Position numbers and translations under genes: made by a program
Source: Acidihalobacter ferrooxydans
GTDB taxonomy: Bacteria > Pseudomonadota > Gammaproteobacteria > DSM-5130 > Acidihalobacteraceae
DNA: 64,000 nt
NCBI RefSeq assembly: GCF_001975725.1
Contig: NZ_CP019434.1
Location: 2,430,606 to 2,494,605, forward strand
Direction: 5' to 3'
In this document: positions 1 through 64,000 of the stretch, one piece after another
How positions within the stretch are numbered: the first letter of the stretch is position 1
How the letters are laid out: each line of letters begins with the position of its first letter
The notes under the pieces: generated by a model
Seen by the model: only the letters and a program-made list of their open reading frames with translations
What the model was told of the DNA's origin: nothing
The model's database searches: none

Positions 1-188
1 ACATCAAGAATTCCAGCGCGTTGGCATCCATTCCGGACGATCGTGACCAGTCATTCCGGATCGTGACCGACGATTCCGGCAATATGGCCGAAATCGGTCA
101 CGATCAATCGGAATCAGCGGTCACGATCCGCCGGAACAGTCGGTCACGATGCTTCGGAATCAGCGGTCACGATGGGTCGGAATACGCA
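1..188 (+). mobile_element. Right end of an IS21-like insertion sequence (terminal repeat array)
   Basis: The stretch holds no gene but a regular array. The decamer CGGTCACGAT occurs at 95-104, 118-127, 141-150 and 164-173, exactly 23 bp apart, each followed by a variant of TCGGAAT. Two inverted copies (ATCGTGACC) lie at 40-48 and 60-68. The array ends in TACGCA at 188, after which integrase coding sequence begins abruptly. Multiple spaced repeats at the ends and a terminal CA are typical of IS21-family elements, where they bind the transposase. The transposase genes would lie left of the window, so the family assignment is inference. Confidence 0.6.
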
Positions 189-1039
189 GGCTGGACCAGT
201 TCCTAGGGGACCGCTATCTCGATGAGATCAATCGTGACCTGATCGAGGGGATTGGAGAAGTGAAAAGAGAAAAGTGTACAGCTGCGACGGTCAATCGCTA
301 TCTCGCGCTGATCCGCTCGATTTTAAGAGCAGCACGTGATGACTGGGAGTGGATTGAACATGTACCACAAGTTCGTCTGTACCATGAAAAAACCAAGCGC
401 CTACGCTGGCTCACTCCGACGGAAGTGTCACGGCTTTTGATGGAACTGCCACCGCATCTCCGTGCAATGGCTATCTTCGCGGCCACAACCGGTCTTAGGC
501 GAAGCAACGTCACGCACCTGCGATGGGATCAAGTCAACCTGGAAAGGGGCATGGCTTGGATTCACGCAGATCAGTCCAAATCGGGTCGATCCATTGGTAT
601 CCCTCTGAACGGGGATGCCTTGAATGTACTGCGTCAGCAGCACGGAAGACATCCGGAGTGGGTATTTCCGTACCAAGGAAAGCCGGTGAAGCAAACCTCA
701 ACGAAAGCCTGGTATAGCGCACTCAAGCGGGCTGGCATTGAGAACTTCCGCTGGCACGACCTGCGGCACACGTGGGCGTCGTGGCACGTGCAGAACGGAA
801 CGATGTTGCACGAGCTTCAAGAACTGGGTGGATGGAGAACGTTTCAGATGGTTCTGCGCTATGCACATCTTTCGAGCGAGCATCTGAGAAGCGCCGCGCA
901 GCGGATCGAGGGCACAATTCTGGCACAACCGGAAGAAAAAAAGGCTTGCGATCACTCGCAAGCCCTTGATTCGATGGTGGCCAGGGACAGAATCGAACTG
1001 CCGACACGGGGATTTTCAGTCCCCTGCTCTACCAACTGA
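189..1039 (+). pseudogene. Tyrosine recombinase (phage/island integrase), 5' truncated by an IS end
   Basis: The C-terminal part of a site-specific integrase, about 280 codons. Part of the core-binding domain (LDQFLGDRYLDEINRDLI onwards) is followed by the catalytic domain, with the first Arg in TTGLRRSNVTHLRW, the HDLRHTWASWH box and the nucleophile Tyr in VLRYAHLS. The usual N-terminal 60-100 residues are missing: upstream sequence is the IS21-like terminal array, so the open frame entering from 149 is not native. The last ~30 codons run antisense through the tRNA-Phe terminator and into the tRNA gene. This is common for integrases placed at their tRNA attachment site. The gene is probably inactive. 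Confidence 0.8.
935..964 (-). terminator. Rho-independent terminator of tRNA-Phe
   Basis: Read on the minus strand, a perfect 9-bp stem GGCTTGCGA / TCGCAAGCC with a 4-nt loop is followed by a run of seven T. It lies 10 bp after the tRNA 3' end. Confidence 0.85.
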
Positions 1040-1050
1040 GCTACCTGGCC
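975..1050 (-). tRNA. tRNA-Phe (GAA)
   Basis: A 76-nt cloverleaf is readable on the minus strand. The acceptor stem is GGCCAGG / CCTGGCC with encoded CCA. The D arm contains AGCTCAGTTGGTAGAGC. The anticodon stem is GGGGA / TCCCC around the loop CTGAAAA, giving anticodon GAA. The T arm contains GTTCGATTC. The adjoining integrase suggests that this gene is the attachment site of an island to the left. A factor-independent terminator follows directly. Confidence 0.95.
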
Positions 1051-1086
1051 GAAGGATGCGCATTAAACCGAGGCGCGCCGCGCACG

Positions 1087-1362
1087 TCAAGCCCCTCCCG
1101 GCGGCACGTAACCTTCCGGCTTGGTTGTTTCACCCCCGAAGAGGAACTTATCCATCTCTTCTTCGAGAAATTTTCGCGCCTTGGGATCGACCGGGCTGAG
1201 CCGATATTCGTTGATGAGCATGGTTTGATGACTCACCCATGCCTGCCAGGCCTCCTTGGATATTTGCTGCCAAATGCGCTTGCCAAGCTCACCCGGATAC
1301 GGAGGGCGGTCGAGCCCCTCGGCTTCCTTGTTCAGATAAACACATTGCACCATACGCGTCAT
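1087..1362 (-). CDS. yggX: Iron trafficking / oxidative damage protection protein YggX
   Basis: A 91-residue protein of the YggX family, small cytosolic proteins that bind Fe(II) and protect Fe-S clusters from oxidative damage. It opens with [20 protein letters not shown], which holds the conserved near-N-terminal Cys7, and continues with [29 protein letters not shown] and [13 protein letters not shown], all family hallmarks at the usual length. It follows mutY by 4 bp and is surely co-transcribed. The mutY-yggX pairing is common in gammaproteobacteria and makes sense because MutY carries a 4Fe-4S cluster. Confidence 0.97.
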
Positions 1363-1366
1363 TGCT

Positions 1367-2437
1367 TTACTCCTGAGAATCCGATTTCGACTGCACCTGC
1401 AGAGCGTGGGCTAACTGAGCCACTGGCGCGGCGATACCGCCCGGTGGCGACAGACCGGGTTTATACCAGACCTGGGGCCCGTCTTTCACCCCAGAAGCGA
1501 CAAGGGTTTCCGTATCTGCCAGCAACGGGTGGATGCGTAGTCTGAAATGACTGAAGGTGTGCGTGAAAGCTTCGAGCTCCTGCCAAACGCCTCCCGCACC
1601 TGCAGCACGCTCCAGCCAGGCATCGGCCTCAACGCGCGAGGATACTTCCGGAAAACTCCACAAACCGCCCCATAGACCACTGGGTGGGCGGTGTTCCAGC
1701 AAAAGGCGCCCCTCGGCATCCCTCAATAAGAGGAACCAGGCTTCGCGCTCGGGCAACTCGCGCCGCGGGCGCGGGGTGGGTAATTCGCGTTGCCTTCCCG
1801 TCCGACGCGCGACGCAATCTGCGGCCAACGGGCACTGTCCGCAGGCGGGTTGAGCACGGGTGCATAACGTCGCGCCAAGATCCATCATCGCCTGCGTATA
1901 CGACCCGGCCTCGCGTTCCGGCGTATGGCGTTCGGCCAAACGCCACAACTGGCGCAGGACAGCGTTTGTACCGGCCCAGCCTTCAACACCGTAGTAACGG
2001 CACAATACGCGTTTGACGTTACCATCGAGAATCGGCTGGGCCTGACCACAGGCGAGCGACAGAATGGCGCCGGCGGTGGAGCGGCCGATGCCGGGCAAAG
2101 CGCACAGGGCATCCAGGTCATCCGGCACGTCGCCCGCATGCTGCGCCACGATCCTCTGTGCGGCCTTGTGCAGGTTGCGTGCACGGGCATAGTAGCCAAG
2201 GCCGGACCAGTGGCGGAGAACATCGTCGAGCGGTGCGCTGGCCAACATCCGGACATTCGGAAATTGCGCCATGAACCGCTCGAAATATGGGATCACGGTG
2301 GCAACCTGGGTCTGCTGCAACATGATTTCCGACACCCAGACGCGATAGGGCGTGGGCTGATGCTGCCAGGGCAGATCCTTGCGACCATTATCGCGCCACC
2401 AGGCAAGCACCCGCCGGCTGAAAGCGTCGGCACTCAT
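1367..2437 (-). CDS. mutY: Adenine DNA glycosylase MutY
   Basis: Removes adenine mispaired with 8-oxoguanine in base excision repair. With the start at MSADAFSRR, the catalytic residues fall at Glu37 (SEIMLQQTQ) and Asp138 (ILDGNVKRV), the E. coli numbering, which supports this start over the longer open frame to 2491. The helix-hairpin-helix is [10 protein letters not shown] (114-123). The 4Fe-4S cysteines are 192, 199, 202 and 208 (C-x6-C-x2-C-x5-C). A NUDIX-like C-terminal domain for 8-oxoG recognition occupies about residues 225-350. The protein is 356 residues, the family norm, and the gene is the first of the mutY-yggX pair. Confidence 0.96.
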
Positions 2438-2526
2438 ACCATCAGTAAGGCGATGCGGCTGCGCCCGTCGCCAACATGCTGCCGCAAACACCTCATCCCC
2501 TGTGCGCCCTGACTGTGCTCGCCTGC

Positions 2527-4401
2527 TCAGAACAAACCCTTGAGGCTGCTGGGCAGCTGTTTCTGTAACTCCTGCTTGAGTTTGTCGGCTTGCTTGTTCA
2601 GTTCCTTTTGCGCCTGTTTTTTAGCCGCTTCCTGAAGCACGCTGGCAAGTTCGATTTTGTAGCCCAGATGATCGAATGGACCGCTGATTTTTAGCGGAAT
2701 GACGCTGCCTGTACCGTGGACGTTGGAGAACTCGAGCACATAATCGACCCGCCGCTTGACCAGATCGGCAGTACCGTGACCTGCCGCCTTGAACCTGATC
2801 GCATTGAGCAGCAGGTTCTGGTTGCTGATCACCCCGGAGTTCACGTTCGCCGTGCCGGTCAGCGAAGCGAAGTGAGTCTCCTTCCGGCTGCCGGACTTGG
2901 TCTTGTGCAGAATGGCCATAAGCGTCTGGACCGTGCTGGCCAGTCTGGAATGCTGCACAGAGCCATCCGTGACGGCCAGTGCAAGCTGCCCGTTCAGACC
3001 GCGCATCAGTCCATTGACCGTGTTACCGGCGGTGGCAAGTTTGGCATCGAACCTGGCAAGGCCGGTCATGTAGTTATCACCGGCATAGTCTTTCAGCAGA
3101 TCGCCGATCTGGACCTTCTGCATGCCGGCATCGATTGTGTACTGCGGCGTCACCCCGCGCACGTTCAATGTCGCATCGGCCTGCAGGTTCCCACCATAGA
3201 GCGATGCGGACACCGGAGCCAGATGCAGCACACCGTTGCGTCCCTTCAGCACGGCCTTGACAGACGTCAGCGTGAGTTTTTCCGCCAGCAAACGATCAAC
3301 GGTCATTTCGCCGTTCACCGTCAGCTTGCGCAACATGGCGACCGGCAGGGCAATTGGCGTGTTGTCGCTATTGCTTGCGACCGCTTGACTTGATGGAACC
3401 GCAGCCGTCGTATTCGATGTGCTCGCCAGCATTGCCATCACACGATCGAGATTGATCCCAGACGAATGCAGCTTGAACTGGATCGCCGGTCTTGCAAAGT
3501 CGCTGAGCGCGAGCGAGCCATCGGCCTGTGTTCCGTTCACTTTGAGCTTGAACGGCGCGAACTGCACCGCGCCCCCCTTTGCCGTGGACACTGCCAGATC
3601 GCCCGTCAGTGCCGACTTGATCTCGCCGTTGGGCAGGGAGTCGCCCTTGGCATCGACGTTGAAAACGATGTTCTTCAGCGTATAGCTGCCCTGCTCGAGA
3701 CTCACCCCGAGTTGGGCGTTCAACCTGGCATCGACGCCAAGCGCGGGCTTGGCGCTCTCGACATGAAAACTCAGCGACAACGGTGCCGATTTACCGGGGC
3801 CAAGCTTGCCGACGCTCAGGTTCAGCGGCGCCAGGACCATTCGCGCACCGTCTGCCTGATCCGTCCATGTCACACGCGCATTGCGCACATCGACACCGGC
3901 CACGGACAACGCAAACGGCGCGCCAGCCGCTGCTACGGCTGGATTGGCCTGCGCTTTATTCACGGCGCCCGCACGCGTAGCCGGGGCACTGGCGACCGTC
4001 TTGCCACCAAGACTCGCCCAGTTGCCGACCCCTTGTGCATTGCGTTCAAGCGCCAGATCGAGTCCGTCCACCACCACCTTGTTGACCACCAGCCGATGTT
4101 GCAGCAGTGGCAGTATCTCGACATACAGACTGACCTGTGCGACCCGCGCGAAGGGCTGGCTGCCGAATCCGGGCGGGTTGCTCAGGCTCACGTCGTTCAG
4201 CCGCAAACCGAGCCAAGGATAGATCGCCAACTGCATATTCCCGGCCAGCGTCAGCGTACGCCCGGTCTTGTCCTTGATCACGGCCTCGATCTGCGCCTTG
4301 TAGGCATTCGGATTGAACGTAGCAATGAAAATGCCGACACCGCCAACGACCAGCAACACCAGCACACCCAGGATCAGCAACAATCGTTTCAGCCATTTCA
4401 T
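2527..4401 (-). CDS. AsmA family protein
   Basis: A 624-residue inner-membrane-anchored protein of the AsmA family (AsmA/TamB-like, implicated in outer-membrane assembly and lipid transport). The start [12 protein letters not shown] gives a positively charged N-terminus and one membrane helix (about 5-25), followed by [20 protein letters not shown] and [20 protein letters not shown], classic AsmA N-terminal motifs. The rest is beta-rich periplasmic sequence. The AsmA_2 C-terminal region is recognisable near [16 protein letters not shown]. The tail is a Lys/Gln-rich, probably helical stretch ending in SSLKGLF. The longer open frame (to 4491) lacks family homology. The gene stands 89 bp upstream of mutY. 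Confidence 0.9.
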
Positions 4402-4539
4402 GCGGTCAACTCCGGCATCAGGTACACCCTGCCGCCTATGGTAGCGTGCCCACTCGCGCCGCGCAGCAACAGGCTGCGCAAGGCGCCACAAATGGATCGA
4501 CCCAGATAATCCATCGGGAGAGATAGCCTTGCGTGTTCT

Positions 4540-4658
4540 TTAACCCGAATGTTTCTTCGATCCGGCATCGCGCAACGATGCCGCTCGCTGAAGCGTCTTC
4601 CCTGTGATTCCAGATCGCTGTGCAATCATCATCTCGCCTCATGAACTTTCTGGGTTAA
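4540..4658. repeat. Family B short inverted-repeat element, copy 1
   Basis: A 119-bp stretch starts TTAACCCGAATGTTTC and ends GAACTTTCTGGGTTAA, an imperfect terminal inverted repeat. The right half (CTTCCCTGTGATTCC to the end) aligns by eye with the right halves of the copies near 29.2 and 50.3 kb. It fills most of the gene-free gap 4402-4895; the rest of that gap shows nothing recognisable. This is the most diverged copy. Confidence 0.55.
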
Positions 4659-4895
4659 ACTGCACTATCGGGCGCTGCACCGGCTTCGGTAAAGACCGAT
4701 CGGCGGGAAGCCTCTGGCCGACCGCGCAATGACGTCAGACACCGTACCGTGGAGTCGTCGATAAATACACGCCGCAAGCTCGGTGCGGCCCAGTTGATTG
4801 AGCGGCAGGCGGTGCCTGTTGGCGCCTCGTGCAACAGCAACGGCAGTGCACGGCGTAACCGATACGAACAGACCCTATGTCGGAGTAGAGGCTCC

Positions 4896-5357
4896 ATGCG
4901 CGGAAACAAATCCCCTCTTTTCAAACGCCTTCCTCATGTGCTGTGCGTGGACGAGAGCAACAGCGACCGCTCGCAGATGGCGGAAGGCTACCTGCATACA
5001 TTCGCCAGCACCCTGCTCGACGTGCAGTCGGCGGGCATGCAGCACCACGGACTCAGCCGCATCGCCGTACAAGTCATGCAAGAGGATGGCGTAGACATCC
5101 GGCGGCATTCTGACGAACTCATTTCACGCGACCTGCTCCTGTGGGCAGACCTCATCATCACCATCAGCGGCCCATCCGAAGCGGTGCACCTGCCGATTCC
5201 GAGCAGTGCCGTCGAGAAACGTTGGCTCATCGCCCCGCCAGCGGTTACCGGCGACGCAGATCCGGTCATTGCGTACCGGCACACACGTGACGAAATCAAA
5301 CGCCGCGTACAACAATTGGTCAACGCACTCAAACTCTCGCGTGGCAACGCCGCCTGA
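4896..5357 (+). CDS. Low-molecular-weight phosphatase / ArsC-like protein lacking the catalytic Cys
   Basis: A 153-residue cytosolic protein of the LMW protein-tyrosine-phosphatase / thioredoxin-type arsenate reductase fold. The P-loop region reads VLCVDESNSDRSQMAEG where active relatives read VLFLCTGNSxRSQMAEG. The nucleophile position of C-x5-R is therefore Asp19, with Arg25 and Ser26 kept, and Cys17 is two residues too early to replace it. The rest aligns (SAGM, VMQEDGVDIRRHSDELI, WADLIITISG). ATG at 4896 has GGAG about 10 nt upstream; a longer open frame begins at 4749 but has no family sequence. It is probably a pseudo-enzyme, perhaps a binding or regulatory protein. DUF2058 gene follows after 88 bp. 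Confidence 0.8.
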   Translation: MRGNKSPLFKRLPHVLCVDESNSDRSQMAEGYLHTFASTLLDVQSAGMQHHGLSRIAVQVMQEDGVDIRRHSDELISRDLLLWADLIITISGPSEAVHLPIPSSAVEKRWLIAPPAVTGDADPVIAYRHTRDEIKRRVQQLVNALKLSRGNAA

Positions 5358-5445
5358 ACGTGCGTCTACCGCGCCCGGAGCCGATACGCCGGGCCGTTGA
5401 CGCAGGCCACCCAGAAGCCAACCGAGCACAACCGAAGACGCACAC

Positions 5446-5994
5446 ATGGCCGGAACACTTTTCGATCAACTCAAACAGGCTGGCCTCGTCGATGACAAGA
5501 AAGCCCAGCAGGTCAAACGCGAGAAACACCAGCAACGCAAACAAGCCAAAGGCAAACAGCCTTCGCGAGACGACGCAGCGTCGACGCGCGCGGCCAAAGC
5601 GGCCGCACAAAAAGCCGAGCGTGACCGCCAGCTCAATCGTGAACGCCAGCAGCAACTGGCGGACAAAGCCGAGCAGGCCGCGCTACGCCAGATGATCGAA
5701 GCCAATCGCCTCAGCGGCTGGGAAGGCGACCTGGCACATCATTTTACCGACGGCAAAGTCATCAAAACGCTATACACAACCGCCGACATACGGGCACGGC
5801 TGGCCGCCGGACGCGTTCGTATCGCGCGCTGCGACGGCGGTTATGCGCTGTTGCCCTCCGTCACCGCCGAGAAGATCGAGCAGCGGGGCGGCACAGACGT
5901 GCTGATCCCGTTGCCGCAGGACACCGCACCACTCACCGACGAGGATCGGGAGTACTATGCGAAATTCGAGGTGCCCGACGACCTCATCTGGTAG
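5446..5994 (+). CDS. DUF2058 family protein (YaiL-like)
   Basis: A 182-residue soluble protein of the DUF2058/YaiL family, often called nucleoprotein/polynucleotide-associated enzyme, with no firm function. The N-terminus MAGTLFDQLKQAGLVDDKKA is the family signature. Next comes a very basic Lys/Arg/Gln/Ala coiled-coil region (about 15-85) with nucleic-acid-binding character. The conserved globular part includes HHFTDGKVIKTLYTT and ends with DEDREYYAKFEVPDDLIW. Length and both termini fit the family. It reads in the same direction as the phosphatase homologue upstream and may be co-transcribed with it. Confidence 0.9.
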   Translation: MAGTLFDQLKQAGLVDDKKAQQVKREKHQQRKQAKGKQPSRDDAASTRAAKAAAQKAERDRQLNRERQQQLADKAEQAALRQMIEANRLSGWEGDLAHHFTDGKVIKTLYTTADIRARLAAGRVRIARCDGGYALLPSVTAEKIEQRGGTDVLIPLPQDTAPLTDEDREYYAKFEVPDDLIW

Positions 5995-6043
5995 ACCCGC
6001 ATCATGTCCGGACACCTGCCGGACCCAGAAGAACTCGCCCGAA

Positions 6044-6736
6044 TCAGCACAAATGCTGCTGCAAGAACGCCATCGTACGGTCCCAGGCCAGGGCAGCGGC
6101 CTCCGGGCTGTAGCCAAGCGGCGGCAGGTTTTTCGAATCGGCCTCCTCGTTGGCGAAAGCATGCTTGGCAACATAGCGATGGAACGTGTATTTCACGTTC
6201 ACCGCCTTGAGCCGCTCCTCCAACGCATCGACACCTTCGATAGCGAAGAACTCGTCTTGCGTACCCCAGTGACCCAGCAGCGGCGCCTTGATCTTGCTCG
6301 CGTCAACGTATTCGAGCGGCGGATAACCGTACCAGACCACGTTGGCATCACTTTCCGGCACAAGCACAGCGGCAAGCAGCGTCAGCGCGCCCCCCATGCA
6401 ATAGCCCATCACGCCCGCTTTCGAACTGCCGGTCGCCTTGAAGTGCTGCACCGCGCCGCGGATGTCCTGGCTTGCCGCCGCGGCAAAATCCAGCCCGTTC
6501 ATCAGGTGCTCGGCCTCTTTCGCTTCCAGCGCAAGCTTCCCGCGATAGAGATCAGGCACCAGTGCGCGGTAGCCTCGGGCGGCCAGCTTTTCGGCAACGC
6601 CCTTGATCTGATCGTTGAGCCCCCACCATTCCTGTATGACCACGACGCCAGGCGCCTGGCTGCCCTGCGTCGGTTCAACCAGATAAGCGTTAGACACCTG
6701 ACCATCCGGTCGTGTGTAGCTGATCATCGTACCCAT
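6044..6736 (-). CDS. Dienelactone hydrolase family protein
   Basis: A 230-residue alpha/beta hydrolase of the dienelactone hydrolase family. The triad is visible as Cys113 (GVMGYCMGGAL), Asp161 (GTQDEFF) and His192 (AKHAFAN), with the Cys nucleophile typical of the family. IQEWWGLNDQIKGVAEKLA is the usual N-terminal motif. The start at 6736 is chosen because GGAGGAAG stands just upstream of the ATG and the longer frame to 6961 has no homology. It converges on the DUF2058 gene with a 49-bp gap. The physiological substrate cannot be told, because such enzymes hydrolyse many esters and lactones. Confidence 0.92.
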   Translation of the reverse strand: MGTMISYTRPDGQVSNAYLVEPTQGSQAPGVVVIQEWWGLNDQIKGVAEKLAARGYRALVPDLYRGKLALEAKEAEHLMNGLDFAAAASQDIRGAVQHFKATGSSKAGVMGYCMGGALTLLAAVLVPESDANVVWYGYPPLEYVDASKIKAPLLGHWGTQDEFFAIEGVDALEERLKAVNVKYTFHRYVAKHAFANEEADSKNLPPLGYSPEAAALAWDRTMAFLQQHLC

Positions 6737-6804
6737 GGACTTCCTCCGTTTATGCGTGAATCTGCGTGAATCGACCGGGCCAATCCTGACCTGAAAAATC
6801 TGGA

Positions 6805-6855
6805 AAACCGGCCTGTATTCCTCCCTCGCCCCGCCACGATCATCCAGTTCCGGCA
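6805..6855. repeat. Degenerate family A end (doubtful copy)
   Basis: The stretch CCTCGCCCCGCCACGATCAT followed by CCAGTTCCGGCAGTTG matches, with several mismatches, the end found in the copies near 23.4 and 37.2 kb (CTCGCCTCGCTACGATCCTC, then CAAGTCCGACAGTTGCC). No convincing left end is seen. It lies in the divergent gap between the dienelactone hydrolase and transglutaminase-like genes. Confidence 0.35.
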
Positions 6856-6985
6856 GTTGTCCCTGCGGGCGCAGACGACACCATGCGCAATTGCACCGAT
6901 CATGGTCAAGTGTTTCACTGAGAACCGTTTCAGTGAAAATCGGTTCACTGGAAATCCGCATTTCTCACCTCACGGACCCCATGCC

Positions 6986-7783
6986 ATGCGATTACTCACG
7001 CGCTTCGATCTGGAATTCGACATCAGCGTACCCACACCCTTCGTCCTGATGCTGCGGCCACGCAGCGGCGCGCAGCAGTGGATTGCGCGTGAAGAATATC
7101 GCCTTACTCCACATGTGCCCGTGTTCGAGTTCACCGACGGCTACGGCAACCTCTGTCAGCGGCTGCTCGCCCCATCCGGGCATTTTGCGATCCACACCAC
7201 CGCCGAGGTCGTAACCGCCGACCGCCTCGACCGCGCTCCCGGCGCGCCTTTCGTAAACATCCAATCCCTGCCCGACGATGTGCTTGCCTACCTGCTGCCC
7301 AGCCGCTACTGCGAAGCGGACCGCTTCGGTGTCATGGCCGCCGAACTGACCGCGGCCCAACGCCCCGGCTACGACCAGGTAGCCACCATCGAAGCGTGGC
7401 TGCGCGCTTCGATTCGCTACCTGCCCGGCAGCAGTGGGCAGCCACTGGCAGCCACCGAGGTCAACACCCGCCAATACGGCGTCTGCCGCGATTTGGCCCA
7501 TCTCGGCATTGCGCTGTGCCGCAGCATCAGTATCCCCGCACGCATGGTCGTGGGATACCTGTACGGCCTCGAACCCATGGACATGCACGCATGGTTCGAA
7601 GCCTACGTCGGCGGACGCTGGTACACCTTTGACCCGACCCAGCCAGAAATCGGCGGCGGCTATATCGCCATCGGCTACGGCCGGGACGCGGCCGATGTCG
7701 CAGTTTACACCCAGTTCGGCCCGGCCGTGTTCCCGCTCCGGCAAACGGTCGAAGTCCATCTGGACACCCGGCATACCGGATAA
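6986..7783 (+). CDS. Transglutaminase-like family protein
   Basis: A 265-residue protein with an N-terminal beta domain (about 1-100) and a papain-like transglutaminase core. The catalytic triad is readable: Cys167 ([18 protein letters not shown]), His201 ([11 protein letters not shown]) and Asp216 (WYTFDPTQ). Bacterial members of this type are thought to be cysteine proteases or amidases rather than crosslinkers. The start [13 protein letters not shown] begins at the first family-like residue; the open frame extends to 6857 without similarity. There is no signal peptide. The gene is transcribed away from the dienelactone hydrolase and 115 bp before thrC. Confidence 0.88.
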
Positions 7784-7857
7784 CGCAGCGGCCTCTGGCC
7801 GCAATCAGACCACATCGTGATCAGACCGCCTCATGCCCTCCAGGCTCATGGCTCGGC

Positions 7858-7863
7858 TATAAT
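7858..7863 (+). promoter_or_regulatory. Putative -10 box of thrC
   Basis: A TATAAT hexamer lies 36 bp before the thrC start codon. No good -35 is visible at 16-18 bp, so this is only suggestive. Confidence 0.35.
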
Positions 7864-7898
7864 GGCGCGCCTTGCGCACAGCCCATGACGGATTTTCC

Positions 7899-9368
7899 AT
7901 GCATTTCATCGAAACCCGCGGCAACGATGGCCAGCGTCCGGCCCAGGTCAGCTTTTCCGAAGCCATCCTCAGCCCCATGTCGTCCTACGGCGGTATTTAC
8001 GTCCCCGCACACCTGCCGAAACTCGGCCTCGAATTTTTGCGCGCGCACCTGGATGCCGATTACAAAACGCTTGCCCGCGACGTACTCAGCGCCTTCGAAC
8101 TGGACATCGACACCGCACTGATCGACGCAGCGCTGGCCCTGTATGATGAATTCGACAACCCAGCCGACCCGGTGCCGGTGGTGAAGGTTCGCGACGATCT
8201 CTACGTCAGCGAGCTCTACCACGGACCGACGCGCGCCTTCAAGGACATGGCCTTGCAACCGTTCGGCGTGGTGCTCTCAACGCTCGCACGCCGACGCGGC
8301 GAGCAGTATCTGATCCTGGCCGCCACCAGCGGCGACACCGGCCCGGCCACGCTGGAAACCTTCAAGAATCGCCCCGGCGTCAAGGTCGCCTGCCTCTATC
8401 CCGATGGCGGCACTTCCGACGTGCAGCGCCTGCAAATGGTCACCGAGGACGCCCCCAACCTCAAAGTCATCGGCATTCACGGCAACTTCGACGACGCCCA
8501 GTCCGCGCTCAAGCGCCTGCTCGGCTCGACCGCCTTTCGCGCCAGGCTCAAGGAGCAGGACACTCACCTCTCGGCGGCCAACTCGGTCAACTTCGGGCGC
8601 ATCATCTTCCAGCTGATCTACCACATTCACAGCTATCTGACGCTAGCCCGTCAGAGCGCCATTGCGCTCGGCGACAGGGTCTATCTCGATGTGCCCAGCG
8701 GCAACTTCGGCAATGCCCTGGGCGGTTACTATGCGATGAAAATGGGCCTGCCGGTCGAGAAAATCCTGATTGCCTCGAACCGCAACAACATCCTCACCGA
8801 GCTGATCCACACCGGCCGCTACGACATGCGCGACCGCGCGATCATCCCCACCAACGCACCGGCCATGGACATCCTCAAGTCATCCAACGTCGAACGCGTC
8901 CTGCACGACCTCTACGGCGCCGCACGCACCCGCGAACTGATGCAGCAGCTCGACACGCAACTGCACTACGAACTGAGCGCAGACGAACTCACCCGGCTAC
9001 AGGCCGTCTTCGCGGCCGACTGGTGCGACGACGACACCGCCAAACGCTACATCCGCGAGACCTTCGCCACCGGCTACCTCATGGACCCGCATACCGCAAC
9101 CTGCTTCAAAGCCTACGACACCTGCCGCAGCCAACCGCTGACGACCATTGCGTATTCCACCGCGGAGTGGACCAAGTTTTCGCCGACCATCGCCAACGCG
9201 CTCACCGGCGAGGTCGACGCGCACGATCGTGACGCCCTCAAGACCATCGCGGCCAAAGCCGGCACGCCGATTCCGGCGCGGATTGATGGCCTGTTCGGCA
9301 AACCGATCACCCAGGACGCCGTGGTCGACAAGGCGGCTATCGAAGCAGCCGTGCTGAGTTTCATCTGA
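7899..9368 (+). CDS. thrC: Threonine synthase
   Basis: Converts O-phosphohomoserine to threonine with PLP, in the cytosol. The 489-residue length and motifs fit the long ThrC class: ETRGND at the N-terminus, SYGGIYVP, the PLP lysine in TRAFKDMALQPF (Lys115), the phosphate-binding AATSGDTGPATLE, and VPSGNFGNALGGYYAMKMG. The start MHFIETRGND is the standard N-terminus; the longer frame (7872) has no family match. The homoserine genes hom and thrB are not adjacent. A TATAAT hexamer lies 36 bp upstream. Confidence 0.97.
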   Translation: MHFIETRGNDGQRPAQVSFSEAILSPMSSYGGIYVPAHLPKLGLEFLRAHLDADYKTLARDVLSAFELDIDTALIDAALALYDEFDNPADPVPVVKVRDDLYVSELYHGPTRAFKDMALQPFGVVLSTLARRRGEQYLILAATSGDTGPATLETFKNRPGVKVACLYPDGGTSDVQRLQMVTEDAPNLKVIGIHGNFDDAQSALKRLLGSTAFRARLKEQDTHLSAANSVNFGRIIFQLIYHIHSYLTLARQSAIALGDRVYLDVPSGNFGNALGGYYAMKMGLPVEKILIASNRNNILTELIHTGRYDMRDRAIIPTNAPAMDILKSSNVERVLHDLYGAARTRELMQQLDTQLHYELSADELTRLQAVFAADWCDDDTAKRYIRETFATGYLMDPHTATCFKAYDTCRSQPLTTIAYSTAEWTKFSPTIANALTGEVDAHDRDALKTIAAKAGTPIPARIDGLFGKPITQDAVVDKAAIEAAVLSFI

Positions 9369-9410
9369 ACCGCCCTGAGTGACCGGCGCGATAGCCGCAA
9401 GAATAACGGC

Positions 9411-9833
9411 CTACAACGGCTCGAATGCCGTGCCCAAACGCGTACGCACCACGGCAGCGATGCGCGTGGCCTCGTCCGGCGCGTAGGCCCGGCGTTGTTG
9501 CGTCCCCCACCCCCAGACCACGCCGGGCCAACAGAAATCGTCCTCTCGCCGGCCCACCACATGAACATGCAACTGCGCGACGACGTTGCCAATCGTGGCC
9601 ACATTGATTTTCTGCGCGGCAAGGTCTGTCTTGAGCAGCTCGGACAAGGCATTGACGGCGGTCAACAGAGCGCTCTGCTGAGCGGCGGGCAACTCGAACA
9701 ATTCGATATGCGGCGTGTCGGGAACCAGGATAAACCACGGCAGCAGTGCGTTGTTCATCAACAACAGACGGCTGCCGTACACAGTGCCGAGTGACAAGGT
9801 ATCGGCGCCCAGACGCGGATCGAGGGGCGACAC
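9411..9833 (-). CDS. HIT domain protein (putative GTG start)
   Basis: A histidine-triad nucleotide-binding protein of about 140 residues. The family-like N-terminus is SPLDPRLGADTLSLG, followed by SRLLLMNNALLPWFILVPD. The HIT motif appears as NVVAQLHVHVVGRREDD, with the first of the three motif histidines replaced by Gln and the central pair kept. The C-terminus carries the usual WPGVVWG and YAPDEA stretch. No ATG lies at the expected place; GTG at 9833 gives the usual family length, while GTG at 9869 is an alternative. The open frame continues to 10079 into a family A repeat. It converges on thrC with a 42-bp gap. The substrate is unknown. Confidence 0.82.
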   Translation of the reverse strand: MSPLDPRLGADTLSLGTVYGSRLLLMNNALLPWFILVPDTPHIELFELPAAQQSALLTAVNALSELLKTDLAAQKINVATIGNVVAQLHVHVVGRREDDFCWPGVVWGWGTQQRRAYAPDEATRIAAVVRTRLGTAFEPL

Positions 9834-10018
9834 CGTCAGCCCCGGAAAGGCAATACGCAGCAAGACCACTGCGCACCACGCTGGAAGCCCACGCGGCCGC
9901 GGCCGGCATCGCCCTCGCTCAGCGCGCGGCCACTGCCTCTGGCTGATGGGGAGACGCTGCGTCCCCCTTCCTGCGTCACTGCGGCACGGCGCAAGCGATT
10001 CGCACCGTGCGCGGCCAT

Positions 10019-10184
10019 ACAAGCCTGTCGGACTTGGAGGATCGCAGCGCGGCGAGCGGAGAATGGAGGCCCGTTCCACGGTCTGTTGAGGACAACAGTG
10101 GTTCTATTCGACGCAAAAGAGCTTGCAAATGAACCCATTATCCCTTCGCCGCAACCGATTCTTTCCGAGTCCGACAGGCTCCTA
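10019..10184. repeat. Family A inverted-repeat element, copy 1 (long form)
   Basis: About 166 bp. The left end is AAGCCTGTCGGACTTGGAGG and the right end GAGTCCGACAGGCTCCTAA, inverted repeats of each other. The interior carries GTGGTTCTATTCGACG and CCCATTATCCCTTCGCCGCA, which are shared with the long copies at 20.7 and 24.6 kb. There is no coding capacity. It occupies the gap between the HIT protein gene and rimO. Confidence 0.85.
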
Positions 10185-10208
10185 AGCTGCCGCAAGGCGT
10201 GGCGCTCA

Positions 10209-11537
10209 TCATGCGCTGCCCTCCTCGGCAGGGCGTGCCCACAAATCATGCTCGTCAGCCTCCGTGATCTCGACGTCGATGAAATCCCCCGGCTGCACGC
10301 CGGTCGCGCCGTCCACGTAGACCAGTCCATCGATTTCCGGCGCATCGGCCGTGCTGCGCGTCGTCGCCCCCGCTTCGCCGACCTCGTCGACCAGTACGCG
10401 CAGGCGGCGGCCGATCTTGTCCTGCAGACGCGCCGCGCTGATTTGCGCCTGCCGCGCCATGAACCGCTCCAGACGTTCCTGTTTGATCGCTTCCGGCACC
10501 GCCCCCGGCAATGCGTTGGCCGCAGCACCCGCGACCGGCGAATACGCGAAAGCACCCACGCGGTCGAGATCGGCGGCGTCGATAAAGTCGAGCAGCGTGT
10601 CGAAATCATCCTCGGTCTCGCCCGGAAAGCCGACGATGAAGGTGCTGCGCAGCGTGAGTTCGGGGCACTGCTCGCGCCAATGGTGGACGCGTTCGAGCAC
10701 CTTCTCGGCAGCCGCCGGGCGGCGCATTGCCTTGAGGATGCGCGGGCTGCCGTGCTGCAGCGGGATATCGAGATACGGCAGGATCCTGCCTTCGGCCATC
10801 AGCGGAATCAGCGCGTCGACATGCGGGTACGGATACACGTAGTGCAGGCGCACCCACACTCCCAACTCACCCAAGGCCTCGGCCAGGGTCTGGATATGCG
10901 TCTTGCGCGGACGGCCCTGCCAGAAACCGGTGCGGTATTTCACGTCCACCCCGTAGGCCGAGGTGTCCTGCGAAATGACCAGCAGTTCGCGCACGCCGGC
11001 ATTGACCAGATTCTCCGCCTCCTGCATCACATCGCCGATTGGCCGGCTGACCAGGTCACCGCGCATGCCGGGGATGATGCAGAACGAGCAGCGGTGGTTG
11101 CAGCCCTCGGAAATTTTCAGGTAGGCGTAGTGACGCGGCGTGAGCTTCACGCCCTGCGGTGGCACCAGGCTGACGTAAGGGTCGTGCGGCGGCGGCAGAT
11201 TCGCATGCACTTCGCGCATCACATCCGCGTAGGCGTGCGGCCCGGTCACGGCCAGCACTTGCGGGTGCGCCTTGCGCACGCGGTCCGCATCGGCACCGAG
11301 ACAGCCGGTGACGATCACCTTGCCGTTTTCGGCCAACGCCTCGCCGATCGCGTCCAGCGACTCTTCGACCGCGGAGTCGATGAACCCGCAGGTATTGACC
11401 ACTACGAGATCCGCTGCCTCATAGTGCGGCGCGACGGCGTAGCCCTCGGCGCGGATCTGAGTCAGGATGCGTTCGGAATCGACCAGCGCCTTGGGGCAGC
11501 CGAGGGAAACCCAGCCAATACTCGCGACTTTCGACAT
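10209..11537 (-). CDS. rimO: Ribosomal protein S12 methylthiotransferase RimO
   Basis: A radical SAM enzyme that adds a methylthio group to Asp89 of ribosomal protein S12. It is 442 residues, the usual length. The N-terminal MTTase domain carries the three cluster cysteines in [25 protein letters not shown] and VTGCLGA. The radical SAM motif is [17 protein letters not shown] (C-x3-C-x2-C). A C-terminal TRAM domain follows, ending near [17 protein letters not shown]. The start [14 protein letters not shown] is chosen over a frame five codons longer. No clear ribosome-binding site is seen. Confidence 0.97.
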
Positions 11538-11610
11538 AATGGGTGCACACACATAGTTTTGAGTGCGGCGAGTATACAGGTGAGCGGCCCGCGCTGCCGC
11601 GCTGTCAGCC

Positions 11611-12216
11611 TCAGCGCGAACTCGCCATCACCCTGGCAGCCGAACGCGATTTCCAGGGCAGCATGCGGCGCAGCACATCATCGCCGATCACAAAGTGATG
11701 ATGTAAAGCGGCAAGCGCATGCAGCGCCACCGCCGAAGCCAGCGTCGCCGCCACCGCAGCATGCAGTTGCATTACCCAGCCGTACACGAGCATCGGATCG
11801 GGCTTGATCGGCAGATTGATGTGCCAGAACAGAAAGCTCAGCCCATCGCCGGTCAAACCCATGATCCAGATGCCGAGCAGGGATTCGGCCAGTATCAGCC
11901 CATAAAGCGCGGCATGCATGGCGGCTGCGAGACCGGATTGGAGCGCATCGAGTCCGTGACCGGATCGCCGACCCTCGAACCAACGCTGCGCAAGCATCCA
12001 CAGAGTCAGCACGAAGATCATCAGGCCCACATCCTCGTGCAGTGCGATGGTCGTCAGGCCCTGACCATAGAACCAGGTAAAATGCAGGTTGGCGTAACCC
12101 AACAGACCCTGGAAAATCACCAGCAGGGCAACCGACCAATGCAGGGCGCGGCCGATCAGACCGGGCTGTTTGGCCTCAGTCTCGCGTGCGTTACGGTATT
12201 TGGGTGTCGTCATCAT
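11611..12216 (-). CDS. Cytochrome b561 family protein
   Basis: A 201-residue integral membrane di-heme b-type cytochrome of the bacterial b561 (CybB) type, passing electrons from quinol in the inner membrane. Four membrane helices are visible (about 25-47, 57-78, 98-120 and 148-172), with candidate heme histidines in [30 protein letters not shown] and [11 protein letters not shown]. The start [12 protein letters not shown] has GGAGG upstream. It stands alone between rimO, 73 bp downstream, and a 424-bp gene-free gap. The partner oxidase cannot be inferred. Confidence 0.9.
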
Positions 12217-12317
12217 TGCAGAGCCTCCGGACAGGCGATAAAAGCACCTGCAAACTCTACTTCACGGCACAACACGCGCCATTTACCGTTTAGTAAGTTC
12301 TCTCACCCCGGCAATTC

Positions 12318-12468
12318 ATGCCGTATGTTTCATGAATTTGTGCTGATAGCGCATGGGTTTCACAAGGGAACCCCGAGGAAGCGGCGTATCGGTGACGACG
12401 TCCGACCGCAGAACGAGATTTTGTGGAATCAAGATCGTGTTGATACTTCGTGAACTCTCCGGGTTAAG
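12318..12468. repeat. Family B short inverted-repeat element, copy 2 (reverse orientation)
   Basis: About 150 bp, the reverse complement of the copies near 29.2 and 50.3 kb. Shared blocks are GGGTTTCACAAGGGA, GCGGCGTATCGGTGA and the end CGTGAACTCTCCGGGTTAA. It lies in the gap 12217-12640 upstream of the cytochrome b561 gene and behind gpmI. Nothing else recognisable is seen in that gap. Confidence 0.75.
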
Positions 12469-12640
12469 GCTTGTCCACTTCGGCTTGTCGGCTGCCCGGC
12501 CCGCTTCGATCGCGCGACATCGGGCGATGCCCCGTCCATGATACGCGCCAGCGTGATTGGCTTGTACGATCCGGCAGAACCGCTTGCCGAACGCGTGTTC
12601 ACGCGCAACCCGGCAAACAGCGCTTTCCCATCCGCCTCGG

Positions 12641-14206
12641 TCAATATGCCGCAGGACTGTCCGACGCACCCATGCGCTCGACCAGCAGTGAGCGGCCCGT
12701 CATGGATGGCGGTTTCGGTACCCCCATGAGCTCCAACAAAGTGGGCGCGATATTGCTCAGACCGCCTCCCGTGGCCAAACGCCAGCGCTCGGAATCGATC
12801 AGCAGCAGCGGCACCGGATATGTGGTGTGCTGGGTGTGCGGTTCTCCGGTCACGGGGTCGACCATTTCGTCGCAGTTGCCGTGGTCCGCCGTCAGCAATA
12901 CGGAATATTCATTCGCCACTGCCGCATCGAGCACCCGCCCGACCGCCTCATCAAGAGCCTCCACGGCCTTGAGCACGGCTTCGCGCACCGCCGTATGCCC
13001 CACCATGTCGCCATTGGCGAAATTGACCACGATGAAACTGAACGCTTCGCTTTCGATGGCTTTGATGACCTCGTCGGCCACCTCCTTCGCGCTCATCTCA
13101 GGCTTGAGATCATAAGTCGCAACCTTGGGCGAGGGCACCACGACGCGCTCCTCGCCGGGAAATGGGGTTTCGCTCCCGGCGTTGAAGAAGAAGGTGACGT
13201 GGGCGTATTTCTCGGTTTCGGCGCAGTGGAACTGCGTGTATCCCCCTTCGCTGAGCACCTGCGCCAGGCAGGTGTCCGGGCGATCCGGCGCAAACGCGAC
13301 GGGAAACCCATAAGCGGGATCGTACTCGGTCAAAGTGGTGATCCGCGCGGGCGTGAAATCTCCGCGGTCGAAGCCGTCGAAATCAGCCAGACCCAATGCG
13401 GCCGCGAGCTGGCGCGGGCGGTCGTTGCGGAAATTAAAGAACACGACCACGTCGCCGCCGCGCACCGCCTCGCCCCCGCCGATCAGGCGTGGCCGCACGA
13501 ACTCATCGGTCTCGCCGGCCGCATAGGCGGAATCCAGCGCAGTCTGCGCGCTGTCTGCGGGCTCACCCGTGTTTTTCACAAGCGCACGCCAGGCCAGCTC
13601 GGTGCGATCCCAACGCTTGTCGCGATCCATCGCGTAATACCGGCCGATCACGGTGGCGATCCGCCCACCGGCCGCGCGCAGATGTTTTTCCAGCTCGGGC
13701 AGATAGCTCGCGGCCGATTTCGGCGCGGTATCGCGGCCATCGGTGATCATGTGCACGACCGGAACGACACCAGCAGCGCCACACATATCGACCAGTCCGT
13801 GAAGGTGGCGCACATGACTGTGCACGCCACCGTCCGACACCAGCCCGATCAGATGCAGCGGCCGCCCCAACGACTTTGCCGCCGCGATCGCCTCGGTCAG
13901 GGCCGGATTGCTCGCCATGCTGCCATCAGCGACCGCATCGTCGATACGCACCAGATCCTGGCGCACGATCTGACCGGCGCCCAGCGTTAAATGGCCGACT
14001 TCGGAATTCCCCATCTGGCCGTCCGGCAGGCCGACCGCACGGCCGGACGCTTCCAGCGCAGCATGTGCATGCCTGGAAAAATAGGCATCGAGCCGTGGCG
14101 TGTGCGCCTCGAACACGGCGTTGTTCTCTTTCGACGGATTGAGACCGAAGCCATCGAGGATGACAAGCAGACTGCGGCGGCGCGGGACGACGGGGGCTGC
14201 GGACAT
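12641..14206 (-). CDS. gpmI: 2,3-bisphosphoglycerate-independent phosphoglycerate mutase
   Basis: Interconverts 3- and 2-phosphoglycerate using two Mn ions. The 521-residue protein has the alkaline-phosphatase-type metal motifs: LLVILDGFGLNP at the N-terminus, the phosphoserine nucleophile in GQMGNSEVGHLTLGAG, DGRDTAPKSAASYL, and TADHGNCDEM with HTQHTTYPVP near the C-terminus. Length is close to the E. coli enzyme. The start MSAAPVVPRRRSLLVILDG is the only sensible one. It reads in the same direction as the his-tat cluster, 111 bp after tatC, and may be transcribed from it or from its own promoter. Confidence 0.97.
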   Translation of the reverse strand: MSAAPVVPRRRSLLVILDGFGLNPSKENNAVFEAHTPRLDAYFSRHAHAALEASGRAVGLPDGQMGNSEVGHLTLGAGQIVRQDLVRIDDAVADGSMASNPALTEAIAAAKSLGRPLHLIGLVSDGGVHSHVRHLHGLVDMCGAAGVVPVVHMITDGRDTAPKSAASYLPELEKHLRAAGGRIATVIGRYYAMDRDKRWDRTELAWRALVKNTGEPADSAQTALDSAYAAGETDEFVRPRLIGGGEAVRGGDVVVFFNFRNDRPRQLAAALGLADFDGFDRGDFTPARITTLTEYDPAYGFPVAFAPDRPDTCLAQVLSEGGYTQFHCAETEKYAHVTFFFNAGSETPFPGEERVVVPSPKVATYDLKPEMSAKEVADEVIKAIESEAFSFIVVNFANGDMVGHTAVREAVLKAVEALDEAVGRVLDAAVANEYSVLLTADHGNCDEMVDPVTGEPHTQHTTYPVPLLLIDSERWRLATGGGLSNIAPTLLELMGVPKPPSMTGRSLLVERMGASDSPAAY

Positions 14207-14317
14207 AGCGGTTACCTATAAGCGAAGTATGTTGACGCGATAGACGCGGGAGACCACGCTTTCGCGTCAGCCTGGGCCGAGCCGAATCAGCGTGTTCGGC
14301 CGAATACGTCTATTAGA

Positions 14318-15202
14318 TTATTCTGAATCGCGCTTGGATTCCACACTGTTCTTATCCTGCGCCACCGGATCGTCCGTCGCGCCCTGATCATCGTTATCGG
14401 TGCTGTCTGTCCCGTATTCTTCTGCCTCGCGCGCCTTGCGCTTGCGATAGACGATGCGCGAGAACAGCAGGCCCACCTCGAAGAGCACCAGCAGCGGAAT
14501 CGCCAGCGAGACCTGCGAAAGCACGTCAGGCGGCGTCAACAGCATGGCCACCACGAAGGCCCCGACGATCACGTAGGGGCGCCCCTTGACCAGCTTTTCC
14601 GGCGTCACCACGCCGAGCGCCGTCAGCAAAACAATGGCGACAGGCACCTCGAACGAAGCGCCGAAGGCCAGGAACATGTTGGTGACGAAGCCCAGATACG
14701 CGCCAATGTCGGTCATCATCTTCACGCCCGTCGGTGTCGCGTGCGCGAAGAAGCGAAACATCATCGGAAATACGATGAAATATGCGAACGCCATCCCGGT
14801 GTAAAACAGCGCGATGCTCGACACCAGCAACGGCAGTGCGAGGCGCTTCTCGTGCTTGTACAGGCCGGGCGCGACGAAAGCCCATGCCTGGTAAAGCAAG
14901 TAGGGTACGGCGATCACAATCGACACCAACAGCGTCAGCTTGAAGGGCACGAGAAAGGGGGCCGCGACGTCGATCGCGATCATGCTCGAACCATGCGGCA
15001 ATTGCGCCACCAGCGGCCCGGCAAGCCAGCTGTACAGCGTATCGGCAAACGGCGTCAGGGCAATGAAAATCACCAGCACCGCAATGATCGAACGCAGCAG
15101 ACGCGAGCGCAATTCGATCAGATGCACCATCAGACCGGACAGCCCGCTGCCCTCGCCCTCCTCCGGTGGCGCGTCCTCGCGTTTGTCAGTGTCGTCACTC
15201 AT
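14318..15202 (-). CDS. tatC: Twin-arginine translocase subunit TatC
   Basis: The core membrane subunit that recognises twin-arginine signal peptides and forms the translocon with TatA and TatB. The 294-residue protein carries the diagnostic [15 protein letters not shown] motif before the first helix (about residue 26 onwards) and six membrane helices. [16 protein letters not shown] and [14 protein letters not shown] lie in the conserved loops. The cytoplasmic tail is long and acidic ([16 protein letters not shown]), longer than the E. coli tail. It is the last gene of the hisBHAFIE-tatABC series, 95 bp after tatB. Confidence 0.97.
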
Positions 15203-15297
15203 GCCTGCGCCCTATCGATGCGCCGGAGCGCAAAGACAACCGCGCTGAAACCGCCGAATGCTTCCGCGCGCATGCGTGTCAGATCATCGTTCATGAT

Positions 15298-15774
15298 TCA
15301 GTCAGAGGTTTCCTGGACTTTGGTCTTTTTCTCAGCGGCGGGAGACGCTGTTTCTTCGCTGGCCGCAGTGGCGGGCGCCTCGTGTTGGGGCAGCGCTTCG
15401 GGCGCGTCCGGGACCGATGCATCCTCGACCGCGGGTGTTTCTTCAGCGGTCGGTTTCACGTTCTGGCGCAGTTGCTCGCCAACGGCACCGACCTCCTGGC
15501 TGATGTCGTCCACTTCGCTGCGAATCTGGCTGCGCGTATCCTGCAGCATGTCGCGCAGTTCACGGATTTCATCTTCCTGCTTGCTCAACATGCCACGCAG
15601 TTCTTCAGCATTGATCTCACGCTCGATCTCCGCACGCACAGTGCTGACGTAGCGCCGGAACTTGCCCACCCAGTAGCCCGCCTTGCGGGCCAGTCCGGGC
15701 AGGCGTTCGGGACCCACCACGATCAATGCCACGATCGCAATGAGCATCAGTTCGGAAAAACCCGAATCGAACAT
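15298..15774 (-). CDS. tatB: Sec-independent protein translocase protein TatB
   Basis: A 158-residue single-span protein that binds TatC and the signal peptide. MFDSGFSELMLIAIVALIVV with the Glu8 hinge residue and the following GPERLPGLARKAGYWVG is diagnostic of TatB. An amphipathic and coiled-coil region (about 25-100) follows, then a low-complexity Ala/Pro/Glu tail. It sits between tatA and tatC in the conserved order. Confidence 0.96.
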   Translation of the reverse strand: MFDSGFSELMLIAIVALIVVGPERLPGLARKAGYWVGKFRRYVSTVRAEIEREINAEELRGMLSKQEDEIRELRDMLQDTRSQIRSEVDDISQEVGAVGEQLRQNVKPTAEETPAVEDASVPDAPEALPQHEAPATAASEETASPAAEKKTKVQETSD

Positions 15775-15803
15775 CAGCAGCCTCCGCGTTCAGCGCCGCG
15801 GGT

Positions 15804-16064
15804 TCAACCTTTGTCCTTGTCGTGCTGCTCGGCTTTGGCATGCTGTTCGGCTTTGGCGTCGAACACGCGGCCCGTGCTGTCGTCCTTGAGCTGCTCGGAT
15901 GTTTCGCTCTTCTTGGCCTCTGCCTCATCGCCCTCCTGCATGGACTTTTTGAAGCTTTTCACGGCCGAACCGAGATCACCGCCGACATTGCGCAGCTTCT
16001 TGGTGCCGAACACCAACACCACCACCAGCAATAACACCAACCATTCGTAACCACCTGGAATCAT
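15804..16064 (-). CDS. tatA: Sec-independent protein translocase protein TatA
   Basis: An 86-residue pore-forming Tat component. It has one membrane helix (about 6-21), the [20 protein letters not shown] amphipathic helix and a hydrophilic tail with a short repeat ([13 protein letters not shown]). The start [13 protein letters not shown] is the family N-terminus; the open frame extends to 16283 but antisense to nothing recognisable. It follows hisE by 76 bp. Confidence 0.96.
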
Positions 16065-16140
16065 GATCGCTCTCCGTATGTATCTATCGTTGGGCGTATG
16101 GCGCCACAACCTGTGTTTCGCACCGCAGCAACTGCCGGAT

Positions 16141-16467
16141 TCACGCACCCTGACCGCGGCGTGCCTTTTCTTCCAAACCGGACAGTCCCATGCGCCGCGC
16201 CAACTCGGCGAGCACATCGTCCGGCGCCAATCCCTGATGCGCCAGCAGCACCAGTGTATGAAACCACAAATCGGCCACTTCATAGACCAGTTTTTCGGGC
16301 ACGCCGTCCTTGGCCGCCATCACTGTTTCGGTCGCTTCCTCGCCGACTTTCTTCAGAATGGCATCCAGACCCTTGGCGTACAGACCGGCCACGTAGGAAC
16401 TCTCGGCCGGGGCCGATTTGCGCGATTCCAGCACCTGCGCCAGTTCGTGCAAGACGTCATTTGCCAT
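16141..16467 (-). CDS. hisE: Phosphoribosyl-ATP pyrophosphatase
   Basis: Second step of histidine biosynthesis, PR-ATP to PR-AMP plus diphosphate. The 108-residue MazG-like all-alpha protein has the family motifs [31 protein letters not shown] and [17 protein letters not shown], with the acidic Mg ligands. It is separate from hisI, not fused as in enterobacteria. Its start overlaps the hisI stop by 11 bp, so the two are translationally linked. Confidence 0.96.
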
Positions 16468-16873
16468 AAATCGCCTCGGGCGCCTTCAACACCGGTTCCA
16501 CGCTGCGCCAGCCGGCGTCGGTTAATTGCCGATAAAAACAGCGATGGCGGCCGGTATGACAGGCGATACCACCATCCTGACGTACGGTGAGCAGCACGGC
16601 ATCACCGTCGCAATCCAGGCGGATGTCCTCGACATGCTGCACATGGCCGGAGGATTCGCCCTTGTGCCACAAACGGCCCCGCGAGCGCGACCAATACACC
16701 GCCTCACCGAGCGCCACGGTGCGCCGCAGCGCCTCGCGGTTCATCCAGGCCAGCATCAGCACCTCGCCGCTGCCAACCTCCTGGGCAATGACGGCCACCA
16801 ACCCGTCGCTATTCCATGCGACGGCATCGAGCCATTGTTCAGTGTCGCTATCCGCCGCCTGCATCAATTCCAC
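16457..16873 (-). CDS. hisI: Phosphoribosyl-AMP cyclohydrolase
   Basis: Third step of histidine biosynthesis, opening the adenine ring of PR-AMP. The 138-residue protein carries [34 protein letters not shown] and the Zn/Mg-binding [12 protein letters not shown], with further cysteines in [15 protein letters not shown]. It follows hisF by 53 bp and overlaps hisE. The monofunctional form fits non-enteric gammaproteobacteria. Confidence 0.96.
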
Positions 16874-16926
16874 TCATCAATCTATATATAGAGCTACGAG
16901 CATACCACGCGATCCGTCCGACACGG

Positions 16927-17700
16927 TCAGTCGCGCACTTCGATACCGCGCGCCGCCAGATAGGCTTTGGCTTCGCCGACGGTATGCTGGCCGAAGTGAA
17001 AAATGCTCGCCGCAAGCACTGCGTCCGCGCCACCTTCGAGCACCCCAGCGGCCAGATGTTCCAGCGTACCGACCCCGCCAGAGGCAATCAGGGGCACGTT
17101 GACCGCCGCGTTCATGGCCTGCATCAGCTCCAGATCAAACCCTTCGCGAGTGCCGTCGCGGTCCATGCTGGTGACCAGCAGTTCGCCGGCGCCGTATCCG
17201 GCCATGCGTTCGGCCCACTCGAGCGCATCAATCCCGGTCGCGCGTCGTCCGCCGTGGGTGAATACGTCCCAGCGCGGTGCCTCGCCAGCCGCCGAAACGC
17301 GCTTGGCATCAATGGCGACGACGATGCACTGGTTACCGAAACGCGCCGCAGCTTCGCCGACAAACTCCGGCCGGCTCACCGCTGCGGTGTTGATGCCGAC
17401 CTTGTCGGCGCCGGCGTTGAGCAGGCGGCGGATGTCGTCGATGCTGCGCACGCCACCGCCGACGGTCAGCGGAATGAACACCTGCGCGGCCACCGCTTCG
17501 ACCACATGCGCCATCGTCGCACGTTCATCGCTGCTGGCGGTAATGTCGAGAAAGGTGATTTCGTCAGCGCCCTGTTCATAGTAACGACGGGCGACTTCGA
17601 CCGGATCGCCGGCATCCCGGATGTCGACGAAGCGTACGCCCTTGACCACACGGCCGGCGTCCACATCCAGACAGGGAATGATGCGCACGGCGAGCGACAC
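16927..17700 (-). CDS. hisF: Imidazole glycerol phosphate synthase, cyclase subunit
   Basis: The TIM-barrel partner of HisH. It uses ammonia from HisH to turn PRFAR into imidazole-glycerol phosphate and AICAR. The 257-residue protein shows [20 protein letters not shown] with the catalytic Asp, [11 protein letters not shown], and the phosphate motifs VGGGVRS and ASGGVG. GTG at 17700 gives the standard N-terminus ([11 protein letters not shown]) and has GAGG just upstream, 4 bp after the hisA stop. The longer frame to 17784 overlaps hisA and is not used. Confidence 0.95.
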
Positions 17701-17704
17701 GGCC

Positions 17705-18448
17705 TCAGTCCTGCGTGCCAAGTGCGTCGGCGCGCTGCTGCGCCGCGGCGAAGTCGATCGCGCCTTCGTAAAGCGCGCGGCCAATAATGACCCCGCTCAC
17801 ACCTTCACTTTCGACTGCGCACAGCGCCTCGATATCGGCCATCGCGCCGACGCCGCCGGAGGCGATGACCGGCACACGCACTGCTTGCGCCAGACGTACG
17901 GTGGCATCCACATTCGGCCCGCCGAGCATGCCGTCGCGGCTGATGTCGGTGTAGATGATCGCGGCCACGCCGTCGTCTTCGAAATGTCGGGCCAGATCGA
18001 GCACATCATGGTTGGAGAGCTTGGACCAGCCATCGATGGCAACTTTGCCGTCCCTGGCGTCCAGCCCGACAATGATGTGGCCGGGGAACTCCAGACACAG
18101 ATCGTTGACGAAGTGCGGCGCGGCTACAGCCTTGGTGCCGACGATCACGTACTGCACGCCGGCATCCAGGTAGGCCTGTACGGTCTCCTCGTCGCGCACC
18201 CCGCCACCGACCTGGATCGGCAGCTCCGGGTAGGCCCGAGCAATGGCCTCGACGAGCTCGGCATTGCGCCGACCACCGGCGACCGCGCCGTCCAGGTCGA
18301 CCAGGTGCAGACGCCGCGCGCCGGCCTCGACCCAACGCGCGGCCATCGCCACGGGGTCGTCCGAGAACACGGTTGCATCGTCCATACGACCCTGGCGCAG
18401 GCGCACGCAGCGCCCGTCCTTGATGTCGATGGCGGGAATCAACAACAT
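17705..18448 (-). CDS. hisA: ProFAR isomerase
   Basis: Fourth step of histidine biosynthesis, the Amadori rearrangement of ProFAR to PRFAR. The 247-residue TIM barrel starts [20 protein letters not shown], with the catalytic Asp8, and carries [13 protein letters not shown] and [11 protein letters not shown] with the second acid. Half-barrel similarity to hisF next door is evident. A good AGGAGG-type site lies before the start. Confidence 0.97.
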
Positions 18449-18493
18449 GACGCCTAACCTCCTTCTGCTGTCAACGGGCGTTCATCGATTTGT

Positions 18494-19144
18494 TCAGGCC
18501 TGACCATCCCAGCGCATGAAATTTGCCAGCAGGCGCAGGCCCGCCGCGGCACTTTTCTCGGGATGGCATTGAATGGCAAATACGTTGTCACGGGCCAGCG
18601 CGGAGCAGTAGCGCACGGCGTAATCGGTCACGCCCGCGACCAGCGCGTCAGCCTCGGGCGCGACATAGTAACTGTGGACGAAATAAAAACGTGCGCCGGA
18701 GTCAATGCCGTCCCAGAGCGGGTGCGCGCGCGTCTGCTCGACTCCGTTCCAGCCCATGTGCGGCACCTTCAGGCGCGCGCCGGTGTGCGGATCGTGCGGC
18801 GTGGCACCGAAGTAGCGCACCGCACCGGGATAGATGCCCAGGCAGGGTATTCCGCCGTTTTCCTCGCTTTGATCAAGCAGCACCTGCATTCCCATGCAGA
18901 CGCCGAGAAACGGCTTGGTTCGCGCCGCTTCGCGCACCGCATCTTCCAGGCCATGGGTGCGCAATTCGTGCATGCAGTCGCGCGCCGCGCCCTGTCCGGG
19001 GAATACCACGCGATCGGCGGCCAGCACCGCCTCGGGGTCAGAGGTCACGATCACGCGGTCGCCCGCGGGCGCAACATGGCGCAGCGCGTTCGCGACCGAG
19101 CGCAGATTGCCCATTGCATAATCGATGATTGCCAGGTCAGACAT
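18494..19144 (-). CDS. hisH: Imidazole glycerol phosphate synthase, glutaminase subunit
   Basis: A class I glutamine amidotransferase that feeds ammonia to HisF. The 216-residue protein has the nucleophile elbow FLGVCMGMQVLL, the His-Glu pair in FAIQCHPEKS, the oxyanion strand VVFPGQGAARDCM and the MGWNGVEQ motif. It lies 45 bp upstream of hisA and 32 bp downstream of hisB. Confidence 0.97.
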   Translation of the reverse strand: MSDLAIIDYAMGNLRSVANALRHVAPAGDRVIVTSDPEAVLAADRVVFPGQGAARDCMHELRTHGLEDAVREAARTKPFLGVCMGMQVLLDQSEENGGIPCLGIYPGAVRYFGATPHDPHTGARLKVPHMGWNGVEQTRAHPLWDGIDSGARFYFVHSYYVAPEADALVAGVTDYAVRYCSALARDNVFAIQCHPEKSAAAGLRLLANFMRWDGQA

Positions 19145-19176
19145 GCCCGCAGTCCGGGGAATACGTTCGAATGTGC

Positions 19177-19770
19177 TTACAGAGCACCCTTGGTGGACGG
19201 CAACTGCCCCGCTGCACGCGGGTCCGCTTCCGCGGCCATGCGCAGCGCACGGCCCAGCGCCTTGAATACGGTTTCCGCAATGTGGTGCGCGTTGCGCCCG
19301 CGCAGACTGTCGACATGCAGCGTGATCCGCGCATGATTGACCAGCGCCTGCAGAAACTCATGAATCAGGTCGGTATCGAAGTCGCCGATACGCGCGCGCC
19401 GATAATCGACCGCGTGGACCAGCCCGGGGCGACCGGAGAAATCCACCACCACGCGTGCCAGCGCCTCGTCGAGCGGCACATAGGCATGTCCGTAGCGGCG
19501 AATACCGCGCTTGTCTGCCAAAGCTTCGGCAAGCGCCTGGCCGAACGCGATGCCAACGTCCTCGACGGTATGGTGCGCATCGATGTGCAGATCGCCATCG
19601 GCTCGCACGTTCAGATCGATCAGACCGTGCCGTCCAACCTGATCGAGCATATGATCGAAGAAGGGCACGCCGGTCGCAATGGCGGTTTCGCCGCTTCCAT
19701 CCAGATTCAGGCGGACGCTGATCCGGGTTTCCAAGGTGTCGCGCTGAACCGCAGCGGTACGCTGAGCCAT
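19177..19770 (-). CDS. hisB: Imidazoleglycerol-phosphate dehydratase
   Basis: Sixth step of histidine biosynthesis, Mn dependent. The 197-residue protein is the monofunctional form without a histidinol-phosphatase domain. Both metal motifs are visible: [13 protein letters not shown] and [31 protein letters not shown] and [17 protein letters not shown] are family blocks. It is the first gene of the hisBHAFIE-tatABC series. hisG, hisD and hisC are absent from the window and must lie elsewhere. Confidence 0.97.
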
Positions 19771-19915
19771 GACTGCACTGAAGTGAAATTCGGGTGTTCA
19801 GGATAGCACAAGCCACGATCCGGCATAGTGATCCGACGCGACAATCAAAATCGGGCGCTGACCATCCACTGGGCGCGCACGACAGGATCATTTGCTAAGC
19901 TGGCGGATCGTGACG

Positions 19916-20713
19916 ATGACCGGGGAAACACGCGTGGAATCACATGTGAAATCGCACAAGGTAATCACCCTGCAAAGTCTTTCCCGCGCCTGCTCGGATT
20001 GCCGGTTGCAGGATCTTTGCCTGCCGATCGGCATTTCGCGTGAAGATATTGACCGTCTCGACAGCATTGTGAACCGCCGCCGCCCGTTGCAACGCGGCAC
20101 AACGCTCTACGATCAGGGCCAACACTTCGATGCGCTCTATGCGGTCCGCTCCGGCTCGATCAAGAGCTTCACCCGCGACGACGACGGCACCGAACAGATC
20201 AACGCATTTTATCTGCCGGGAGAAATTCTCGGACTCGACGCGATCAACGCAAACAGCCATCCCGGTGCCGCTGTCGCGCTCGAAACCACCAGCGTCTGCG
20301 AGCTGCCTTTCGACCGCCTGCACGTTCTCGCCCAGCACGTCGAAGGGCTGCAACATCAGTTGCTGCGCATCATGAGTCGCGAAATTAACGCCGACGAACG
20401 CTTCATGCGCGTACTCGCCAATCGCAATGCCGAAGCGCGCCTCGCCGGATTCCTGCTCAACCTGTCCGCACGCTACAGCATCCGGGGTTATTCCAGCACC
20501 GAGTTCAACCTGAGCATGTCGCGCAACGACATCGGCAACTACCTCGGACTCGCCATGGAAACCGTCAGTCGGCTGTTCACTCGCTTCCAGCAGGACGGCC
20601 TGATCGAGGCACATCGCAAGGCGATCCGGATTCTGCAGCGCGAGGCACTGACCGGGCTGGCCGACGGCAGCACACCGACCGACCGGATCAACCACGGCCA
20701 CGGCCCCACGTAA
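19916..20713 (+). CDS. fnr: FNR-type oxygen-responsive regulator (Crp/Fnr family)
   Basis: A Crp/Fnr transcription factor, about 265 residues. Four cysteines stand where FNR binds its 4Fe-4S oxygen-sensing cluster: 26, 29 and 35 (ACSDCRLQDLC) and 128 (SVCELPF). The cyclic-nucleotide-like barrel covers about 50-150. The winged-helix domain has the recognition motif GLAMETVSRLFTRF with the E-x-x-S-R of FNR. It should switch gene expression under oxygen limitation. The start is uncertain: ATG at 19916 or GTG at 19934, which has GGGG nearby. It diverges from hisB with a 145-bp gap. No FNR box was seen in that gap. Confidence 0.92.
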   Translation: MTGETRVESHVKSHKVITLQSLSRACSDCRLQDLCLPIGISREDIDRLDSIVNRRRPLQRGTTLYDQGQHFDALYAVRSGSIKSFTRDDDGTEQINAFYLPGEILGLDAINANSHPGAAVALETTSVCELPFDRLHVLAQHVEGLQHQLLRIMSREINADERFMRVLANRNAEARLAGFLLNLSARYSIRGYSSTEFNLSMSRNDIGNYLGLAMETVSRLFTRFQQDGLIEAHRKAIRILQREALTGLADGSTPTDRINHGHGPT

Positions 20714-20737
20714 GCCTGCGCCACCGCCCTGCACGCC

Positions 20738-20901
20738 TAGGAGTCTGTCGGACTTGGAGGATCGTAGCGAGGCGAGTGAGAAATGGAGACCAGTTTCTCG
20801 CTTTTTTGAGGACGAGTGGTTCTATTCGACGGAAAAGAGCGGGTTGTGGGCCCATTATCCCATCGCCGCAGCCGATTCTTTCCAGGTCCGACAAGCTCCT
20901 G
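20738..20901. repeat. Family A inverted-repeat element, copy 2 (long form)
   Basis: About 164 bp, from TAGGAGTCTGTCGGACTTGG to CAGGTCCGACAAGCTCCT. It has the full interior: GAGGATCGTAGCGAGGCGAG, GTGGTTCTATTCGACG, and CCCATTATCCCATCGCCGCA. It lies between the convergent fnr and dtd genes. Confidence 0.9.
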
Positions 20902-20979
20902 GAGCAGCCCATGCGGCGTGGCCCTACTCGTGTCATGCGCGGTTCATGTGACACCCTTGTCTCACGGCACGGGACGATT

Positions 20980-21453
20980 TCAACTCGATGCTTGATGTCG
21001 CTGCCCTGCTGCCGGCGGGACTTGCAACCAGAACGTCACCGGCCCGTCATTGACCGATTCGACCGCCATCCGCGCTCCGAACACACCGACCTCGACCCGA
21101 GGGTGCCGCCGCCGCGCCTGCGCAACGAAAAAATCAAATAAACGCTGCCCCTCCTCGGGCGGCGCGGCTCCGGCGAAAGACGGGCGCAGCCCCTTGCGGG
21201 TATTCGCCGGCAAGGTGAACTGCGGCACCACCAACAAGCCGCCGCCGGTGTCCATCAGACTCAGATTCATGCGGTCTTCGGCGTCAGCGAACACCCGGTA
21301 GGCCAGCAGCCGTTCCAGCAAACGCCCGGCCTCGGCCGCACCATCCCCACGCTCGACTCCGAGCAGCACCAGCAGCCCCGCGTTAATGGCCCCGACCGAT
21401 GCGCCCGCAACGCGCACCTCGGCGCGGCTCACGCGCTGTAGCAGACCGATCAC
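20980..21453 (-). CDS. dtd: D-aminoacyl-tRNA deacylase
   Basis: Hydrolyses D-amino acids wrongly charged to tRNA. The 157-residue protein starts [17 protein letters not shown] and carries the two active-site motifs [14 protein letters not shown] and [13 protein letters not shown] (Gly-cisPro). It is slightly longer than usual by a short C-terminal tail ([12 protein letters not shown]). Its start overlaps the pip stop by 4 bp, so the two form an operon. Confidence 0.97.
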
Positions 21454-22406
21454 GCGCAGCGCACCGCCAAGGCCTGCGTCGCCCTGATCAGGGCATCGAC
21501 AATACCGGGTTCACTCGCCGAATGGCCGGCGTCGGGAACGATGTCGAGCCGCGCCTGCGGCCAGGCCTCGTGCAGCGCGAACGCCTGTTCAACAGGGCAA
21601 ATCACATCGTAACGACCGTGCACGATATAGCCTGGTATTTCGCCAATGCGGTGTGCATCGCGCAGCAACTGATCCGGCTCCAGAAACGCATCGTGGGTGA
21701 AATAGTGATTTTCGATACGGGCCAGCGACAGCGCGACATGCGGATCGACGAAATGGTTTTCGACCGCCGCATTCGGCAACAATGTCGCAACGCGCCCTTC
21801 CCACTGCGACCAGGCCCGCGCCGCAGCCATGCGCGCAACCTCATCCGCGCCGACCAGGCGGCGGCGATAGGCCGCCACCATGTCGGTGCGTTCGGCAACC
21901 GGGATCGGCGCAAGATAATCGCGCCAGTATTCCGGGAACAATCGATCCGCGCCGGATTGATAGAACCACGCAACATCACGCGGACGGCACAGAAAAATTC
22001 CGCGCAACACCAGACCCAGCACCCGCTCCGGATGCGCCTCGGCATAGGCCAGCCCCAGGGTCGAACCCCAGGAACCGCCGAACACCACCCAGCGCTCGAT
22101 GCCCAGCGCTTCGCGCACCCGTTCGATATCGGCCACCAGATCCTGCGTCGTATTGTCCGTCAGGTCGGCATGCGGCTGTGAGCGCCCACTGCCGCGCTGA
22201 TCGAACAGCACGATATGATAACGCTGCGGGTCGAAGAACCGGCGATGCCAGGGGGCGCAGCCGGCGCCGGGCCCGCCGTGCAGAAACACCACAGGCACCC
22301 CGCCGGTACTCCCGCATTCTTCCACATACAGCGAATGGCGCGCGTCGACGGGCAACATCTGTGTACGAAACGGCAGGATTTCCGGATACAGCTCCAAACG
22401 GTTCAT
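21450..22406 (-). CDS. pip: Proline iminopeptidase
   Basis: Releases N-terminal proline from peptides. The 318-residue alpha/beta hydrolase (family S33) shows the oxyanion motif [20 protein letters not shown], the nucleophile Ser in [14 protein letters not shown], and the catalytic Asp and His in [11 protein letters not shown] and [26 protein letters not shown] is diagnostic for this peptidase. The start [13 protein letters not shown] has AGGGAG upstream; the longer frame to 22583 is not supported. It is the first gene of pip-dtd. Confidence 0.96.
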
Positions 22407-22731
22407 AATGCAACTCCCTGTTGACGCTGGCACAAGCCGCCAAGCATAACGCGGATGCAAGCAGACCGCCGCACTGCGCAGTGCATGCGCGTTTGTTGTA
22501 GGATTGCGCTCTCCAGAAATTGACCGGATCAGAACGTCACGCGCGCAACGAGGCCGCGCGAACCGGCCCCAGCCCGGTGGCACGATCTTGCGGCAAATAC
22601 CGCGATGCCCTGACGGAACGAACCGGGTTATGAAGCCACCGCCCTCTCGTCATGGCAGACCGCCCCGAATCCGGCAAATCTCACTGACCGGCCTCGCTCA
22701 TCAACACGAATTCATAGCGGAAATCAGAAGC

Positions 22732-23055
22732 ATGTCACCGAAGCAACGCGGCAAAATTTACGTCGGTATCCACAACGATGAATTCGGCGGCATGACGCCT
22801 ACCGGCACCATCATCAAGGATGCGTGGACATTCGGCATTCTCCCAGAAACCGAGACCTGCGAAGGCTGGGATATTGGCCGCATGCAACTGCTCTACGAAA
22901 AGACCAGTGAATTATGGGAGCAATTCGGCTACCGCGTGACGAACCTGCCTGCTGACATGCGCGAACGCCATGAACGCATCCATCGGGAAGCGATGGCGCG
23001 GGCCCGCGCAAGTGGCTGGTTGCCTGACGCGATGATCGATGCAGAGGAAAACTGA
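22732..23055 (+). CDS. Conserved hypothetical protein, 107 aa
   Basis: Not assigned to a named family. The sequence begins MSPKQRGKIYVGIHNDEFGG and continues MTPTGTIIKDAWTFGILPE, TCEGWDIGRMQLLYEKTSELW, FGYRVTNLP and an acidic-helical end (ERIHREAMARARASGWLPD). It is soluble, has one Cys, and is rich in Trp and acidic residues, with the composition and codon pattern of a real gene. No strong ribosome-binding site is visible. The frame is open to 22504, but that part looks non-coding. It stands alone between 325 bp of featureless sequence upstream and 644 bp downstream. Confidence 0.72.
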   Translation: MSPKQRGKIYVGIHNDEFGGMTPTGTIIKDAWTFGILPETETCEGWDIGRMQLLYEKTSELWEQFGYRVTNLPADMRERHERIHREAMARARASGWLPDAMIDAEEN

Positions 23056-23318
23056 AAACCGCCGCCTGAATCGCGACCTGCGCCTGATCCCGGATTATTG
23101 ACGGACCCGACCATGCGCCGGCGGTATCGGTATCGATGCCCTGCCTGACGAAAACCGACCGTTCGGCGCGCCGCCTGGTTTCGACGCACCAGCCTTGTTC
23201 GATGAAGCTAACATCGATATCGCGCCTGACCGGTTTTTACGCAAAAAGTCTATCGTCCATGCGCGCTGAAATTCGCTCTGCGCTTCCAGCTTGCGATCGT
23301 CGCCATTGAAACAGCCCC

Positions 23319-23417
23319 AGGAGCCAGTCGGACCTGGGAAGAACCGGCTGCGGCGATGGGATAATGGGTCCATCTCCCCGCTCGTCTCGCCCACGATCTC
23401 CCAAGTCCGACAGTTGC
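23319..23417. repeat. Family A inverted-repeat element, copy 3 (short form)
   Basis: About 99 bp. The left end is AGGAGCCAGTCGGACCTGGG and the right end CCAAGTCCGACAGTTGCC. The core keeps GGCTGCGGCGATGGGATAAT and GTCTCGCCCACGATCTCC, but the middle of the long form is missing. It is the only feature seen in the gene-free stretch 23056-23699. Confidence 0.8.
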
Positions 23418-23699
23418 CGTTAATGGAATATCCGGGCTGAAGTCGTAGCGTGTATCGATCTCGCAATTGGCCTGATCGACAGCATGGCGCAATTCGTTCC
23501 GATTAACTGCGGAAACGACATCAAGACTCGGCATAGACACTTTTTTCGTAATTGGCTTGCGGATTTACCGCGTGAATCGACCGCCTCTTGAACCCCGGCG
23601 GACCTCAGGCGACGCACGCAGGCCGTTAGCGGGTCACGAAGACGACGATCCCCTCGCAATGCAAGCCGTGCGCCCCGGCACCCGCTGATGTCCGCCCGC

Positions 23700-24467
23700 T
23701 CAGGAACGGATGCCTACGCCGCGATTGAGCAGGGTTAAAGCCACCGCCGCAAGAACCACGATAAACACCAGGATCACGCCGTAGGAGACCACGAGCGGAA
23801 TGCTGGAGGTGCCGAGCATGCCGTCGCGAAACGCATTGACCATGTAGAGAATCGGGTTGGCCAGCGAGGCGTGCTGCCAGAAACCGGGCAACACATTGAT
23901 CGAGTAGAAGACACCGCCGAGGTAGGTCAGCGGGGTCAGTACAAAGGTCGGAACGATGGAGATATCGTCGAAGCTGCGGGCGAATACGGCATTGATGAAA
24001 CCGGCCAGCGAGAACAACGCTGCGGTCAGCAGGGCAACGCTGACGGTCACGACGACGTTTTCGATGCGCAGATGGGTAAACAGCAGCGACACTGCGGTCA
24101 CCGCAATGCCGACTGTCAGTCCGCGTGCCATGCCGCCGAGCACATAGCCGAGCAGAATCAGCCAGTTTGGCGTCGGCGAAACCAGCAGTTCCTCCACGTA
24201 ATGGCCGAATTTTGCGCCGAAGAACGAGGACACCACGTTGGAGTAGGAATTGGTGATCACTGCCATCATGACCAGTCCGGGCACGATGTACTCGATATAG
24301 CTGTAGCCGTCCATCTGACCGATACGGCTGCCGATAAAATGGCCGAAGATAATGAAATACAGCGAAGTGGTGATCACTGGCGGCACGATGGTCTGCACCC
24401 AGATGCGCGAGAAACGCAGCACTTCCTTGATCACGATGGTTTTGAGAGCGATGTAGTACAGCTTCAT
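23700..24467 (-). CDS. yadH: ABC-2 type transporter permease (YadH-like)
   Basis: A 255-residue membrane permease of the ABC-2 exporter family with six predicted helices. KTIVIKEVLRFSRIWVQTIV, GLVMMAVITNSYSNVVSSFF, LVSPTPNWLILLGYVLGG and TPLTYLGGVFYSINVLPGFW match the E. coli YadH type. It pairs with the ATP-binding protein encoded upstream (24756-25694). The substrate is not known for this family. Two family A elements fill the 288 bp between the two genes. Confidence 0.93.
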   Translation of the reverse strand: MKLYYIALKTIVIKEVLRFSRIWVQTIVPPVITTSLYFIIFGHFIGSRIGQMDGYSYIEYIVPGLVMMAVITNSYSNVVSSFFGAKFGHYVEELLVSPTPNWLILLGYVLGGMARGLTVGIAVTAVSLLFTHLRIENVVVTVSVALLTAALFSLAGFINAVFARSFDDISIVPTFVLTPLTYLGGVFYSINVLPGFWQHASLANPILYMVNAFRDGMLGTSSIPLVVSYGVILVFIVVLAAVALTLLNRGVGIRS

Positions 24468-24509
24468 GGCAATAACTATCCGTGTGGTACAGGCGGTACG
24501 GCGCGGCTG

Positions 24510-24595
24510 AGAGCCGCTCGAACCGGGAAAGAATCGGCTGCGGCGATGCGATATTGCGTCCAGTTATCCACTCGCCTCGCCACAGTCCTCCTAGG
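24510..24595. repeat. Family A inverted-repeat element, copy 4 (partial)
   Basis: About 86 bp. It keeps GGGAAAGAATCGGCTGCGGC and CCACTCGCCTCGCCACAGTC, but the outer ends are eroded: the right end lacks the CTGTCGGAC block. It abuts copy 5, sharing TCCTAG. Confidence 0.7.
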
Positions 24596-24759
24596 AGCCT
24601 GTCGGACTTGGAAAGAATCGGCTGCGGCGATGGGATAATGGGCCCATTTCCACACTCTTTTTCGTCGAATAGAACCACTATTGTCCTCAAAAGACCGTGA
24701 AACTGGCCTCCATTCCCCACTCGCCTCGCTACGATCCTCCAAGCCCGACAGGCTCCTAG
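24591..24759. repeat. Family A inverted-repeat element, copy 5 (long form, reversed)
   Basis: About 169 bp, the best-preserved copy and reversed relative to copies 1 and 2. Its left end is CTAGGAGCCTGTCGGACTTG and its right end AAGCCCGACAGGCTCCTAG, near-perfect inverted repeats bounded by CTAG on both sides. The right CTAG includes the TAG stop codon of yadG (24756-24758, minus strand). Confidence 0.9.
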
Positions 24760-25694
24760 CTGGCGCGTCGATTCTGCGCAGCGCCGTCGTTGACGAGAGC
24801 GAGAAACAGCTCCTCCAGCCGGTTGCTCTTGTTGCGCATGCTGGTGACACGGATACCCTGTGCCTGCAGTTGCGCGAACAGACCACTGAGGCTGTTGCCG
24901 CGAGTGAGGTCGGCTTCCAGCGTGGTAGCGTCGATGCGGCGCAGCGCGTAGTCGCGCAGTTGCGGCGCCGCATCGATCTCGTCGGCAATGTCGAGCACCA
25001 CGGTTTCGCGGTCGAGCTTGCCCAGCAAGCGTTTCATGCTGGTGTTTTCGATGATCTGCCCGTGATCGATGATGGCGATATTGCGGCACAGGCTTTCGGC
25101 CTCATCGAGATAATGCGTGGTGAGAATGATCGTTGTGCCGCGTTCGTTGGCTTCGCGCAGAAATGTCCACATCGAACGACGGATTTCGATATCCACGCCG
25201 GCCGTCGGCTCGTCCAGGATCAACAATTGCGGTTCGTGGACCAGTGCGCGGGCGATCATCAGTCGGCGTTTCTGCCCGCCCGAAAGCTGGCGCGCCATCT
25301 GGCGGCGCTTGTCCAGAAAATCCAGCTCACGCAGATAGCGCTCGGCGCGCTGACGCGCCACGCGGCGTTCGATGCCGTAATAACCGGCCTGATTGATGAG
25401 AACCTCTTCGACTGGCTCGAACTGATTGAAATTGAATTCCTGCGGCACCAGCCCGATGAAGGTCTTGGCCTCGGATTTTTGCGTATCGAGGTCTTTGCCG
25501 AAGATGCTCACCTGCCCGGAAGTCTTGTTGACCAGCGAGCTGATGATGCCGATGGTGGTCGACTTGCCAGCGCCGTTCGGGCCAAGCAGAGCAAAAAAAT
25601 CGCCTTGCTGCACATCGAGATCGATGCCGCGCAAGGCTTCGACGCCGCCGCCGTAGACTTTCCTGAGATTATGTATCGAGAGTGCCTGAGTCAT
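24756..25694 (-). CDS. yadG: ABC transporter ATP-binding protein (YadG-like)
   Basis: A 312-residue ATPase of an ABC-2 exporter. The Walker A is LLGPNGAGKSTT, the signature QLSGGQKRRLMIARALVH, the Walker B LLILDEPTAGVD, and the switch His is in ILTTHYLDEAE. The start MTQALSIHNLRKVYGG is chosen because homology begins there; the open frame reaches 25820. It is the first gene of the yadG-yadH pair. Its TAG stop lies in the CTAG edge of a family A element, and the protein still has the normal length. Confidence 0.94.
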   Translation of the reverse strand: MTQALSIHNLRKVYGGGVEALRGIDLDVQQGDFFALLGPNGAGKSTTIGIISSLVNKTSGQVSIFGKDLDTQKSEAKTFIGLVPQEFNFNQFEPVEEVLINQAGYYGIERRVARQRAERYLRELDFLDKRRQMARQLSGGQKRRLMIARALVHEPQLLILDEPTAGVDIEIRRSMWTFLREANERGTTIILTTHYLDEAESLCRNIAIIDHGQIIENTSMKRLLGKLDRETVVLDIADEIDAAPQLRDYALRRIDATTLEADLTRGNSLSGLFAQLQAQGIRVTSMRNKSNRLEELFLALVNDGAAQNRRAS

Positions 25695-25969
25695 ACTGAA
25701 TTTGAACACCGATCGTCCATCAGGCGACGCGTTGTTTTTGCTTGAGTTTGAATCCACAGTCGAGTTGGGTTTCTTCGCGCCGGCATGGAGTGCTCTACGC
25801 CGTTCACTGCAGAAAACCAATGAGCTGCCAATCCAGGTCTCCGCGCAATCATCACGCCGCTGATGGACTGTTTGGGAAGTGGAACGAATAGAATGGACGG
25901 GTGAAAGTCCGAGCCGTGCAGTCTACCATAGCCGGCTTGCCTCACCCAAAACACTGGAGACGAAATACA

Positions 25970-27340
25970 ATGATGGGACTGGTCAGCGAGAGCGACGGCA
26001 TGACGCACAGCTTGGAGTGCGTCCTTGCGGACGCGTATCCGGCGTGGCTGGAAGCGCAGACGGAGCCAGTGCGCGCATGGCTGCAGAACACCGGCTTTGA
26101 ACCCAAGCCGCGACGTTACCTGCATCTGCCCGGAGAGACGGCTCGCGTGCTGATCATCGTCGAACGCTTCGACGATATGTGGGCGTTGGCCGAACTTCCA
26201 TACCGCCTGCCGGCTGGCACCTACCGGCTGGAAGGCGTTAACGAAACCCTGCAGCAGCGGGCCCTGGCTCTGGGGTGGGCGCTCGGCGCTTACCGGTACA
26301 CGCGCTACAAGTCGGCTGACCGCGCACCGGCCGAATTGCTGCTGGAAGACGCGGCGTTGCGCAAGGCGATCGAGCGTGAGGCGGGCGCGATTGCCGATGT
26401 GCGCGATCTGATCAACACGCCAACCCAGGACATGGGCCCGGCGCAGCTCGCGCAGGCGGCTGCCGAACTCGCTGCGGCGCACAACGCCGGGTATTCATGC
26501 ACCGTCGGCACGACGCTGCTCAGTCACAACTACCCGATGATTCATGCGGTTGGCCGCGCCAGTGCCCATCCGCCCCGTCTGATCGACCTGCGCTGGGGCG
26601 ACGAGGCGCATCCGCGGCTCACCCTGGTCGGCAAGGGCGTGTGCTTCGACACCGGCGGTCTCGATCTGAAAACGGCCAGCGGCATGCGCCTGATGAAAAA
26701 GGACATGGGCGGTGCGGCGCACGCGCTTGGCCTGGCCCGGCGCATCATGGACGAGAACCTGCCGGTGCGTCTTCGGGTTCTGATTCCCGCCGTGGAGAAT
26801 TCGGTGGCCGGCGACGCCTATCGCCCCGGCGACGTAATCCGCACCCGCAAGGGCCTGAGCGTGGAGGTGGACAACACCGATGCCGAAGGGCGTCTGGTGC
26901 TCTGCGATGCGCTGGCCGCGGCTGCCGAGGAGGAGCCGGAGCTGATCGTCGATTTCGCCACGCTGACCGGCGCCGCTCGCGTCGCGCTGGGCACTGAACT
27001 GCCCGCGTTCTTCACACATAGCGATGCCCTGGCCACGGAACTGGCCGAGGCGGGGCAGGCGCAGCAGGACCCGGTGTGGCGACTGCCGCTGTTCGAGAGC
27101 TACCGCGCGATGCTGGACAGTCCGATTGCCGACCTGGTCAACAGCGCGGCCTCCGGCTTCGGCGGCGCGATCACCGCCGCCTTGTTCCTCGATGCCTTCG
27201 TACCGAAATCGGTCGACTGGCTGCACCTCGATCTCATGGCGTGGAACCAGCGCGCCCGCCCCGGCCGCCCGCGTGGCGGCGAGGCGATGGGGCTGCGAGC
27301 GGTCTATGCGCTGCTTGAGCGGCGTTACGGCACCGCTTGA
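25970..27340 (+). CDS. Leucyl aminopeptidase family protein (M17)
   Basis: A dinuclear-metal aminopeptidase of family M17, 456 residues. The catalytic domain is at the C-terminal half: VGKGVCFDTGGLDLKTASG, MKKDMGGAAHALGLA, and the diagnostic NTDAEGRLVLCDAL, followed by DFATLTGAAR. The N-terminal domain is shorter and different from that of PepA, matching the leucyl-aminopeptidase-like subgroup of about 455 residues. GGAGA lies about 10 nt before ATG 25970; ATG 25973 and ATG 26000 are alternatives. dusA begins within the stop (TGATG), so the two are co-translated. Confidence 0.92.
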   Translation: MMGLVSESDGMTHSLECVLADAYPAWLEAQTEPVRAWLQNTGFEPKPRRYLHLPGETARVLIIVERFDDMWALAELPYRLPAGTYRLEGVNETLQQRALALGWALGAYRYTRYKSADRAPAELLLEDAALRKAIEREAGAIADVRDLINTPTQDMGPAQLAQAAAELAAAHNAGYSCTVGTTLLSHNYPMIHAVGRASAHPPRLIDLRWGDEAHPRLTLVGKGVCFDTGGLDLKTASGMRLMKKDMGGAAHALGLARRIMDENLPVRLRVLIPAVENSVAGDAYRPGDVIRTRKGLSVEVDNTDAEGRLVLCDALAAAAEEEPELIVDFATLTGAARVALGTELPAFFTHSDALATELAEAGQAQQDPVWRLPLFESYRAMLDSPIADLVNSAASGFGGAITAALFLDAFVPKSVDWLHLDLMAWNQRARPGRPRGGEAMGLRAVYALLERRYGTA

Positions 27341-28380
27341 TGCACGCCGCGGCCCGCGAACCGGATCGGCGGCTCAGCGTGGCGCCGATGATGGACTATA
27401 CGGATCGCCATGCACGCTTTCTGCTGCGACTGGTGAGCCGCCATACACTGCTGTACACGGAAATGGTCACGGCCGCGGCGCTGGTGCATGGCGACGCCGG
27501 GCGTCTGCTCGCGTTCGATGTGGCCGAACACCCGGTAGCATTGCAACTCGGCGGCGCCGACCCGGCACAAATGGCCGCGGCTGCGCGCATCGGCGCGCAA
27601 CAGGGCTACGACGAAATCAACATCAATGTCGGCTGCCCGAGCGAGCGTGTGCAGTCGGGGCGCTTCGGGGCCTGTCTGATGGCCGAACCGGCGACAGTGG
27701 CCGATTGCGTGCGGGCGATGCGCGCCGAGACCGACGTGCCGATCACCGTGAAGACGCGGATCGGCATCGACCTGCAGGACAGCTATGAAACGCTTTGCCG
27801 CTTCGTCGATACGGTGGCGGAGGCGGGTTGTCGCACCTTCATCGTGCATGCGCGCAAAGCCTGGTTGCAGGGTTTGAGCCCCAAGGACAATCGCGAAATT
27901 CCGCCGCTGGATTACGCCCGCGTACATCGTCTCAAGCGTGACCGACCGGCGCTGGAAATCGTGATCAATGGCGGCATTCGCAGCCTGGACGAGGCCGGGC
28001 GCGAACTGCGCCTGGTCGATGGCGCGATGATCGGTCGCGCGGTCTTCGACGACCTTTGGTTGCTGGCCGATGCAGATCGGCGGATATTCGACCAACGCGA
28101 GCCGCGGCCGGAGCGCGGACGCGTGATCGCGGCCTATGCCGAGTACTGCGAGCGCGAGCTGGCCCGCGGCGTCCGCCTGGCGCAGCTGACCCGTCCGCTG
28201 ATGGGGCTGGTGCATGGGTTGCCGGGCGCCCGGCAATTCCGCCGACGGATGAGCGAGGATGCGCGCCGGCCCGCCGCAGACTCAAGCCTGCTCCTGAAAG
28301 CCTGGCACGAGCTGACGGCCGGCGTCAGCGCGCCGGAAAACGGTGCACTACCTGCTGCGGGTGAACTTGCAGCAGGGTAA
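27340..28380 (+). CDS. dusA: tRNA-dihydrouridine synthase A
   Basis: An FMN-dependent enzyme that reduces U20/U20a in the tRNA D loop. It is 346 residues. The FMN barrel starts RLSVAPMMDYTDRHARFLLR. The catalytic Cys is in NVGCPSERVQSGRFGACLM. FIVHARKAWLQGLSPKDNRE and INGGIRSLDEA are DusA hallmarks, and GLPGARQFRRRMSEDA is at the end. The start ATG overlaps the aminopeptidase stop. Its last 56 bp overlap, on the opposite strand, the end of the metallophosphatase gene. Confidence 0.96.
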   Translation: MHAAAREPDRRLSVAPMMDYTDRHARFLLRLVSRHTLLYTEMVTAAALVHGDAGRLLAFDVAEHPVALQLGGADPAQMAAAARIGAQQGYDEININVGCPSERVQSGRFGACLMAEPATVADCVRAMRAETDVPITVKTRIGIDLQDSYETLCRFVDTVAEAGCRTFIVHARKAWLQGLSPKDNREIPPLDYARVHRLKRDRPALEIVINGGIRSLDEAGRELRLVDGAMIGRAVFDDLWLLADADRRIFDQREPRPERGRVIAAYAEYCERELARGVRLAQLTRPLMGLVHGLPGARQFRRRMSEDARRPAADSSLLLKAWHELTAGVSAPENGALPAAGELAAG

Positions 28381-29065
28381 GCGTTGCCTCGGGGTAGTCC
28401 TGCACGTAGGCCGCGCCGGTGTCGATGTAGTAAATATTCTGCACGCGCGTCGCGGCAGCAACGGGCGTGTGCCCGACCACGAGCAGATGCAGACCATCGA
28501 CGGGCTGCGTGGATGCGCCGCGCTGAATACTGTTGATGCGCAGGCGCGCCCAGAGCGCGTGTTCACGCAGGTTATTGTCATGCGGCAATTGTGCGACGAA
28601 CTCGCCCCAGCCGTAGCCGACAGGCACATCGGCATGGACCACGCCGACCCGTCCAGCGGCGGTATCGAGCTCAAGAGTATAGGGTAGCCGCGAGAACACG
28701 TCGGAATAAGCCGTGCGCTCCTGCGCATTGATCATCAGCCACCAGTCGGCACCGCCCCGTTCCACCCAGGACATTTCGTCCTCGTCGCCGGACACGACGT
28801 CCAGGAGCATGGCCTCGTGATTGCCGCGCACGGCGTGAAACCACGGCTGCGCTAGGAATTCGAGCACTCTGGGCGACTCAGGGCCGCGGTCGATCAGGTC
28901 GCCGACGCTGATCAGGCGGTCGCATGCGGGATCGAAGCCGAGGCTGTCGAGCGCATCGTCGAGGACGTGGAACATCCCATGCAGGTCGCCAACGCAAAAA
29001 TCCCGACCTGTGGCATTACGCGCGAGGAAGCGGTGATACTCTGGCGGCTGAGCGGCAGCATGCAT
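28325..29065 (-). CDS. Serine/threonine-type metallophosphatase (PrpA/ApaH-like)
   Basis: A calcineurin-like phosphoesterase of 246 residues. The two-metal motifs appear in order: FCVGDLHGMFHVL (GDxHG), ISVGDLIDRGPES (GDxxDRG), VRGNHEAMLLD (GNHE), VVHADVPVG and VVGHTPV. The arrangement suits bacterial PphA/PrpA protein phosphatases; ApaH is the main alternative. The start MHAAAQPPEYHRFLARN has no strong ribosome-binding site. It converges on dusA with a 56-bp coding overlap. Confidence 0.9.
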   Translation of the reverse strand: MHAAAQPPEYHRFLARNATGRDFCVGDLHGMFHVLDDALDSLGFDPACDRLISVGDLIDRGPESPRVLEFLAQPWFHAVRGNHEAMLLDVVSGDEDEMSWVERGGADWWLMINAQERTAYSDVFSRLPYTLELDTAAGRVGVVHADVPVGYGWGEFVAQLPHDNNLREHALWARLRINSIQRGASTQPVDGLHLLVVGHTPVAAATRVQNIYYIDTGAAYVQDYPEATLTLLQVHPQQVVHRFPAR

Positions 29066-29191
29066 GGGTCAATGTCCCGGATAGCCCGCGGGCCGGGCGA
29101 TAATTTCGCAGAGCGTCGAAACTGCAGAGAATTTTTCTGCCTGAGCGATATCGCCGCGCACTGGCGAGTCAAAAAATCCCGTGGATTCAGC

Positions 29192-29352
29192 TCGGATATT
29201 TCACAACGACCACCGATCTCACGGGGCTGTTGATCCCACAAGGGATATTTCTTCAGTCGGTCGTCATCACCGATACGCCGCTCCTTCTGAAATCCCCTTG
29301 TGAAACCAAGATCCGGCGCAATATCAGCACTCGTTATGAAACATCCGGGCTA
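29192..29352. repeat. Family B short inverted-repeat element, copy 3
   Basis: About 160 bp. The outer inverted repeat is TCGGATATTTCAC / GTTATGAAACATCCGGG. Inside is a second one, CACAAGGGATATTTC / GAAATCCCCTTGTG, around the shared core GTCATCACCGATACGCCGC. It occupies the middle of the gene-free gap 29066-29465. Confidence 0.8.
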
Positions 29353-29465
29353 GAAACAACGAGAGTGCCTCGCTATATGAATGATGCGCAATTGTACCAG
29401 ACAGGGTCTGCGCAAGCTGAATCGGCAGCCGCGCCGACCGTCATTGCGCCAAGAGAGCGACAGAA

Positions 29466-29816
29466 ATGAACGATGAATTAAAAGCACATCGAGAACCGCT
29501 GGGGGACATCGTTGCGGCAATCCACCGGGCGACGGCTACCGTCGCCGTATTGAGCTTCGTCGGGTATGGCGTCGCCGCATGGCTGTGGTTCAGCGGCCAG
29601 CCGTGGCTGGCCCTTGGCGTGGCGACGGTCAGCTATTTGTTTTTCCGGCTGTATCCGGTGCTGTCGGTGCACTGGGCGCGTTGGCGCAGCGCCGACGATC
29701 TGCGCGCCCGCGCCGCGCTCGAAGCGCTGGAGCGCGCCTGGCAGGGGCGCTCGCGGCGCGCGGTGCTGCTGGAGGTCGACGCCTGGCTGCGCAAGGAAGG
29801 ATCAAAGCACGACTGA
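29466..29816 (+). CDS. Small membrane protein of unknown function
   Basis: A 116-residue protein with two adjacent hydrophobic helices (about 25-44 and 47-66), a short acidic N-terminus and an Arg/Ala-rich helical cytoplasmic tail (about 70-110). I do not recognise the family. ATG 29466 has GAGAGCG upstream. Its last 15 bp overlap cyaY on the other strand. Confidence 0.65.
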   Translation: MNDELKAHREPLGDIVAAIHRATATVAVLSFVGYGVAAWLWFSGQPWLALGVATVSYLFFRLYPVLSVHWARWRSADDLRARAALEALERAWQGRSRRAVLLEVDAWLRKEGSKHD

Positions 29817-30122
29817 TGCGCCGAGTTGCGTACTCAAAATGCGACTGAGCGTGGCGTACAGTTCGTCTCCGTTGCGCGCGTCGATCCACGCAGCGCGTTG
29901 CGCGTCATAGCTGAAGTGCGCGGGCCCTTCGGGCGACGCCAGCCAGATTTGCCGCGCGGCTTCCTGACGATTGAGAATCAACGTGCCGCCGCTGTCGAAT
30001 TCCACGGTCAACACGCCATCGACAAGATCGAAGTCGAGGTCGCTTAACGTGTCGTGACCGCTCATGCGGTCGAGAATATCGTCCAGGGTCTGCCCGGCAT
30101 GCAGGGCGAAGTTATCGGTCAT
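29802..30122 (-). CDS. cyaY: Iron donor protein CyaY (frataxin)
   Basis: Bacterial frataxin, 106 residues, which binds iron and modulates IscS-driven Fe-S assembly. The acidic first helix DDILDRMSGHDTLSDLDFDL is followed by the beta sheet motifs VLTVEFDSGGTLILNRQEAA, RQIWLASPEGPAHFSYD and WIDARNGDELYATLS. The start MTDNFALHAGQ has GGAG upstream; the longer frame to 30230 is rejected. Confidence 0.96.
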   Translation of the reverse strand: MTDNFALHAGQTLDDILDRMSGHDTLSDLDFDLVDGVLTVEFDSGGTLILNRQEAARQIWLASPEGPAHFSYDAQRAAWIDARNGDELYATLSRILSTQLGASVVL

Positions 30123-30144
30123 GATGGGAACTCCGATCAGGTGT

Positions 30145-30522
30145 TCAGGGGCGGCTGCGGATGATCGCGATGAAATACAGCAGCCAGGAGAGAATAAGAG
30201 CGCTACCGCCGAACGGGGCCAGTACGTCAATCGCGTGCAGTCCGAACAGCGTCATCAGATAGAGGCTGCCCGAAAACAGGAGCACGCCGGCAAACATCAG
30301 CCAGCCTGCCGCACGAAGCCAGGCGCGCGCGTTCAACTGCGCGGCGCTGACACCGATCAGCAGCAACCCGAGCGCGTGGTAGAACTGGAAGCGCAGCGCG
30401 GTTTCGAAAATGGCGTATGCCTTGTGCGTGTCGTCCGGATGTACCAGATGTGCGCCCACTGCGCCGAGAATGACGCCGAACATGCCGAGCAGAGCGCCGA
30501 GCGCAAGAAAAGTTCTGTCCAT
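30145..30522 (-). CDS. ygdD: DUF423 family membrane protein (YgdD-like)
   Basis: A 125-residue inner-membrane protein with four hydrophobic helices. The family motifs are LALGALLGMFGVILGAVGAH, FETALRFQFYHALGLLLIG, GWLMFAGVLLFSGSLYLM and APFGGSALILSWLLY. The function is unknown. The start MDRTFLALGA fits the family; the open frame extends to 30654. It lies 22 bp upstream of cyaY and is likely co-transcribed with it. Confidence 0.93.
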   Translation of the reverse strand: MDRTFLALGALLGMFGVILGAVGAHLVHPDDTHKAYAIFETALRFQFYHALGLLLIGVSAAQLNARAWLRAAGWLMFAGVLLFSGSLYLMTLFGLHAIDVLAPFGGSALILSWLLYFIAIIRSRP

Positions 30523-30777
30523 ACCGTTTCCATGGTCGAGAATGGGTGGGCAGAGATTACACCACATTGCCTCACGCCCGTCGGGCTCAGCCAGTTCTTT
30601 GCGACACACCCGGAGAAACTCACTGATAGAACCCGGACAATCCAGCAGGCGCAATTAATGATCGCGTAGAAATCCGGATTCAGAGGTTGTTTCTTCAGTC
30701 ATGAGTGGCATCGGTGCGTCATGCCCGCGCGAAGAAGATTTTTAAGTGGATTCAAAGATCAGTGAAGAATGCCTCAC

Positions 30778-30783
30778 TATAAT
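30778..30783 (+). promoter_or_regulatory. Putative -10 box of prpBCD
   Basis: A perfect TATAAT lies 41 bp before the proposed prpB start, in AT-rich sequence. No clear -35 is present, which would fit an activator-dependent promoter or chance. Confidence 0.35.
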
Positions 30784-30823
30784 AATTCATATGGGTTCAA
30801 CCCGCCTGAAGAGGAGTCCGCAC

Positions 30824-31756
30824 GTGAGCAACCAGACAAGCCCGGGAGCCCGGTTCCGCAGCGCCGTCGCACGGGGCAATCCGCTGCAGTGCATCGGTGC
30901 GATCAACGCCTACCACGCGCGGCTGGCTGCCGCCAGCGGCTGCGAGGCCCTGTACGTTTCCGGTGGCGGCGTCGCAGCCGGCTCCTGTGGCATTCCCGAC
31001 CTCGGCATCACCACGGCCGAAGACGTGCTGATCGATGTGCGCCGGATCACCGATGTAGTCGACCTGCCGGTGCTGGTGGACATCGATACCGGCTGGGGCG
31101 GGGCGTTCAATATCGCGCGCACGATCCGCGCCATGGAAAAAGCCGGGGCGGCGGCCGTTCACCTGGAAGATCAGGTGCAGCAGAAGCGCTGCGGTCACCG
31201 GCCGAACAAGGCCATCGTGCCGCAGACCGAAATGGTCGACCGCATCAAGGCTGCCGTGGACGCGCGCCGCGGCGACGATTTCGTGGTCATGGCGCGCACC
31301 GACGCCCTCGCGGTCGAGGGCATGGAGGCAGCGCTCGAACGGGCCGTGGCCTGCGTCGAAGCCGGCGCGGACATGCTGTTTCCCGAGGCGGTCACGACGC
31401 TGGCGCAGTACCGCGCCTTCGTCGAGGCGGTGAAGGTGCCGGTGCTGGCCAACATCACCGAGTTCGGCTCCACGCCGCTGTTCACGCTCGACGAACTGCG
31501 CTCGGCAGGTATCCGCATCGCGCTGTATCCCTTGTCGGCCTTCCGCGCCGCCAACGCCGCGGCCCTGAAGGTCTATCAGACGATCATTGCCGAAGGCACG
31601 CAGCGCAACGTGCTGGACCTGATGCAGACGCGCGAGGAACTGTACAGCTATCTCGGCTACCACGACTTCGAACAGACACTGGACCGGCTCTTCTCGGCAG
31701 GTCGGAACGGAGTCGGCACGACGACGCAACACGATGCAGGAGGCGACAATGGCTGA
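30824..31756 (+). CDS. prpB: Methylisocitrate lyase
   Basis: Splits 2-methylisocitrate into pyruvate and succinate, the last step of the methylcitrate cycle for propionate. The 310-residue barrel has [36 protein letters not shown], and the catalytic KRCGHRPNK. The start is taken as GTG 30824 because GAGGAG lies 7 nt before it and the product then starts at the family N-terminus ([11 protein letters not shown]); ATG 30791 would add 11 residues without a ribosome-binding site. It overlaps prpC by 8 bp. Confidence 0.96.
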
Positions 31757-32894
31757 AGTGCATACACCCAAGGTCAAAAAATCGGTGGCCCTGTCAGGCA
31801 CAGTCGCAGGCAACACAGCGATCTGCACGGTGGGCCACAGCGGCAACGATCTGCATTACCGCGGCTACGACATTCTTGATTTTGCCGAACAGGCCGAGTT
31901 CGAGGAGATCGCGTATCTGCTGATCTACGGCGAATTGCCGAACGCGGCGCAACTGGCCGCCTACAAGCGCAGGCTGCACACCTACCGCGGCCTGCCGCAC
32001 GCATTGCGCACGGCCCTTGAGGCGCTGCCGGCCTCGGCGCACCCGATGGATGTCATGCGCACCGCCAGCTCCGTGCTCGGCTGCTGCCTGCCGGAAAAAA
32101 GTGCGCACCCGGCGGCCGCAGCGCGGCTGATCATCGACCGCCTGATGGTGAGTCTGGGCACGGCTTTGCTGTACTGGTATCACTTCGCCTACAACGGCAG
32201 GCGCATCGACGTGCAGACCGACGCCGACTCGCTCGGCGGGCACATTCTGCACCTGCTGCACGGTCGGCCCGCGCCGCAGAGCCGGGTCCGTGCCATGCAC
32301 ACCTCGCTGATCCTCTATGCCGAACATGAGTTCAATGCCTCGACCTTCGCCGCGCGCGTGATTGCCGGCACCGGCTCCGATCTGTACTCGGCAATCACCG
32401 GCGCGATTGGCGCCCTGCGCGGGCCCAGGCATGGCGGCGCCAACGAAATGGCCCTGCGGACCCAGGCCCGCTATTCCAGCCCCGAGCAGGCCGAAGCCGA
32501 TATCCTTGAGCGTCTGGCACGCAAGGAAATCGTAATCGGCTTCGGCCACCCCGTGTACACCGTATCCGACCCGCGCAACCGGGTCATCAAGGAAGTCGCG
32601 CGGCGTCTCTCGGAGGAGAACGGCGACCGCTTGCTGTTCGATATTGCCGCACGCCTGGAGCACGTTCTGTGGGAACACAAGAAAATGTTCCCCAACCTCG
32701 ACTGGTACTCTGCCGTGTCATACAGTCAGATGGGCGTGCCGACCGACCTGTTCACGCCGCTGTTCGTGATCGCGCGCACCGCCGGCTGGGGCGCCCACAT
32801 CCTCGAACAGCGCGCGGACGGCAAAATCATCCGTCCCTCGGCGAACTACGTCGGCCCGGACCACCGGCCCTACCCGCCGCTTGCCGAGCGTTGA
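31749..32894 (+). CDS. prpC: 2-methylcitrate synthase
   Basis: Condenses propionyl-CoA with oxaloacetate. The 381-residue protein of the citrate synthase family has [20 protein letters not shown] and [16 protein letters not shown], with the catalytic His region [17 protein letters not shown]. Length and the [19 protein letters not shown]-terminus favour PrpC over GltA. AGGAGG stands just before ATG 31749, which sets the start. It overlaps the end of prpB. Confidence 0.96.
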
Positions 32895-32929
32895 AATCCC
32901 CCGTTTGCTGCTGCCACCAAGAGGCCCGA

Positions 32930-34381
32930 ATGAGCACGACCGCCACGCTGGACGCCAGTCGCCCCGAGTTCGATGCCGTCATCCAGGCGATCGCCGACTA
33001 CGTACTCGACGACGACCTCATCGCCTCGGATGAGGCCATGCGAACGGCCCGTTACTGCTGGATGGACACCATCGGCTGCGGGCTGTACGCGCTGAACTAC
33101 CCGGCCTGCACCAAGCTGCTCGGACCCATCGTGCCCGGCGCCGACCTGCCGGGCGGAGCACGGGTGCCGGGCACCGCCTACGCACTCGATCCCGTACGCG
33201 CCGCCTGGAATATCGGCGCCATGATCCGCTGGCTCGACTTCAACGATACATGGCTGGCCGCCGAATGGGGCCATCCCTCGGATAACCTCGCCGCGATCCT
33301 CGCCCTAGCCGACTACCAGTCGCGCCAGGCGCGTGCGCGCGGCGCGCCGCCGCTGACCATGCTCGATGTGCTCAAAGGCATGATCAAGGCGCACGAGATC
33401 CAGGGCGTCATCGCGCTGGAGAACAGCTTCAACCGGGTCGGGCTCGACCATGTGATGCTGGTGCGCATCGCATCGACGGCCGTCACCGCAGCGATGCTCG
33501 GCGGCACGCGTGACGAAGTGCTCAACGCCGTCTCGCACGCCTGGCTGGATGGCTCGGCGCTGCGCACCTACCGCCACGCTCCAAACACCGGTTCGCGCAA
33601 GTCCTGGGCAGCGGGCGATGCGTCCTCGCGCGGTCTGTTCCTTGCCCTGATGGCGCTGCGTGGCGAGATGGGTTATCCCTCGGCAGTCACTGCCGGAACC
33701 TGGGGCTTCCAGGACGTGCTCTACAAAGGGCGCGAACTCGCCTTCGGCCAGCGCTACGGAACCTACGTGATGGAGAACGTGCTATTCAAAATCGCCTTCC
33801 CCGCCGAGTTCCACGCCCAGACCGCGGTAGAGGCCGCATTGCGGCTGCACGGCGCCGTGCGTGATCGCCTCGATGCTATCGAGCGCGTGGTGATCAAGAC
33901 TCAGGAATCCGGCAATCGGATCATCAACAAGACAGGACCGCTGCACAATCCGGCCGACCGCGATCACTGTATGCAATACATGGTGGCCGTGGCGCTGATC
34001 TTTGGCCGCCTGACCGCCGAAGACTACGAGGACACGGTCGCCCTCGATCCACGCATCGACGCGCTGCGCGCCAGGATGGACTGCTTCGAGGAGCCGCGCT
34101 TCACGCGCGAGTATCTCGAACCCGACAAGCGCGCCATCGGCAACGCCGTGCAGGTGTTTTTCCGCGACGGAAGTCACACCGAAGAAGTGTCGATCGACTA
34201 TCCGATCGGCCATCGTCGGCGCCGCGAAGAAGGCATCCCGCTGCTTGAGGCCAAGTTCGAAACGCATCTGCGCGGCAAGGTCTCGCCAAAACACGCCGAC
34301 GCGATTCTCGAAATCTGCGCCGACCACGAACGTTTCCTGCGCACGCCGGTCGACGACCTCATGGCGTTGCTGACGGTCTGA
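32930..34381 (+). CDS. prpD: 2-methylcitrate dehydratase
   Basis: Dehydrates 2-methylcitrate to 2-methyl-cis-aconitate. The 483-residue MmgE/PrpD-fold protein has [38 protein letters not shown] block, and [20 protein letters not shown]. It is a cofactor-free PrpD, not the Fe-S AcnD type. The start [14 protein letters not shown] follows GAGGCCCG. It closes the prpBCD operon. No prpE or PrpR regulator gene is adjacent. Confidence 0.96.
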
Positions 34382-34424
34382 ACACGCGCCTGCGCAAGCG
34401 GTCGCCAAGGCAAGAATGCATGGC

Positions 34425-34449
34425 TTGCGGCTGATTCAGACCGCCGCAA
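34425..34449 (+). terminator. Possible hairpin after prpD
   Basis: A 7-bp stem TTGCGGC / GCCGCAA with an 11-nt loop lies 44 bp after prpD. There is no T-run, so a terminator role is uncertain. Confidence 0.3.
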
Positions 34450-34573
34450 TAGGCAAGCCCGATCAAGCGGATCATCGGCCCACGTTCATGCTGTCTGCGC
34501 TGTGTATCGACCCCATAAGGCTCGGGCGACACGCAAACGGCTTGCCCCCGATGCATTGTTGTTTTCATTCAAA

Positions 34574-34586
34574 TGAGCAATATTCA
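34574..34586 (+). promoter_or_regulatory. Possible MetR box upstream of metE
   Basis: TGAGCAATATTCA matches the MetR consensus TGAA-N5-TTCA at seven of eight fixed positions. It lies in an AT-rich block (34560-34625) about 90 bp before metE, where MetR would be expected to activate. No metR gene is in the window. Confidence 0.45.
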
Positions 34587-34675
34587 TCAATTGCTGAATA
34601 AATACCATTATTCTTCATTAAGAACATCGCCTAGGATGGCGCAATCCATCCACCGAGAAGGCATCAGGCGACGCT

Positions 34676-37012
34676 ATGGTCACGACACACAATCTTGGAT
34701 TTCCGCGAATCGGCGCCCGGCGCGAACTGAAATTCGCGCTTGAATCATACTGGAAGGGGCAGTCCTCACGGGAGGAACTGATCGGTGTCGGCGCTCAATT
34801 GCGTCAGCATCATTGGCAACAGCAGGCCGGTCTCGACCTCGTGCCAGTGGGTGATTTTTCATTCTACGACCAGGTGCTCGATATGAGCTTCACCCTGGGC
34901 AATCTGCCTGAGCGGGCACGCGACTACCGCGGCGACGCGCTGGATAATTACTTCCGCGTCGCCCGTGGTCGGTCGACCTCCGGCGCACAGGAGCACGGCG
35001 CCTGCGACGGCGTGCAAGCCGGCGAGATGACCAAGTGGTTCGATACCAACTATCACTACATCGTTCCGGAGTTCATGGCGGACACGACATTTACACTGGA
35101 CGCCTCACGAATGCTGGAGCAGACGCATCAGGCGCTCGCCGCCGGCGTCAAGGCGAAGCCCGTCATTATCGGTCCGGTGACGTACCTGTGGCTGGGTAAA
35201 TCCAAGGATGGTTCCGACCGCCTCGACTTGCTGGAGCGCCTGTTGCCGGTTTACGCGCAACTGCTGGATGCATTGGTCGCCGCCGGGGTCGAATGGGTGC
35301 AAATCGACGAACCCGTTCTCGTCACCGAACTCGACCCGGCGTGGCGCCATGCGTTGAGCCTGGCCTACCACAGACTTAACGGCGGTCGCGCCAAGCTGCT
35401 GCTCACCACCTATTTCGGGCAGTTGCAGGACAACCTGCATCTTGCATGCACGCTTCCCGTGGCCGGGCTGCATGTGGACGCGATCAACGCCCGGAACGAG
35501 ATCGTCACGCTCGTCGATCAGTTACCGTCGCACAAGGTGCTCTCGCTCGGAGTGGTCAATGGCCGCAATATCTGGAAAACCGATCTTGAAGCGACGCTCG
35601 ATTGGCTGGAGCCGCTGCATGAGCGGCTCGGAGATCGCCTGTGGCTGGCCCCCTCTTGCTCATTGCTGCACGTGCCGGTCGATCTGGCCGCAGAGACGCG
35701 CCTCGACTCTGAAATCCGTTCCTGGCTGGCGTTCGCATTGCAAAAGCTCGACGAACTGACCGGCCTGGCAAACGCGCTGAACCAGGGGCGGCAGGCAGTG
35801 CATGAAACACTGGCCGAGAACCGGGCCGCGATTGTGTCGCGGCGCTCATCCACGCGGGTACACAACCCCGCGGTCAAGGCGGCGCTCAAGCAGCTGGATG
35901 CTGACATGGGCCAACGCAGGAGTCCGTTCGAGTCGCGCGCGATCCTGCAATCCGAATTGCTGAATCTTCCGGCCTTCCCCACAACCACCATCGGCTCCTT
36001 TCCGCAAACGGCGCAGATCCGCCATGCACGTCGGCAGCACAAGGCAGGGGAACTCGGTGACGACGCTTACACCACCCTCATGCGTGAAGAAATCGCCCGT
36101 TGCGTGCGCGAGCAGGAGGCATTAGGTCTGGACGTGCTGGTGCATGGCGAAGCCGAACGTAACGATATGGTCGAATACTTCGGCGAACAGCTCGACGGCT
36201 ACGCCTTCAGCCAGTTCGGCTGGGTACAAAGCTACGGTTCGCGCTGCGTCAAGCCCCCGATCCTGTTCGGCGACATTAGTCGTCCGCGGCCCATGACGGT
36301 CGAGTGGATCACCTATGCGCAGTCGCTTACCGACAAGCCGATGAAGGGCATGCTGACAGGGCCCGTGACCCTTCTGAACTGGTCCTTCGTGCGCGACGAC
36401 CAACCCCGTGCGGTCACCTGCCGCCAGCTTGCGCTGGCGATCCGCGCCGAAGTACAGGACCTCGAACGCGCCGGCGTGCGCATCATCCAGATCGATGAGG
36501 CCGCCCTGCGCGAAGGGTTGCCGCTGCGCAAGTCGCAATGGGATGCCTACCTGACATGGGCGGTCGAAGCCTTCCGTATCGCCGCCAACGGCGTGTCCGA
36601 CACGACACAGATTCATACCCACATGTGCTATTCGGAATTCAACGACATCATGCCGGCAATCGCCGCGATGGACGCCGACGTCATCACGATCGAAACCTCG
36701 CGGTCCGACATGGAACTGCTCGATGTCTTCGATGATTTCCAGTATCCGAACGAAATCGGGCCGGGCGTCTATGACATTCACTCACCCAATATTCCCGGCC
36801 AGGAACACATCGTACAGCTGATGCGCAAAGCTGCCGCACGCATTGCGCCGGAACGTCTGTGGGTCAATCCCGACTGCGGCCTGAAAACCCGGCAATGGGA
36901 AGAAGTCAGACCGGCGTTGCGCAACATGGTGGAAGCCGCCAGGGCACTGCGCGCGATCACGCAGCCAGGCCCTCGCGGCTCCAGTGCAGAGCGCACAGCG
37001 CACCCGAAATGA
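34676..37012 (+). CDS. metE: Cobalamin-independent methionine synthase
   Basis: Transfers the methyl group of 5-methyltetrahydropteroyl-triglutamate to homocysteine. The 778-residue protein has duplicated barrels. The N-terminal block is [20 protein letters not shown]. The C-terminal catalytic domain carries the zinc ligands in [20 protein letters not shown] and NPDCGLKTR, with [13 protein letters not shown] at its beginning. No B12 riboswitch is seen upstream, as expected for the B12-independent enzyme. It is a single-gene unit in an AT-rich promoter context. Confidence 0.97.
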
Positions 37013-37138
37013 GCCTGTCTGCGTGTGTTACGTGCCGGATAAGACGATTACCCAAGATCGTCCAATAGACGCGGTGATGATTAGGCAGTGTTGGATTCAC
37101 AGGGAATTTTCTGAGCGGGCGGCATCGTTGTGCGATGC

Positions 37139-37244
37139 CTAGGAGCCTGTCGGACTTTATAAAGAATCGACTGCGGCGATGGGATAACAGGCCCATGCCC
37201 CACTCGCCTCGCTACGATCCTCCAAGTCCGACAGTTGCCGCTAG
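37139..37244. repeat. Family A inverted-repeat element, copy 6 (short form)
   Basis: About 106 bp including a CTAG at each edge (37139-37142 and 37241-37244). The left end is GGAGCCTGTCGGACTTTA and the right end CAAGTCCGACAGTTGCCG. The core has GACTGCGGCGATGGGATAAC and ACTCGCCTCGCTACGATCCT. The right CTAG includes the TAG stop codon of pilZ on the minus strand. Confidence 0.88.
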
Positions 37245-37582
37245 AGCGTGTGCGTCGGCCGATCCGACTTCAGCATGCCAGCGAGCGCGGTTTCGATGCG
37301 GCTGCGCACCTTGCCGTTGTCCTGGTCGCTGAACTGGACGCCGATGCCCGGCAGGCGCCCACCCTGTGCGCCCTTCGGCGTGATCCAGACGATCCGCCCG
37401 GCCACCGGCAGCTTTTCGCCGTCGTCCAGCAGGCTGAGGATCATGAATACCTCGTCGCCAAGCGCGTACTCGCGTTGCGTGGGAACGAACAGCCCGCCCC
37501 CTTGAATGAAGTTCATGTAGGCCTGGCGTAAGGCGCCCTGCTCGCGAATCGTCAGCGTAAGAATTCCCGGACCGATAGACAT
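37241..37582 (-). CDS. pilZ: PilZ domain protein (type IV pilus / c-di-GMP)
   Basis: A 113-residue single PilZ-domain protein of the type IV pilus assembly kind. The pattern ILTLTIREQGALRQAYMNFI, GGGLFVPTQREYALGDEVFM, PVAGRIVWITPKGAQGG and PGIGVQFSD fits. As in the PilZ type itself, the N-terminal RxxxR c-di-GMP motif is not evident. ATG 37582 has AGGA 7 nt upstream; ATG 37588 is too close to it. It is the last gene of the fab-to-pilZ operon and follows holB by 13 bp. Its stop lies on a family A edge. Confidence 0.93.
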   Translation of the reverse strand: MSIGPGILTLTIREQGALRQAYMNFIQGGGLFVPTQREYALGDEVFMILSLLDDGEKLPVAGRIVWITPKGAQGGRLPGIGVQFSDQDNGKVRSRIETALAGMLKSDRPTHTL

Positions 37583-37595
37583 TGCCATTTCCTGG

Positions 37596-38573
37596 TTATT
37601 GAGACACCCGACCACGCAGCGCCGCCTGATATCGCAACAGCAACTCTTCAAGTTGCAACGACGCATTCAGACCATTGCCGAGCAGTCCGCGCAGCCGATT
37701 CGCCTGTTCCAGACACGCGAATACACCCCGTAAGTCTACCCGCTCGCCCAAGGCGCGCAACTCTTTAACGCGATCCGGATTTTCGCGCACTTCCGCGCAC
37801 GCGCCCGCACGCGCCACATCGCGCAGCCAGGCCAGGCATACATCGAGCGCCTGCGCGTAGTCCGCAGCGGCCATTTCACCGCCGAGGACCGCCGGATCGA
37901 AATGCCCGGTCGCCAGCTGCGCATTCCAGCCATCGCGCCGAGCCAGACGCTCCTCATCGGCATGCTGCAATGCGCCAAGCGGTGCGCCGCCAGCGAGCGC
38001 CAGCGCGACATCGACCGGCCCGGCCTCCGGCTGCGTCGCCAACCAGGCCTGCGCCTGCGCCGCGGTCGGCACGCCAAATGCCAGCACCTGACAGCGGCTG
38101 CGCACAGTTGCCGGCAAGGCACTCGGCGCACTGGTCACGAGCATAAGCAAGGTGCCGGCGGGTGGTTCTTCCAGCGTTTTCAACAATGCGTTGGCCGCAT
38201 TGACGTTCAAGGCGTCGGCTGGATCGATCAGCGCAACCTTGTACGCGCCGAAGCTGCGCGTGAGGCCAAGAAAATCCATCAGCGTGCGCGCGGAATCGAT
38301 ACGGATCGCCTTGCCTGCGGCTTCCGGCTCGACCACCGTATAGTCGGGATGCGTCCCGGCGGCAAATAGCCGACAGGGGTGGCATTGGGCACAGGCCAGG
38401 CCGTCTTCACGCGGGCGTTCGCACAACGCTGCCTGCGCAAAGGCCTCGGCGAGTTGGCGCTTGCCCAGGCCCGGTATGCCGGTGAGCAACAGAGCATGCG
38501 GCACGCGCCCCGCTTCGCGCTGCGCCTGCAATTGTGACCATTGCCGTTGCTGCCACGGATACGGAACGCTCAT
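37596..38573 (-). CDS. holB: DNA polymerase III delta' subunit
   Basis: A clamp-loader subunit. The 325-residue AAA+ protein has a P-loop-like GIPGLGKRQLAEAFAQAALC, the four-Cys zinc module CERPREDGLACAQCHPC, and KTLEEPPAGTLLMLVTSAPS with SRCQVLAFG (sensor 1 and SRC motif). Its ATG overlaps the tmk stop (ATGA). It is in the standard tmk-holB-pilZ order. Confidence 0.95.
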   Translation of the reverse strand: MSVPYPWQQRQWSQLQAQREAGRVPHALLLTGIPGLGKRQLAEAFAQAALCERPREDGLACAQCHPCRLFAAGTHPDYTVVEPEAAGKAIRIDSARTLMDFLGLTRSFGAYKVALIDPADALNVNAANALLKTLEEPPAGTLLMLVTSAPSALPATVRSRCQVLAFGVPTAAQAQAWLATQPEAGPVDVALALAGGAPLGALQHADEERLARRDGWNAQLATGHFDPAVLGGEMAAADYAQALDVCLAWLRDVARAGACAEVRENPDRVKELRALGERVDLRGVFACLEQANRLRGLLGNGLNASLQLEELLLRYQAALRGRVSQ

Positions 38574-39220
38574 CCGCAATCGCTCTCCCAGCGCGCCACG
38601 AAGTCCGCAACGACCGTGCGGACCTGCGCGCTCACAGCCGCCAAGGGCTGCGCTGCGTCGACGAGTCGAAAGCGCTCGGGCTGCGCGCGCGCGCGCTCCA
38701 GATAGCCGGCGCGGACTCTTTCAAAGAACCCCCGGGCTTCACGCTCGAAGCGGTCACCGGTCTGTTTGCGTCTGGCGGCGCGTTCCATGCCGACCTCGAC
38801 CGGCGCATCGAGCAACAGCGTCAGATCGGGTTGCATGCCGCGCTGCACGAACGCTTCCAGACGTCGTACGCGATCGGTATCGATGCCGCGGCCCGCCCCT
38901 TGATAGGCATAGGTCGCGTCGGTAAAACGATCGCAGACCACCCATTCGCCACGCGCCAGCGCCGGCCGAATCAGTTGGGCCAGGTGCTGGTTGCGTGCCG
39001 CGAACATCAGCAACAGTTCGGTGTCGGCCTCCATGCCTTCGGGACAGTCACCGAGCAACAGCCCGCGTATCGCTTCGGCCAGTGGCGTGCCGCCCGGTTC
39101 ACGCGTGCGCACCACCGTCCGGCCGGCACTCTCCAGCGCTGCGCCCACTGTGGCGAGCTGGGTGGACTTGCCCACGCCTTCGCTACCTTCGAGCGTGATG
39201 AACGCGCCGCGCATACTCAC
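38570..39220 (-). CDS. tmk: Thymidylate kinase
   Basis: Phosphorylates dTMP to dTDP. The 216-residue P-loop kinase starts MSMRGAFITLEGSEGVGKST (Walker A). The DR(Y/F) motif is in VVCDRFTDATYAYQGAGRG and the base-binding TREPGGTPLAEAIR is present. Its start overlaps the mltG stop by 4 bp and its stop overlaps the holB start. Confidence 0.97.
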   Translation of the reverse strand: MSMRGAFITLEGSEGVGKSTQLATVGAALESAGRTVVRTREPGGTPLAEAIRGLLLGDCPEGMEADTELLLMFAARNQHLAQLIRPALARGEWVVCDRFTDATYAYQGAGRGIDTDRVRRLEAFVQRGMQPDLTLLLDAPVEVGMERAARRKQTGDRFEREARGFFERVRAGYLERARAQPERFRLVDAAQPLAAVSAQVRTVVADFVARWESDCG

Positions 39221-40236
39221 TTCTCCCTGGCCGGTGTTTTGCCATCGAGTTGGTACTTGATGACCGCGCGCTCCTGCTCGGCGTACGTGCGGGAAAACGC
39301 GTGCATGCCGTTACCCATGGCAACGAAGTACAGGTATTTGGTGTGTGCCGGATGCAGCACGGCGTGAATCGCCGCAGGACTCGGAATCGCGATGGGTGTC
39401 GGCGGCAGCCCGTGATGCACATACGTGTTGTAGGGTGACCCGTTGCGCAGGTCCCGGTATGTAATCCGCCCCTTGTATGCGCGACCGACCGCATAAATGA
39501 CTGTCGGATCGCTTTGCAGACGCATACCCTTGCGCAGACGGTTGATGAATACGCCGGCGATCAGTGGACGCTCGCTGGCACTGCCGGTTTCCTTCTCCAC
39601 GATGGACGCCAGAATCAGGGCTTGATAGGGCGTTTTCAACGGCAGATTCGAGGCACGTTGCGCCCATTGCGCATCGAGATACTTGCGCATCGCGTCATAG
39701 GCTCTGCGCAGAATACTGACATCGGTCGCCCCATCGGGGAAAAAATAGGTGTTCGGGTAGAACCAGCCCTCGGGCGACATGTTCTTCGGCCCGCCCAGAC
39801 GATGAATCAGGTCGGCATAATCGGTGGGCTTGAGCGTGTGATCGATGTGCGGATCCTTGTTCAGAGCCTGCATGATCTGGCGAAACGTCCAGCCGTCGAT
39901 CAGCGTCAGCGGGTATTGCACGGTTTTTCCCGCAACCAGGAGATCCAGCAGACCCAGCGACGTGAGACCAGGATTGAGTCGATACTCACCCTGCTTGATC
40001 TGCCCGGCGCGGCCGTCGAGGCGCGCGTAAAGCGTCCACAGGCGTGGGTGCTGCAACACATTTTCACGCTGTAGCTGGAGGGCCACGTCGCCCGCAGCCG
40101 CGCCGGACGGCACGGTAATCAATACCCCACCGGCGGGGATATCCAGCGGCGCATCAAGCGTGCGCCAAACACCGACGCCGACCAGCACCACGGCAAGAAC
40201 GGCAAACAGGGCGAGCAGCCCCAGCAGGCGCCGCAT
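39217..40236 (-). CDS. mltG: Endolytic murein transglycosylase MltG
   Basis: Cuts nascent glycan strands and helps set their length. The 339-residue inner-membrane protein has one N-terminal helix (about 5-25), a LysM-like domain and the YceG core. The catalytic Glu is in LILASIVEKETG; NTYFFPDGA, FINRLRKGMRLQSDPTVIYA and SPYNTYVHHGLPPTPIAIPS are family blocks. ATG 40236 follows the pabC stop directly (TGAGCATG). It sits between pabC and tmk as in most gammaproteobacteria. Confidence 0.96.
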   Translation of the reverse strand: MRRLLGLLALFAVLAVVLVGVGVWRTLDAPLDIPAGGVLITVPSGAAAGDVALQLQRENVLQHPRLWTLYARLDGRAGQIKQGEYRLNPGLTSLGLLDLLVAGKTVQYPLTLIDGWTFRQIMQALNKDPHIDHTLKPTDYADLIHRLGGPKNMSPEGWFYPNTYFFPDGATDVSILRRAYDAMRKYLDAQWAQRASNLPLKTPYQALILASIVEKETGSASERPLIAGVFINRLRKGMRLQSDPTVIYAVGRAYKGRITYRDLRNGSPYNTYVHHGLPPTPIAIPSPAAIHAVLHPAHTKYLYFVAMGNGMHAFSRTYAEQERAVIKYQLDGKTPAREK

Positions 40237-40238
40237 GC

Positions 40239-41054
40239 TCAGCACGCTCCCCTGCTCACGGCGCTCTGCACGCGCCGGATCAGCGCAGCATCAGGCAGCC
40301 CCTGGTGATCGACACGCGCGACCGGCCAGACACCGATCAGGCTGTTGCAGACGAAAACACCGTCCGCGGCGAGCAGCCGCGCAGGCGGACAGCGTGCGAT
40401 CGACGTGGCGATACCCGCGCGTTCGGCCCATTCGAGAATGCGTTCGCGCATGATGCCGGCCACTCCGCAACGACTCAGATCGGGGCTCAGAAGTGTATCA
40501 CCCTCGACCCAGAAAACATTGCTCATGGTGCCCTCGACAATGTTACCGTCGGGATCGCTCAGCAGACCTTCTTCCGGTGTATCGCCCCACTCCGCTCGCG
40601 CCAGCACCGAATGCAAGCGGTTCAAATGTTTGATGCCAGCCAACCGCGCATCGAACGGTAACCGAGTGGCGCACAGTCTCACGGCAACTCCGGCATCGGG
40701 AATCTGCCGCTGTGGCCAGGGCCGTATAGCGACAATACAACGCGGGCTGTGGTGCGCTGGCACGCGGTAACCCGCGCCCCCGCTACCGGCCGTCACAAGC
40801 AGTTTAAGCACCGCTCGCGGATGCCCCGCCACCTGCCGCTCGACCGTCGCCCGCACACGCGCCTCGTCCGGCTGCCTGATACCCAATCGTGCGCAACCGC
40901 GCGTCAGGCGGCGCCAATGACGCGCCCAATGCGGCACCCGTCCGGACGCGATCTCCATTGTTTCAAATACACCGTGGCCGTACGCCAGCCCACGGTCATC
41001 CAGCGGCAGACAGCCGTTTTCGACGCCATCGACAACGCCCATATAGCCACTCAT
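40239..41054 (-). CDS. pabC: Aminodeoxychorismate lyase
   Basis: A PLP enzyme releasing pyruvate from aminodeoxychorismate to give p-aminobenzoate. The 271-residue fold type IV protein has LDDRGLAYGHGVFETMEI, the PLP lysine in LAGIKHLNRLHSVLARAEW, and NIVEGTMSNVFWVE. Its ATG overlaps the pabB stop (ATGA), so the two folate genes are translationally coupled. Confidence 0.95.
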   Translation of the reverse strand: MSGYMGVVDGVENGCLPLDDRGLAYGHGVFETMEIASGRVPHWARHWRRLTRGCARLGIRQPDEARVRATVERQVAGHPRAVLKLLVTAGSGGAGYRVPAHHSPRCIVAIRPWPQRQIPDAGVAVRLCATRLPFDARLAGIKHLNRLHSVLARAEWGDTPEEGLLSDPDGNIVEGTMSNVFWVEGDTLLSPDLSRCGVAGIMRERILEWAERAGIATSIARCPPARLLAADGVFVCNSLIGVWPVARVDHQGLPDAALIRRVQSAVSRGAC

Positions 41055-42391
41055 TGCAAAGCCCGCAACAGGCCCTCGGCCTTGTGGCGCGTTTCGTCCA
41101 GTTCGCGCCCGGGGTCCGAGTCGGCGACGATGCCCGCTCCGGTGCGAAAACGCAGCCGGCCCGCGTCAGTCTCCAGCGTTCGGATGAGAATATTCAAATC
41201 CATGCGCCCGTGCTGGCTGAGATAGCCCATCGCGCCGGTGTAGGCGCCGCGCGCGGCCTTTTCGAGTGTGCGCAAAATCTGCATGCAGCGCACCTTGGGG
41301 CAACCGGTGATCGTACCGCCAGGAAAAACGGCGCGAATCAGTTCGCCGGGCGTGACGCCCGGGCGCAATTGCGCCCGGATGTTGGACACGATGTGATGCA
41401 CATGCGCATAGCTTTCGCAGACCATGAGTTCGTCAACTTTCACGGTTCCGGTACGCGCGATGCGCCCGAGATCGTTACGTTCCAGATCGATAAGCATGAT
41501 GTGCTCGGCCTGCTCTTTGGGGTGTGCGAGCAGATCCGCGCGTAAGCCGGCATCCAGCGCGGCATCCCTGCCGCGCGGATGTGTGCCGGCGATCGGGCGG
41601 GTCGACACGTGGCCAGCGTCAGCCTCGATCAGGCGTTCGGGCGATGAACTGATCACGGCGCGCTCGCCCCAGGTCGCCAAACCGGCAAAAGGCGCCGGAT
41701 TGGCCTCGCGCAGGGCCGCATAGAGCGCGGCGGCATCAACATCGTCGGTCAGTTCACCCTGCCAGGCACGCGACAGATTAGCCTGGAACACGTCCCCTTC
41801 CCGGATGTAGTCACGAATGCGTTCGACGCCTTCCAGATAACGCGGTGGCGCCTCTTCGTGCAAGTGCTTGACCAACGGCTGATGCGCCGGGTCAACCACT
41901 TCGAGCGCGGCGGCAAGAGCGGCATCCGTCTCGATCAGATGCAGCAGATCATCCCGCCCAGGCGCACTGACCGCATAGCGCTCACCGCGCAGATGATCGT
42001 GCACGATGGCCGCCGGCATATACTGCGCCCAGGCGGTTTCCCAACCCCAGGGATGCGCGGGCGGCAGCCCCAGAACAGGCTCGATGGCATAGGCCAGCTC
42101 GTAAGCGAGGTACAAGAACCAGCCACCGCGAAACGGTGCGCCACCATCGGCTGGCCGCTCATCCAAAGTCAGGCCGCAAGCCGCATCCAGACGTGGCAAA
42201 AATCGGGTCGCAGGACCACTGACCCAGCGCTCGGGAAACGCGAACAGAATATCGTAGCGGGCATGCTCACCGCCGCGCGAGGCGCTTTGCAGCAGATGCG
42301 GGTAGCGGCGTGAATGCAGCCGATGCAGCGCCAACAAATCCCAGTCTGCGGCGAGCGGTCGGAGCTCGGCCGCTGGCGAATGCACCGGCAC
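41051..42391 (-). CDS. pabB: Aminodeoxychorismate synthase component I
   Basis: Forms aminodeoxychorismate from chorismate with ammonia supplied by PabA. The 446-residue chorismate-binding protein has REGDVFQANLSRAWQGELT, SSSPERLIEADAGHVSTRPI, GTHPRGRD, the acid motif LIDLERNDLGRI, and GGTITGCPKVRCMQIL. The PIAGT-type motif favours PabB over TrpE. No ATG is near; GTG 42391, 4 bp after fabF, is the likely start, with GTG 42385 as an alternative. pabA is not in the window. Confidence 0.93.
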   Translation of the reverse strand: MPVHSPAAELRPLAADWDLLALHRLHSRRYPHLLQSASRGGEHARYDILFAFPERWVSGPATRFLPRLDAACGLTLDERPADGGAPFRGGWFLYLAYELAYAIEPVLGLPPAHPWGWETAWAQYMPAAIVHDHLRGERYAVSAPGRDDLLHLIETDAALAAALEVVDPAHQPLVKHLHEEAPPRYLEGVERIRDYIREGDVFQANLSRAWQGELTDDVDAAALYAALREANPAPFAGLATWGERAVISSSPERLIEADAGHVSTRPIAGTHPRGRDAALDAGLRADLLAHPKEQAEHIMLIDLERNDLGRIARTGTVKVDELMVCESYAHVHHIVSNIRAQLRPGVTPGELIRAVFPGGTITGCPKVRCMQILRTLEKAARGAYTGAMGYLSQHGRMDLNILIRTLETDAGRLRFRTGAGIVADSDPGRELDETRHKAEGLLRALQ

Positions 42392-42395
42392 GATA

Positions 42396-43634
42396 TCAGA
42401 GCGTTTTGAACAGCAGTGTGCCGTTGGTGCCGCCAAAGCCAAAGGAATTCGAGAGCACGCAGTTCAGCGTCGTCTGACGCGCCTCGTGCGGCACATAATC
42501 CAGATCGCACTCAGGGTCTGGATCATCCAGATTGATCGTCGGCGGAACGACCTGGTCACGTAGCGCCAGCACACAGAACACCGCCTCGACCCCACCCGCC
42601 GCACCCAGCAGATGACCGGTCATCGACTTGGTGGAACTGATCGCCAGCTTGTACGCGTGATCGCCGAAAGTCAGCTTCATGGCCGCTGTTTCAGCTTTGT
42701 CGCCTGCCGGCGTCGAGGTGCCGTGGGCATTGACGTAATCGATTTGCGCTGGATTGACCCCGGCATCCGCGAGTGCGCGCTGCATGCAGCGTGCGGCGCC
42801 CTCGCCGCTTGGCGACGGCTGGGTCATATGATGCGCGTCGGCATTGAGTCCAAAACCGGCCAGTTCGCAGTAGATATGCGCACCACGCGCCTTGGCGTGC
42901 GCATATTCTTCCAGCACCAGCACACCGGCCCCATCGCCGAGGACGAAACCATCACGCCCGCTGTCCCAAGGGCGGCTGGCGCCTGCCGGATCGTCGTTGC
43001 GCGTAGACAATGCGCGCGCTGCCGCAAACCCGGCCACGCACAGCGGCGTGCTGGCCATTTCCGCGCCTCCGGCAATCATCACGTCTGCATCACCGTAGGC
43101 GATCATGCGCGCCGCCAGGCCGATATTGTGCGTACCCGTCGTGCAGGCCGTCACCGTGGCCGTATTCGGCCCCCGGAAACCGTACATGATCGACAGATTG
43201 CCCGACACCATGTTGATGATGCTGGACGGAATGAAGAACGGCGATACCTTGCGCGCGCCGCCATTGAGGAGAGCCGTGTGGCCCTTCTCGATACCGGGCA
43301 GACCACCGATCCCGGAACCGACCGAAACGCCGACACGCTCCGGGTCGAAGCCACTGTCTTCCAGACCCGCATCGCGGATGGCTTGAATCGATGCCCCGAC
43401 ACCGTAATGGACAAAAATGTCCATTTTTTTCTGATCCTTGACCGGAATGTAGTCGTCGGCCCGGAAATCCCGTACCGCCGCGGAAATCCGCACCGGCGAA
43501 GCCGAGGCATCGAAGTGCTCGATGGCGGTAATACCACTACGCCCGGCCAGAATATTTTCCCAGGCCGTGGCCAACTGCGAGCCGACGGGAGACACGATTC
43601 CCAGTCCGGTAACGACAACGCGCCGCTTCGACAA
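42396..43634 (-). CDS. fabF: Beta-ketoacyl-ACP synthase II
   Basis: Elongating condensing enzyme of fatty-acid synthesis. It has 412 residues with the triad Cys-His-His in [33 protein letters not shown] and [20 protein letters not shown] at 43634 is taken as the start: AGAGGA lies 8 nt upstream and the product begins [17 protein letters not shown] like other FabF proteins. An open frame reaches 43715. It follows acpP after a 99-bp gap holding a GC-rich palindrome (43681-43709). Confidence 0.95.
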
Positions 43635-43733
43635 AGTAGTTTCCTCTGCTGCGATTCGCTTCGGTTCAGTCACGAACAAGCCCCGGACGACCGGCCGGCC
43701 GCCCGGGACATGCAAGAACCGGATCGTGTCGAA

Positions 43734-43970
43734 TTACTTTTGGTGCGCGTTAATGTAGTCGATCGCCTGCTGCACCGTGGTGATCTTCTCGGCCTCTTCG
43801 TCAGGAATTTCGCATTCGAATTCCTCTTCCAGGGCCATGACCAGCTCGACGGTGTCCAGAGAGTCGGCACCGAGGTCGTCGACGAAGGAAGCCTCGTTCT
43901 TGACGTCCTCTTCCTTCGCGCCCAACTGCTCGACCACGATTTTCTTGACACGCTCTTCAACGTTGCTCAT
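43734..43970 (-). CDS. acpP: Acyl carrier protein
   Basis: Carrier of growing acyl chains. The 78-residue acidic four-helix protein has the phosphopantetheine serine in [20 protein letters not shown]. It starts [17 protein letters not shown] and ends [12 protein letters not shown], as usual. It lies between fabG and fabF. A terminator-like hairpin with a T-run stands just upstream (43991-44014), so it likely has its own promoter as well. Confidence 0.98.
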
Positions 43971-43990
43971 TGCTCGTAATTCCCCTGTGT

Positions 43991-44014
43991 AAAAAAAATG
44001 CAGCCGCCGGCTGC
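43991..44014 (-). terminator. Hairpin with T-run between fabG and acpP
   Basis: On the minus strand a 6-bp GC stem GCAGCC / GGCTGC with a 3-nt loop is followed by A and eight T. It lies 44 bp after the fabG stop and 20 bp before the acpP start. It looks like an intrinsic terminator or attenuator inside the fab cluster. A second small stem, TAGTTT / AAACTA, is at 44021-44036. Confidence 0.6.
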
Positions 44015-44058
44015 GGCGCGTAGTTTAGTGAAACTATGCCGTTATCGCCACTCCAAAC

Positions 44059-44802
44059 TCAGGCCATGTGCATTCCGCCATTCACGTGCAGGGTCTCGCC
44101 CGTGATATAGCCGGCCCCCGGCGAGGCCAGAAACGCCACCGCATTAGCGATATCCGCGACAGCGCCAAGTCGACGCAACGCGATCTGCTCCATCAAGCCT
44201 TCACGCTGTTCGTCTTTGAGCGCGCGGGTCATGTCGGTGTCGATGAAACCGGGCGCGACCACGTTCACGGTAATCCCGCGCGAACCGACCTCACGCGCCA
44301 GCGATTTGGAAAATCCGATCATGCCGGCTTTCGCCGCCGCATAATTGGTCTGCCCCGGGTTGCCGGTCACGCCAACGACCGAGGCGATATTGATGATTCG
44401 CCCCGCGCGACGCTTGATCATGCCACGGATACAACCGCGACTGAGGCGAAACACGGAACCAAGATTGGTGTCGATGACGGCCTGCCAGTCATCATCCTTC
44501 ATACCCATGAGCAGCATGTCACGCGTGATACCCGCGTTGTTGACCAGGATCGTCACTGCGCCGAACTCGCCGGTCACGGCGTCCAACAGCGTATCCACGG
44601 ACGTCTGCTCTTCGGCACGCAGCACCTTGCCAGCACCGGTCACGCCGGCCTCGGCCAGGTAGGCCGTGATCGCCTCGGCCCCGCCCTCACGGGTCGCCGT
44701 GCCGATCACCGTGGCGCCCTGACGCCCCAGTTCCAACGCAATCGCCTTGCCGATACCACGACTTGCGCCAGTCACCAGCGCCAGCTCTCCCTGCAAACTC
44801 AT
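44059..44802 (-). CDS. fabG: 3-oxoacyl-ACP reductase
   Basis: NADPH-dependent SDR enzyme reducing beta-ketoacyl-ACP. The 247-residue protein has the cofactor motif ALVTGASRGIGKAIALELG, NNAGITRDML, and the Ser-Tyr-Lys catalytic set in NIASVVGVTGNPGQTNYAAA followed by KAG. The start MSLQGELALVTG overlaps the fabD stop by 4 bp. The longer frame to 44862 lies inside fabD. Confidence 0.97.
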   Translation of the reverse strand: MSLQGELALVTGASRGIGKAIALELGRQGATVIGTATREGGAEAITAYLAEAGVTGAGKVLRAEEQTSVDTLLDAVTGEFGAVTILVNNAGITRDMLLMGMKDDDWQAVIDTNLGSVFRLSRGCIRGMIKRRAGRIINIASVVGVTGNPGQTNYAAAKAGMIGFSKSLAREVGSRGITVNVVAPGFIDTDMTRALKDEQREGLMEQIALRRLGAVADIANAVAFLASPGAGYITGETLHVNGGMHMA

Positions 44803-45743
44803 GCTCCGAACTCCTCGCACAGCGCCAGCGCGGCGTCCGTGCTCTTGGTATCCTCGACGCACAGCGCCTTGAGCGTACGGTCGATACGCTTGTTCAAGCC
44901 GCTGAGCACTTTGCCCGGACCGAACTCGAAGACCACCGCGATACCCTCGTCGGCAAACCCTTCGACCGTTTCGACCCAGCGGACCGGATGGTTGATCTGC
45001 TGCACCAGAGCTTCACGTATGCTCTGCGGATCAAAGTGTGCGCTGACATCGTAATTATGGATCACCGGAATGCGTGGCGCGCTGAATTCGACGCCTGCCA
45101 GCACCTCGCGCAGCGCCTCCGCAGCCGGCGTCATGAGGCTGCAATGCGAAGGCACGCTCACCGGCAGCGGCAGCGCCCGCTTGGCTCCCGCCTCCGTCGC
45201 CAGCGCCATCAGCCTTGCTACCGCACCCGCATGGCCGGCGACGACGACCTGACCCGGCGCATTGAAATTCACCGCCTCGACCACTTCTCCCGCAGCCGCC
45301 TCGGCACACAAATCCGCCACCTGTTGAGCCGTCAGCCCAAGAATTGCCGCCATCGCGCCAACGCCCTGTGCCACGGCATCCTGCATCAGACGCCCACGCT
45401 CGGCGACCACGCGCACCGCATCCTCGAAGCGCAGCGCACCGGCACAGACCAGCGCGGTATACTCGCCCAGGCTATGGCCGGCCATCATCTCCGGGCGGCA
45501 GCCGCCCTCTTCCGACCAGACATTCCACACGGCCATGCCAGCGGTCAGCATCACCGGCTGCGTCAAGCGCGTCTGATTGAGATCCTCGATCGGGCCATTC
45601 TGCACCAGAGACCACAAATCGAGCGACAAGACATCCGATGCCTGCTGGAATGTTTCGCGCACCTGCGGATAGCGATCCGACAGCGCCGACAGCATACCGA
45701 TGGACTGCGATCCCTGACCTGGAAAGACTGCTGCAAAGCTCAT
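44799..45743 (-). CDS. fabD: Malonyl-CoA-ACP transacylase
   Basis: Loads malonyl onto ACP. The 314-residue protein has FPGQGSQSIGML, the nucleophile serine in MMAGHSLGEYTALVCAGAL, and the catalytic His in VSVPSHCSLMTPAAEAL. ATG 45743 (MSFAAVFPGQG) fits the family; ATG 45752 is possible but stands only 2 bp from its AAGG. It heads the cluster. The usual upstream genes plsX and fabH are absent; a divergent infA lies there instead. Confidence 0.95.
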   Translation of the reverse strand: MSFAAVFPGQGSQSIGMLSALSDRYPQVRETFQQASDVLSLDLWSLVQNGPIEDLNQTRLTQPVMLTAGMAVWNVWSEEGGCRPEMMAGHSLGEYTALVCAGALRFEDAVRVVAERGRLMQDAVAQGVGAMAAILGLTAQQVADLCAEAAAGEVVEAVNFNAPGQVVVAGHAGAVARLMALATEAGAKRALPLPVSVPSHCSLMTPAAEALREVLAGVEFSAPRIPVIHNYDVSAHFDPQSIREALVQQINHPVRWVETVEGFADEGIAVVFEFGPGKVLSGLNKRIDRTLKALCVEDTKSTDAALALCEEFGA

Positions 45744-45922
45744 GGAGCTCATAACCTTCTTGGGTTGAAAAGGCCGCTAGTGTAGGCAAAGGCCGCGATC
45801 CGGGCAAATACGCGATAACGGCCCGATAAAACCGGCCGAATTGCCGATCAAGCTTGTGTTATGCCCGCATTTATCGATAATGGTCGACCTCTCAGGCAGC
45901 AATGGACCTCAGTCCTTTAAAG

Positions 45923-46141
45923 ATGGCAAAAGAAGACGCAATCGAAATGGAAGGGAAGGTGATCGACACGCTTCCCAACACAGTGTTCCGGGTGGAGCTC
46001 GACAACGGCCACGTCGTCATGGCGCATATCTCCGGTCGCATGCGCAAACACTACATCCGTATTCTCACCGGTGACCGCGTAACTGTCGAACTCACCCCTT
46101 ACGACCTGAGCAAGGGTCGAATCGTCTACCGCAAAAAATAA
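45923..46141 (+). CDS. infA: Translation initiation factor IF-1
   Basis: The 72-residue OB-fold factor that binds the ribosomal A site with IF2 and IF3. [39 protein letters not shown] and [16 protein letters not shown] are nearly invariant. The length equals the E. coli protein. It is divergent from fabD (179 bp apart) and converges on clpA (21 bp apart). Confidence 0.98.
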
Positions 46142-46162
46142 TTCGACGCGTGGCCGGTCTGA

Positions 46163-48421
46163 TCAACTGACCGCCGCATCCGCGAATTCCAGCTTCAGTT
46201 CGTCTTCCTCAACCACCACGCGTACTTCGCCCCCGTGCGTCAGGGAGCCGAACAAGACCTCCTCGGCCAGCGGCTTCTTGAGGTGCTCCTGAATGACGCG
46301 CGCCATCGGCCGCGCGCCCATCAGCGGATCGTAACCGCGCTCGGCCAGCCAGGCACGCGCTGCGTCATCGACGATCAGGCGCACACGTTTCTCGTCCAGC
46401 TGCGCTTCCAGTTCGATCAGGAATTTATCCACCACATTGGTGATGGTGCGCGCATCCAGCGCCTTGAACTGGATGATCGCATCGAGCCGATTGCGGAACT
46501 CCGGCGTGAACATGCGCTTGAGCTCCTGCATGCCATCCGTGCTGTGATCCTGTTCGGTAAAGCCCATGCTGCGCCGGGCGACGCTCTGCGCGCCTGCATT
46601 CGTGGTCATGATCAGGATGACATTGCGAAAATCGACCTGGCGCCCGTTGGTGTCGGTCAGCGTGCCGTGATCCATGACCTGCAACAGCAGGTTAAACACG
46701 TCAGGGTGCGCTTTTTCGATTTCGTCCAGCAGCAGCACCGAGTGCGGATGCTTGAGCACGGCGTCGGTCAACAGCCCGCCCTGATCGAAACCCACATAGC
46801 CCGGCGGCGCACCGATCAGGCGCGACACGGTGTGCCGCTCCATGTATTCCGACATATCGAAACGCACCAGTTCGATGCCCAGCTGCAGGGCAAGTTGGCG
46901 GCTGACCTCGGTCTTGCCGACGCCGGTCGGTCCGGCGAACAAAAATGAGCCGATCGGCTTGTCCCGGCTCCCCAACCCCGAACGCGCCATCTTGATCGAC
47001 GCTGTGAGCGTATCAATGGCCTCGCCCTGCCCGAAGACGACCAGTTTGAGATCGCGATCCAGGTTTTTGAGCGTTGCAAGATCGGAACTGGATACCTGCT
47101 TGGGCGGGATACGCGCGATCTTGGCGATAATGTCCTCGACATCGCGCACCGAAATCGTCTTGCGGCGCTGCGCGGGCGGCTGCATCCGGCGGCGCGCGCC
47201 GGCCTCGTCGATCACATCGATGGCCTTGTCCGGCAGGTGCCGATCGGTAATGTAGCGATCCGCCAACTCGGCCGCGGCGTGCAGGGCCGGGTTGGTGTAG
47301 CGCACCGCGTGATGTTCTTCGAAGCGCGTCTTCAGACCTTTCAGAATCTGGAACGTCTCGTCCACCGTAGGCTCGCGCACATCGATTTTCTGGAACCGCC
47401 GGGTCAGCGCACGGTCCTTCTCGAAGATCCCGCGGTATTCCTGGTAGGTGGTCGAGCCGATGCATTTGAGTTCACCGTTGGCGAGCATCGGCTTGATCAG
47501 ATTGGAGGCATCCATCACGCCGCCCGAGGCCGCGCCCGCGCCGATCAAGGTATGTATCTCGTCGATAAACAATACCGCCGTGGGCTGACGCTTGAGCTGA
47601 GAAAGCACGCCCTTGAGCCGCTTCTCGAAGTCGCCGCGATACTTGGTGCCCGCCACCAGCGCGCCCAGGTCGAGCGAATACACCACCGCGTCGGCCAGAA
47701 TCTCGGGTACTTCGCCGTCGACGACCTTCTTCGCCAGGCCTTCGGCGAGCGCAGTCTTGCCGACGCCGGCCTCGCCGACGTAAAGCGGATTATTCTTGCG
47801 CCGACGGCACAGAATCTGCACCGTGCGCTCGATTTCCTCATCGCGCCCGATCAACGGATCGATACGCCCCTGCCGGGCACGCTCGTTCAGATTGGTCGCG
47901 AACTGCTCCAATGGATTGCTGCGCGGCGCGTCTTCGGCGTTACCCGCGTCCGGCCCGGCCTCACTTTCCTGTTCCTGGCCTTCGTCGCCGACGCGCGAAA
48001 TCCCGTGAGAGACGTAATTCACCACATCCAGGCGCGTGATGTCCTGCTGGCCGAGCAGGTAGACGGCGTGCGAGTCCTGCTCGCCGAACAGCGAAACCAG
48101 CACATTGGCGCCGTTGACTTCCTTGCGCCCCGAGGACTGCACATGAAACACCGCCCGTTGCAGCACGCGTTGAAAACCAAGCGTCGGCTGGGTATCACGA
48201 TCATCGCTGCCCATCAGCAGCGGCGTGTTGTCGGTGATGAACTGCTCCAGTTCACGTTTCAGGGTGAGAATATCCGCGCCACACGCGCGCAACACCCCGA
48301 CGGCAGTCGGATTATCGGTGAGCGCCAACAGCAGATGCTCGACGGTCATGAACTCATGCCGTTTTTCGCGCGCCTGCTTGAAGGCCATGTTCAAGGTAAA
48401 TTCGAGCTCTTTGTTCAGCAT
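46163..48421 (-). CDS. clpA: ATP-dependent Clp protease ATP-binding subunit ClpA
   Basis: The unfoldase of the ClpAP protease. The 752-residue protein has two Clp-N repeats (about 1-145), an acidic linker ([19 protein letters not shown]), and two AAA+ domains with Walker [14 protein letters not shown] and [14 protein letters not shown] and Walker [15 protein letters not shown] and [12 protein letters not shown]. The start [14 protein letters not shown] is the family N-terminus; the open frame extends 30 codons further. It lies downstream of clpS in the same direction. Confidence 0.97.
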
Positions 48422-48556
48422 TGTCGCCGCCTCACTCGGAAAGGCCGCCGCAGCGGCCGTTGATTTGTCGAACGCGTCAACACACGACGCCCGACGGAAA
48501 TTGAAGCACATTGCGTGCCCGCTGGAAGTGACCGCCCGCGTTGCAAGGGCAAATGA

Positions 48557-48880
48557 TCAGGCCTCTTCCAGTGTGCACAGCAGCGGATGCTGATGCTGGC
48601 GTGCATAGTCGTTCACCTGCGCCACCTTGGTTTCGGCGATGTCGCGGCTGAACACGCCGCAGACACCGCGTCCTCGCGTGTGCACATGCAGCATCACGCG
48701 CGTCGCGCGCTCGCGATCCATGGCAAAGAATCGTTCGAGCACCTCGACGACGAACTCCATGGGCGTGTAGTCGTCGTTGAGGATTAGCACCTTGTACTGT
48801 GGCGGCGGTTTCAGCCGGGGACGGCTGGCTTCGATTGCCAATCCGTCCCCGTCGCGCGGAAGTTCGGGTTCGTCACTCAT
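48557..48880 (-). CDS. clpS: ClpS adaptor protein
   Basis: Delivers N-degron substrates to ClpA. The 107-residue protein has the binding-pocket motifs [20 protein letters not shown] and [20 protein letters not shown]. It is immediately upstream of clpA (135 bp), the standard pairing. The N-terminal tail is acidic and flexible. Confidence 0.97.
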
Positions 48881-48937
48881 GCTTCGCCATGTGTGGGCGT
48901 GTTCTCGGATTTCAAGCAGACACCCACGCTTGATCGT

Positions 48938-50194
<1,257 letters not shown>

Positions 50195-50234
50195 GCTTGA
50201 GCCTCCGTTGTTGAATAGCCTTCGTTGCGCCCGG

Positions 50235-50397
50235 CCCGGATATTTCACGGCCACCACCGATCTCGCGGGCCTCCTGATTCGACAAGGGAAACGTCCTCAG
50301 TCGGCCGCCATCACCGCGACGCCGCTCCTGCGGGGCTCCCTTGTGAAACCCATAGCCGGCGCGCCATCAGTACACATTTCGTGAAACATCCGGGTTG
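50235..50397. repeat. Family B short inverted-repeat element, copy 4
   Basis: About 163 bp and the clearest copy. The outer arms are CCCGGATATTTCACG / CGTGAAACATCCGGG. The inner arms are ACAAGGGA / TCCCTTGT, around CATCACCGCGACGCCGCTCC. It lies in the divergent gap between icd and nudJ. Confidence 0.85.
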
Positions 50398-50506
50398 GTG
50401 CATTGCCAAAAGTATACGCCGTGAAACGTCATCGGGTTGCAGAGCCGCCGACCAGGGCGTGTAAACTGTCGCCTCATATCCCGTGTCATCGACCTTGCTG
50501 TTTTCC

Positions 50507-50947
50507 ATGCGCTTTACTCCACACGTCACCGTCGTCGCAATTGCCGAACAGGCCGGCCGTTATCTCATGGTGCGCGAACGCATCGACGGACGAATTCGTT
50601 ACAACCAGCCGGCCGGCCATCTTGAGGAAGGCGAATCCCTGCTCGCGGCCGTCGTGCGCGAGACTCTGGAAGAAACCGCCTGGCATTACCAGCCCGAAGC
50701 CTTGATCGGCCTCTATCGCTGGATTTCACCGGACGGCATCACCTTCCTGCGCGCCACGTTCTGCGGCCACGTCACACGCCATGCGCCCGAACGCGCCCTC
50801 GACACCGGCATCGAAGCCGCGCAATGGCTCTCGCTCGCGCAGATCCACGACCTCGGCGCCCAACTGCGCAGCCCCATGGTGCTGCGCGGCCTGGAAGACT
50901 ACCTCGCCGGCGTCCGTTATCCACTGACCGTCTTGCAAGAATCATGA
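50507..50947 (+). CDS. nudJ: Nudix hydrolase NudJ-like
   Basis: A 146-residue Nudix phosphatase. The box is [20 protein letters not shown], ending T-A-W. The neighbourhood, immediately before mnmA, and the N-terminus [20 protein letters not shown] match NudJ (phosphatase of thiamine and nucleoside diphosphates). Its stop overlaps the mnmA start (ATGA). Confidence 0.92.
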
Positions 50948-52062
50948 CCGTTCGTCAGCGCATCATTGTCGGCCTATCCGGCGGCGTCGATTCCGGCGTC
51001 GCCGCCCTGCGGCTCATCGAACAAGGCCACCGCGTCGAAGGGCTGTTCATGAAAAACTGGGATGATGACGACGACGCCGATTACTGCGCTGCGGCCGAAG
51101 ACCTCGAAGAAGCGCGGCGCGTCGCCGACACCCTCGGCATCGCCCTGCACAAGGTCAACTTCGCGCGCGAGTACCGCGACCGCGTGTTCAGCCATTTCCT
51201 CAAGGAATACAGTGCCGGGCGCACCCCCAATCCGGATATTCTCTGCAACTCGGAAATCAAGTTTCGCGCCTTTCTCGACTATGCCCGCGGCCTCGGCGCG
51301 GATGCCATCGCCACCGGCCACTACGCCCGCATCGACGCCGGTGCGAACTTATTGCGGGGACTGGACCCGGCCAAGGATCAAAGCTACTTCCTGCACGCGC
51401 TGAATCGCGAACAGCTTGCCGCCAGCCGCTTCCCGCTCGGCGCACTGCACAAATCAACGGTGCGCGAAATCGCCCGTCAGGCCGGTCTACCCAATCACCA
51501 GCGCAAGGACAGCACCGGCATCTGCTTCATCGGCGAACGACGCTTCCGCGACTTCCTCGCCCGCTACCTGCCCGCTCAGCCCGGAGACATCGTTACCGCG
51601 CAGGGCGAGGTCATCGGCCGGCACCAGGGCTTGATGTATTACACCCTCGGACAACGTCAGGGCCTGGGCATCGGCGGGCGCTCCGATGCCGGCGACGCGC
51701 CGTGGTACGTTGCTGAAAAACGCCTTGAAAACAACACACTCGTTGTCGTGCAAGGCAGCGATCATCCATACCTGTTCTCTTCCGGGCTGCACGCACCCTG
51801 CATGCACTGGATCGCCGGCGCGGCCCCCGCCGCACCGTTTCGCGCCACGGCCAAAGTGCGCTACCGCCAGACCGACCAGCCCTGCCGCGTGACCGTGCGC
51901 GAGACCGGCGTCGACGTGCATTTCGATACCCCGCAACGAGCCGTTACCCCCGGCCAATCGCTGGTTCTGTATGCGGGTGACGTATGCCTTGGCGGTGGCG
52001 TCATCGACAGCACGACCGACCTTGCGGGCACTCGCACCCGCACTGCGCCATCCACGGCCTGA
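50944..52062 (+). CDS. mnmA: tRNA 2-thiouridylase MnmA
   Basis: Puts the 2-thio group on the wobble uridine of Lys, Glu and Gln tRNAs. The 372-residue protein has the PP-loop [34 protein letters not shown], and the two catalytic cysteines in [16 protein letters not shown] and [18 protein letters not shown]. The start overlaps the nudJ stop. It is in the common nudJ-mnmA-hflD order. Confidence 0.97.
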
Positions 52063-52164
52063 CGCAAACGCGTCGAATCCTCGCTTGGCAAGCACGGCAA
52101 ACGGCACGTATCCTTCCGGTTGAGAGGCTCACAGAATCGCCAACTGCCCCATTGAGGACACCGC

Positions 52165-52782
52165 TTGGAGCGCACCCTACACAATCGCACGCTCGCACTT
52201 GCTGCACTGTTTCAGTGCATTGGCGAAGTAGACCGCCTCGCACGCAGCGGTCAAAGCGATCCGCAAACCCTCGACATGCTAATCCGCAGCGTGCTCAAAA
52301 TCGACGCCCCGGATCTGGAAACCATTTACGGCGACAGCACCGCCCTGCGCCCCGGACTCGAACTCCTGCGCCAGCAACTTGGCGACGGTCCCAATCCGCA
52401 CAGCACCAAACTCATGCGCTATGCCGTCGCCACCCTGCACCTGGAGCGGCGGCTGGATGCCCAATCCGCGATACGCAAGCAGCTCGGCGACGGCCTTGAA
52501 CAAGCGCAACGCCAGAGCGAATACTTCGACCCGACGCACGACAACGTCATCGCAGGGCTGGCCGCGCTGTACCGGGACACCATCAGTAAACTCGGCCCAC
52601 GCATCATCGTGCGCGGCGAGCAGGTTCATCTGGGCAACGAGAACATCGCCAGCCGCATCCGTGTACTCCTGCTCGCCGCGATCCGCGCCGCGGTACTGTG
52701 GCGCCAGGCGGGCGGCAACCGCGTGCGGTTGCTGATCGGGCGCCGCGCAATGATCGACGAAGCCGCCCGTCTGCTGGCATGA
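52165..52782 (+). CDS. hflD: HflD (YcfC) high-frequency lysogenisation protein homologue
   Basis: A 205-residue peripheral membrane, all-helical protein of the HflD/YcfC family; in E. coli it counters the lambda CII protein. RTLALAALFQCIGEVDRLAR, IYGDSTALRPGLELLRQQLG, FDPTHDNVIAGLAALYRDTI and RIRVLLLAAIRAAVLWRQ are family blocks. The start is TTG 52165, with GAGGA 8 nt upstream; no ATG fits. It lies 102 bp after mnmA. Confidence 0.93.
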   Translation: MERTLHNRTLALAALFQCIGEVDRLARSGQSDPQTLDMLIRSVLKIDAPDLETIYGDSTALRPGLELLRQQLGDGPNPHSTKLMRYAVATLHLERRLDAQSAIRKQLGDGLEQAQRQSEYFDPTHDNVIAGLAALYRDTISKLGPRIIVRGEQVHLGNENIASRIRVLLLAAIRAAVLWRQAGGNRVRLLIGRRAMIDEAARLLA

Positions 52783-52856
52783 CCTGCGACCTCACCACAC
52801 CGACCCGACAGGCATACAATGACAGGCGCCGTGGTATCGACTTTGCAAAGAATCCT

Positions 52857-52940
52857 TCCCGGGAGCCGGCCGGGTCTGGAAGATCGTGGCGCGCCGTCTG
52901 CGCCGCGGCCGCTTGCTGCGGGGTCCGACAGGCTCCCGGA
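52857..52940. repeat. Family A inverted-repeat element, copy 7 (short, GC-rich)
   Basis: About 84 bp, with ends CCCGGGAGCCGGCCGGGTCT and GGGTCCGACAGGCTCCCGG. The core keeps GGAAGATCGTGGCGCGCC but is diverged from the other copies. It lies upstream of acnA. Confidence 0.6.
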
Positions 52941-52990
52941 CCCCGTGTTTTTCCTCAACCTTGTCCCACCGCACTCGACAGGTAACGCCG

Positions 52991-55657
<2,667 letters not shown>

Positions 55658-55665
55658 CGCCGCTG

Positions 55666-55701
55666 GAATACGCCGCGCAACCCGAATGGCGCGGCGTATT
55701 C
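55666..55701. terminator. Bidirectional hairpin between acnA and ppsR
   Basis: A perfect 13-bp inverted repeat, GAATACGCCGCGC / GCGCGGCGTATTC, with a 10-nt loop lies 8 bp after the acnA stop and 30 bp from the convergent ppsR stop. There is no T-run, but the position and strength suggest a transcript end for both genes. Confidence 0.6.
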
Positions 55702-55717
55702 TCACACGCTGCCAGGC

Positions 55718-55735
55718 GCCTGTCGGACAGGCTAG
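55718..55735. repeat. Family A remnant, fused ends
   Basis: GCCTGTCGGACAGGC is a perfect palindrome and is what would remain if the two ends of a family A element were joined. It is followed by TAG, so CTAG lies at 55732-55735. The ppsR stop codon TAG (minus strand) lies inside that CTAG. Confidence 0.45.
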
Positions 55736-56556
55736 CGCGCCAGCGACTTGAGCCCCATGTCCTGCAAAATCACTGTGGCGATTTCCTCGACCGACATGCG
55801 CGCCGTGTTGAGCGCCTTGATCCCCAGGCTCCGGAAAATGCAGTCGGTTTCGTAAATCTCCTGCCGGCATTGCTCGACCGAGGCGTAACGACTGTTCGGC
55901 AATCGCTCGCTGCGTATTTCCGACAGGCGCTCGGCCTCCGTGGTCAGACCGTACAGTTTGCTTTTTTGCGCCAACACTTCCGGCGGCAACCGGCCCGACT
56001 CGAAAATTTCCTCGGTCAACGGCACGTTGGCCGCATAGATACCGTACTGCAAACCCAGATACAGACAGGTCGGCGTCTTCCCGCAACGCGATGGCGCCAG
56101 CAAAATCACGTCAGCATTGCCATAATTGCGCATGGAAACACCATCATCATGCGCGAGCGCATAATTGACCGCCTCGATACGCCGATAATACGTGCCCGGA
56201 TTGATCCCGTGAGCAAGACCGATGGAATGCGAAGCCCGAGTACCCAGCGTCTTTTCAAGGCGCGCGATGAAGGCATCGAAAAAATCAATAAACACGCCGT
56301 CCACCGCTTGCAGCAGGACGCGCACGTCATCGTCCACCGCCGTACTGAACACCAGTGGTTTGGCGCGGCCCGCCATCCGCGCATAGGCATTGATCCGCGT
56401 CACCGCCTCGGCCGCTTTCTGGCGGGAATTGATAAACGGGAGCGTGAAGCGCTCGAACTGCACACCGTCGAACTGGGTCAAGAGCATATTGCCGAGCGTT
56501 TCCGCAGTAATGCCGGTACGATCGGAAAGAAAAAACACGCCGCGCGTCTGTTGCAT
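55732..56556 (-). CDS. ppsR: PEP synthase regulatory protein (kinase/pyrophosphorylase)
   Basis: A DUF299 protein that inactivates PEP synthase by ADP-dependent phosphorylation and reactivates it by phosphorolysis. The 274-residue protein has [19 protein letters not shown] and the P-loop [27 protein letters not shown] before the ATG fixes the start at 56556. It is divergent from its target ppsA, 62 bp apart, the usual arrangement. Confidence 0.97.
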
Positions 56557-56618
56557 GTGTCTGGCACCTCCGGCATATGTGGCCAAAACAAAATGACATA
56601 ATGCACGAGGAGAACAAA

Positions 56619-58997
56619 ATGAGTACTCAACACGTCCTCTGGTTCAACCAGGTCGGCATGAACGACGTCGGCCAGGTCGGCGGTAAAAACGCCTCGCTGG
56701 GCGAGATGATCAGCCACCTGGGTGAACTGGGCGTCAGCGTGCCCAACGGCTTCGCCACCACAGCCGACGCCTACCGCGCGTTCCTCGCGCACGAAGGGCT
56801 CGATTCCCGCATCCGCGACCGGCTGGCCACGCTCGATGTCGAAGACGTCAACGCGCTCGCCGCCACCGGCGAGCAGATCCGCGCCCTGATCATGGCCCAG
56901 CCCTTCCCCGCTGAATTCGCGGCAGCCGTGCGCGAAACATTCGCCCGACTCGAAGCACAAAGCGGCCCGCAGCCCTCTTTCGCCGTGCGCTCCTCGGCCA
57001 CCGCCGAAGACCTACCCGATGCCTCGTTCGCCGGGCAGCAGGAAACCCTGCTCAACGTGACTGGCATCGACAGCATCCTGGCAGCGATCAAGGAAGTCTT
57101 TGCCAGCCTGTTCAACGATCGCGCGATTTCCTACCGCGCGCATAAGGGCTTCGACCATGGCGAAGTCGCGCTCAGCGCCGGCATCCAGCGCATGGTGCGC
57201 TCCGACATCGGCGCCAGCGGCGTGATGTTCAGCATCGACACCGAATCCGGCTTTCGCGACGTGGTGTTCGTCACCGCCTCCTACGGCCTGGGCGAAGCCG
57301 TGGTTCAGGGCTCGGTGAATCCGGACGAATTCTACGTCCACAAACCCACGCTGCGCGCCGGGCGCCCCGCCGTGCTGCGCCGCACGCTCGGCAGCAAAGC
57401 GAGCAAGATCGTCTACGCCGGCGAGGAACATCACGCCACGGTCAAGACCGTGGACACCGACCCCGCAGTGCGCGGCGTGTTCTGCCTCGACGATGCCGAC
57501 GTCGAAGCACTCGCCCGCCAGGCCCTGACCATCGAACAGCACTACGGCCGACCGATGGACATCGAATGGGGCAAGGACGGCCACGACGGCAAGCTGTACA
57601 TCCTCCAGGCGCGTCCCGAAACCATCCACGCCCACGGCGCGCAATCCATCGTGCGCTACCGCATCAAGGACAGCGGCCCGCGCACCGTGCTCGCCGAAGG
57701 ACGCTCCGTGGGCGACCGCATCGGCGCCGGCACCGTCCGCGTGATCCACAACCTGAGCGAAATGGATCAGGTCCGCGACGGCGACATCCTCGTCACCGGC
57801 ATGACCGACCCCGACTGGGAGCCGGTGATGAAGCGCGTCGCAGCCGTCGTCACCGACCGCGGCGGGCGCACCTGCCATGCCGCCATCATCGCCCGCGAAC
57901 TCGGCATTCCCGCCGTAGTCGGCACCGGCACCGCAACGCGCGACCTGGCCGACGGCATCGCCGCCACGGTGTCCTGCGCCGAAGGCGACACCGGCTACGT
58001 CTACGCCGGCCAACTCGACTTCGCCGTCGAGGAATTCACCCTCGAAGCGATGCCCGAGATTCCGGTCAAAGTGATGCTCAACGTCGGCAACCCCGACCGC
58101 GCCTTCACCTTCGCCGGCGTACCCAACCGCGGCGTCGGCCTCGCCCGGCTGGAGTTCATCATCAACCGCATGATCGGCATCCACCCGCGCGCCCTGCTCG
58201 AATTCGCCGATCAGCCGGCTGCACTGCAAGCCGAAATCCGAACCCGTACCGAAGCTTACGGCGATCCGGTCGAGTACTACGTCAAGCGCCTCGCCGAAGG
58301 CATTGCCACCATCGGCGCCGCCTTCGCGCCCGAACCGGTGATCGTGCGCCTGTCCGACTTCAAATCGAACGAATACGCCAACCTGCTCGGCGGCAGCCGT
58401 TACGAACCCGACGAAGAAAACCCCATGCTCGGCTTCCGCGGCGCTTCGCGCTACATCTCCGAGGCCTTCCGCCCCTGCTTCGAGCTCGAGTGCCGCGCAG
58501 TGCGCTACGTACGCGAAACCATGGGTCTGGAAAACGTGCAGATCATGATCCCCTTCGTGCGCACCCTCAACGAAGCGCGGCAAGTCAGCGAACTGCTCGC
58601 CGCCAACGGACTCAGGCGCGGCGAACACAGCCTCAAGGTGATGATGATGTGCGAACTGCCGAGCAACGCCCTGCTCGCCGACGAATTCCTGAACTATTTC
58701 GACGGCTTCTCCATCGGCTCCAACGACATGACCCAGCTCACCCTGGGGCTCGACCGTGATTCGGGACTGATCGCCCAGGAATTCGACGAACGCGACCCCG
58801 CCGTGCTGCGCTTGCTCGACCTGGCCATTACCGCCTGCCGCAAGGCCGGCAAATACGTCGGCATCTGTGGCCAGGGGCCCTCCGACCACCCCGATCTGGC
58901 GCAATGGCTGATGGACAGACACATCGAGAGCATTTCACTCAACCCGGACACCGTCGTGCCAACCTGGATGCTGCTGGCCGGGCGAACGCAGAAATAA
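56619..58997 (+). CDS. ppsA: Phosphoenolpyruvate synthase
   Basis: Makes PEP from pyruvate and ATP for gluconeogenesis. The 792-residue protein has an ATP-grasp N-terminal domain ([36 protein letters not shown]), the swivelling phosphohistidine domain with the catalytic His in [20 protein letters not shown], and a PEP-binding barrel ending [18 protein letters not shown] and [23 protein letters not shown] lies just before ATG 56619. PpsR from the divergent gene should control it at the conserved Thr beside the catalytic His. Confidence 0.97.
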
Positions 58998-59048
58998 CGT
59001 GTTGAAAAAGCTGACCGCTATCACGCTGGCGTGAGTAAATAAAAAGGA

Positions 59049-59132
59049 GTCTTGCAATCAGGCACGTGGATTGTCAGCGTCGCGTAATGGCCAGACCAGC
59101 CAGAATCGTGCTGGATTGCAAGACCCGACCCC
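59049..59132. repeat. Family C short repeat, copy 1
   Basis: About 84 bp, GTCTTGCAATCAGGCACGTG to ATTGCAAGACCCGACCCC, with inverted ends (GTCTTGCAATC / GATTGCAAGAC, one mismatch). It lies between ppsA and the Sel1 gene. Confidence 0.8.
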
Positions 59133-59169
59133 GTTTTTCGCTGAATCAAACCAAAATGGGAATCATCCT

Positions 59170-60240
59170 ATGGCCTCATTGAACTCTCGGCTTTGTCGAT
59201 CTCATTGGCTCGCCACGGTCATTATTCTGTCGCTCGCTACCGTTCCGCTATCTGCTGCAGCGTCCTGGTACCGAAAGGCAGCCGAGCAAGGATACGCACC
59301 AGCCGAATACGAGCTAGGTTCCCTCTATGAAAAGGGCCTAGGTGTCCCACAGAACTACATGACTGCGGCATCCTGGTACCGAAAGGCAGCCAATCAGAGG
59401 TATGCACCGGCCGAAAACAACCTGGGGTCTCTTTATGAAAAGGGTTTAGGTGTCCCACAGAGCTACACAAAGGCCATCTACTGGTATCGAAAAGCGGCTG
59501 AACAGAGCAATGCCCCGGCCGAGAATAACCTTGGCATTCTCTACGCCTCAGGGCATGGCGTCCCGCAAGATTTCGTGACAGCAGCAAAGTGGCTCATTCT
59601 TGCCAAGGCGTCAATGTCATCCACTGATCCAAGTAGGCTTCCTGCCATTGAAAATGCGCTTTCTACCGTCGAGGAGGAAATGACTCCCGCACAAATCGCC
59701 AAGGCCCAACGGCAGGCCAGCGCCTGGTGGTCCGCACATCACCATAGCGCCACACCGCAGCCCACTCATAGCACCACGCCGCAGCCCACTCATAGCACCA
59801 CACCGCAGCCCAGCCATAGCACCACACCACAGCCCACTCATAGCGCCACGCCGCAGCCCACTCATAGCGCCACGCCGCAGCCCACTCATAGCACCACGCC
59901 GCAGCCCACTCATAGCACCACACCGCAGCCCACTCATAGCACCACACCGCAATCCCGGCGTGACGCTGCACTGCAAGCGCGGTGGGCCGCGCAGATAAAA
60001 AATAAGATACAAAGCCACTGGTCTATCCCCCCGGGCTATCAGCCAGGGGAAAGTTGTCAGGTGACCGTGACTCAGGACCGTTCCGGGTATATTCTCAGCG
60101 TCCGCATCGGCCATTGCTCAGGCGGTGAATTGTTCCGTCGCTCGTTGGAGATGGCCACCTCGGAGTCGTCGCCGCTGCCCCCGGCACCGAGTCCGCAGGT
60201 GTTTCAGTCCAAACTCATTTTGGAATTCAATCCAGGTTAA
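59170..60240 (+). CDS. Secreted Sel1-repeat protein with TolA/TonB-like C-terminal domain
   Basis: A 356-residue envelope protein with an unusual build. Residues 1-31 form a signal peptide ending LSAAASW. Three full Sel1 repeats (ASWYRKAAEQGYAPAEYELG type) and a fourth partial one fill about 31-145. A linker of nine 8-residue units, HS(T/A)TPQPT, covers 192-263 and is coded by a 24-bp tandem repeat. The end (about 265-356) looks like a TolA/TonB C-terminal domain: ALQARWAAQIKNKIQSHWSI, CQVTVTQDRSGYILSVRI and a Cys pair. It may span the periplasm. The substrate or partner is unknown. Family C repeats flank the gene on both sides. Confidence 0.82.
   Translation: MASLNSRLCRSHWLATVIILSLATVPLSAAASWYRKAAEQGYAPAEYELGSLYEKGLGVPQNYMTAASWYRKAANQRYAPAENNLGSLYEKGLGVPQSYTKAIYWYRKAAEQSNAPAENNLGILYASGHGVPQDFVTAAKWLILAKASMSSTDPSRLPAIENALSTVEEEMTPAQIAKAQRQASAWWSAHHHSATPQPTHSTTPQPTHSTTPQPSHSTTPQPTHSATPQPTHSATPQPTHSTTPQPTHSTTPQPTHSTTPQSRRDAALQARWAAQIKNKIQSHWSIPPGYQPGESCQVTVTQDRSGYILSVRIGHCSGGELFRRSLEMATSESSPLPPAPSPQVFQSKLILEFNPG
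59743..59958 (+). repeat. 24-bp tandem repeat (nine units) inside the Sel1/TolA-like gene
   Basis: Nine in-frame 24-bp units of the type CATAGCACCACGCCGCAGCC plus CACT follow each other without gaps, differing at a few positions. They encode HS(T/A)TPQPT. Such a minisatellite is prone to change in copy number. Confidence 0.95.
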
Positions 60241-60283
60241 GTACACCATTTGCGCAACGTTAAACCGGCAACAAAGGAAACAT

Positions 60284-60370
60284 GGGGGTCAGGTCTTGCA
60301 ATCAAGCACGTGGATTATTAGCAACGCGAAATGGCTAGACCACTCAGAATCGTGCGTGATTGCAAGACCC
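60284..60370. repeat. Family C short repeat, copy 2
   Basis: About 87 bp, GGGGTCAGGTCTTGCAATCA to GTGATTGCAAGACCC, in the same orientation as copy 1 and about 85% alike by eye (AGCACGTGGATT, AACGCGAAATGGCTAGACCA, CAGAATCGTGC). Confidence 0.8.
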
Positions 60371-60446
60371 GAATATCCCTCTCGGATTTTCAAGAACTAT
60401 TCGCCTCTCAGCTCATTGTCCTGGTCGTCATGAAGCAAAAAAATAT

Positions 60447-60643
60447 GGGGCCGGGTCTTGCAAGTAATCAAGTGGGTCATTAGCTCAGGACCACTCAGCG
60501 CAAAATGGAGCCTGGTCTTAACAACCTGGCCCCTCTCCACCAAGCGGCGGGAAAAAATGAGGTCTCCCAATCACGCACGATTCAGAGTCGTCTGGCCATT
60601 TCGTTACGCCAACGCGATCCACTTGTTGATTGCAAGACCCCGT
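60447..60643. repeat. Family C short repeat, copy 3 (compound, with inverted right part)
   Basis: It begins GGGGCCGGGTCTTGCAAG and ends TTGATTGCAAGACCCCG. The right part (60570-60643) is an inverted copy (CACGCACGATTCAGAGTCGT, CTGGCCATTTCGTTACGCCA); the left part is a broken direct copy. Together with copy 2 it fills the gene-free stretch 60241-60659. Confidence 0.7.
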
Positions 60644-60659
60644 TTTTTCCTGTGATCGA

Positions 60660-61391
60660 TCAATGACTGTGGCTCGGCCGGATGTCAGACCGGCCCGGCA
60701 GACCGCTTTGGAAATAGCCCGGCATGTGGTAATGCCAGAACGTTTCAGGCAACGCCGGGCTGCGCGAGACCACGTTGCCGAATCCGGTGGCGAACGCGAT
60801 ATGCGCCAGATACACCGTGATCATGAAGCCAATCCCCGAAGCCAGACCGAAATACCCGATGCCGGTTGAGGTCGTCGCCGGACTGATCATAAAAATCGTG
60901 GCAATTCCCAATGCATAGGGAATGGCCAACCACCAACGCGTGCGGCCGAATACCAGCACATAGATCGTCACAAAGCCTACGCCGTTGAAGAAATGATCCG
61001 CCCAGCCAAGCATGTTCGAATACAGATCCGGGCCATACATGAAACGGTTGGTCATGAGCACGCCGATGAGTTCAGGCATGGACCCTGGCATGGTGTGGAA
61101 TACACGAAAACCGATAAGCCGCACGATTTCCAGCGCTGCCGTTCCGATAATTCCACCCATCACGCCCGTCAACATGGCGCGCGAAAGACGGTGCCAACCC
61201 ATCAATGGCGCCGCGATGCCAATGCCGACCCAAACCGCAAGCGCCGGCAACAAGGCGTAGATCGCCAGAAACTGCATGGGCCAATAACCGCCGGAGGCGG
61301 CCACGAACATCAGGGGTGAAATCGAAACCGCAGCCAGCACGAACAAGGTCGCCACAAACTCGCCACGTCGCGCTAAATGTAAATTCGCCAT
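60660..61391 (-). CDS. Multi-pass membrane protein of unknown function
   Basis: A 243-residue hydrophobic protein with about six to seven membrane helices (near 12-32, 38-58, 70-92, 125-147, 152-170 and 175-200). Several His/Trp/Phe residues lie between them (WADHFFNGVGFVTIY, PETFWHYHMPGYFQSG). I do not recognise the family. AGGAGG 8 nt before ATG 61391 makes the start firm. It lies 77 bp downstream of the DUF302 gene, probably in one operon. Confidence 0.78.
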   Translation of the reverse strand: MANLHLARRGEFVATLFVLAAVSISPLMFVAASGGYWPMQFLAIYALLPALAVWVGIGIAAPLMGWHRLSRAMLTGVMGGIIGTAALEIVRLIGFRVFHTMPGSMPELIGVLMTNRFMYGPDLYSNMLGWADHFFNGVGFVTIYVLVFGRTRWWLAIPYALGIATIFMISPATTSTGIGYFGLASGIGFMITVYLAHIAFATGFGNVVSRSPALPETFWHYHMPGYFQSGLPGRSDIRPSHSH

Positions 61392-61468
61392 GGGACTATC
61401 CTCCTGCAGCGCGCAGCTTCACGGTATGACAGTATTTCGTGAAACCGCGCCCTGCGTGCTGGTGGGTG

Positions 61469-61945
61469 TTACCGGGTCGCGTCGTGTGCAATGGCGGCAA
61501 ATTTCTTGTCCATCATCTTGCCCGGCATGGTCAGCTTGGGATTGATGCTCCCCATCAAGTGCGAGGGCTCGAAGTAACCGACGTAGGTCGTTCCGCCCTT
61601 TACCCAAACATACATGCGGGCAGGAATCACGGCTCCTACAGCCGGGTCCATGGCGAACAGTTTTTTACCCACGGTGGGATTCCCGACCAGAAAGCTTTCA
61701 GCCCCTTTGAGTTGCAATCCGGTCATGCTCAGAATCCGTTGCTGGTTGATTTTGCCCATGACCATAAGTCCATTGCTGGCCACAGAACGCTTGAGCGCCG
61801 AGACCGTCGCGTTGAACCCTTGGTGCGAAGCCTGACTGACAAATGCCGTTCCCGCGGCGAATGCCGTGGTGGTGGCAACAGTTGTGAGCAAGCCGACTGC
61901 GGCGAGCTGGCGGCCCATTCGATACAGATTTGTTGTAGTAGACAT
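61469..61945 (-). CDS. Exported DUF302 protein
   Basis: A 158-residue protein with a signal peptide (about 1-30, ending TTAFAAGTAF) and a DUF302 domain: HQGFNATVSALKRSVASNGL, MVMGKINQQRIL, FLVGNPTVGKKLFAMDPAVG, IPARMYVWVKGGTTYVGYFE. DUF302 proteins have no firm function; some are linked to redox or heavy-metal stress. AGGAGG stands before the ATG. It is the first gene of the pair with the membrane protein. Confidence 0.9.
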   Translation of the reverse strand: MSTTTNLYRMGRQLAAVGLLTTVATTTAFAAGTAFVSQASHQGFNATVSALKRSVASNGLMVMGKINQQRILSMTGLQLKGAESFLVGNPTVGKKLFAMDPAVGAVIPARMYVWVKGGTTYVGYFEPSHLMGSINPKLTMPGKMMDKKFAAIAHDATR

Positions 61946-62487
61946 GGCGATTCCTCCTGGCAGTGATTTAAGTCATGGTTCAGAGCGCAGAACATGCCGC
62001 TCTCATACCTACTGTCGAGAAAACGCCTGGATTCTTACAATTTTCCAGAAATAGCAGGAAGTCGTTATCATCATGACAACGCATGCAATGCGGCGGCGCT
62101 TGTTCGTGTTATCGGTGATATGTCACCGAAATACGGCCGCGTATCCTTGCACCAAGGATGCCAGCCCTTCAGACAGGATGGTTATCCAGGGCATCCCATT
62201 AGACGCGGCGAGATTTACGCAGAGACATGGCTTCACAGGATATATTTTTTAGTGAGCTACATCGTCACACCATGCCCGAACGAAAAATTTTTTTGGATTC
62301 TAAATATCCGGAAAAGCTGCCTCTTCTCATGGATTATCCGGACTTAACATTGACAAGTCACAGCGCTGATAAACGCGGACAATAATTAATGTTTGGAATC
62401 AACACTCCCCTACGATTCCTCCGATTTTTTTCTCCCTATGGCGATGGAGTATGCTTCATCAAATCTGATCGGACGACGAAATAAACC
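61946..62487. other. Gene-free, partly AT-rich stretch
   Basis: No convincing gene is seen. The right part (about 62230-62410) is markedly AT-rich for this genome and has the near-repeats AATATCCGGAAAAG and GGATTATCCGGACTT. A 117-codon frame (61994-62347) has no ribosome-binding site and an odd composition. It probably carries divergent promoters for the DUF302 and GGDEF genes. Confidence 0.5.
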
Positions 62488-64000
62488 ATGGCACTCTACC
62501 CGGATATAAACGCTCAAGAATCGAGCCAACTCCTGCAACGTCTACTCGAACTGCAAGACTTTCTGGGCCAGGTCAACCAGGCGGCTGTACAGGCTGACGA
62601 CGAAAACGCCTTTCTGCAGAAAGTCTGCGATCTCGCCATCGAGCGCGGCAAACTATCCCTGGCGTTCGTCGCCAGACCCGGCGAAGACGGCTGGTTCGAG
62701 TTTCCAGCGGCCGCCAGCAGGGCTGATCTGCCCAAATCCATGCTCAAGGAGGTACGCATCTCGTACGATGCCAGCCGCCCCGAGGGTCAAGGTCCGACCG
62801 GGCGTGCCTTTCGCGAGGGCAAAACCTATTTCAACACCGGCTATCGTTCTCCTCTTCTAGCCCCGTGGCGTGAGCAGACTCAAGCACTTGGCTTGCATGC
62901 CAACGCCGCTTTGCCGCTCGATGCACAGGGCGAACGCTATGGCGTACTGGTGCTTTACCGAGGCGATGACGTTGTCTTCAGCCCCGAAATGCGGGGGGTG
63001 CTCGAAGCACTGGCCTGTGATGTCGCGCGTGGTCTGGAAATCCTTGCGGTGCGCCGTCTGCGCGACACCTTGCTCGATCACACGCCGACAGCGATCACCG
63101 TAATCCGCAACCGGATCATTGTGCACGCCAATCCGGCCATGGGACACCTGCTCGGTTATCCGGCCGATCACTTTACCGGCCATAGCACCCGCCTGATCTA
63201 TGCCGGCGAAGCCGAGTACCAGCGAGTCGGCAAAGCGTATGCGACGCTGGAGTCCGAGGGGCAGGTCTGGGTGCATAGAGTCCGCGCCCGTCATCAGAAC
63301 GGGCAGGACCTCCTGCTCGAACTCCATGGTCGCCGTCTGGATGCCATCACCAGCGTTTGGACCTTCATCGACTTCACACAGCATGCGCACCTTCAAGGAC
63401 TCTACCGCGCCCTGATGCACGAAGGCTCCATCCTGTTAACCGCCCGCAACGAGACCGAATTGCTCGACAAAACGTGTTCTGCTCTGGTGCACGACACCGT
63501 ATTTCATTCCGTCTGGATCGCCCGGCCCTACAACAACGACACGCGCATTCGGGGTATCGCCATGGCCGGGTCGAGTCAGCCCATACTGGAGCGACTGGAC
63601 TTTCCCCTCGGCGATCCGGAACACACGCCATTGGTCGTGCAGGCATGGAACATGCAACACGTCGCGTATGGCAATACGAATGACACAGACATCAAGCTCG
63701 ACGACCACTGGCGCGATTTTTTCATTGCAAACCGCTGGCGATCAGGTCTTGCCGCACCGGTCATTCGTGGCGCTCAGCCCTGGGGCGTGATCATCTTCGT
63801 CGCCTCCGAGCGCGACGCGTTCGAGGAGGACACGGTAGCCACCTGCACCCGCATCGCAGAGTTGCTGGGGCACGGCCTGGACGAGTTGGATCTGCGCGAG
63901 CGCCTGATCGAGCAGGAACGCAGTCAAGCGCACCGCGCCCGTCATGACCCGCTCACCGGCCTGCCCAACCGCCTGGCACTGGACGAATACCTGCCCCGTG
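62488..64000 (+). CDS. GAF-PAS-GAF-GGDEF signalling protein (diguanylate cyclase, partial)
   Basis: The frame is open from ATG 62488 to the window end, 504 codons, so the C-terminus is missing. A coiled N-terminal helix (SSQLLQRLLELQDFLGQVNQ) leads into a GAF domain (about 40-195; AFVARPGEDGWFEF, GPTGRAFREGKTYFN, GVLVLYRGDDVVFS). A PAS domain follows (about 200-305; TPTAITVIRNRIIVHANPAM, YPADHFTG), then a second GAF domain (about 315-465; SVWIARPYN, WGVIIFVASERDAF). The beginning of a GGDEF domain is HDPLTGLPNRLALDEYL (about 486 on). It would make c-di-GMP in response to a bound ligand; an EAL domain may follow outside the window. No strong ribosome-binding site is seen. Confidence 0.88.
   Translation, partial: MALYPDINAQESSQLLQRLLELQDFLGQVNQAAVQADDENAFLQKVCDLAIERGKLSLAFVARPGEDGWFEFPAAASRADLPKSMLKEVRISYDASRPEGQGPTGRAFREGKTYFNTGYRSPLLAPWREQTQALGLHANAALPLDAQGERYGVLVLYRGDDVVFSPEMRGVLEALACDVARGLEILAVRRLRDTLLDHTPTAITVIRNRIIVHANPAMGHLLGYPADHFTGHSTRLIYAGEAEYQRVGKAYATLESEGQVWVHRVRARHQNGQDLLLELHGRRLDAITSVWTFIDFTQHAHLQGLYRALMHEGSILLTARNETELLDKTCSALVHDTVFHSVWIARPYNNDTRIRGIAMAGSSQPILERLDFPLGDPEHTPLVVQAWNMQHVAYGNTNDTDIKLDDHWRDFFIANRWRSGLAAPVIRGAQPWGVIIFVASERDAFEEDTVATCTRIAELLGHGLDELDLRERLIEQERSQAHRARHDPLTGLPNRLALDEYLPR

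Follow-up and report, generated by a model that had tools for sequence, protein, structure and literature searches.

A cysteine-less arsenate reductase homologue of Acidihalobacter ferrooxydans is probably a vertically inherited, non-catalytic binding or scaffold protein

We analysed a 64,000-nucleotide stretch of DNA (the window, GC content 61.9%) from the genome of Acidihalobacter ferrooxydans, which is a single contig of 3,448,835 bases (G000). The frame at 4896-5357 on the plus strand translates into a 153-residue product, P0001, with the loop region V-D19-E-S-N-S-D24-R25-S26-Q-M-A-E; we call this gene pseudo-ArsC, and its 12 orthologues, the window's copy included, the pseudo-ArsC clade. 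An upstream GTG at 4749 would extend the frame, but the orthologues share the N-terminus MRG..SP.F.R, which favours 4896 as the start. The gene, its landmarks and its neighbours are as follows.

1367..2491, minus strand: MutY, the next conserved neighbour
2527..4491, minus strand: AsmA-family gene, the divergent neighbour kept beside the orthologues
4896..5357, plus strand: pseudo-ArsC gene, 153 residues, Cys-less at the nucleophile
4926..4934, plus strand: Arg11-x-Pro13, invariant in the pseudo-ArsC clade (12/12) and not in canonical ArsC
4950..4973, plus strand: degenerate P-loop, residues 19-26, DESNSDRS (canonical CTGNSCRS)
5166..5168, plus strand: Ser91, where ArsC has Cys82
5187..5189, plus strand: His98, where ArsC has Cys89
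5217..5225, plus strand: Lys108-x-Trp110, Lys108 being clade-specific (12/12 v 3/46)
5235..5237, plus strand: Pro114, where ArsC has its catalytic acid, Asp105 (Asp in 46/46 rows outside the clade, 0/12 inside)
5304..5336, plus strand: C-terminal helix with Arg137 and Leu147, both invariant in the clade
5446..5994, plus strand: DUF2058 gene, where other orthologues have MoaC

The approximately 400 bases between AsmA and pseudo-ArsC (4492-4895) contain open frames on either strand, none with a Pfam match, among them 4655-4924 (minus), which was considered as a transposase remnant; these frames are perhaps what is left of an insertion sequence. Towards the start of the window, a tyrosine integrase gene (PF00589; 149-1039, plus strand) overlaps with its 3' end a tRNA-Phe gene (975-1050, minus strand), an overlap that likely marks the edge of an integrated element.

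Codons 19 (4950-4952) and 24 (4965-4967) both read GAC, and the translation thus bears out the preliminary description of this DNA, which had placed Asp19 at the nucleophilic Cys in the loop DESNSDRS. ArsC residue numbers were transferred by alignment with pI258 ArsC and by a joint alignment of 58 proteins, in which Asp19 corresponds to Cys10, Asp24 to Cys15, Ser91 to Cys82, His98 to Cys89 and Pro114 to Asp105, five positions that we take to be the functional residues of ArsC. Asn22, Arg25 and Ser26 are retained in the window protein; to that extent the rest of the loop is kept, as had been claimed, with the exception of Cys15, replaced by Asp24. What had been presented as a single Cys-to-Asp change is real at position 19 and is accompanied by losses at Cys15, Cys82, Cys89 and Asp105 that had been missed.

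The family matches of the window protein were far above chance. It matched Pfam LMWPc (PF01451) at 1.6e-7, with 32.1 bits against a gathering score of 23.2, and ArsC chains in the PDB at 3e-16; the match to NCBIfam arsC_pI258_fam (TIGR02691) had an E-value of 1.3e-25, yet its 90.1 bits lie far below the cut-off of 174.3. Thioredoxin-type ArsC is its closest family. By profile score and fold, the protein belongs to the LMWPc/ArsC fold superfamily (PF01451). It lacks what defines a TIGR02691 member, namely the nucleophilic Cys10, the Cys82/Cys89 pair, Asp105 and a score above the curated cut-off, and it has the marks of a pseudophosphatase, in that another residue stands for the catalytic Cys while the fold is retained and the gene is under selection. 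A separate canonical Cys-bearing ArsC, 38% identical to the window protein, is encoded elsewhere in the same genome (G000:C1:351257-351658). Its frame continues (L002, about 679-2397, minus strand) into a second domain, presumably resembling a domain of the glyoxalase/dioxygenase superfamily, and the same extension was seen in L003 and L028.

The AlphaFold2 model of P0001, made with 20 relatives, had a mean pLDDT of 88.8 and a pTM of 0.84, with pLDDT of 91-93 in the blocks containing the loop. Its best structural matches were ArsC structures (Foldseek E 2.1e-11, TMt 0.89; VIA-align Z 20.2, rmsd 1.4-1.7, with 133 residues aligned at rmsd 1.7), followed by chain FW of a trypanosome mitoribosome at VIA-align Z 16-17. 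P0001 is thus confidently predicted to adopt the ArsC/LMW-PTP fold; the fold had been proposed at the outset, and the Pfam and PDB matches agree with the model on it.

Recognised by tree and synteny, orthologues of pseudo-ArsC occur in 12 genomes from five family-level groups, with products of 147-165 residues. The window's family comprises five genomes, and the gene was present in G000 (the window's own), G002, G003 and G004; the last three orthologues are 52-57% identical to the window protein, and all four proteins have Asp at both loop places, 19 and 24. The sister genome G001 has only a canonical ArsC and gave no match to pseudo-ArsC, its AsmA-MutY locus included, and the f63 genome G302 also gave no match to pseudo-ArsC; the gene is therefore dispensable. 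Eight further members came from searching 369 class genomes with a profile (G339, which is the same sequence as L004, and G131, G130, G066, G199, G294, G052 and G190). When a profile of 12 rows was run on 368 class genomes, clade members scored at least 205 bits and the next match 137. In the phylum, where 398 genomes were searched, nothing passed 1e-33 except the window itself and L100, an ArsC that has the Cys. The orthologues formed one clade with branch support of 99/88 in a 57-row tree, which was built without L007 and L028 and in which L022 and L023 are long branches. The nearest row outside the clade, L053 (from G023), has the loop CTHNSARS, with Cys kept and Cys15 and the Gly changed.

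We compared residues between the 12 clade rows and 46 other relatives, leaving out L007 as a duplicate of L070. The nucleophile position held Asp in four orthologues, Gly in five, Ser in three (the f49 group) and Cys in none. Fixation of Asp is therefore confined to the family of the window (4/4), so the preliminary description's proposed check, that Asp be fixed in orthologues, came out positive in that family and negative in the clade at large; Cys in the orthologues, which it had named as grounds for abandoning its reading, did not occur. The P-loop Arg position held Arg in nine members, Tyr in two and His in one, while Ser or Thr was present at position 26 in all 12. None had Asp at the Asp105 position or Cys at the Cys89 position, and four had Cys at the Cys82 position. 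Among the 46 other relatives, Cys10 was found in 45, Arg16 in 46, Asp105 in 46 and Cys89 in 44. The sole non-clade row without the nucleophilic Cys was L023 (Galbibacter, 5016-5426), with Gly at the nucleophile (GNENSCRS) and both Arg and Asp kept; it falls outside the clade and is a separate, independent loss of Cys.

A different set of residues is invariant within the clade. Arg11, Pro13, Lys108 and Leu147 are present in 12/12 members and are not features of canonical ArsC, and Arg10 and Arg69 reach 10/12. Trp83, Trp110 and Arg137 are also invariant in the clade, and common in canonical ArsC too.

The reading frame was open in all 12 orthologues, and across nine orthologue pairs dN/dS was 0.13-0.54 with pS of 0.35-0.69 (Nei-Gojobori), the highest ratio belonging to the pair L048/L051; several of the pairs have dS values close to saturation, which makes the exact ratios soft. 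The gene is under purifying selection, as the earlier judgement that it is functional rather than decaying had supposed. That we are looking at a decaying pseudogene, as the lost catalytic residues and the missing gene in G001 might suggest, is accordingly highly improbable, given the intact frames and dN/dS values and the residues and synteny kept over five family-level groups. A sequencing error or a strain-specific change has next to no probability, and nothing was found in its favour: G002, G003 and G004 have the same Asp pair, and a Cys codon (TGC or TGT) differs from GAC by two bases, so a single miscalled base cannot explain either Asp19 or Asp24.

The locus itself is conserved, its common order being MutY, AsmA, the ArsC-like gene, MoaC and often MoaE, DegP and DnaJ. 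AsmA adjoins the orthologue in 11 of 12 cases, the exception being G190, where the contig ends first; MoaC lies on the other side in 11 of 12, the exception being the window, which has DUF2058 there. These neighbours were absent from all 45 loci examined for the other relatives, in flanks that extended to 1.5 kb, or to 5 kb where available (two places among the 45 are given twice, L036 containing L003 and L007 being L070), and no canonical Cys version was seen at the AsmA/MoaC locus. For L053, the 1.5-kb flanks contained no AsmA, MoaC or DUF2333, and the AsmA matches of its genome lie elsewhere. The genes flanking pseudo-ArsC are divergent or convergent to it, without an operon arrangement, and no ars genes occurred among its named neighbours in the part of the nearby ORFs that was scanned. 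A mobile origin was rejected: no relative on a plasmid or phage reached 60% identity, and those listed with an annotation were arsC genes of ars clusters.

DUF2333, directly upstream of pseudo-ArsC in 5 of the 12 genomes, was considered as an obligatory partner and rejected, being absent from the window's family and mostly without pseudo-ArsC elsewhere. It was found in 93 of 369 class genomes, five of which carry pseudo-ArsC, and pseudo-ArsC adjoined four of 30 DUF2333 loci examined. No DUF2333 match was obtained in the five genomes of the window's family (0/5); the control genomes also gave none, though the model does match L004. Three DUF2333 loci without pseudo-ArsC (L112, L123 and L130) have the order AsmA-DUF2333-MoaC with nothing recognised between; with the order being the same, the slot is filled or empty by lineage. 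At two others (L120, 2470-3063, plus strand; L121, 660-1265, minus strand), a conserved frame of about 200 residues with hydrophobic stretches lies between DUF2333 and MoaC. The link between DUF2333 and pseudo-ArsC is probably one of shared locus, not of function, and we treat the flanking genes as leads only toward a partner of pseudo-ArsC.

The preliminary description had taken the Cys-to-Asp change for that of a trap, in which Asp19 would block turnover while the remaining loop still bound phosphate or a phosphoprotein. PTP trapping mutants are Cys-to-Ser and acid Asp-to-Ala changes. The retention of Asn22, Arg25 and Ser26 in the window's family would suit a trap, as would the precedent of STYX-type pseudophosphatases, which carry Gly for Cys and bind phosphoprotein partners (PMC8622459). 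Across the clade the idea finds no support: Asp stands at the nucleophile in 4/12, the loop Arg has become Tyr or His in 3/12 and the acid Asp is lost in 12/12, and these last two losses imply that across the clade selection maintains something other than phosphate binding. A carboxylate within the phosphate cradle should, moreover, repel or disfavour an anion. We therefore consider a trap unlikely as a general account, and allow it an equally small chance for those members that have Arg25.

Asp19, or Ser in the f49 group, might instead be a new phospho-acceptor or nucleophile, in which case the protein would be either an enzyme invented anew or a switch that can be phosphorylated. Arg25 is kept wherever position 19 is Asp or Ser (7/7), and phosphorylation of a residue other than Cys at this position has a precedent in PDB entry 4kk4, a YwlE C7S form whose title includes 'with phosphorylated active site serine'. 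Gly at that position in 5/12 members and the loss of the acid Asp in 12/12 speak against it, and we find it less likely still than a trap. The narrower version, that only the non-Gly members re-used the position, with Asp19 or Ser phosphorylated through the kept Arg25 as a small switch on the ArsC scaffold, is similarly far-fetched.

We favour, with a probability of about 0.78, a vertically inherited pseudoenzyme at the AsmA/MoaC locus that serves as a non-catalytic binding or scaffold protein. Its predicted ArsC/LMW-PTP fold has lost nucleophile, resolving cysteines and acid, and the gene is passed on vertically in a set of gammaproteobacterial lineages; the protein would act most likely as a protein-binding scaffold or regulator, binding rather than catalysis being the mode we infer. 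Since the nucleophile varies and Arg and Asp have been lost, it is something other than phosphate chemistry that the clade as a whole conserves, and the new invariant surface is the likelier working part. That surface would consist of the clade-specific Arg10/11-x-Pro13, Arg69, Lys108-x-Trp110, Arg137 and the C-terminal helix to Leu147, with the old anion pocket serving as a structural loop at most. In the window's family, Asp19 and Asp24, lying next to Arg25, probably close or neutralise the pocket; some anion binding is possible in members that keep the P-loop Arg (9/12; Ser/Thr26 in 12/12). Weighing against a binding or scaffold protein are the lack of an operon, the absence of MoaC beside the window copy and the missing gene in G001 and G302.

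Among known systems, thioredoxin-coupled ArsC of the S. aureus pI258/B. subtilis type shares with pseudo-ArsC its fold, length and general sequence (approximately 27-32% identity to solved structures), including the SAG, E-x-G-x-D and R131 motifs. Unlike it, the clade has lost the nucleophile, Cys82 (in 8/12), Cys89 and Asp105, and the window protein scores below the NCBIfam cut-off. Such genes should not be counted as arsenate reductases, of which a comparative study records four copies per Acidihalobacter genome except F5 (PMC7760498). STYX resembles pseudo-ArsC in having a dead CX5R loop within a kept fold, in its case through Gly for Cys (Cys120Gly) in a dual-specificity phosphatase fold, and in acting by binding (PMC8622459), the mode proposed for pseudo-ArsC. 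It differs in belonging to another catalytic domain family and in that one Gly-to-Cys change restores its activity, whereas the clade has lost further parts.

In the titles and opening abstract lines of the open-licence literature we found neither a bacterial Cys-less ArsC clade nor a bacterial LMW-PTP pseudophosphatase, and an open-licence search combining pseudophosphatase with arsenate reductase led to trypanosomatids only. The nearest published precedent comes from kinetoplastids, in which Tb09.160.2100 and its relatives form an ArsC that lacks the catalytic Cys (PMC2175518). It is likewise ArsC-derived, with Gly at the nucleophile (as in 5/12 here) and both other landmark Cys lost. It differs in keeping Arg and Asp and in carrying two long insertions (PMC2175518) in a chain of 263 residues, v Asp in 0/12 and lengths of 147-165 residues in our clade. 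Tb09.160.2100 is probably the mitoribosome assembly factor mt-SAF26, under which name the PDB lists a T. brucei LMWPc-domain protein (6sga chain FW), and our clade profile matches 6sga_FW at 1.1e-7. Pseudo-ArsC represents a clade of dead bacterial ArsC proteins, anchored by synteny, in which the nucleophile drifted to Asp, Gly or Ser and a different surface became invariant, offering a testable case of an arsenate-detoxification fold turned, as we suppose, into a binding protein, in parallel to the Cys-less ArsC of kinetoplastids.

Follow-up and report, generated by a model that had tools for sequence, protein, structure and literature searches.

Our analysis of a 64,000-nucleotide window of the Acidihalobacter ferrooxydans genome identified a gene whose product joins, in this order, a signal sequence, Sel1 repeats, a linker encoded by 24-bp repeats, and TolA domain III (TolAIII). 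This chimeric arrangement is confirmed, and it lies far above the level expected by chance. We tentatively favor, with a probability of roughly 45%, the view that the protein is a periplasmic Sel1 scaffold that would dock passively on TolB, and not a motor-driven rod spanning the periplasm; its export, its binding to TolB, and the consequence of that binding are what we infer.

The chimeric gene and its surroundings

The gene is an intact 356-codon open reading frame on the forward strand (Table 1). The earlier note had described its product as a chimera of Sel1 repeats, an HSTTPQPT linker, and a C-terminus of the TolA/TonB type, and the Pfam matches to Sel1 and TonB_2 together with the repeat array detected by TRF bear out this description. 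The Sel1 match covered four stretches (PF08238; E 3.4e-31, 107 bits against a cut-off of 30.7), and these tandem motifs of ~36 aa above the Pfam cut-off place the chimera in the Sel1-repeat family. Secreted Sel1-repeat proteins likewise have a signal sequence, repeats of 36 aa, and the customary cap at the C-terminus; they normally end there, whereas the chimera continues with the linker and TolAIII. The 24-bp array comprises about nine repeats (TRF: 59743-59951, 8.7 copies, 92% match), with one histidine per 8-residue repeat and one HHH at the start of the linker. A Pfam “Cornifin” match on the linker was rejected as compositional. Neither Rfam nor the scans for promoters and terminators gave a match at this locus, and a simple scan revealed no sigma-70-like promoter.

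Table 1. Features of the chimeric gene and its flanks (window positions)
Feature	Position	Strand	Evidence
Chimeric gene, 356 aa (P0001)	59170 (ATG)..60240 (end of stop)	+	open frame, no internal stop
Predicted Sec signal peptide, residues 1-31, site AAA|S	59170..59262	+	direct reading; KD19 maximum 1.91
Sel1 repeats (three 36-aa units and a partial one) and C-terminal cap, residues 32-186	59263..59727	+	Pfam PF08238; 108-bp tandem repeat
Linker, HS(T/A)TPQP(T/S)-coding 24-bp repeats, residues ~187-262	59743..59955	+	TRF; repeat search
TolA domain III, residues 263-356	59956..60240	+	PF13103; TolA identity; pLDDT; Foldseek
REP-like palindromic element, upstream	59049..59128	+	repeat search, genome copies
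REP-like palindromic element, downstream	60285..60372	+	repeat search, genome copies
Partial REP-like element	60447-60484		
REP-like palindromic element, inverted, downstream	60561..60639	-	repeat search, genome copies

The chimeric gene lies beside ppsA and outside the tol-pal operon, and the real TolA is found at L002 and L109. REP-like palindromes of ~80 bp are located on both sides of it. In total, 26 copies, full or partial, were counted in the genome, many of them in clusters with a spacing of about 1 kb; four family relatives had no full copy. None of these four relatives showed synteny downstream of ppsA. A short frame, VLKKLTAITLA-stop (58999-59034), follows ppsA directly and resembles the truncated start of a gene for an exported protein. 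The REP-like elements and this frame are consistent with a local rearrangement, and are no proof of the route of fusion. Elsewhere in the genome, a frame for a Y1-transposase of the RAYT-like type (G000:C1:887790-888113) abuts two REP-like copies.

The same genome encodes a complete tol-pal operon, YbgC-TolQ-TolR-TolA-TolB-Pal-CpoB (named by sequence reading and gene order), including TolB with its own N-terminus. A role of the chimera as a stand-in for a missing Tol component was therefore ruled out. The CpoB-like gene of this operon, recognized by sequence reading, belongs to the CpoB/YbgF type, which resembles the chimera as a periplasmic helical-repeat protein connected with TolA. However, CpoB/YbgF carries TPR and not Sel1 repeats, and binds TolA domain II rather than carrying domain III; no Pfam match to its coiled coil and TPR was present in the chimera.

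Identity and origin of the tail

Sequence and predicted fold both assign the tail to TolAIII rather than to TonB. Its Pfam match spans residues 270-353 (44 bits, cut-off 22; E 2e-11) and is to TonB_2 (PF13103), a model that covers the related C-terminal folds of both TolA and TonB, and the TolA Pfam model matches weakly. A proline-rich linker ahead of the fold is a further likeness to TonB, the energy transducer. When 39 TolAIII domains were placed in a tree, however, the tail grouped within the clade formed by the TolA proteins of its bacterial family (support 91/91), and its fold matches also favor TolAIII over TonB; no membrane anchor is apparent. Within its own genome, the best other match of the tail is TolA, encoded between TolR and TolB (54-55% identical), and in the sister species it is again TolA (64-66%). 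The tail keeps 21 of 24 columns conserved in TolA, where true TolAs score 18-23 of at most 23 in the same test, and the two conserved TolA cysteines are present. Structure prediction of the C-terminal part, a check named in the earlier note, gave a TolAIII fold: the AlphaFold2 model, built with TolAIII rows only and of low confidence in the Sel1 half, reached a pLDDT of ~91-98 (about 97) in the tail. The first seven Foldseek matches of this model in the PDB are all TolAIII, and TolA also ranked first in a profile search of PDB sequences. The “TolA/TonB-like” end of the earlier note can be narrowed to TolAIII.

The chimera as a whole is not a TolA. Its tail is homologous to the C-terminal domain of TolA (PF06519 / PF13103; PDB 1LR0, 6S3W, 3QDR, 2X9A, 4G7X), being 55-65% identical within the genus, and shares its predicted fold. 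In contrast, membrane domain I is not apparent and the Ala/Lys-rich helical domain II is absent, with the Sel1 repeats and the Pro/Thr/His linker in their place. The gene lies outside the tol-pal operon, and the protein scores 41.2 bits against the TolA equivalog TIGR02794, below the cut-off of 59.45.

The tail appears to be a captured 3′ end of tolA, since it is closer to the TolA of the sister species than to that of its own genome. DNA homology to the sister tolA (72% over 273 bp) begins at window position ~59956, the end of the repeat array, and homology to the genome's own tolA reaches only 66% over 153 bp. Comparison with the TolA of the sister species gave a dN/dS of about 0.15-0.19 (dS 1.2-1.5), a pairwise value that partly reflects the time spent as TolA and, without an ortholog, is no measure of selection on the whole gene. 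In the tree, the tail pairs with the sister TolA with weak support (87/56), on a faster branch (0.46 compared with 0.18-0.19 in true TolAs). We consider capture from a relative, or descent from an old paralogue, more likely than recent copying of the resident gene. Recent duplication of the resident tolA is less likely because its product is 55% identical and dS is saturated, as against 65% and a dS of about 1.2 for the sister TolA, a pairing that is itself weakly supported. Origin from a phage or plasmid was also rejected, since the tail had no match among phages or plasmids. The tail can be traced to tolA, and the gene is in this respect a traceable case of domain capture.

TolAIII domains outside TolA

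The chimera is a singleton: it is absent from four family relatives, and searches of genomes, phages, and plasmids turned up no ortholog. A pattern scan, which detects close relatives only, covered 84,980 species genomes and gave two matches, both in Nitrospira and both to the Sel1 cap. Approximately 750 genomes were sampled in the class and phylum; where a match was present it was mostly the only one in its genome, and a minority of genomes have a second. We read about 35 of these second matches, and some of the sampled genomes are drafts, so the count of TolAIII fusions is a lower bound. Some of the second matches are TonB. Others are anchorless TolAIII proteins, exported or of the lipoprotein type (G005, G272, G162, G161, G364, G217, G113, and G368), or exported proteins with two TolAIII domains (G374 and G380; L162 and L163). 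Lipoprotein-like starts were noted at L054, L057, L122, L126, and L176, and signal-peptide-like starts at L055, L056, L117, L121, and L124. All of these anchorless proteins, those with two domains included, are additional to the canonical TolA and come from several bacterial families.

One further Sel1 fusion was found in a distant bacterium (G446, L158:376-2490), in the order signal peptide-Peptidase_C14-SH3_3-Sel1-Pro/Ala linker-TolAIII. Like the chimera, this protein is exported and combines Sel1, a Pro-rich linker, and a TolAIII related to the resident tolA: its tail shares 66-71% aa identity with the TolA encoded in the tolQRA of that genome, with a dN/dS of about 0.2. It differs in carrying a caspase-like Peptidase_C14 and SH3_3 domain as well, and seems to have arisen separately; no ortholog was present among the matches listed for 17 family relatives. 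In another genome (G222, L156:4851-6905 (-)), an exported protein of 684 aa, which has a CSQCH motif and begins with a SHOCT-like stretch, terminates in a copy of the 3′ end of that genome's own tolA (94.7% over 398 bp; the last 89 aa 100% identical). Its Sel1-like stretch, recognized by eye, is not called by Pfam, and we count it only as capture of a tolA tail and not as a second Sel1 case. Repeats of 690 bp lie near this gene. No description of a Sel1-linker-TolAIII architecture was found in the literature searched. The earlier note had called the architecture unrecognized, which holds insofar as it is rare and was not found described; it is not unique, given the independent case in G446. 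The architecture is apparently rare, sporadic, and of repeated origin.

Possible roles of the chimera

In the reading that we favor, a secreted Sel1-repeat protein would have captured the 3′ end of tolA by gene fusion, and the product would be exported to the periplasm. The Sel1 solenoid would bind a putative partner, while the TolAIII tail may dock on the N-terminus of TolB via the β-augmentation known for this domain. Docking would bring the partner of the Sel1 part to Tol-Pal and tether or localize it there, or else act as passive competition with TolA; in neither case would the TolQR motor be coupled to the protein. Passive docking is favored because an exported, unanchored TolAIII keeps its binding surfaces but loses the TolQR drive. 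For the same reason, the periplasm-spanning scaffold suggested by the earlier note is unlikely if it is meant to be energized, as no TolQR coupling is expected without an anchor. In other species, TolAIII binds the TolB N-terminus by β-augmentation with a weak Kd of 40-200 uM (PMC7391070); passive competition would therefore need much protein. Points in favor of this reading are the TolAIII identity of the tail with its retained columns and cysteines, the low pairwise dN/dS, the intact frame, the complete tol-pal operon with its TolB, and the independent fusion in G446. The faster branch of the tail, the lack of an ortholog, the negative result of the simple promoter scan, and the chance of an uncleaved signal anchor weigh against it. 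If this reading is true, Tol-Pal would have natural passive adaptors or competitors built from its own force-transducing domain, which would tie Sel1 scaffolds (and, in a different lineage, a protein of the caspase-like type) to outer-membrane constriction and to the entry of phages or bacteriocins.

The main rival, which we consider possible but rather unlikely, is that the gene is a young and marginal chimera: recombination driven by REP-like or other repeats would have fused a Sel1 gene with a tolA 3′ end, and selection would not yet, or would no longer, act on a function of the product. Its singleton status, the REP-like elements on both flanks, the fast branch of the tail, and a GC3 of 60.5% compared with 67-85% in the neighbors all fit this explanation. 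However, the 356-codon frame is intact with its repeats in frame, dN is well under dS and the conserved TolA columns are kept, and a separate lineage (G446) made a similar fusion.

A broader proposal goes beyond passive docking on TolB and is, in our estimation, unlikely as it stands: exported proteins may have captured tolA 3′ ends repeatedly, and TolAIII modules that are soluble or lipoproteins may arise in this way. These would form a so far unrecognized class of Tol-Pal accessory proteins, which either dock cargo, such as Sel1 scaffolds and a caspase-like protease, on Tol-Pal or intercept TolA-dependent phages and bacteriocins.

It is quite unlikely that the chimera is a decoy, that is, a soluble periplasmic TolAIII that intercepts proteins of filamentous phages or bacteriocins using this domain as a receptor and thereby shields the cell. 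Both phage g3p and colicin A use TolAIII as a binding target (PMC7391070), and 2x9a, 3qdr, and 4g7x stand among the top fold matches. The sporadic distribution and the anchorless TolAIII proteins in other genomes would also fit an arms race. Against this, no phage, bacteriocin, or defense gene was shown adjoining the chimera, no phage record encodes the tail, and the Sel1 part is left unexplained.

Still less probable is an uncleaved N-terminus acting as a membrane anchor, which would make the protein a second, short TolA-like protein with Sel1 repeats and a Pro/Thr stalk. The KD19 maximum exceeds the usual threshold of 1.6 and compares with 2.56 in the genome's own TolA, and hydropathy alone does not separate a cleaved signal peptide from an uncleaved anchor in this protein. 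On direct reading, however, a hydrophobic core of only ~12 residues is followed by PLSAAA|S, the Sel1 repeats start directly after this site, and no SxxxH-type motif is present. The claim of the earlier note that the usual TolA anchor is missing agrees with this direct reading. Least probable of all is a periplasmic protein that binds metals through its His-containing linker. Eleven histidines in 77 linker residues would fit such a role, as would the best NCBIfam match, which is to the mercury-resistance protein MerG via the Sel1 part. However, the spacing of the histidines is 8 residues, the Pro/Thr array that holds them is flexible and shows neither HxH nor CxxC, and the MerG score is far under its cut-off (68 bits against 350).

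A minor observation concerns the TolA of this bacterial family (L002:1492-2658 (-), L011, and L016), whose membrane segment apparently has no SxxxH motif, with Asn at the position expected for the His; several other TolAs read here differ in this respect.
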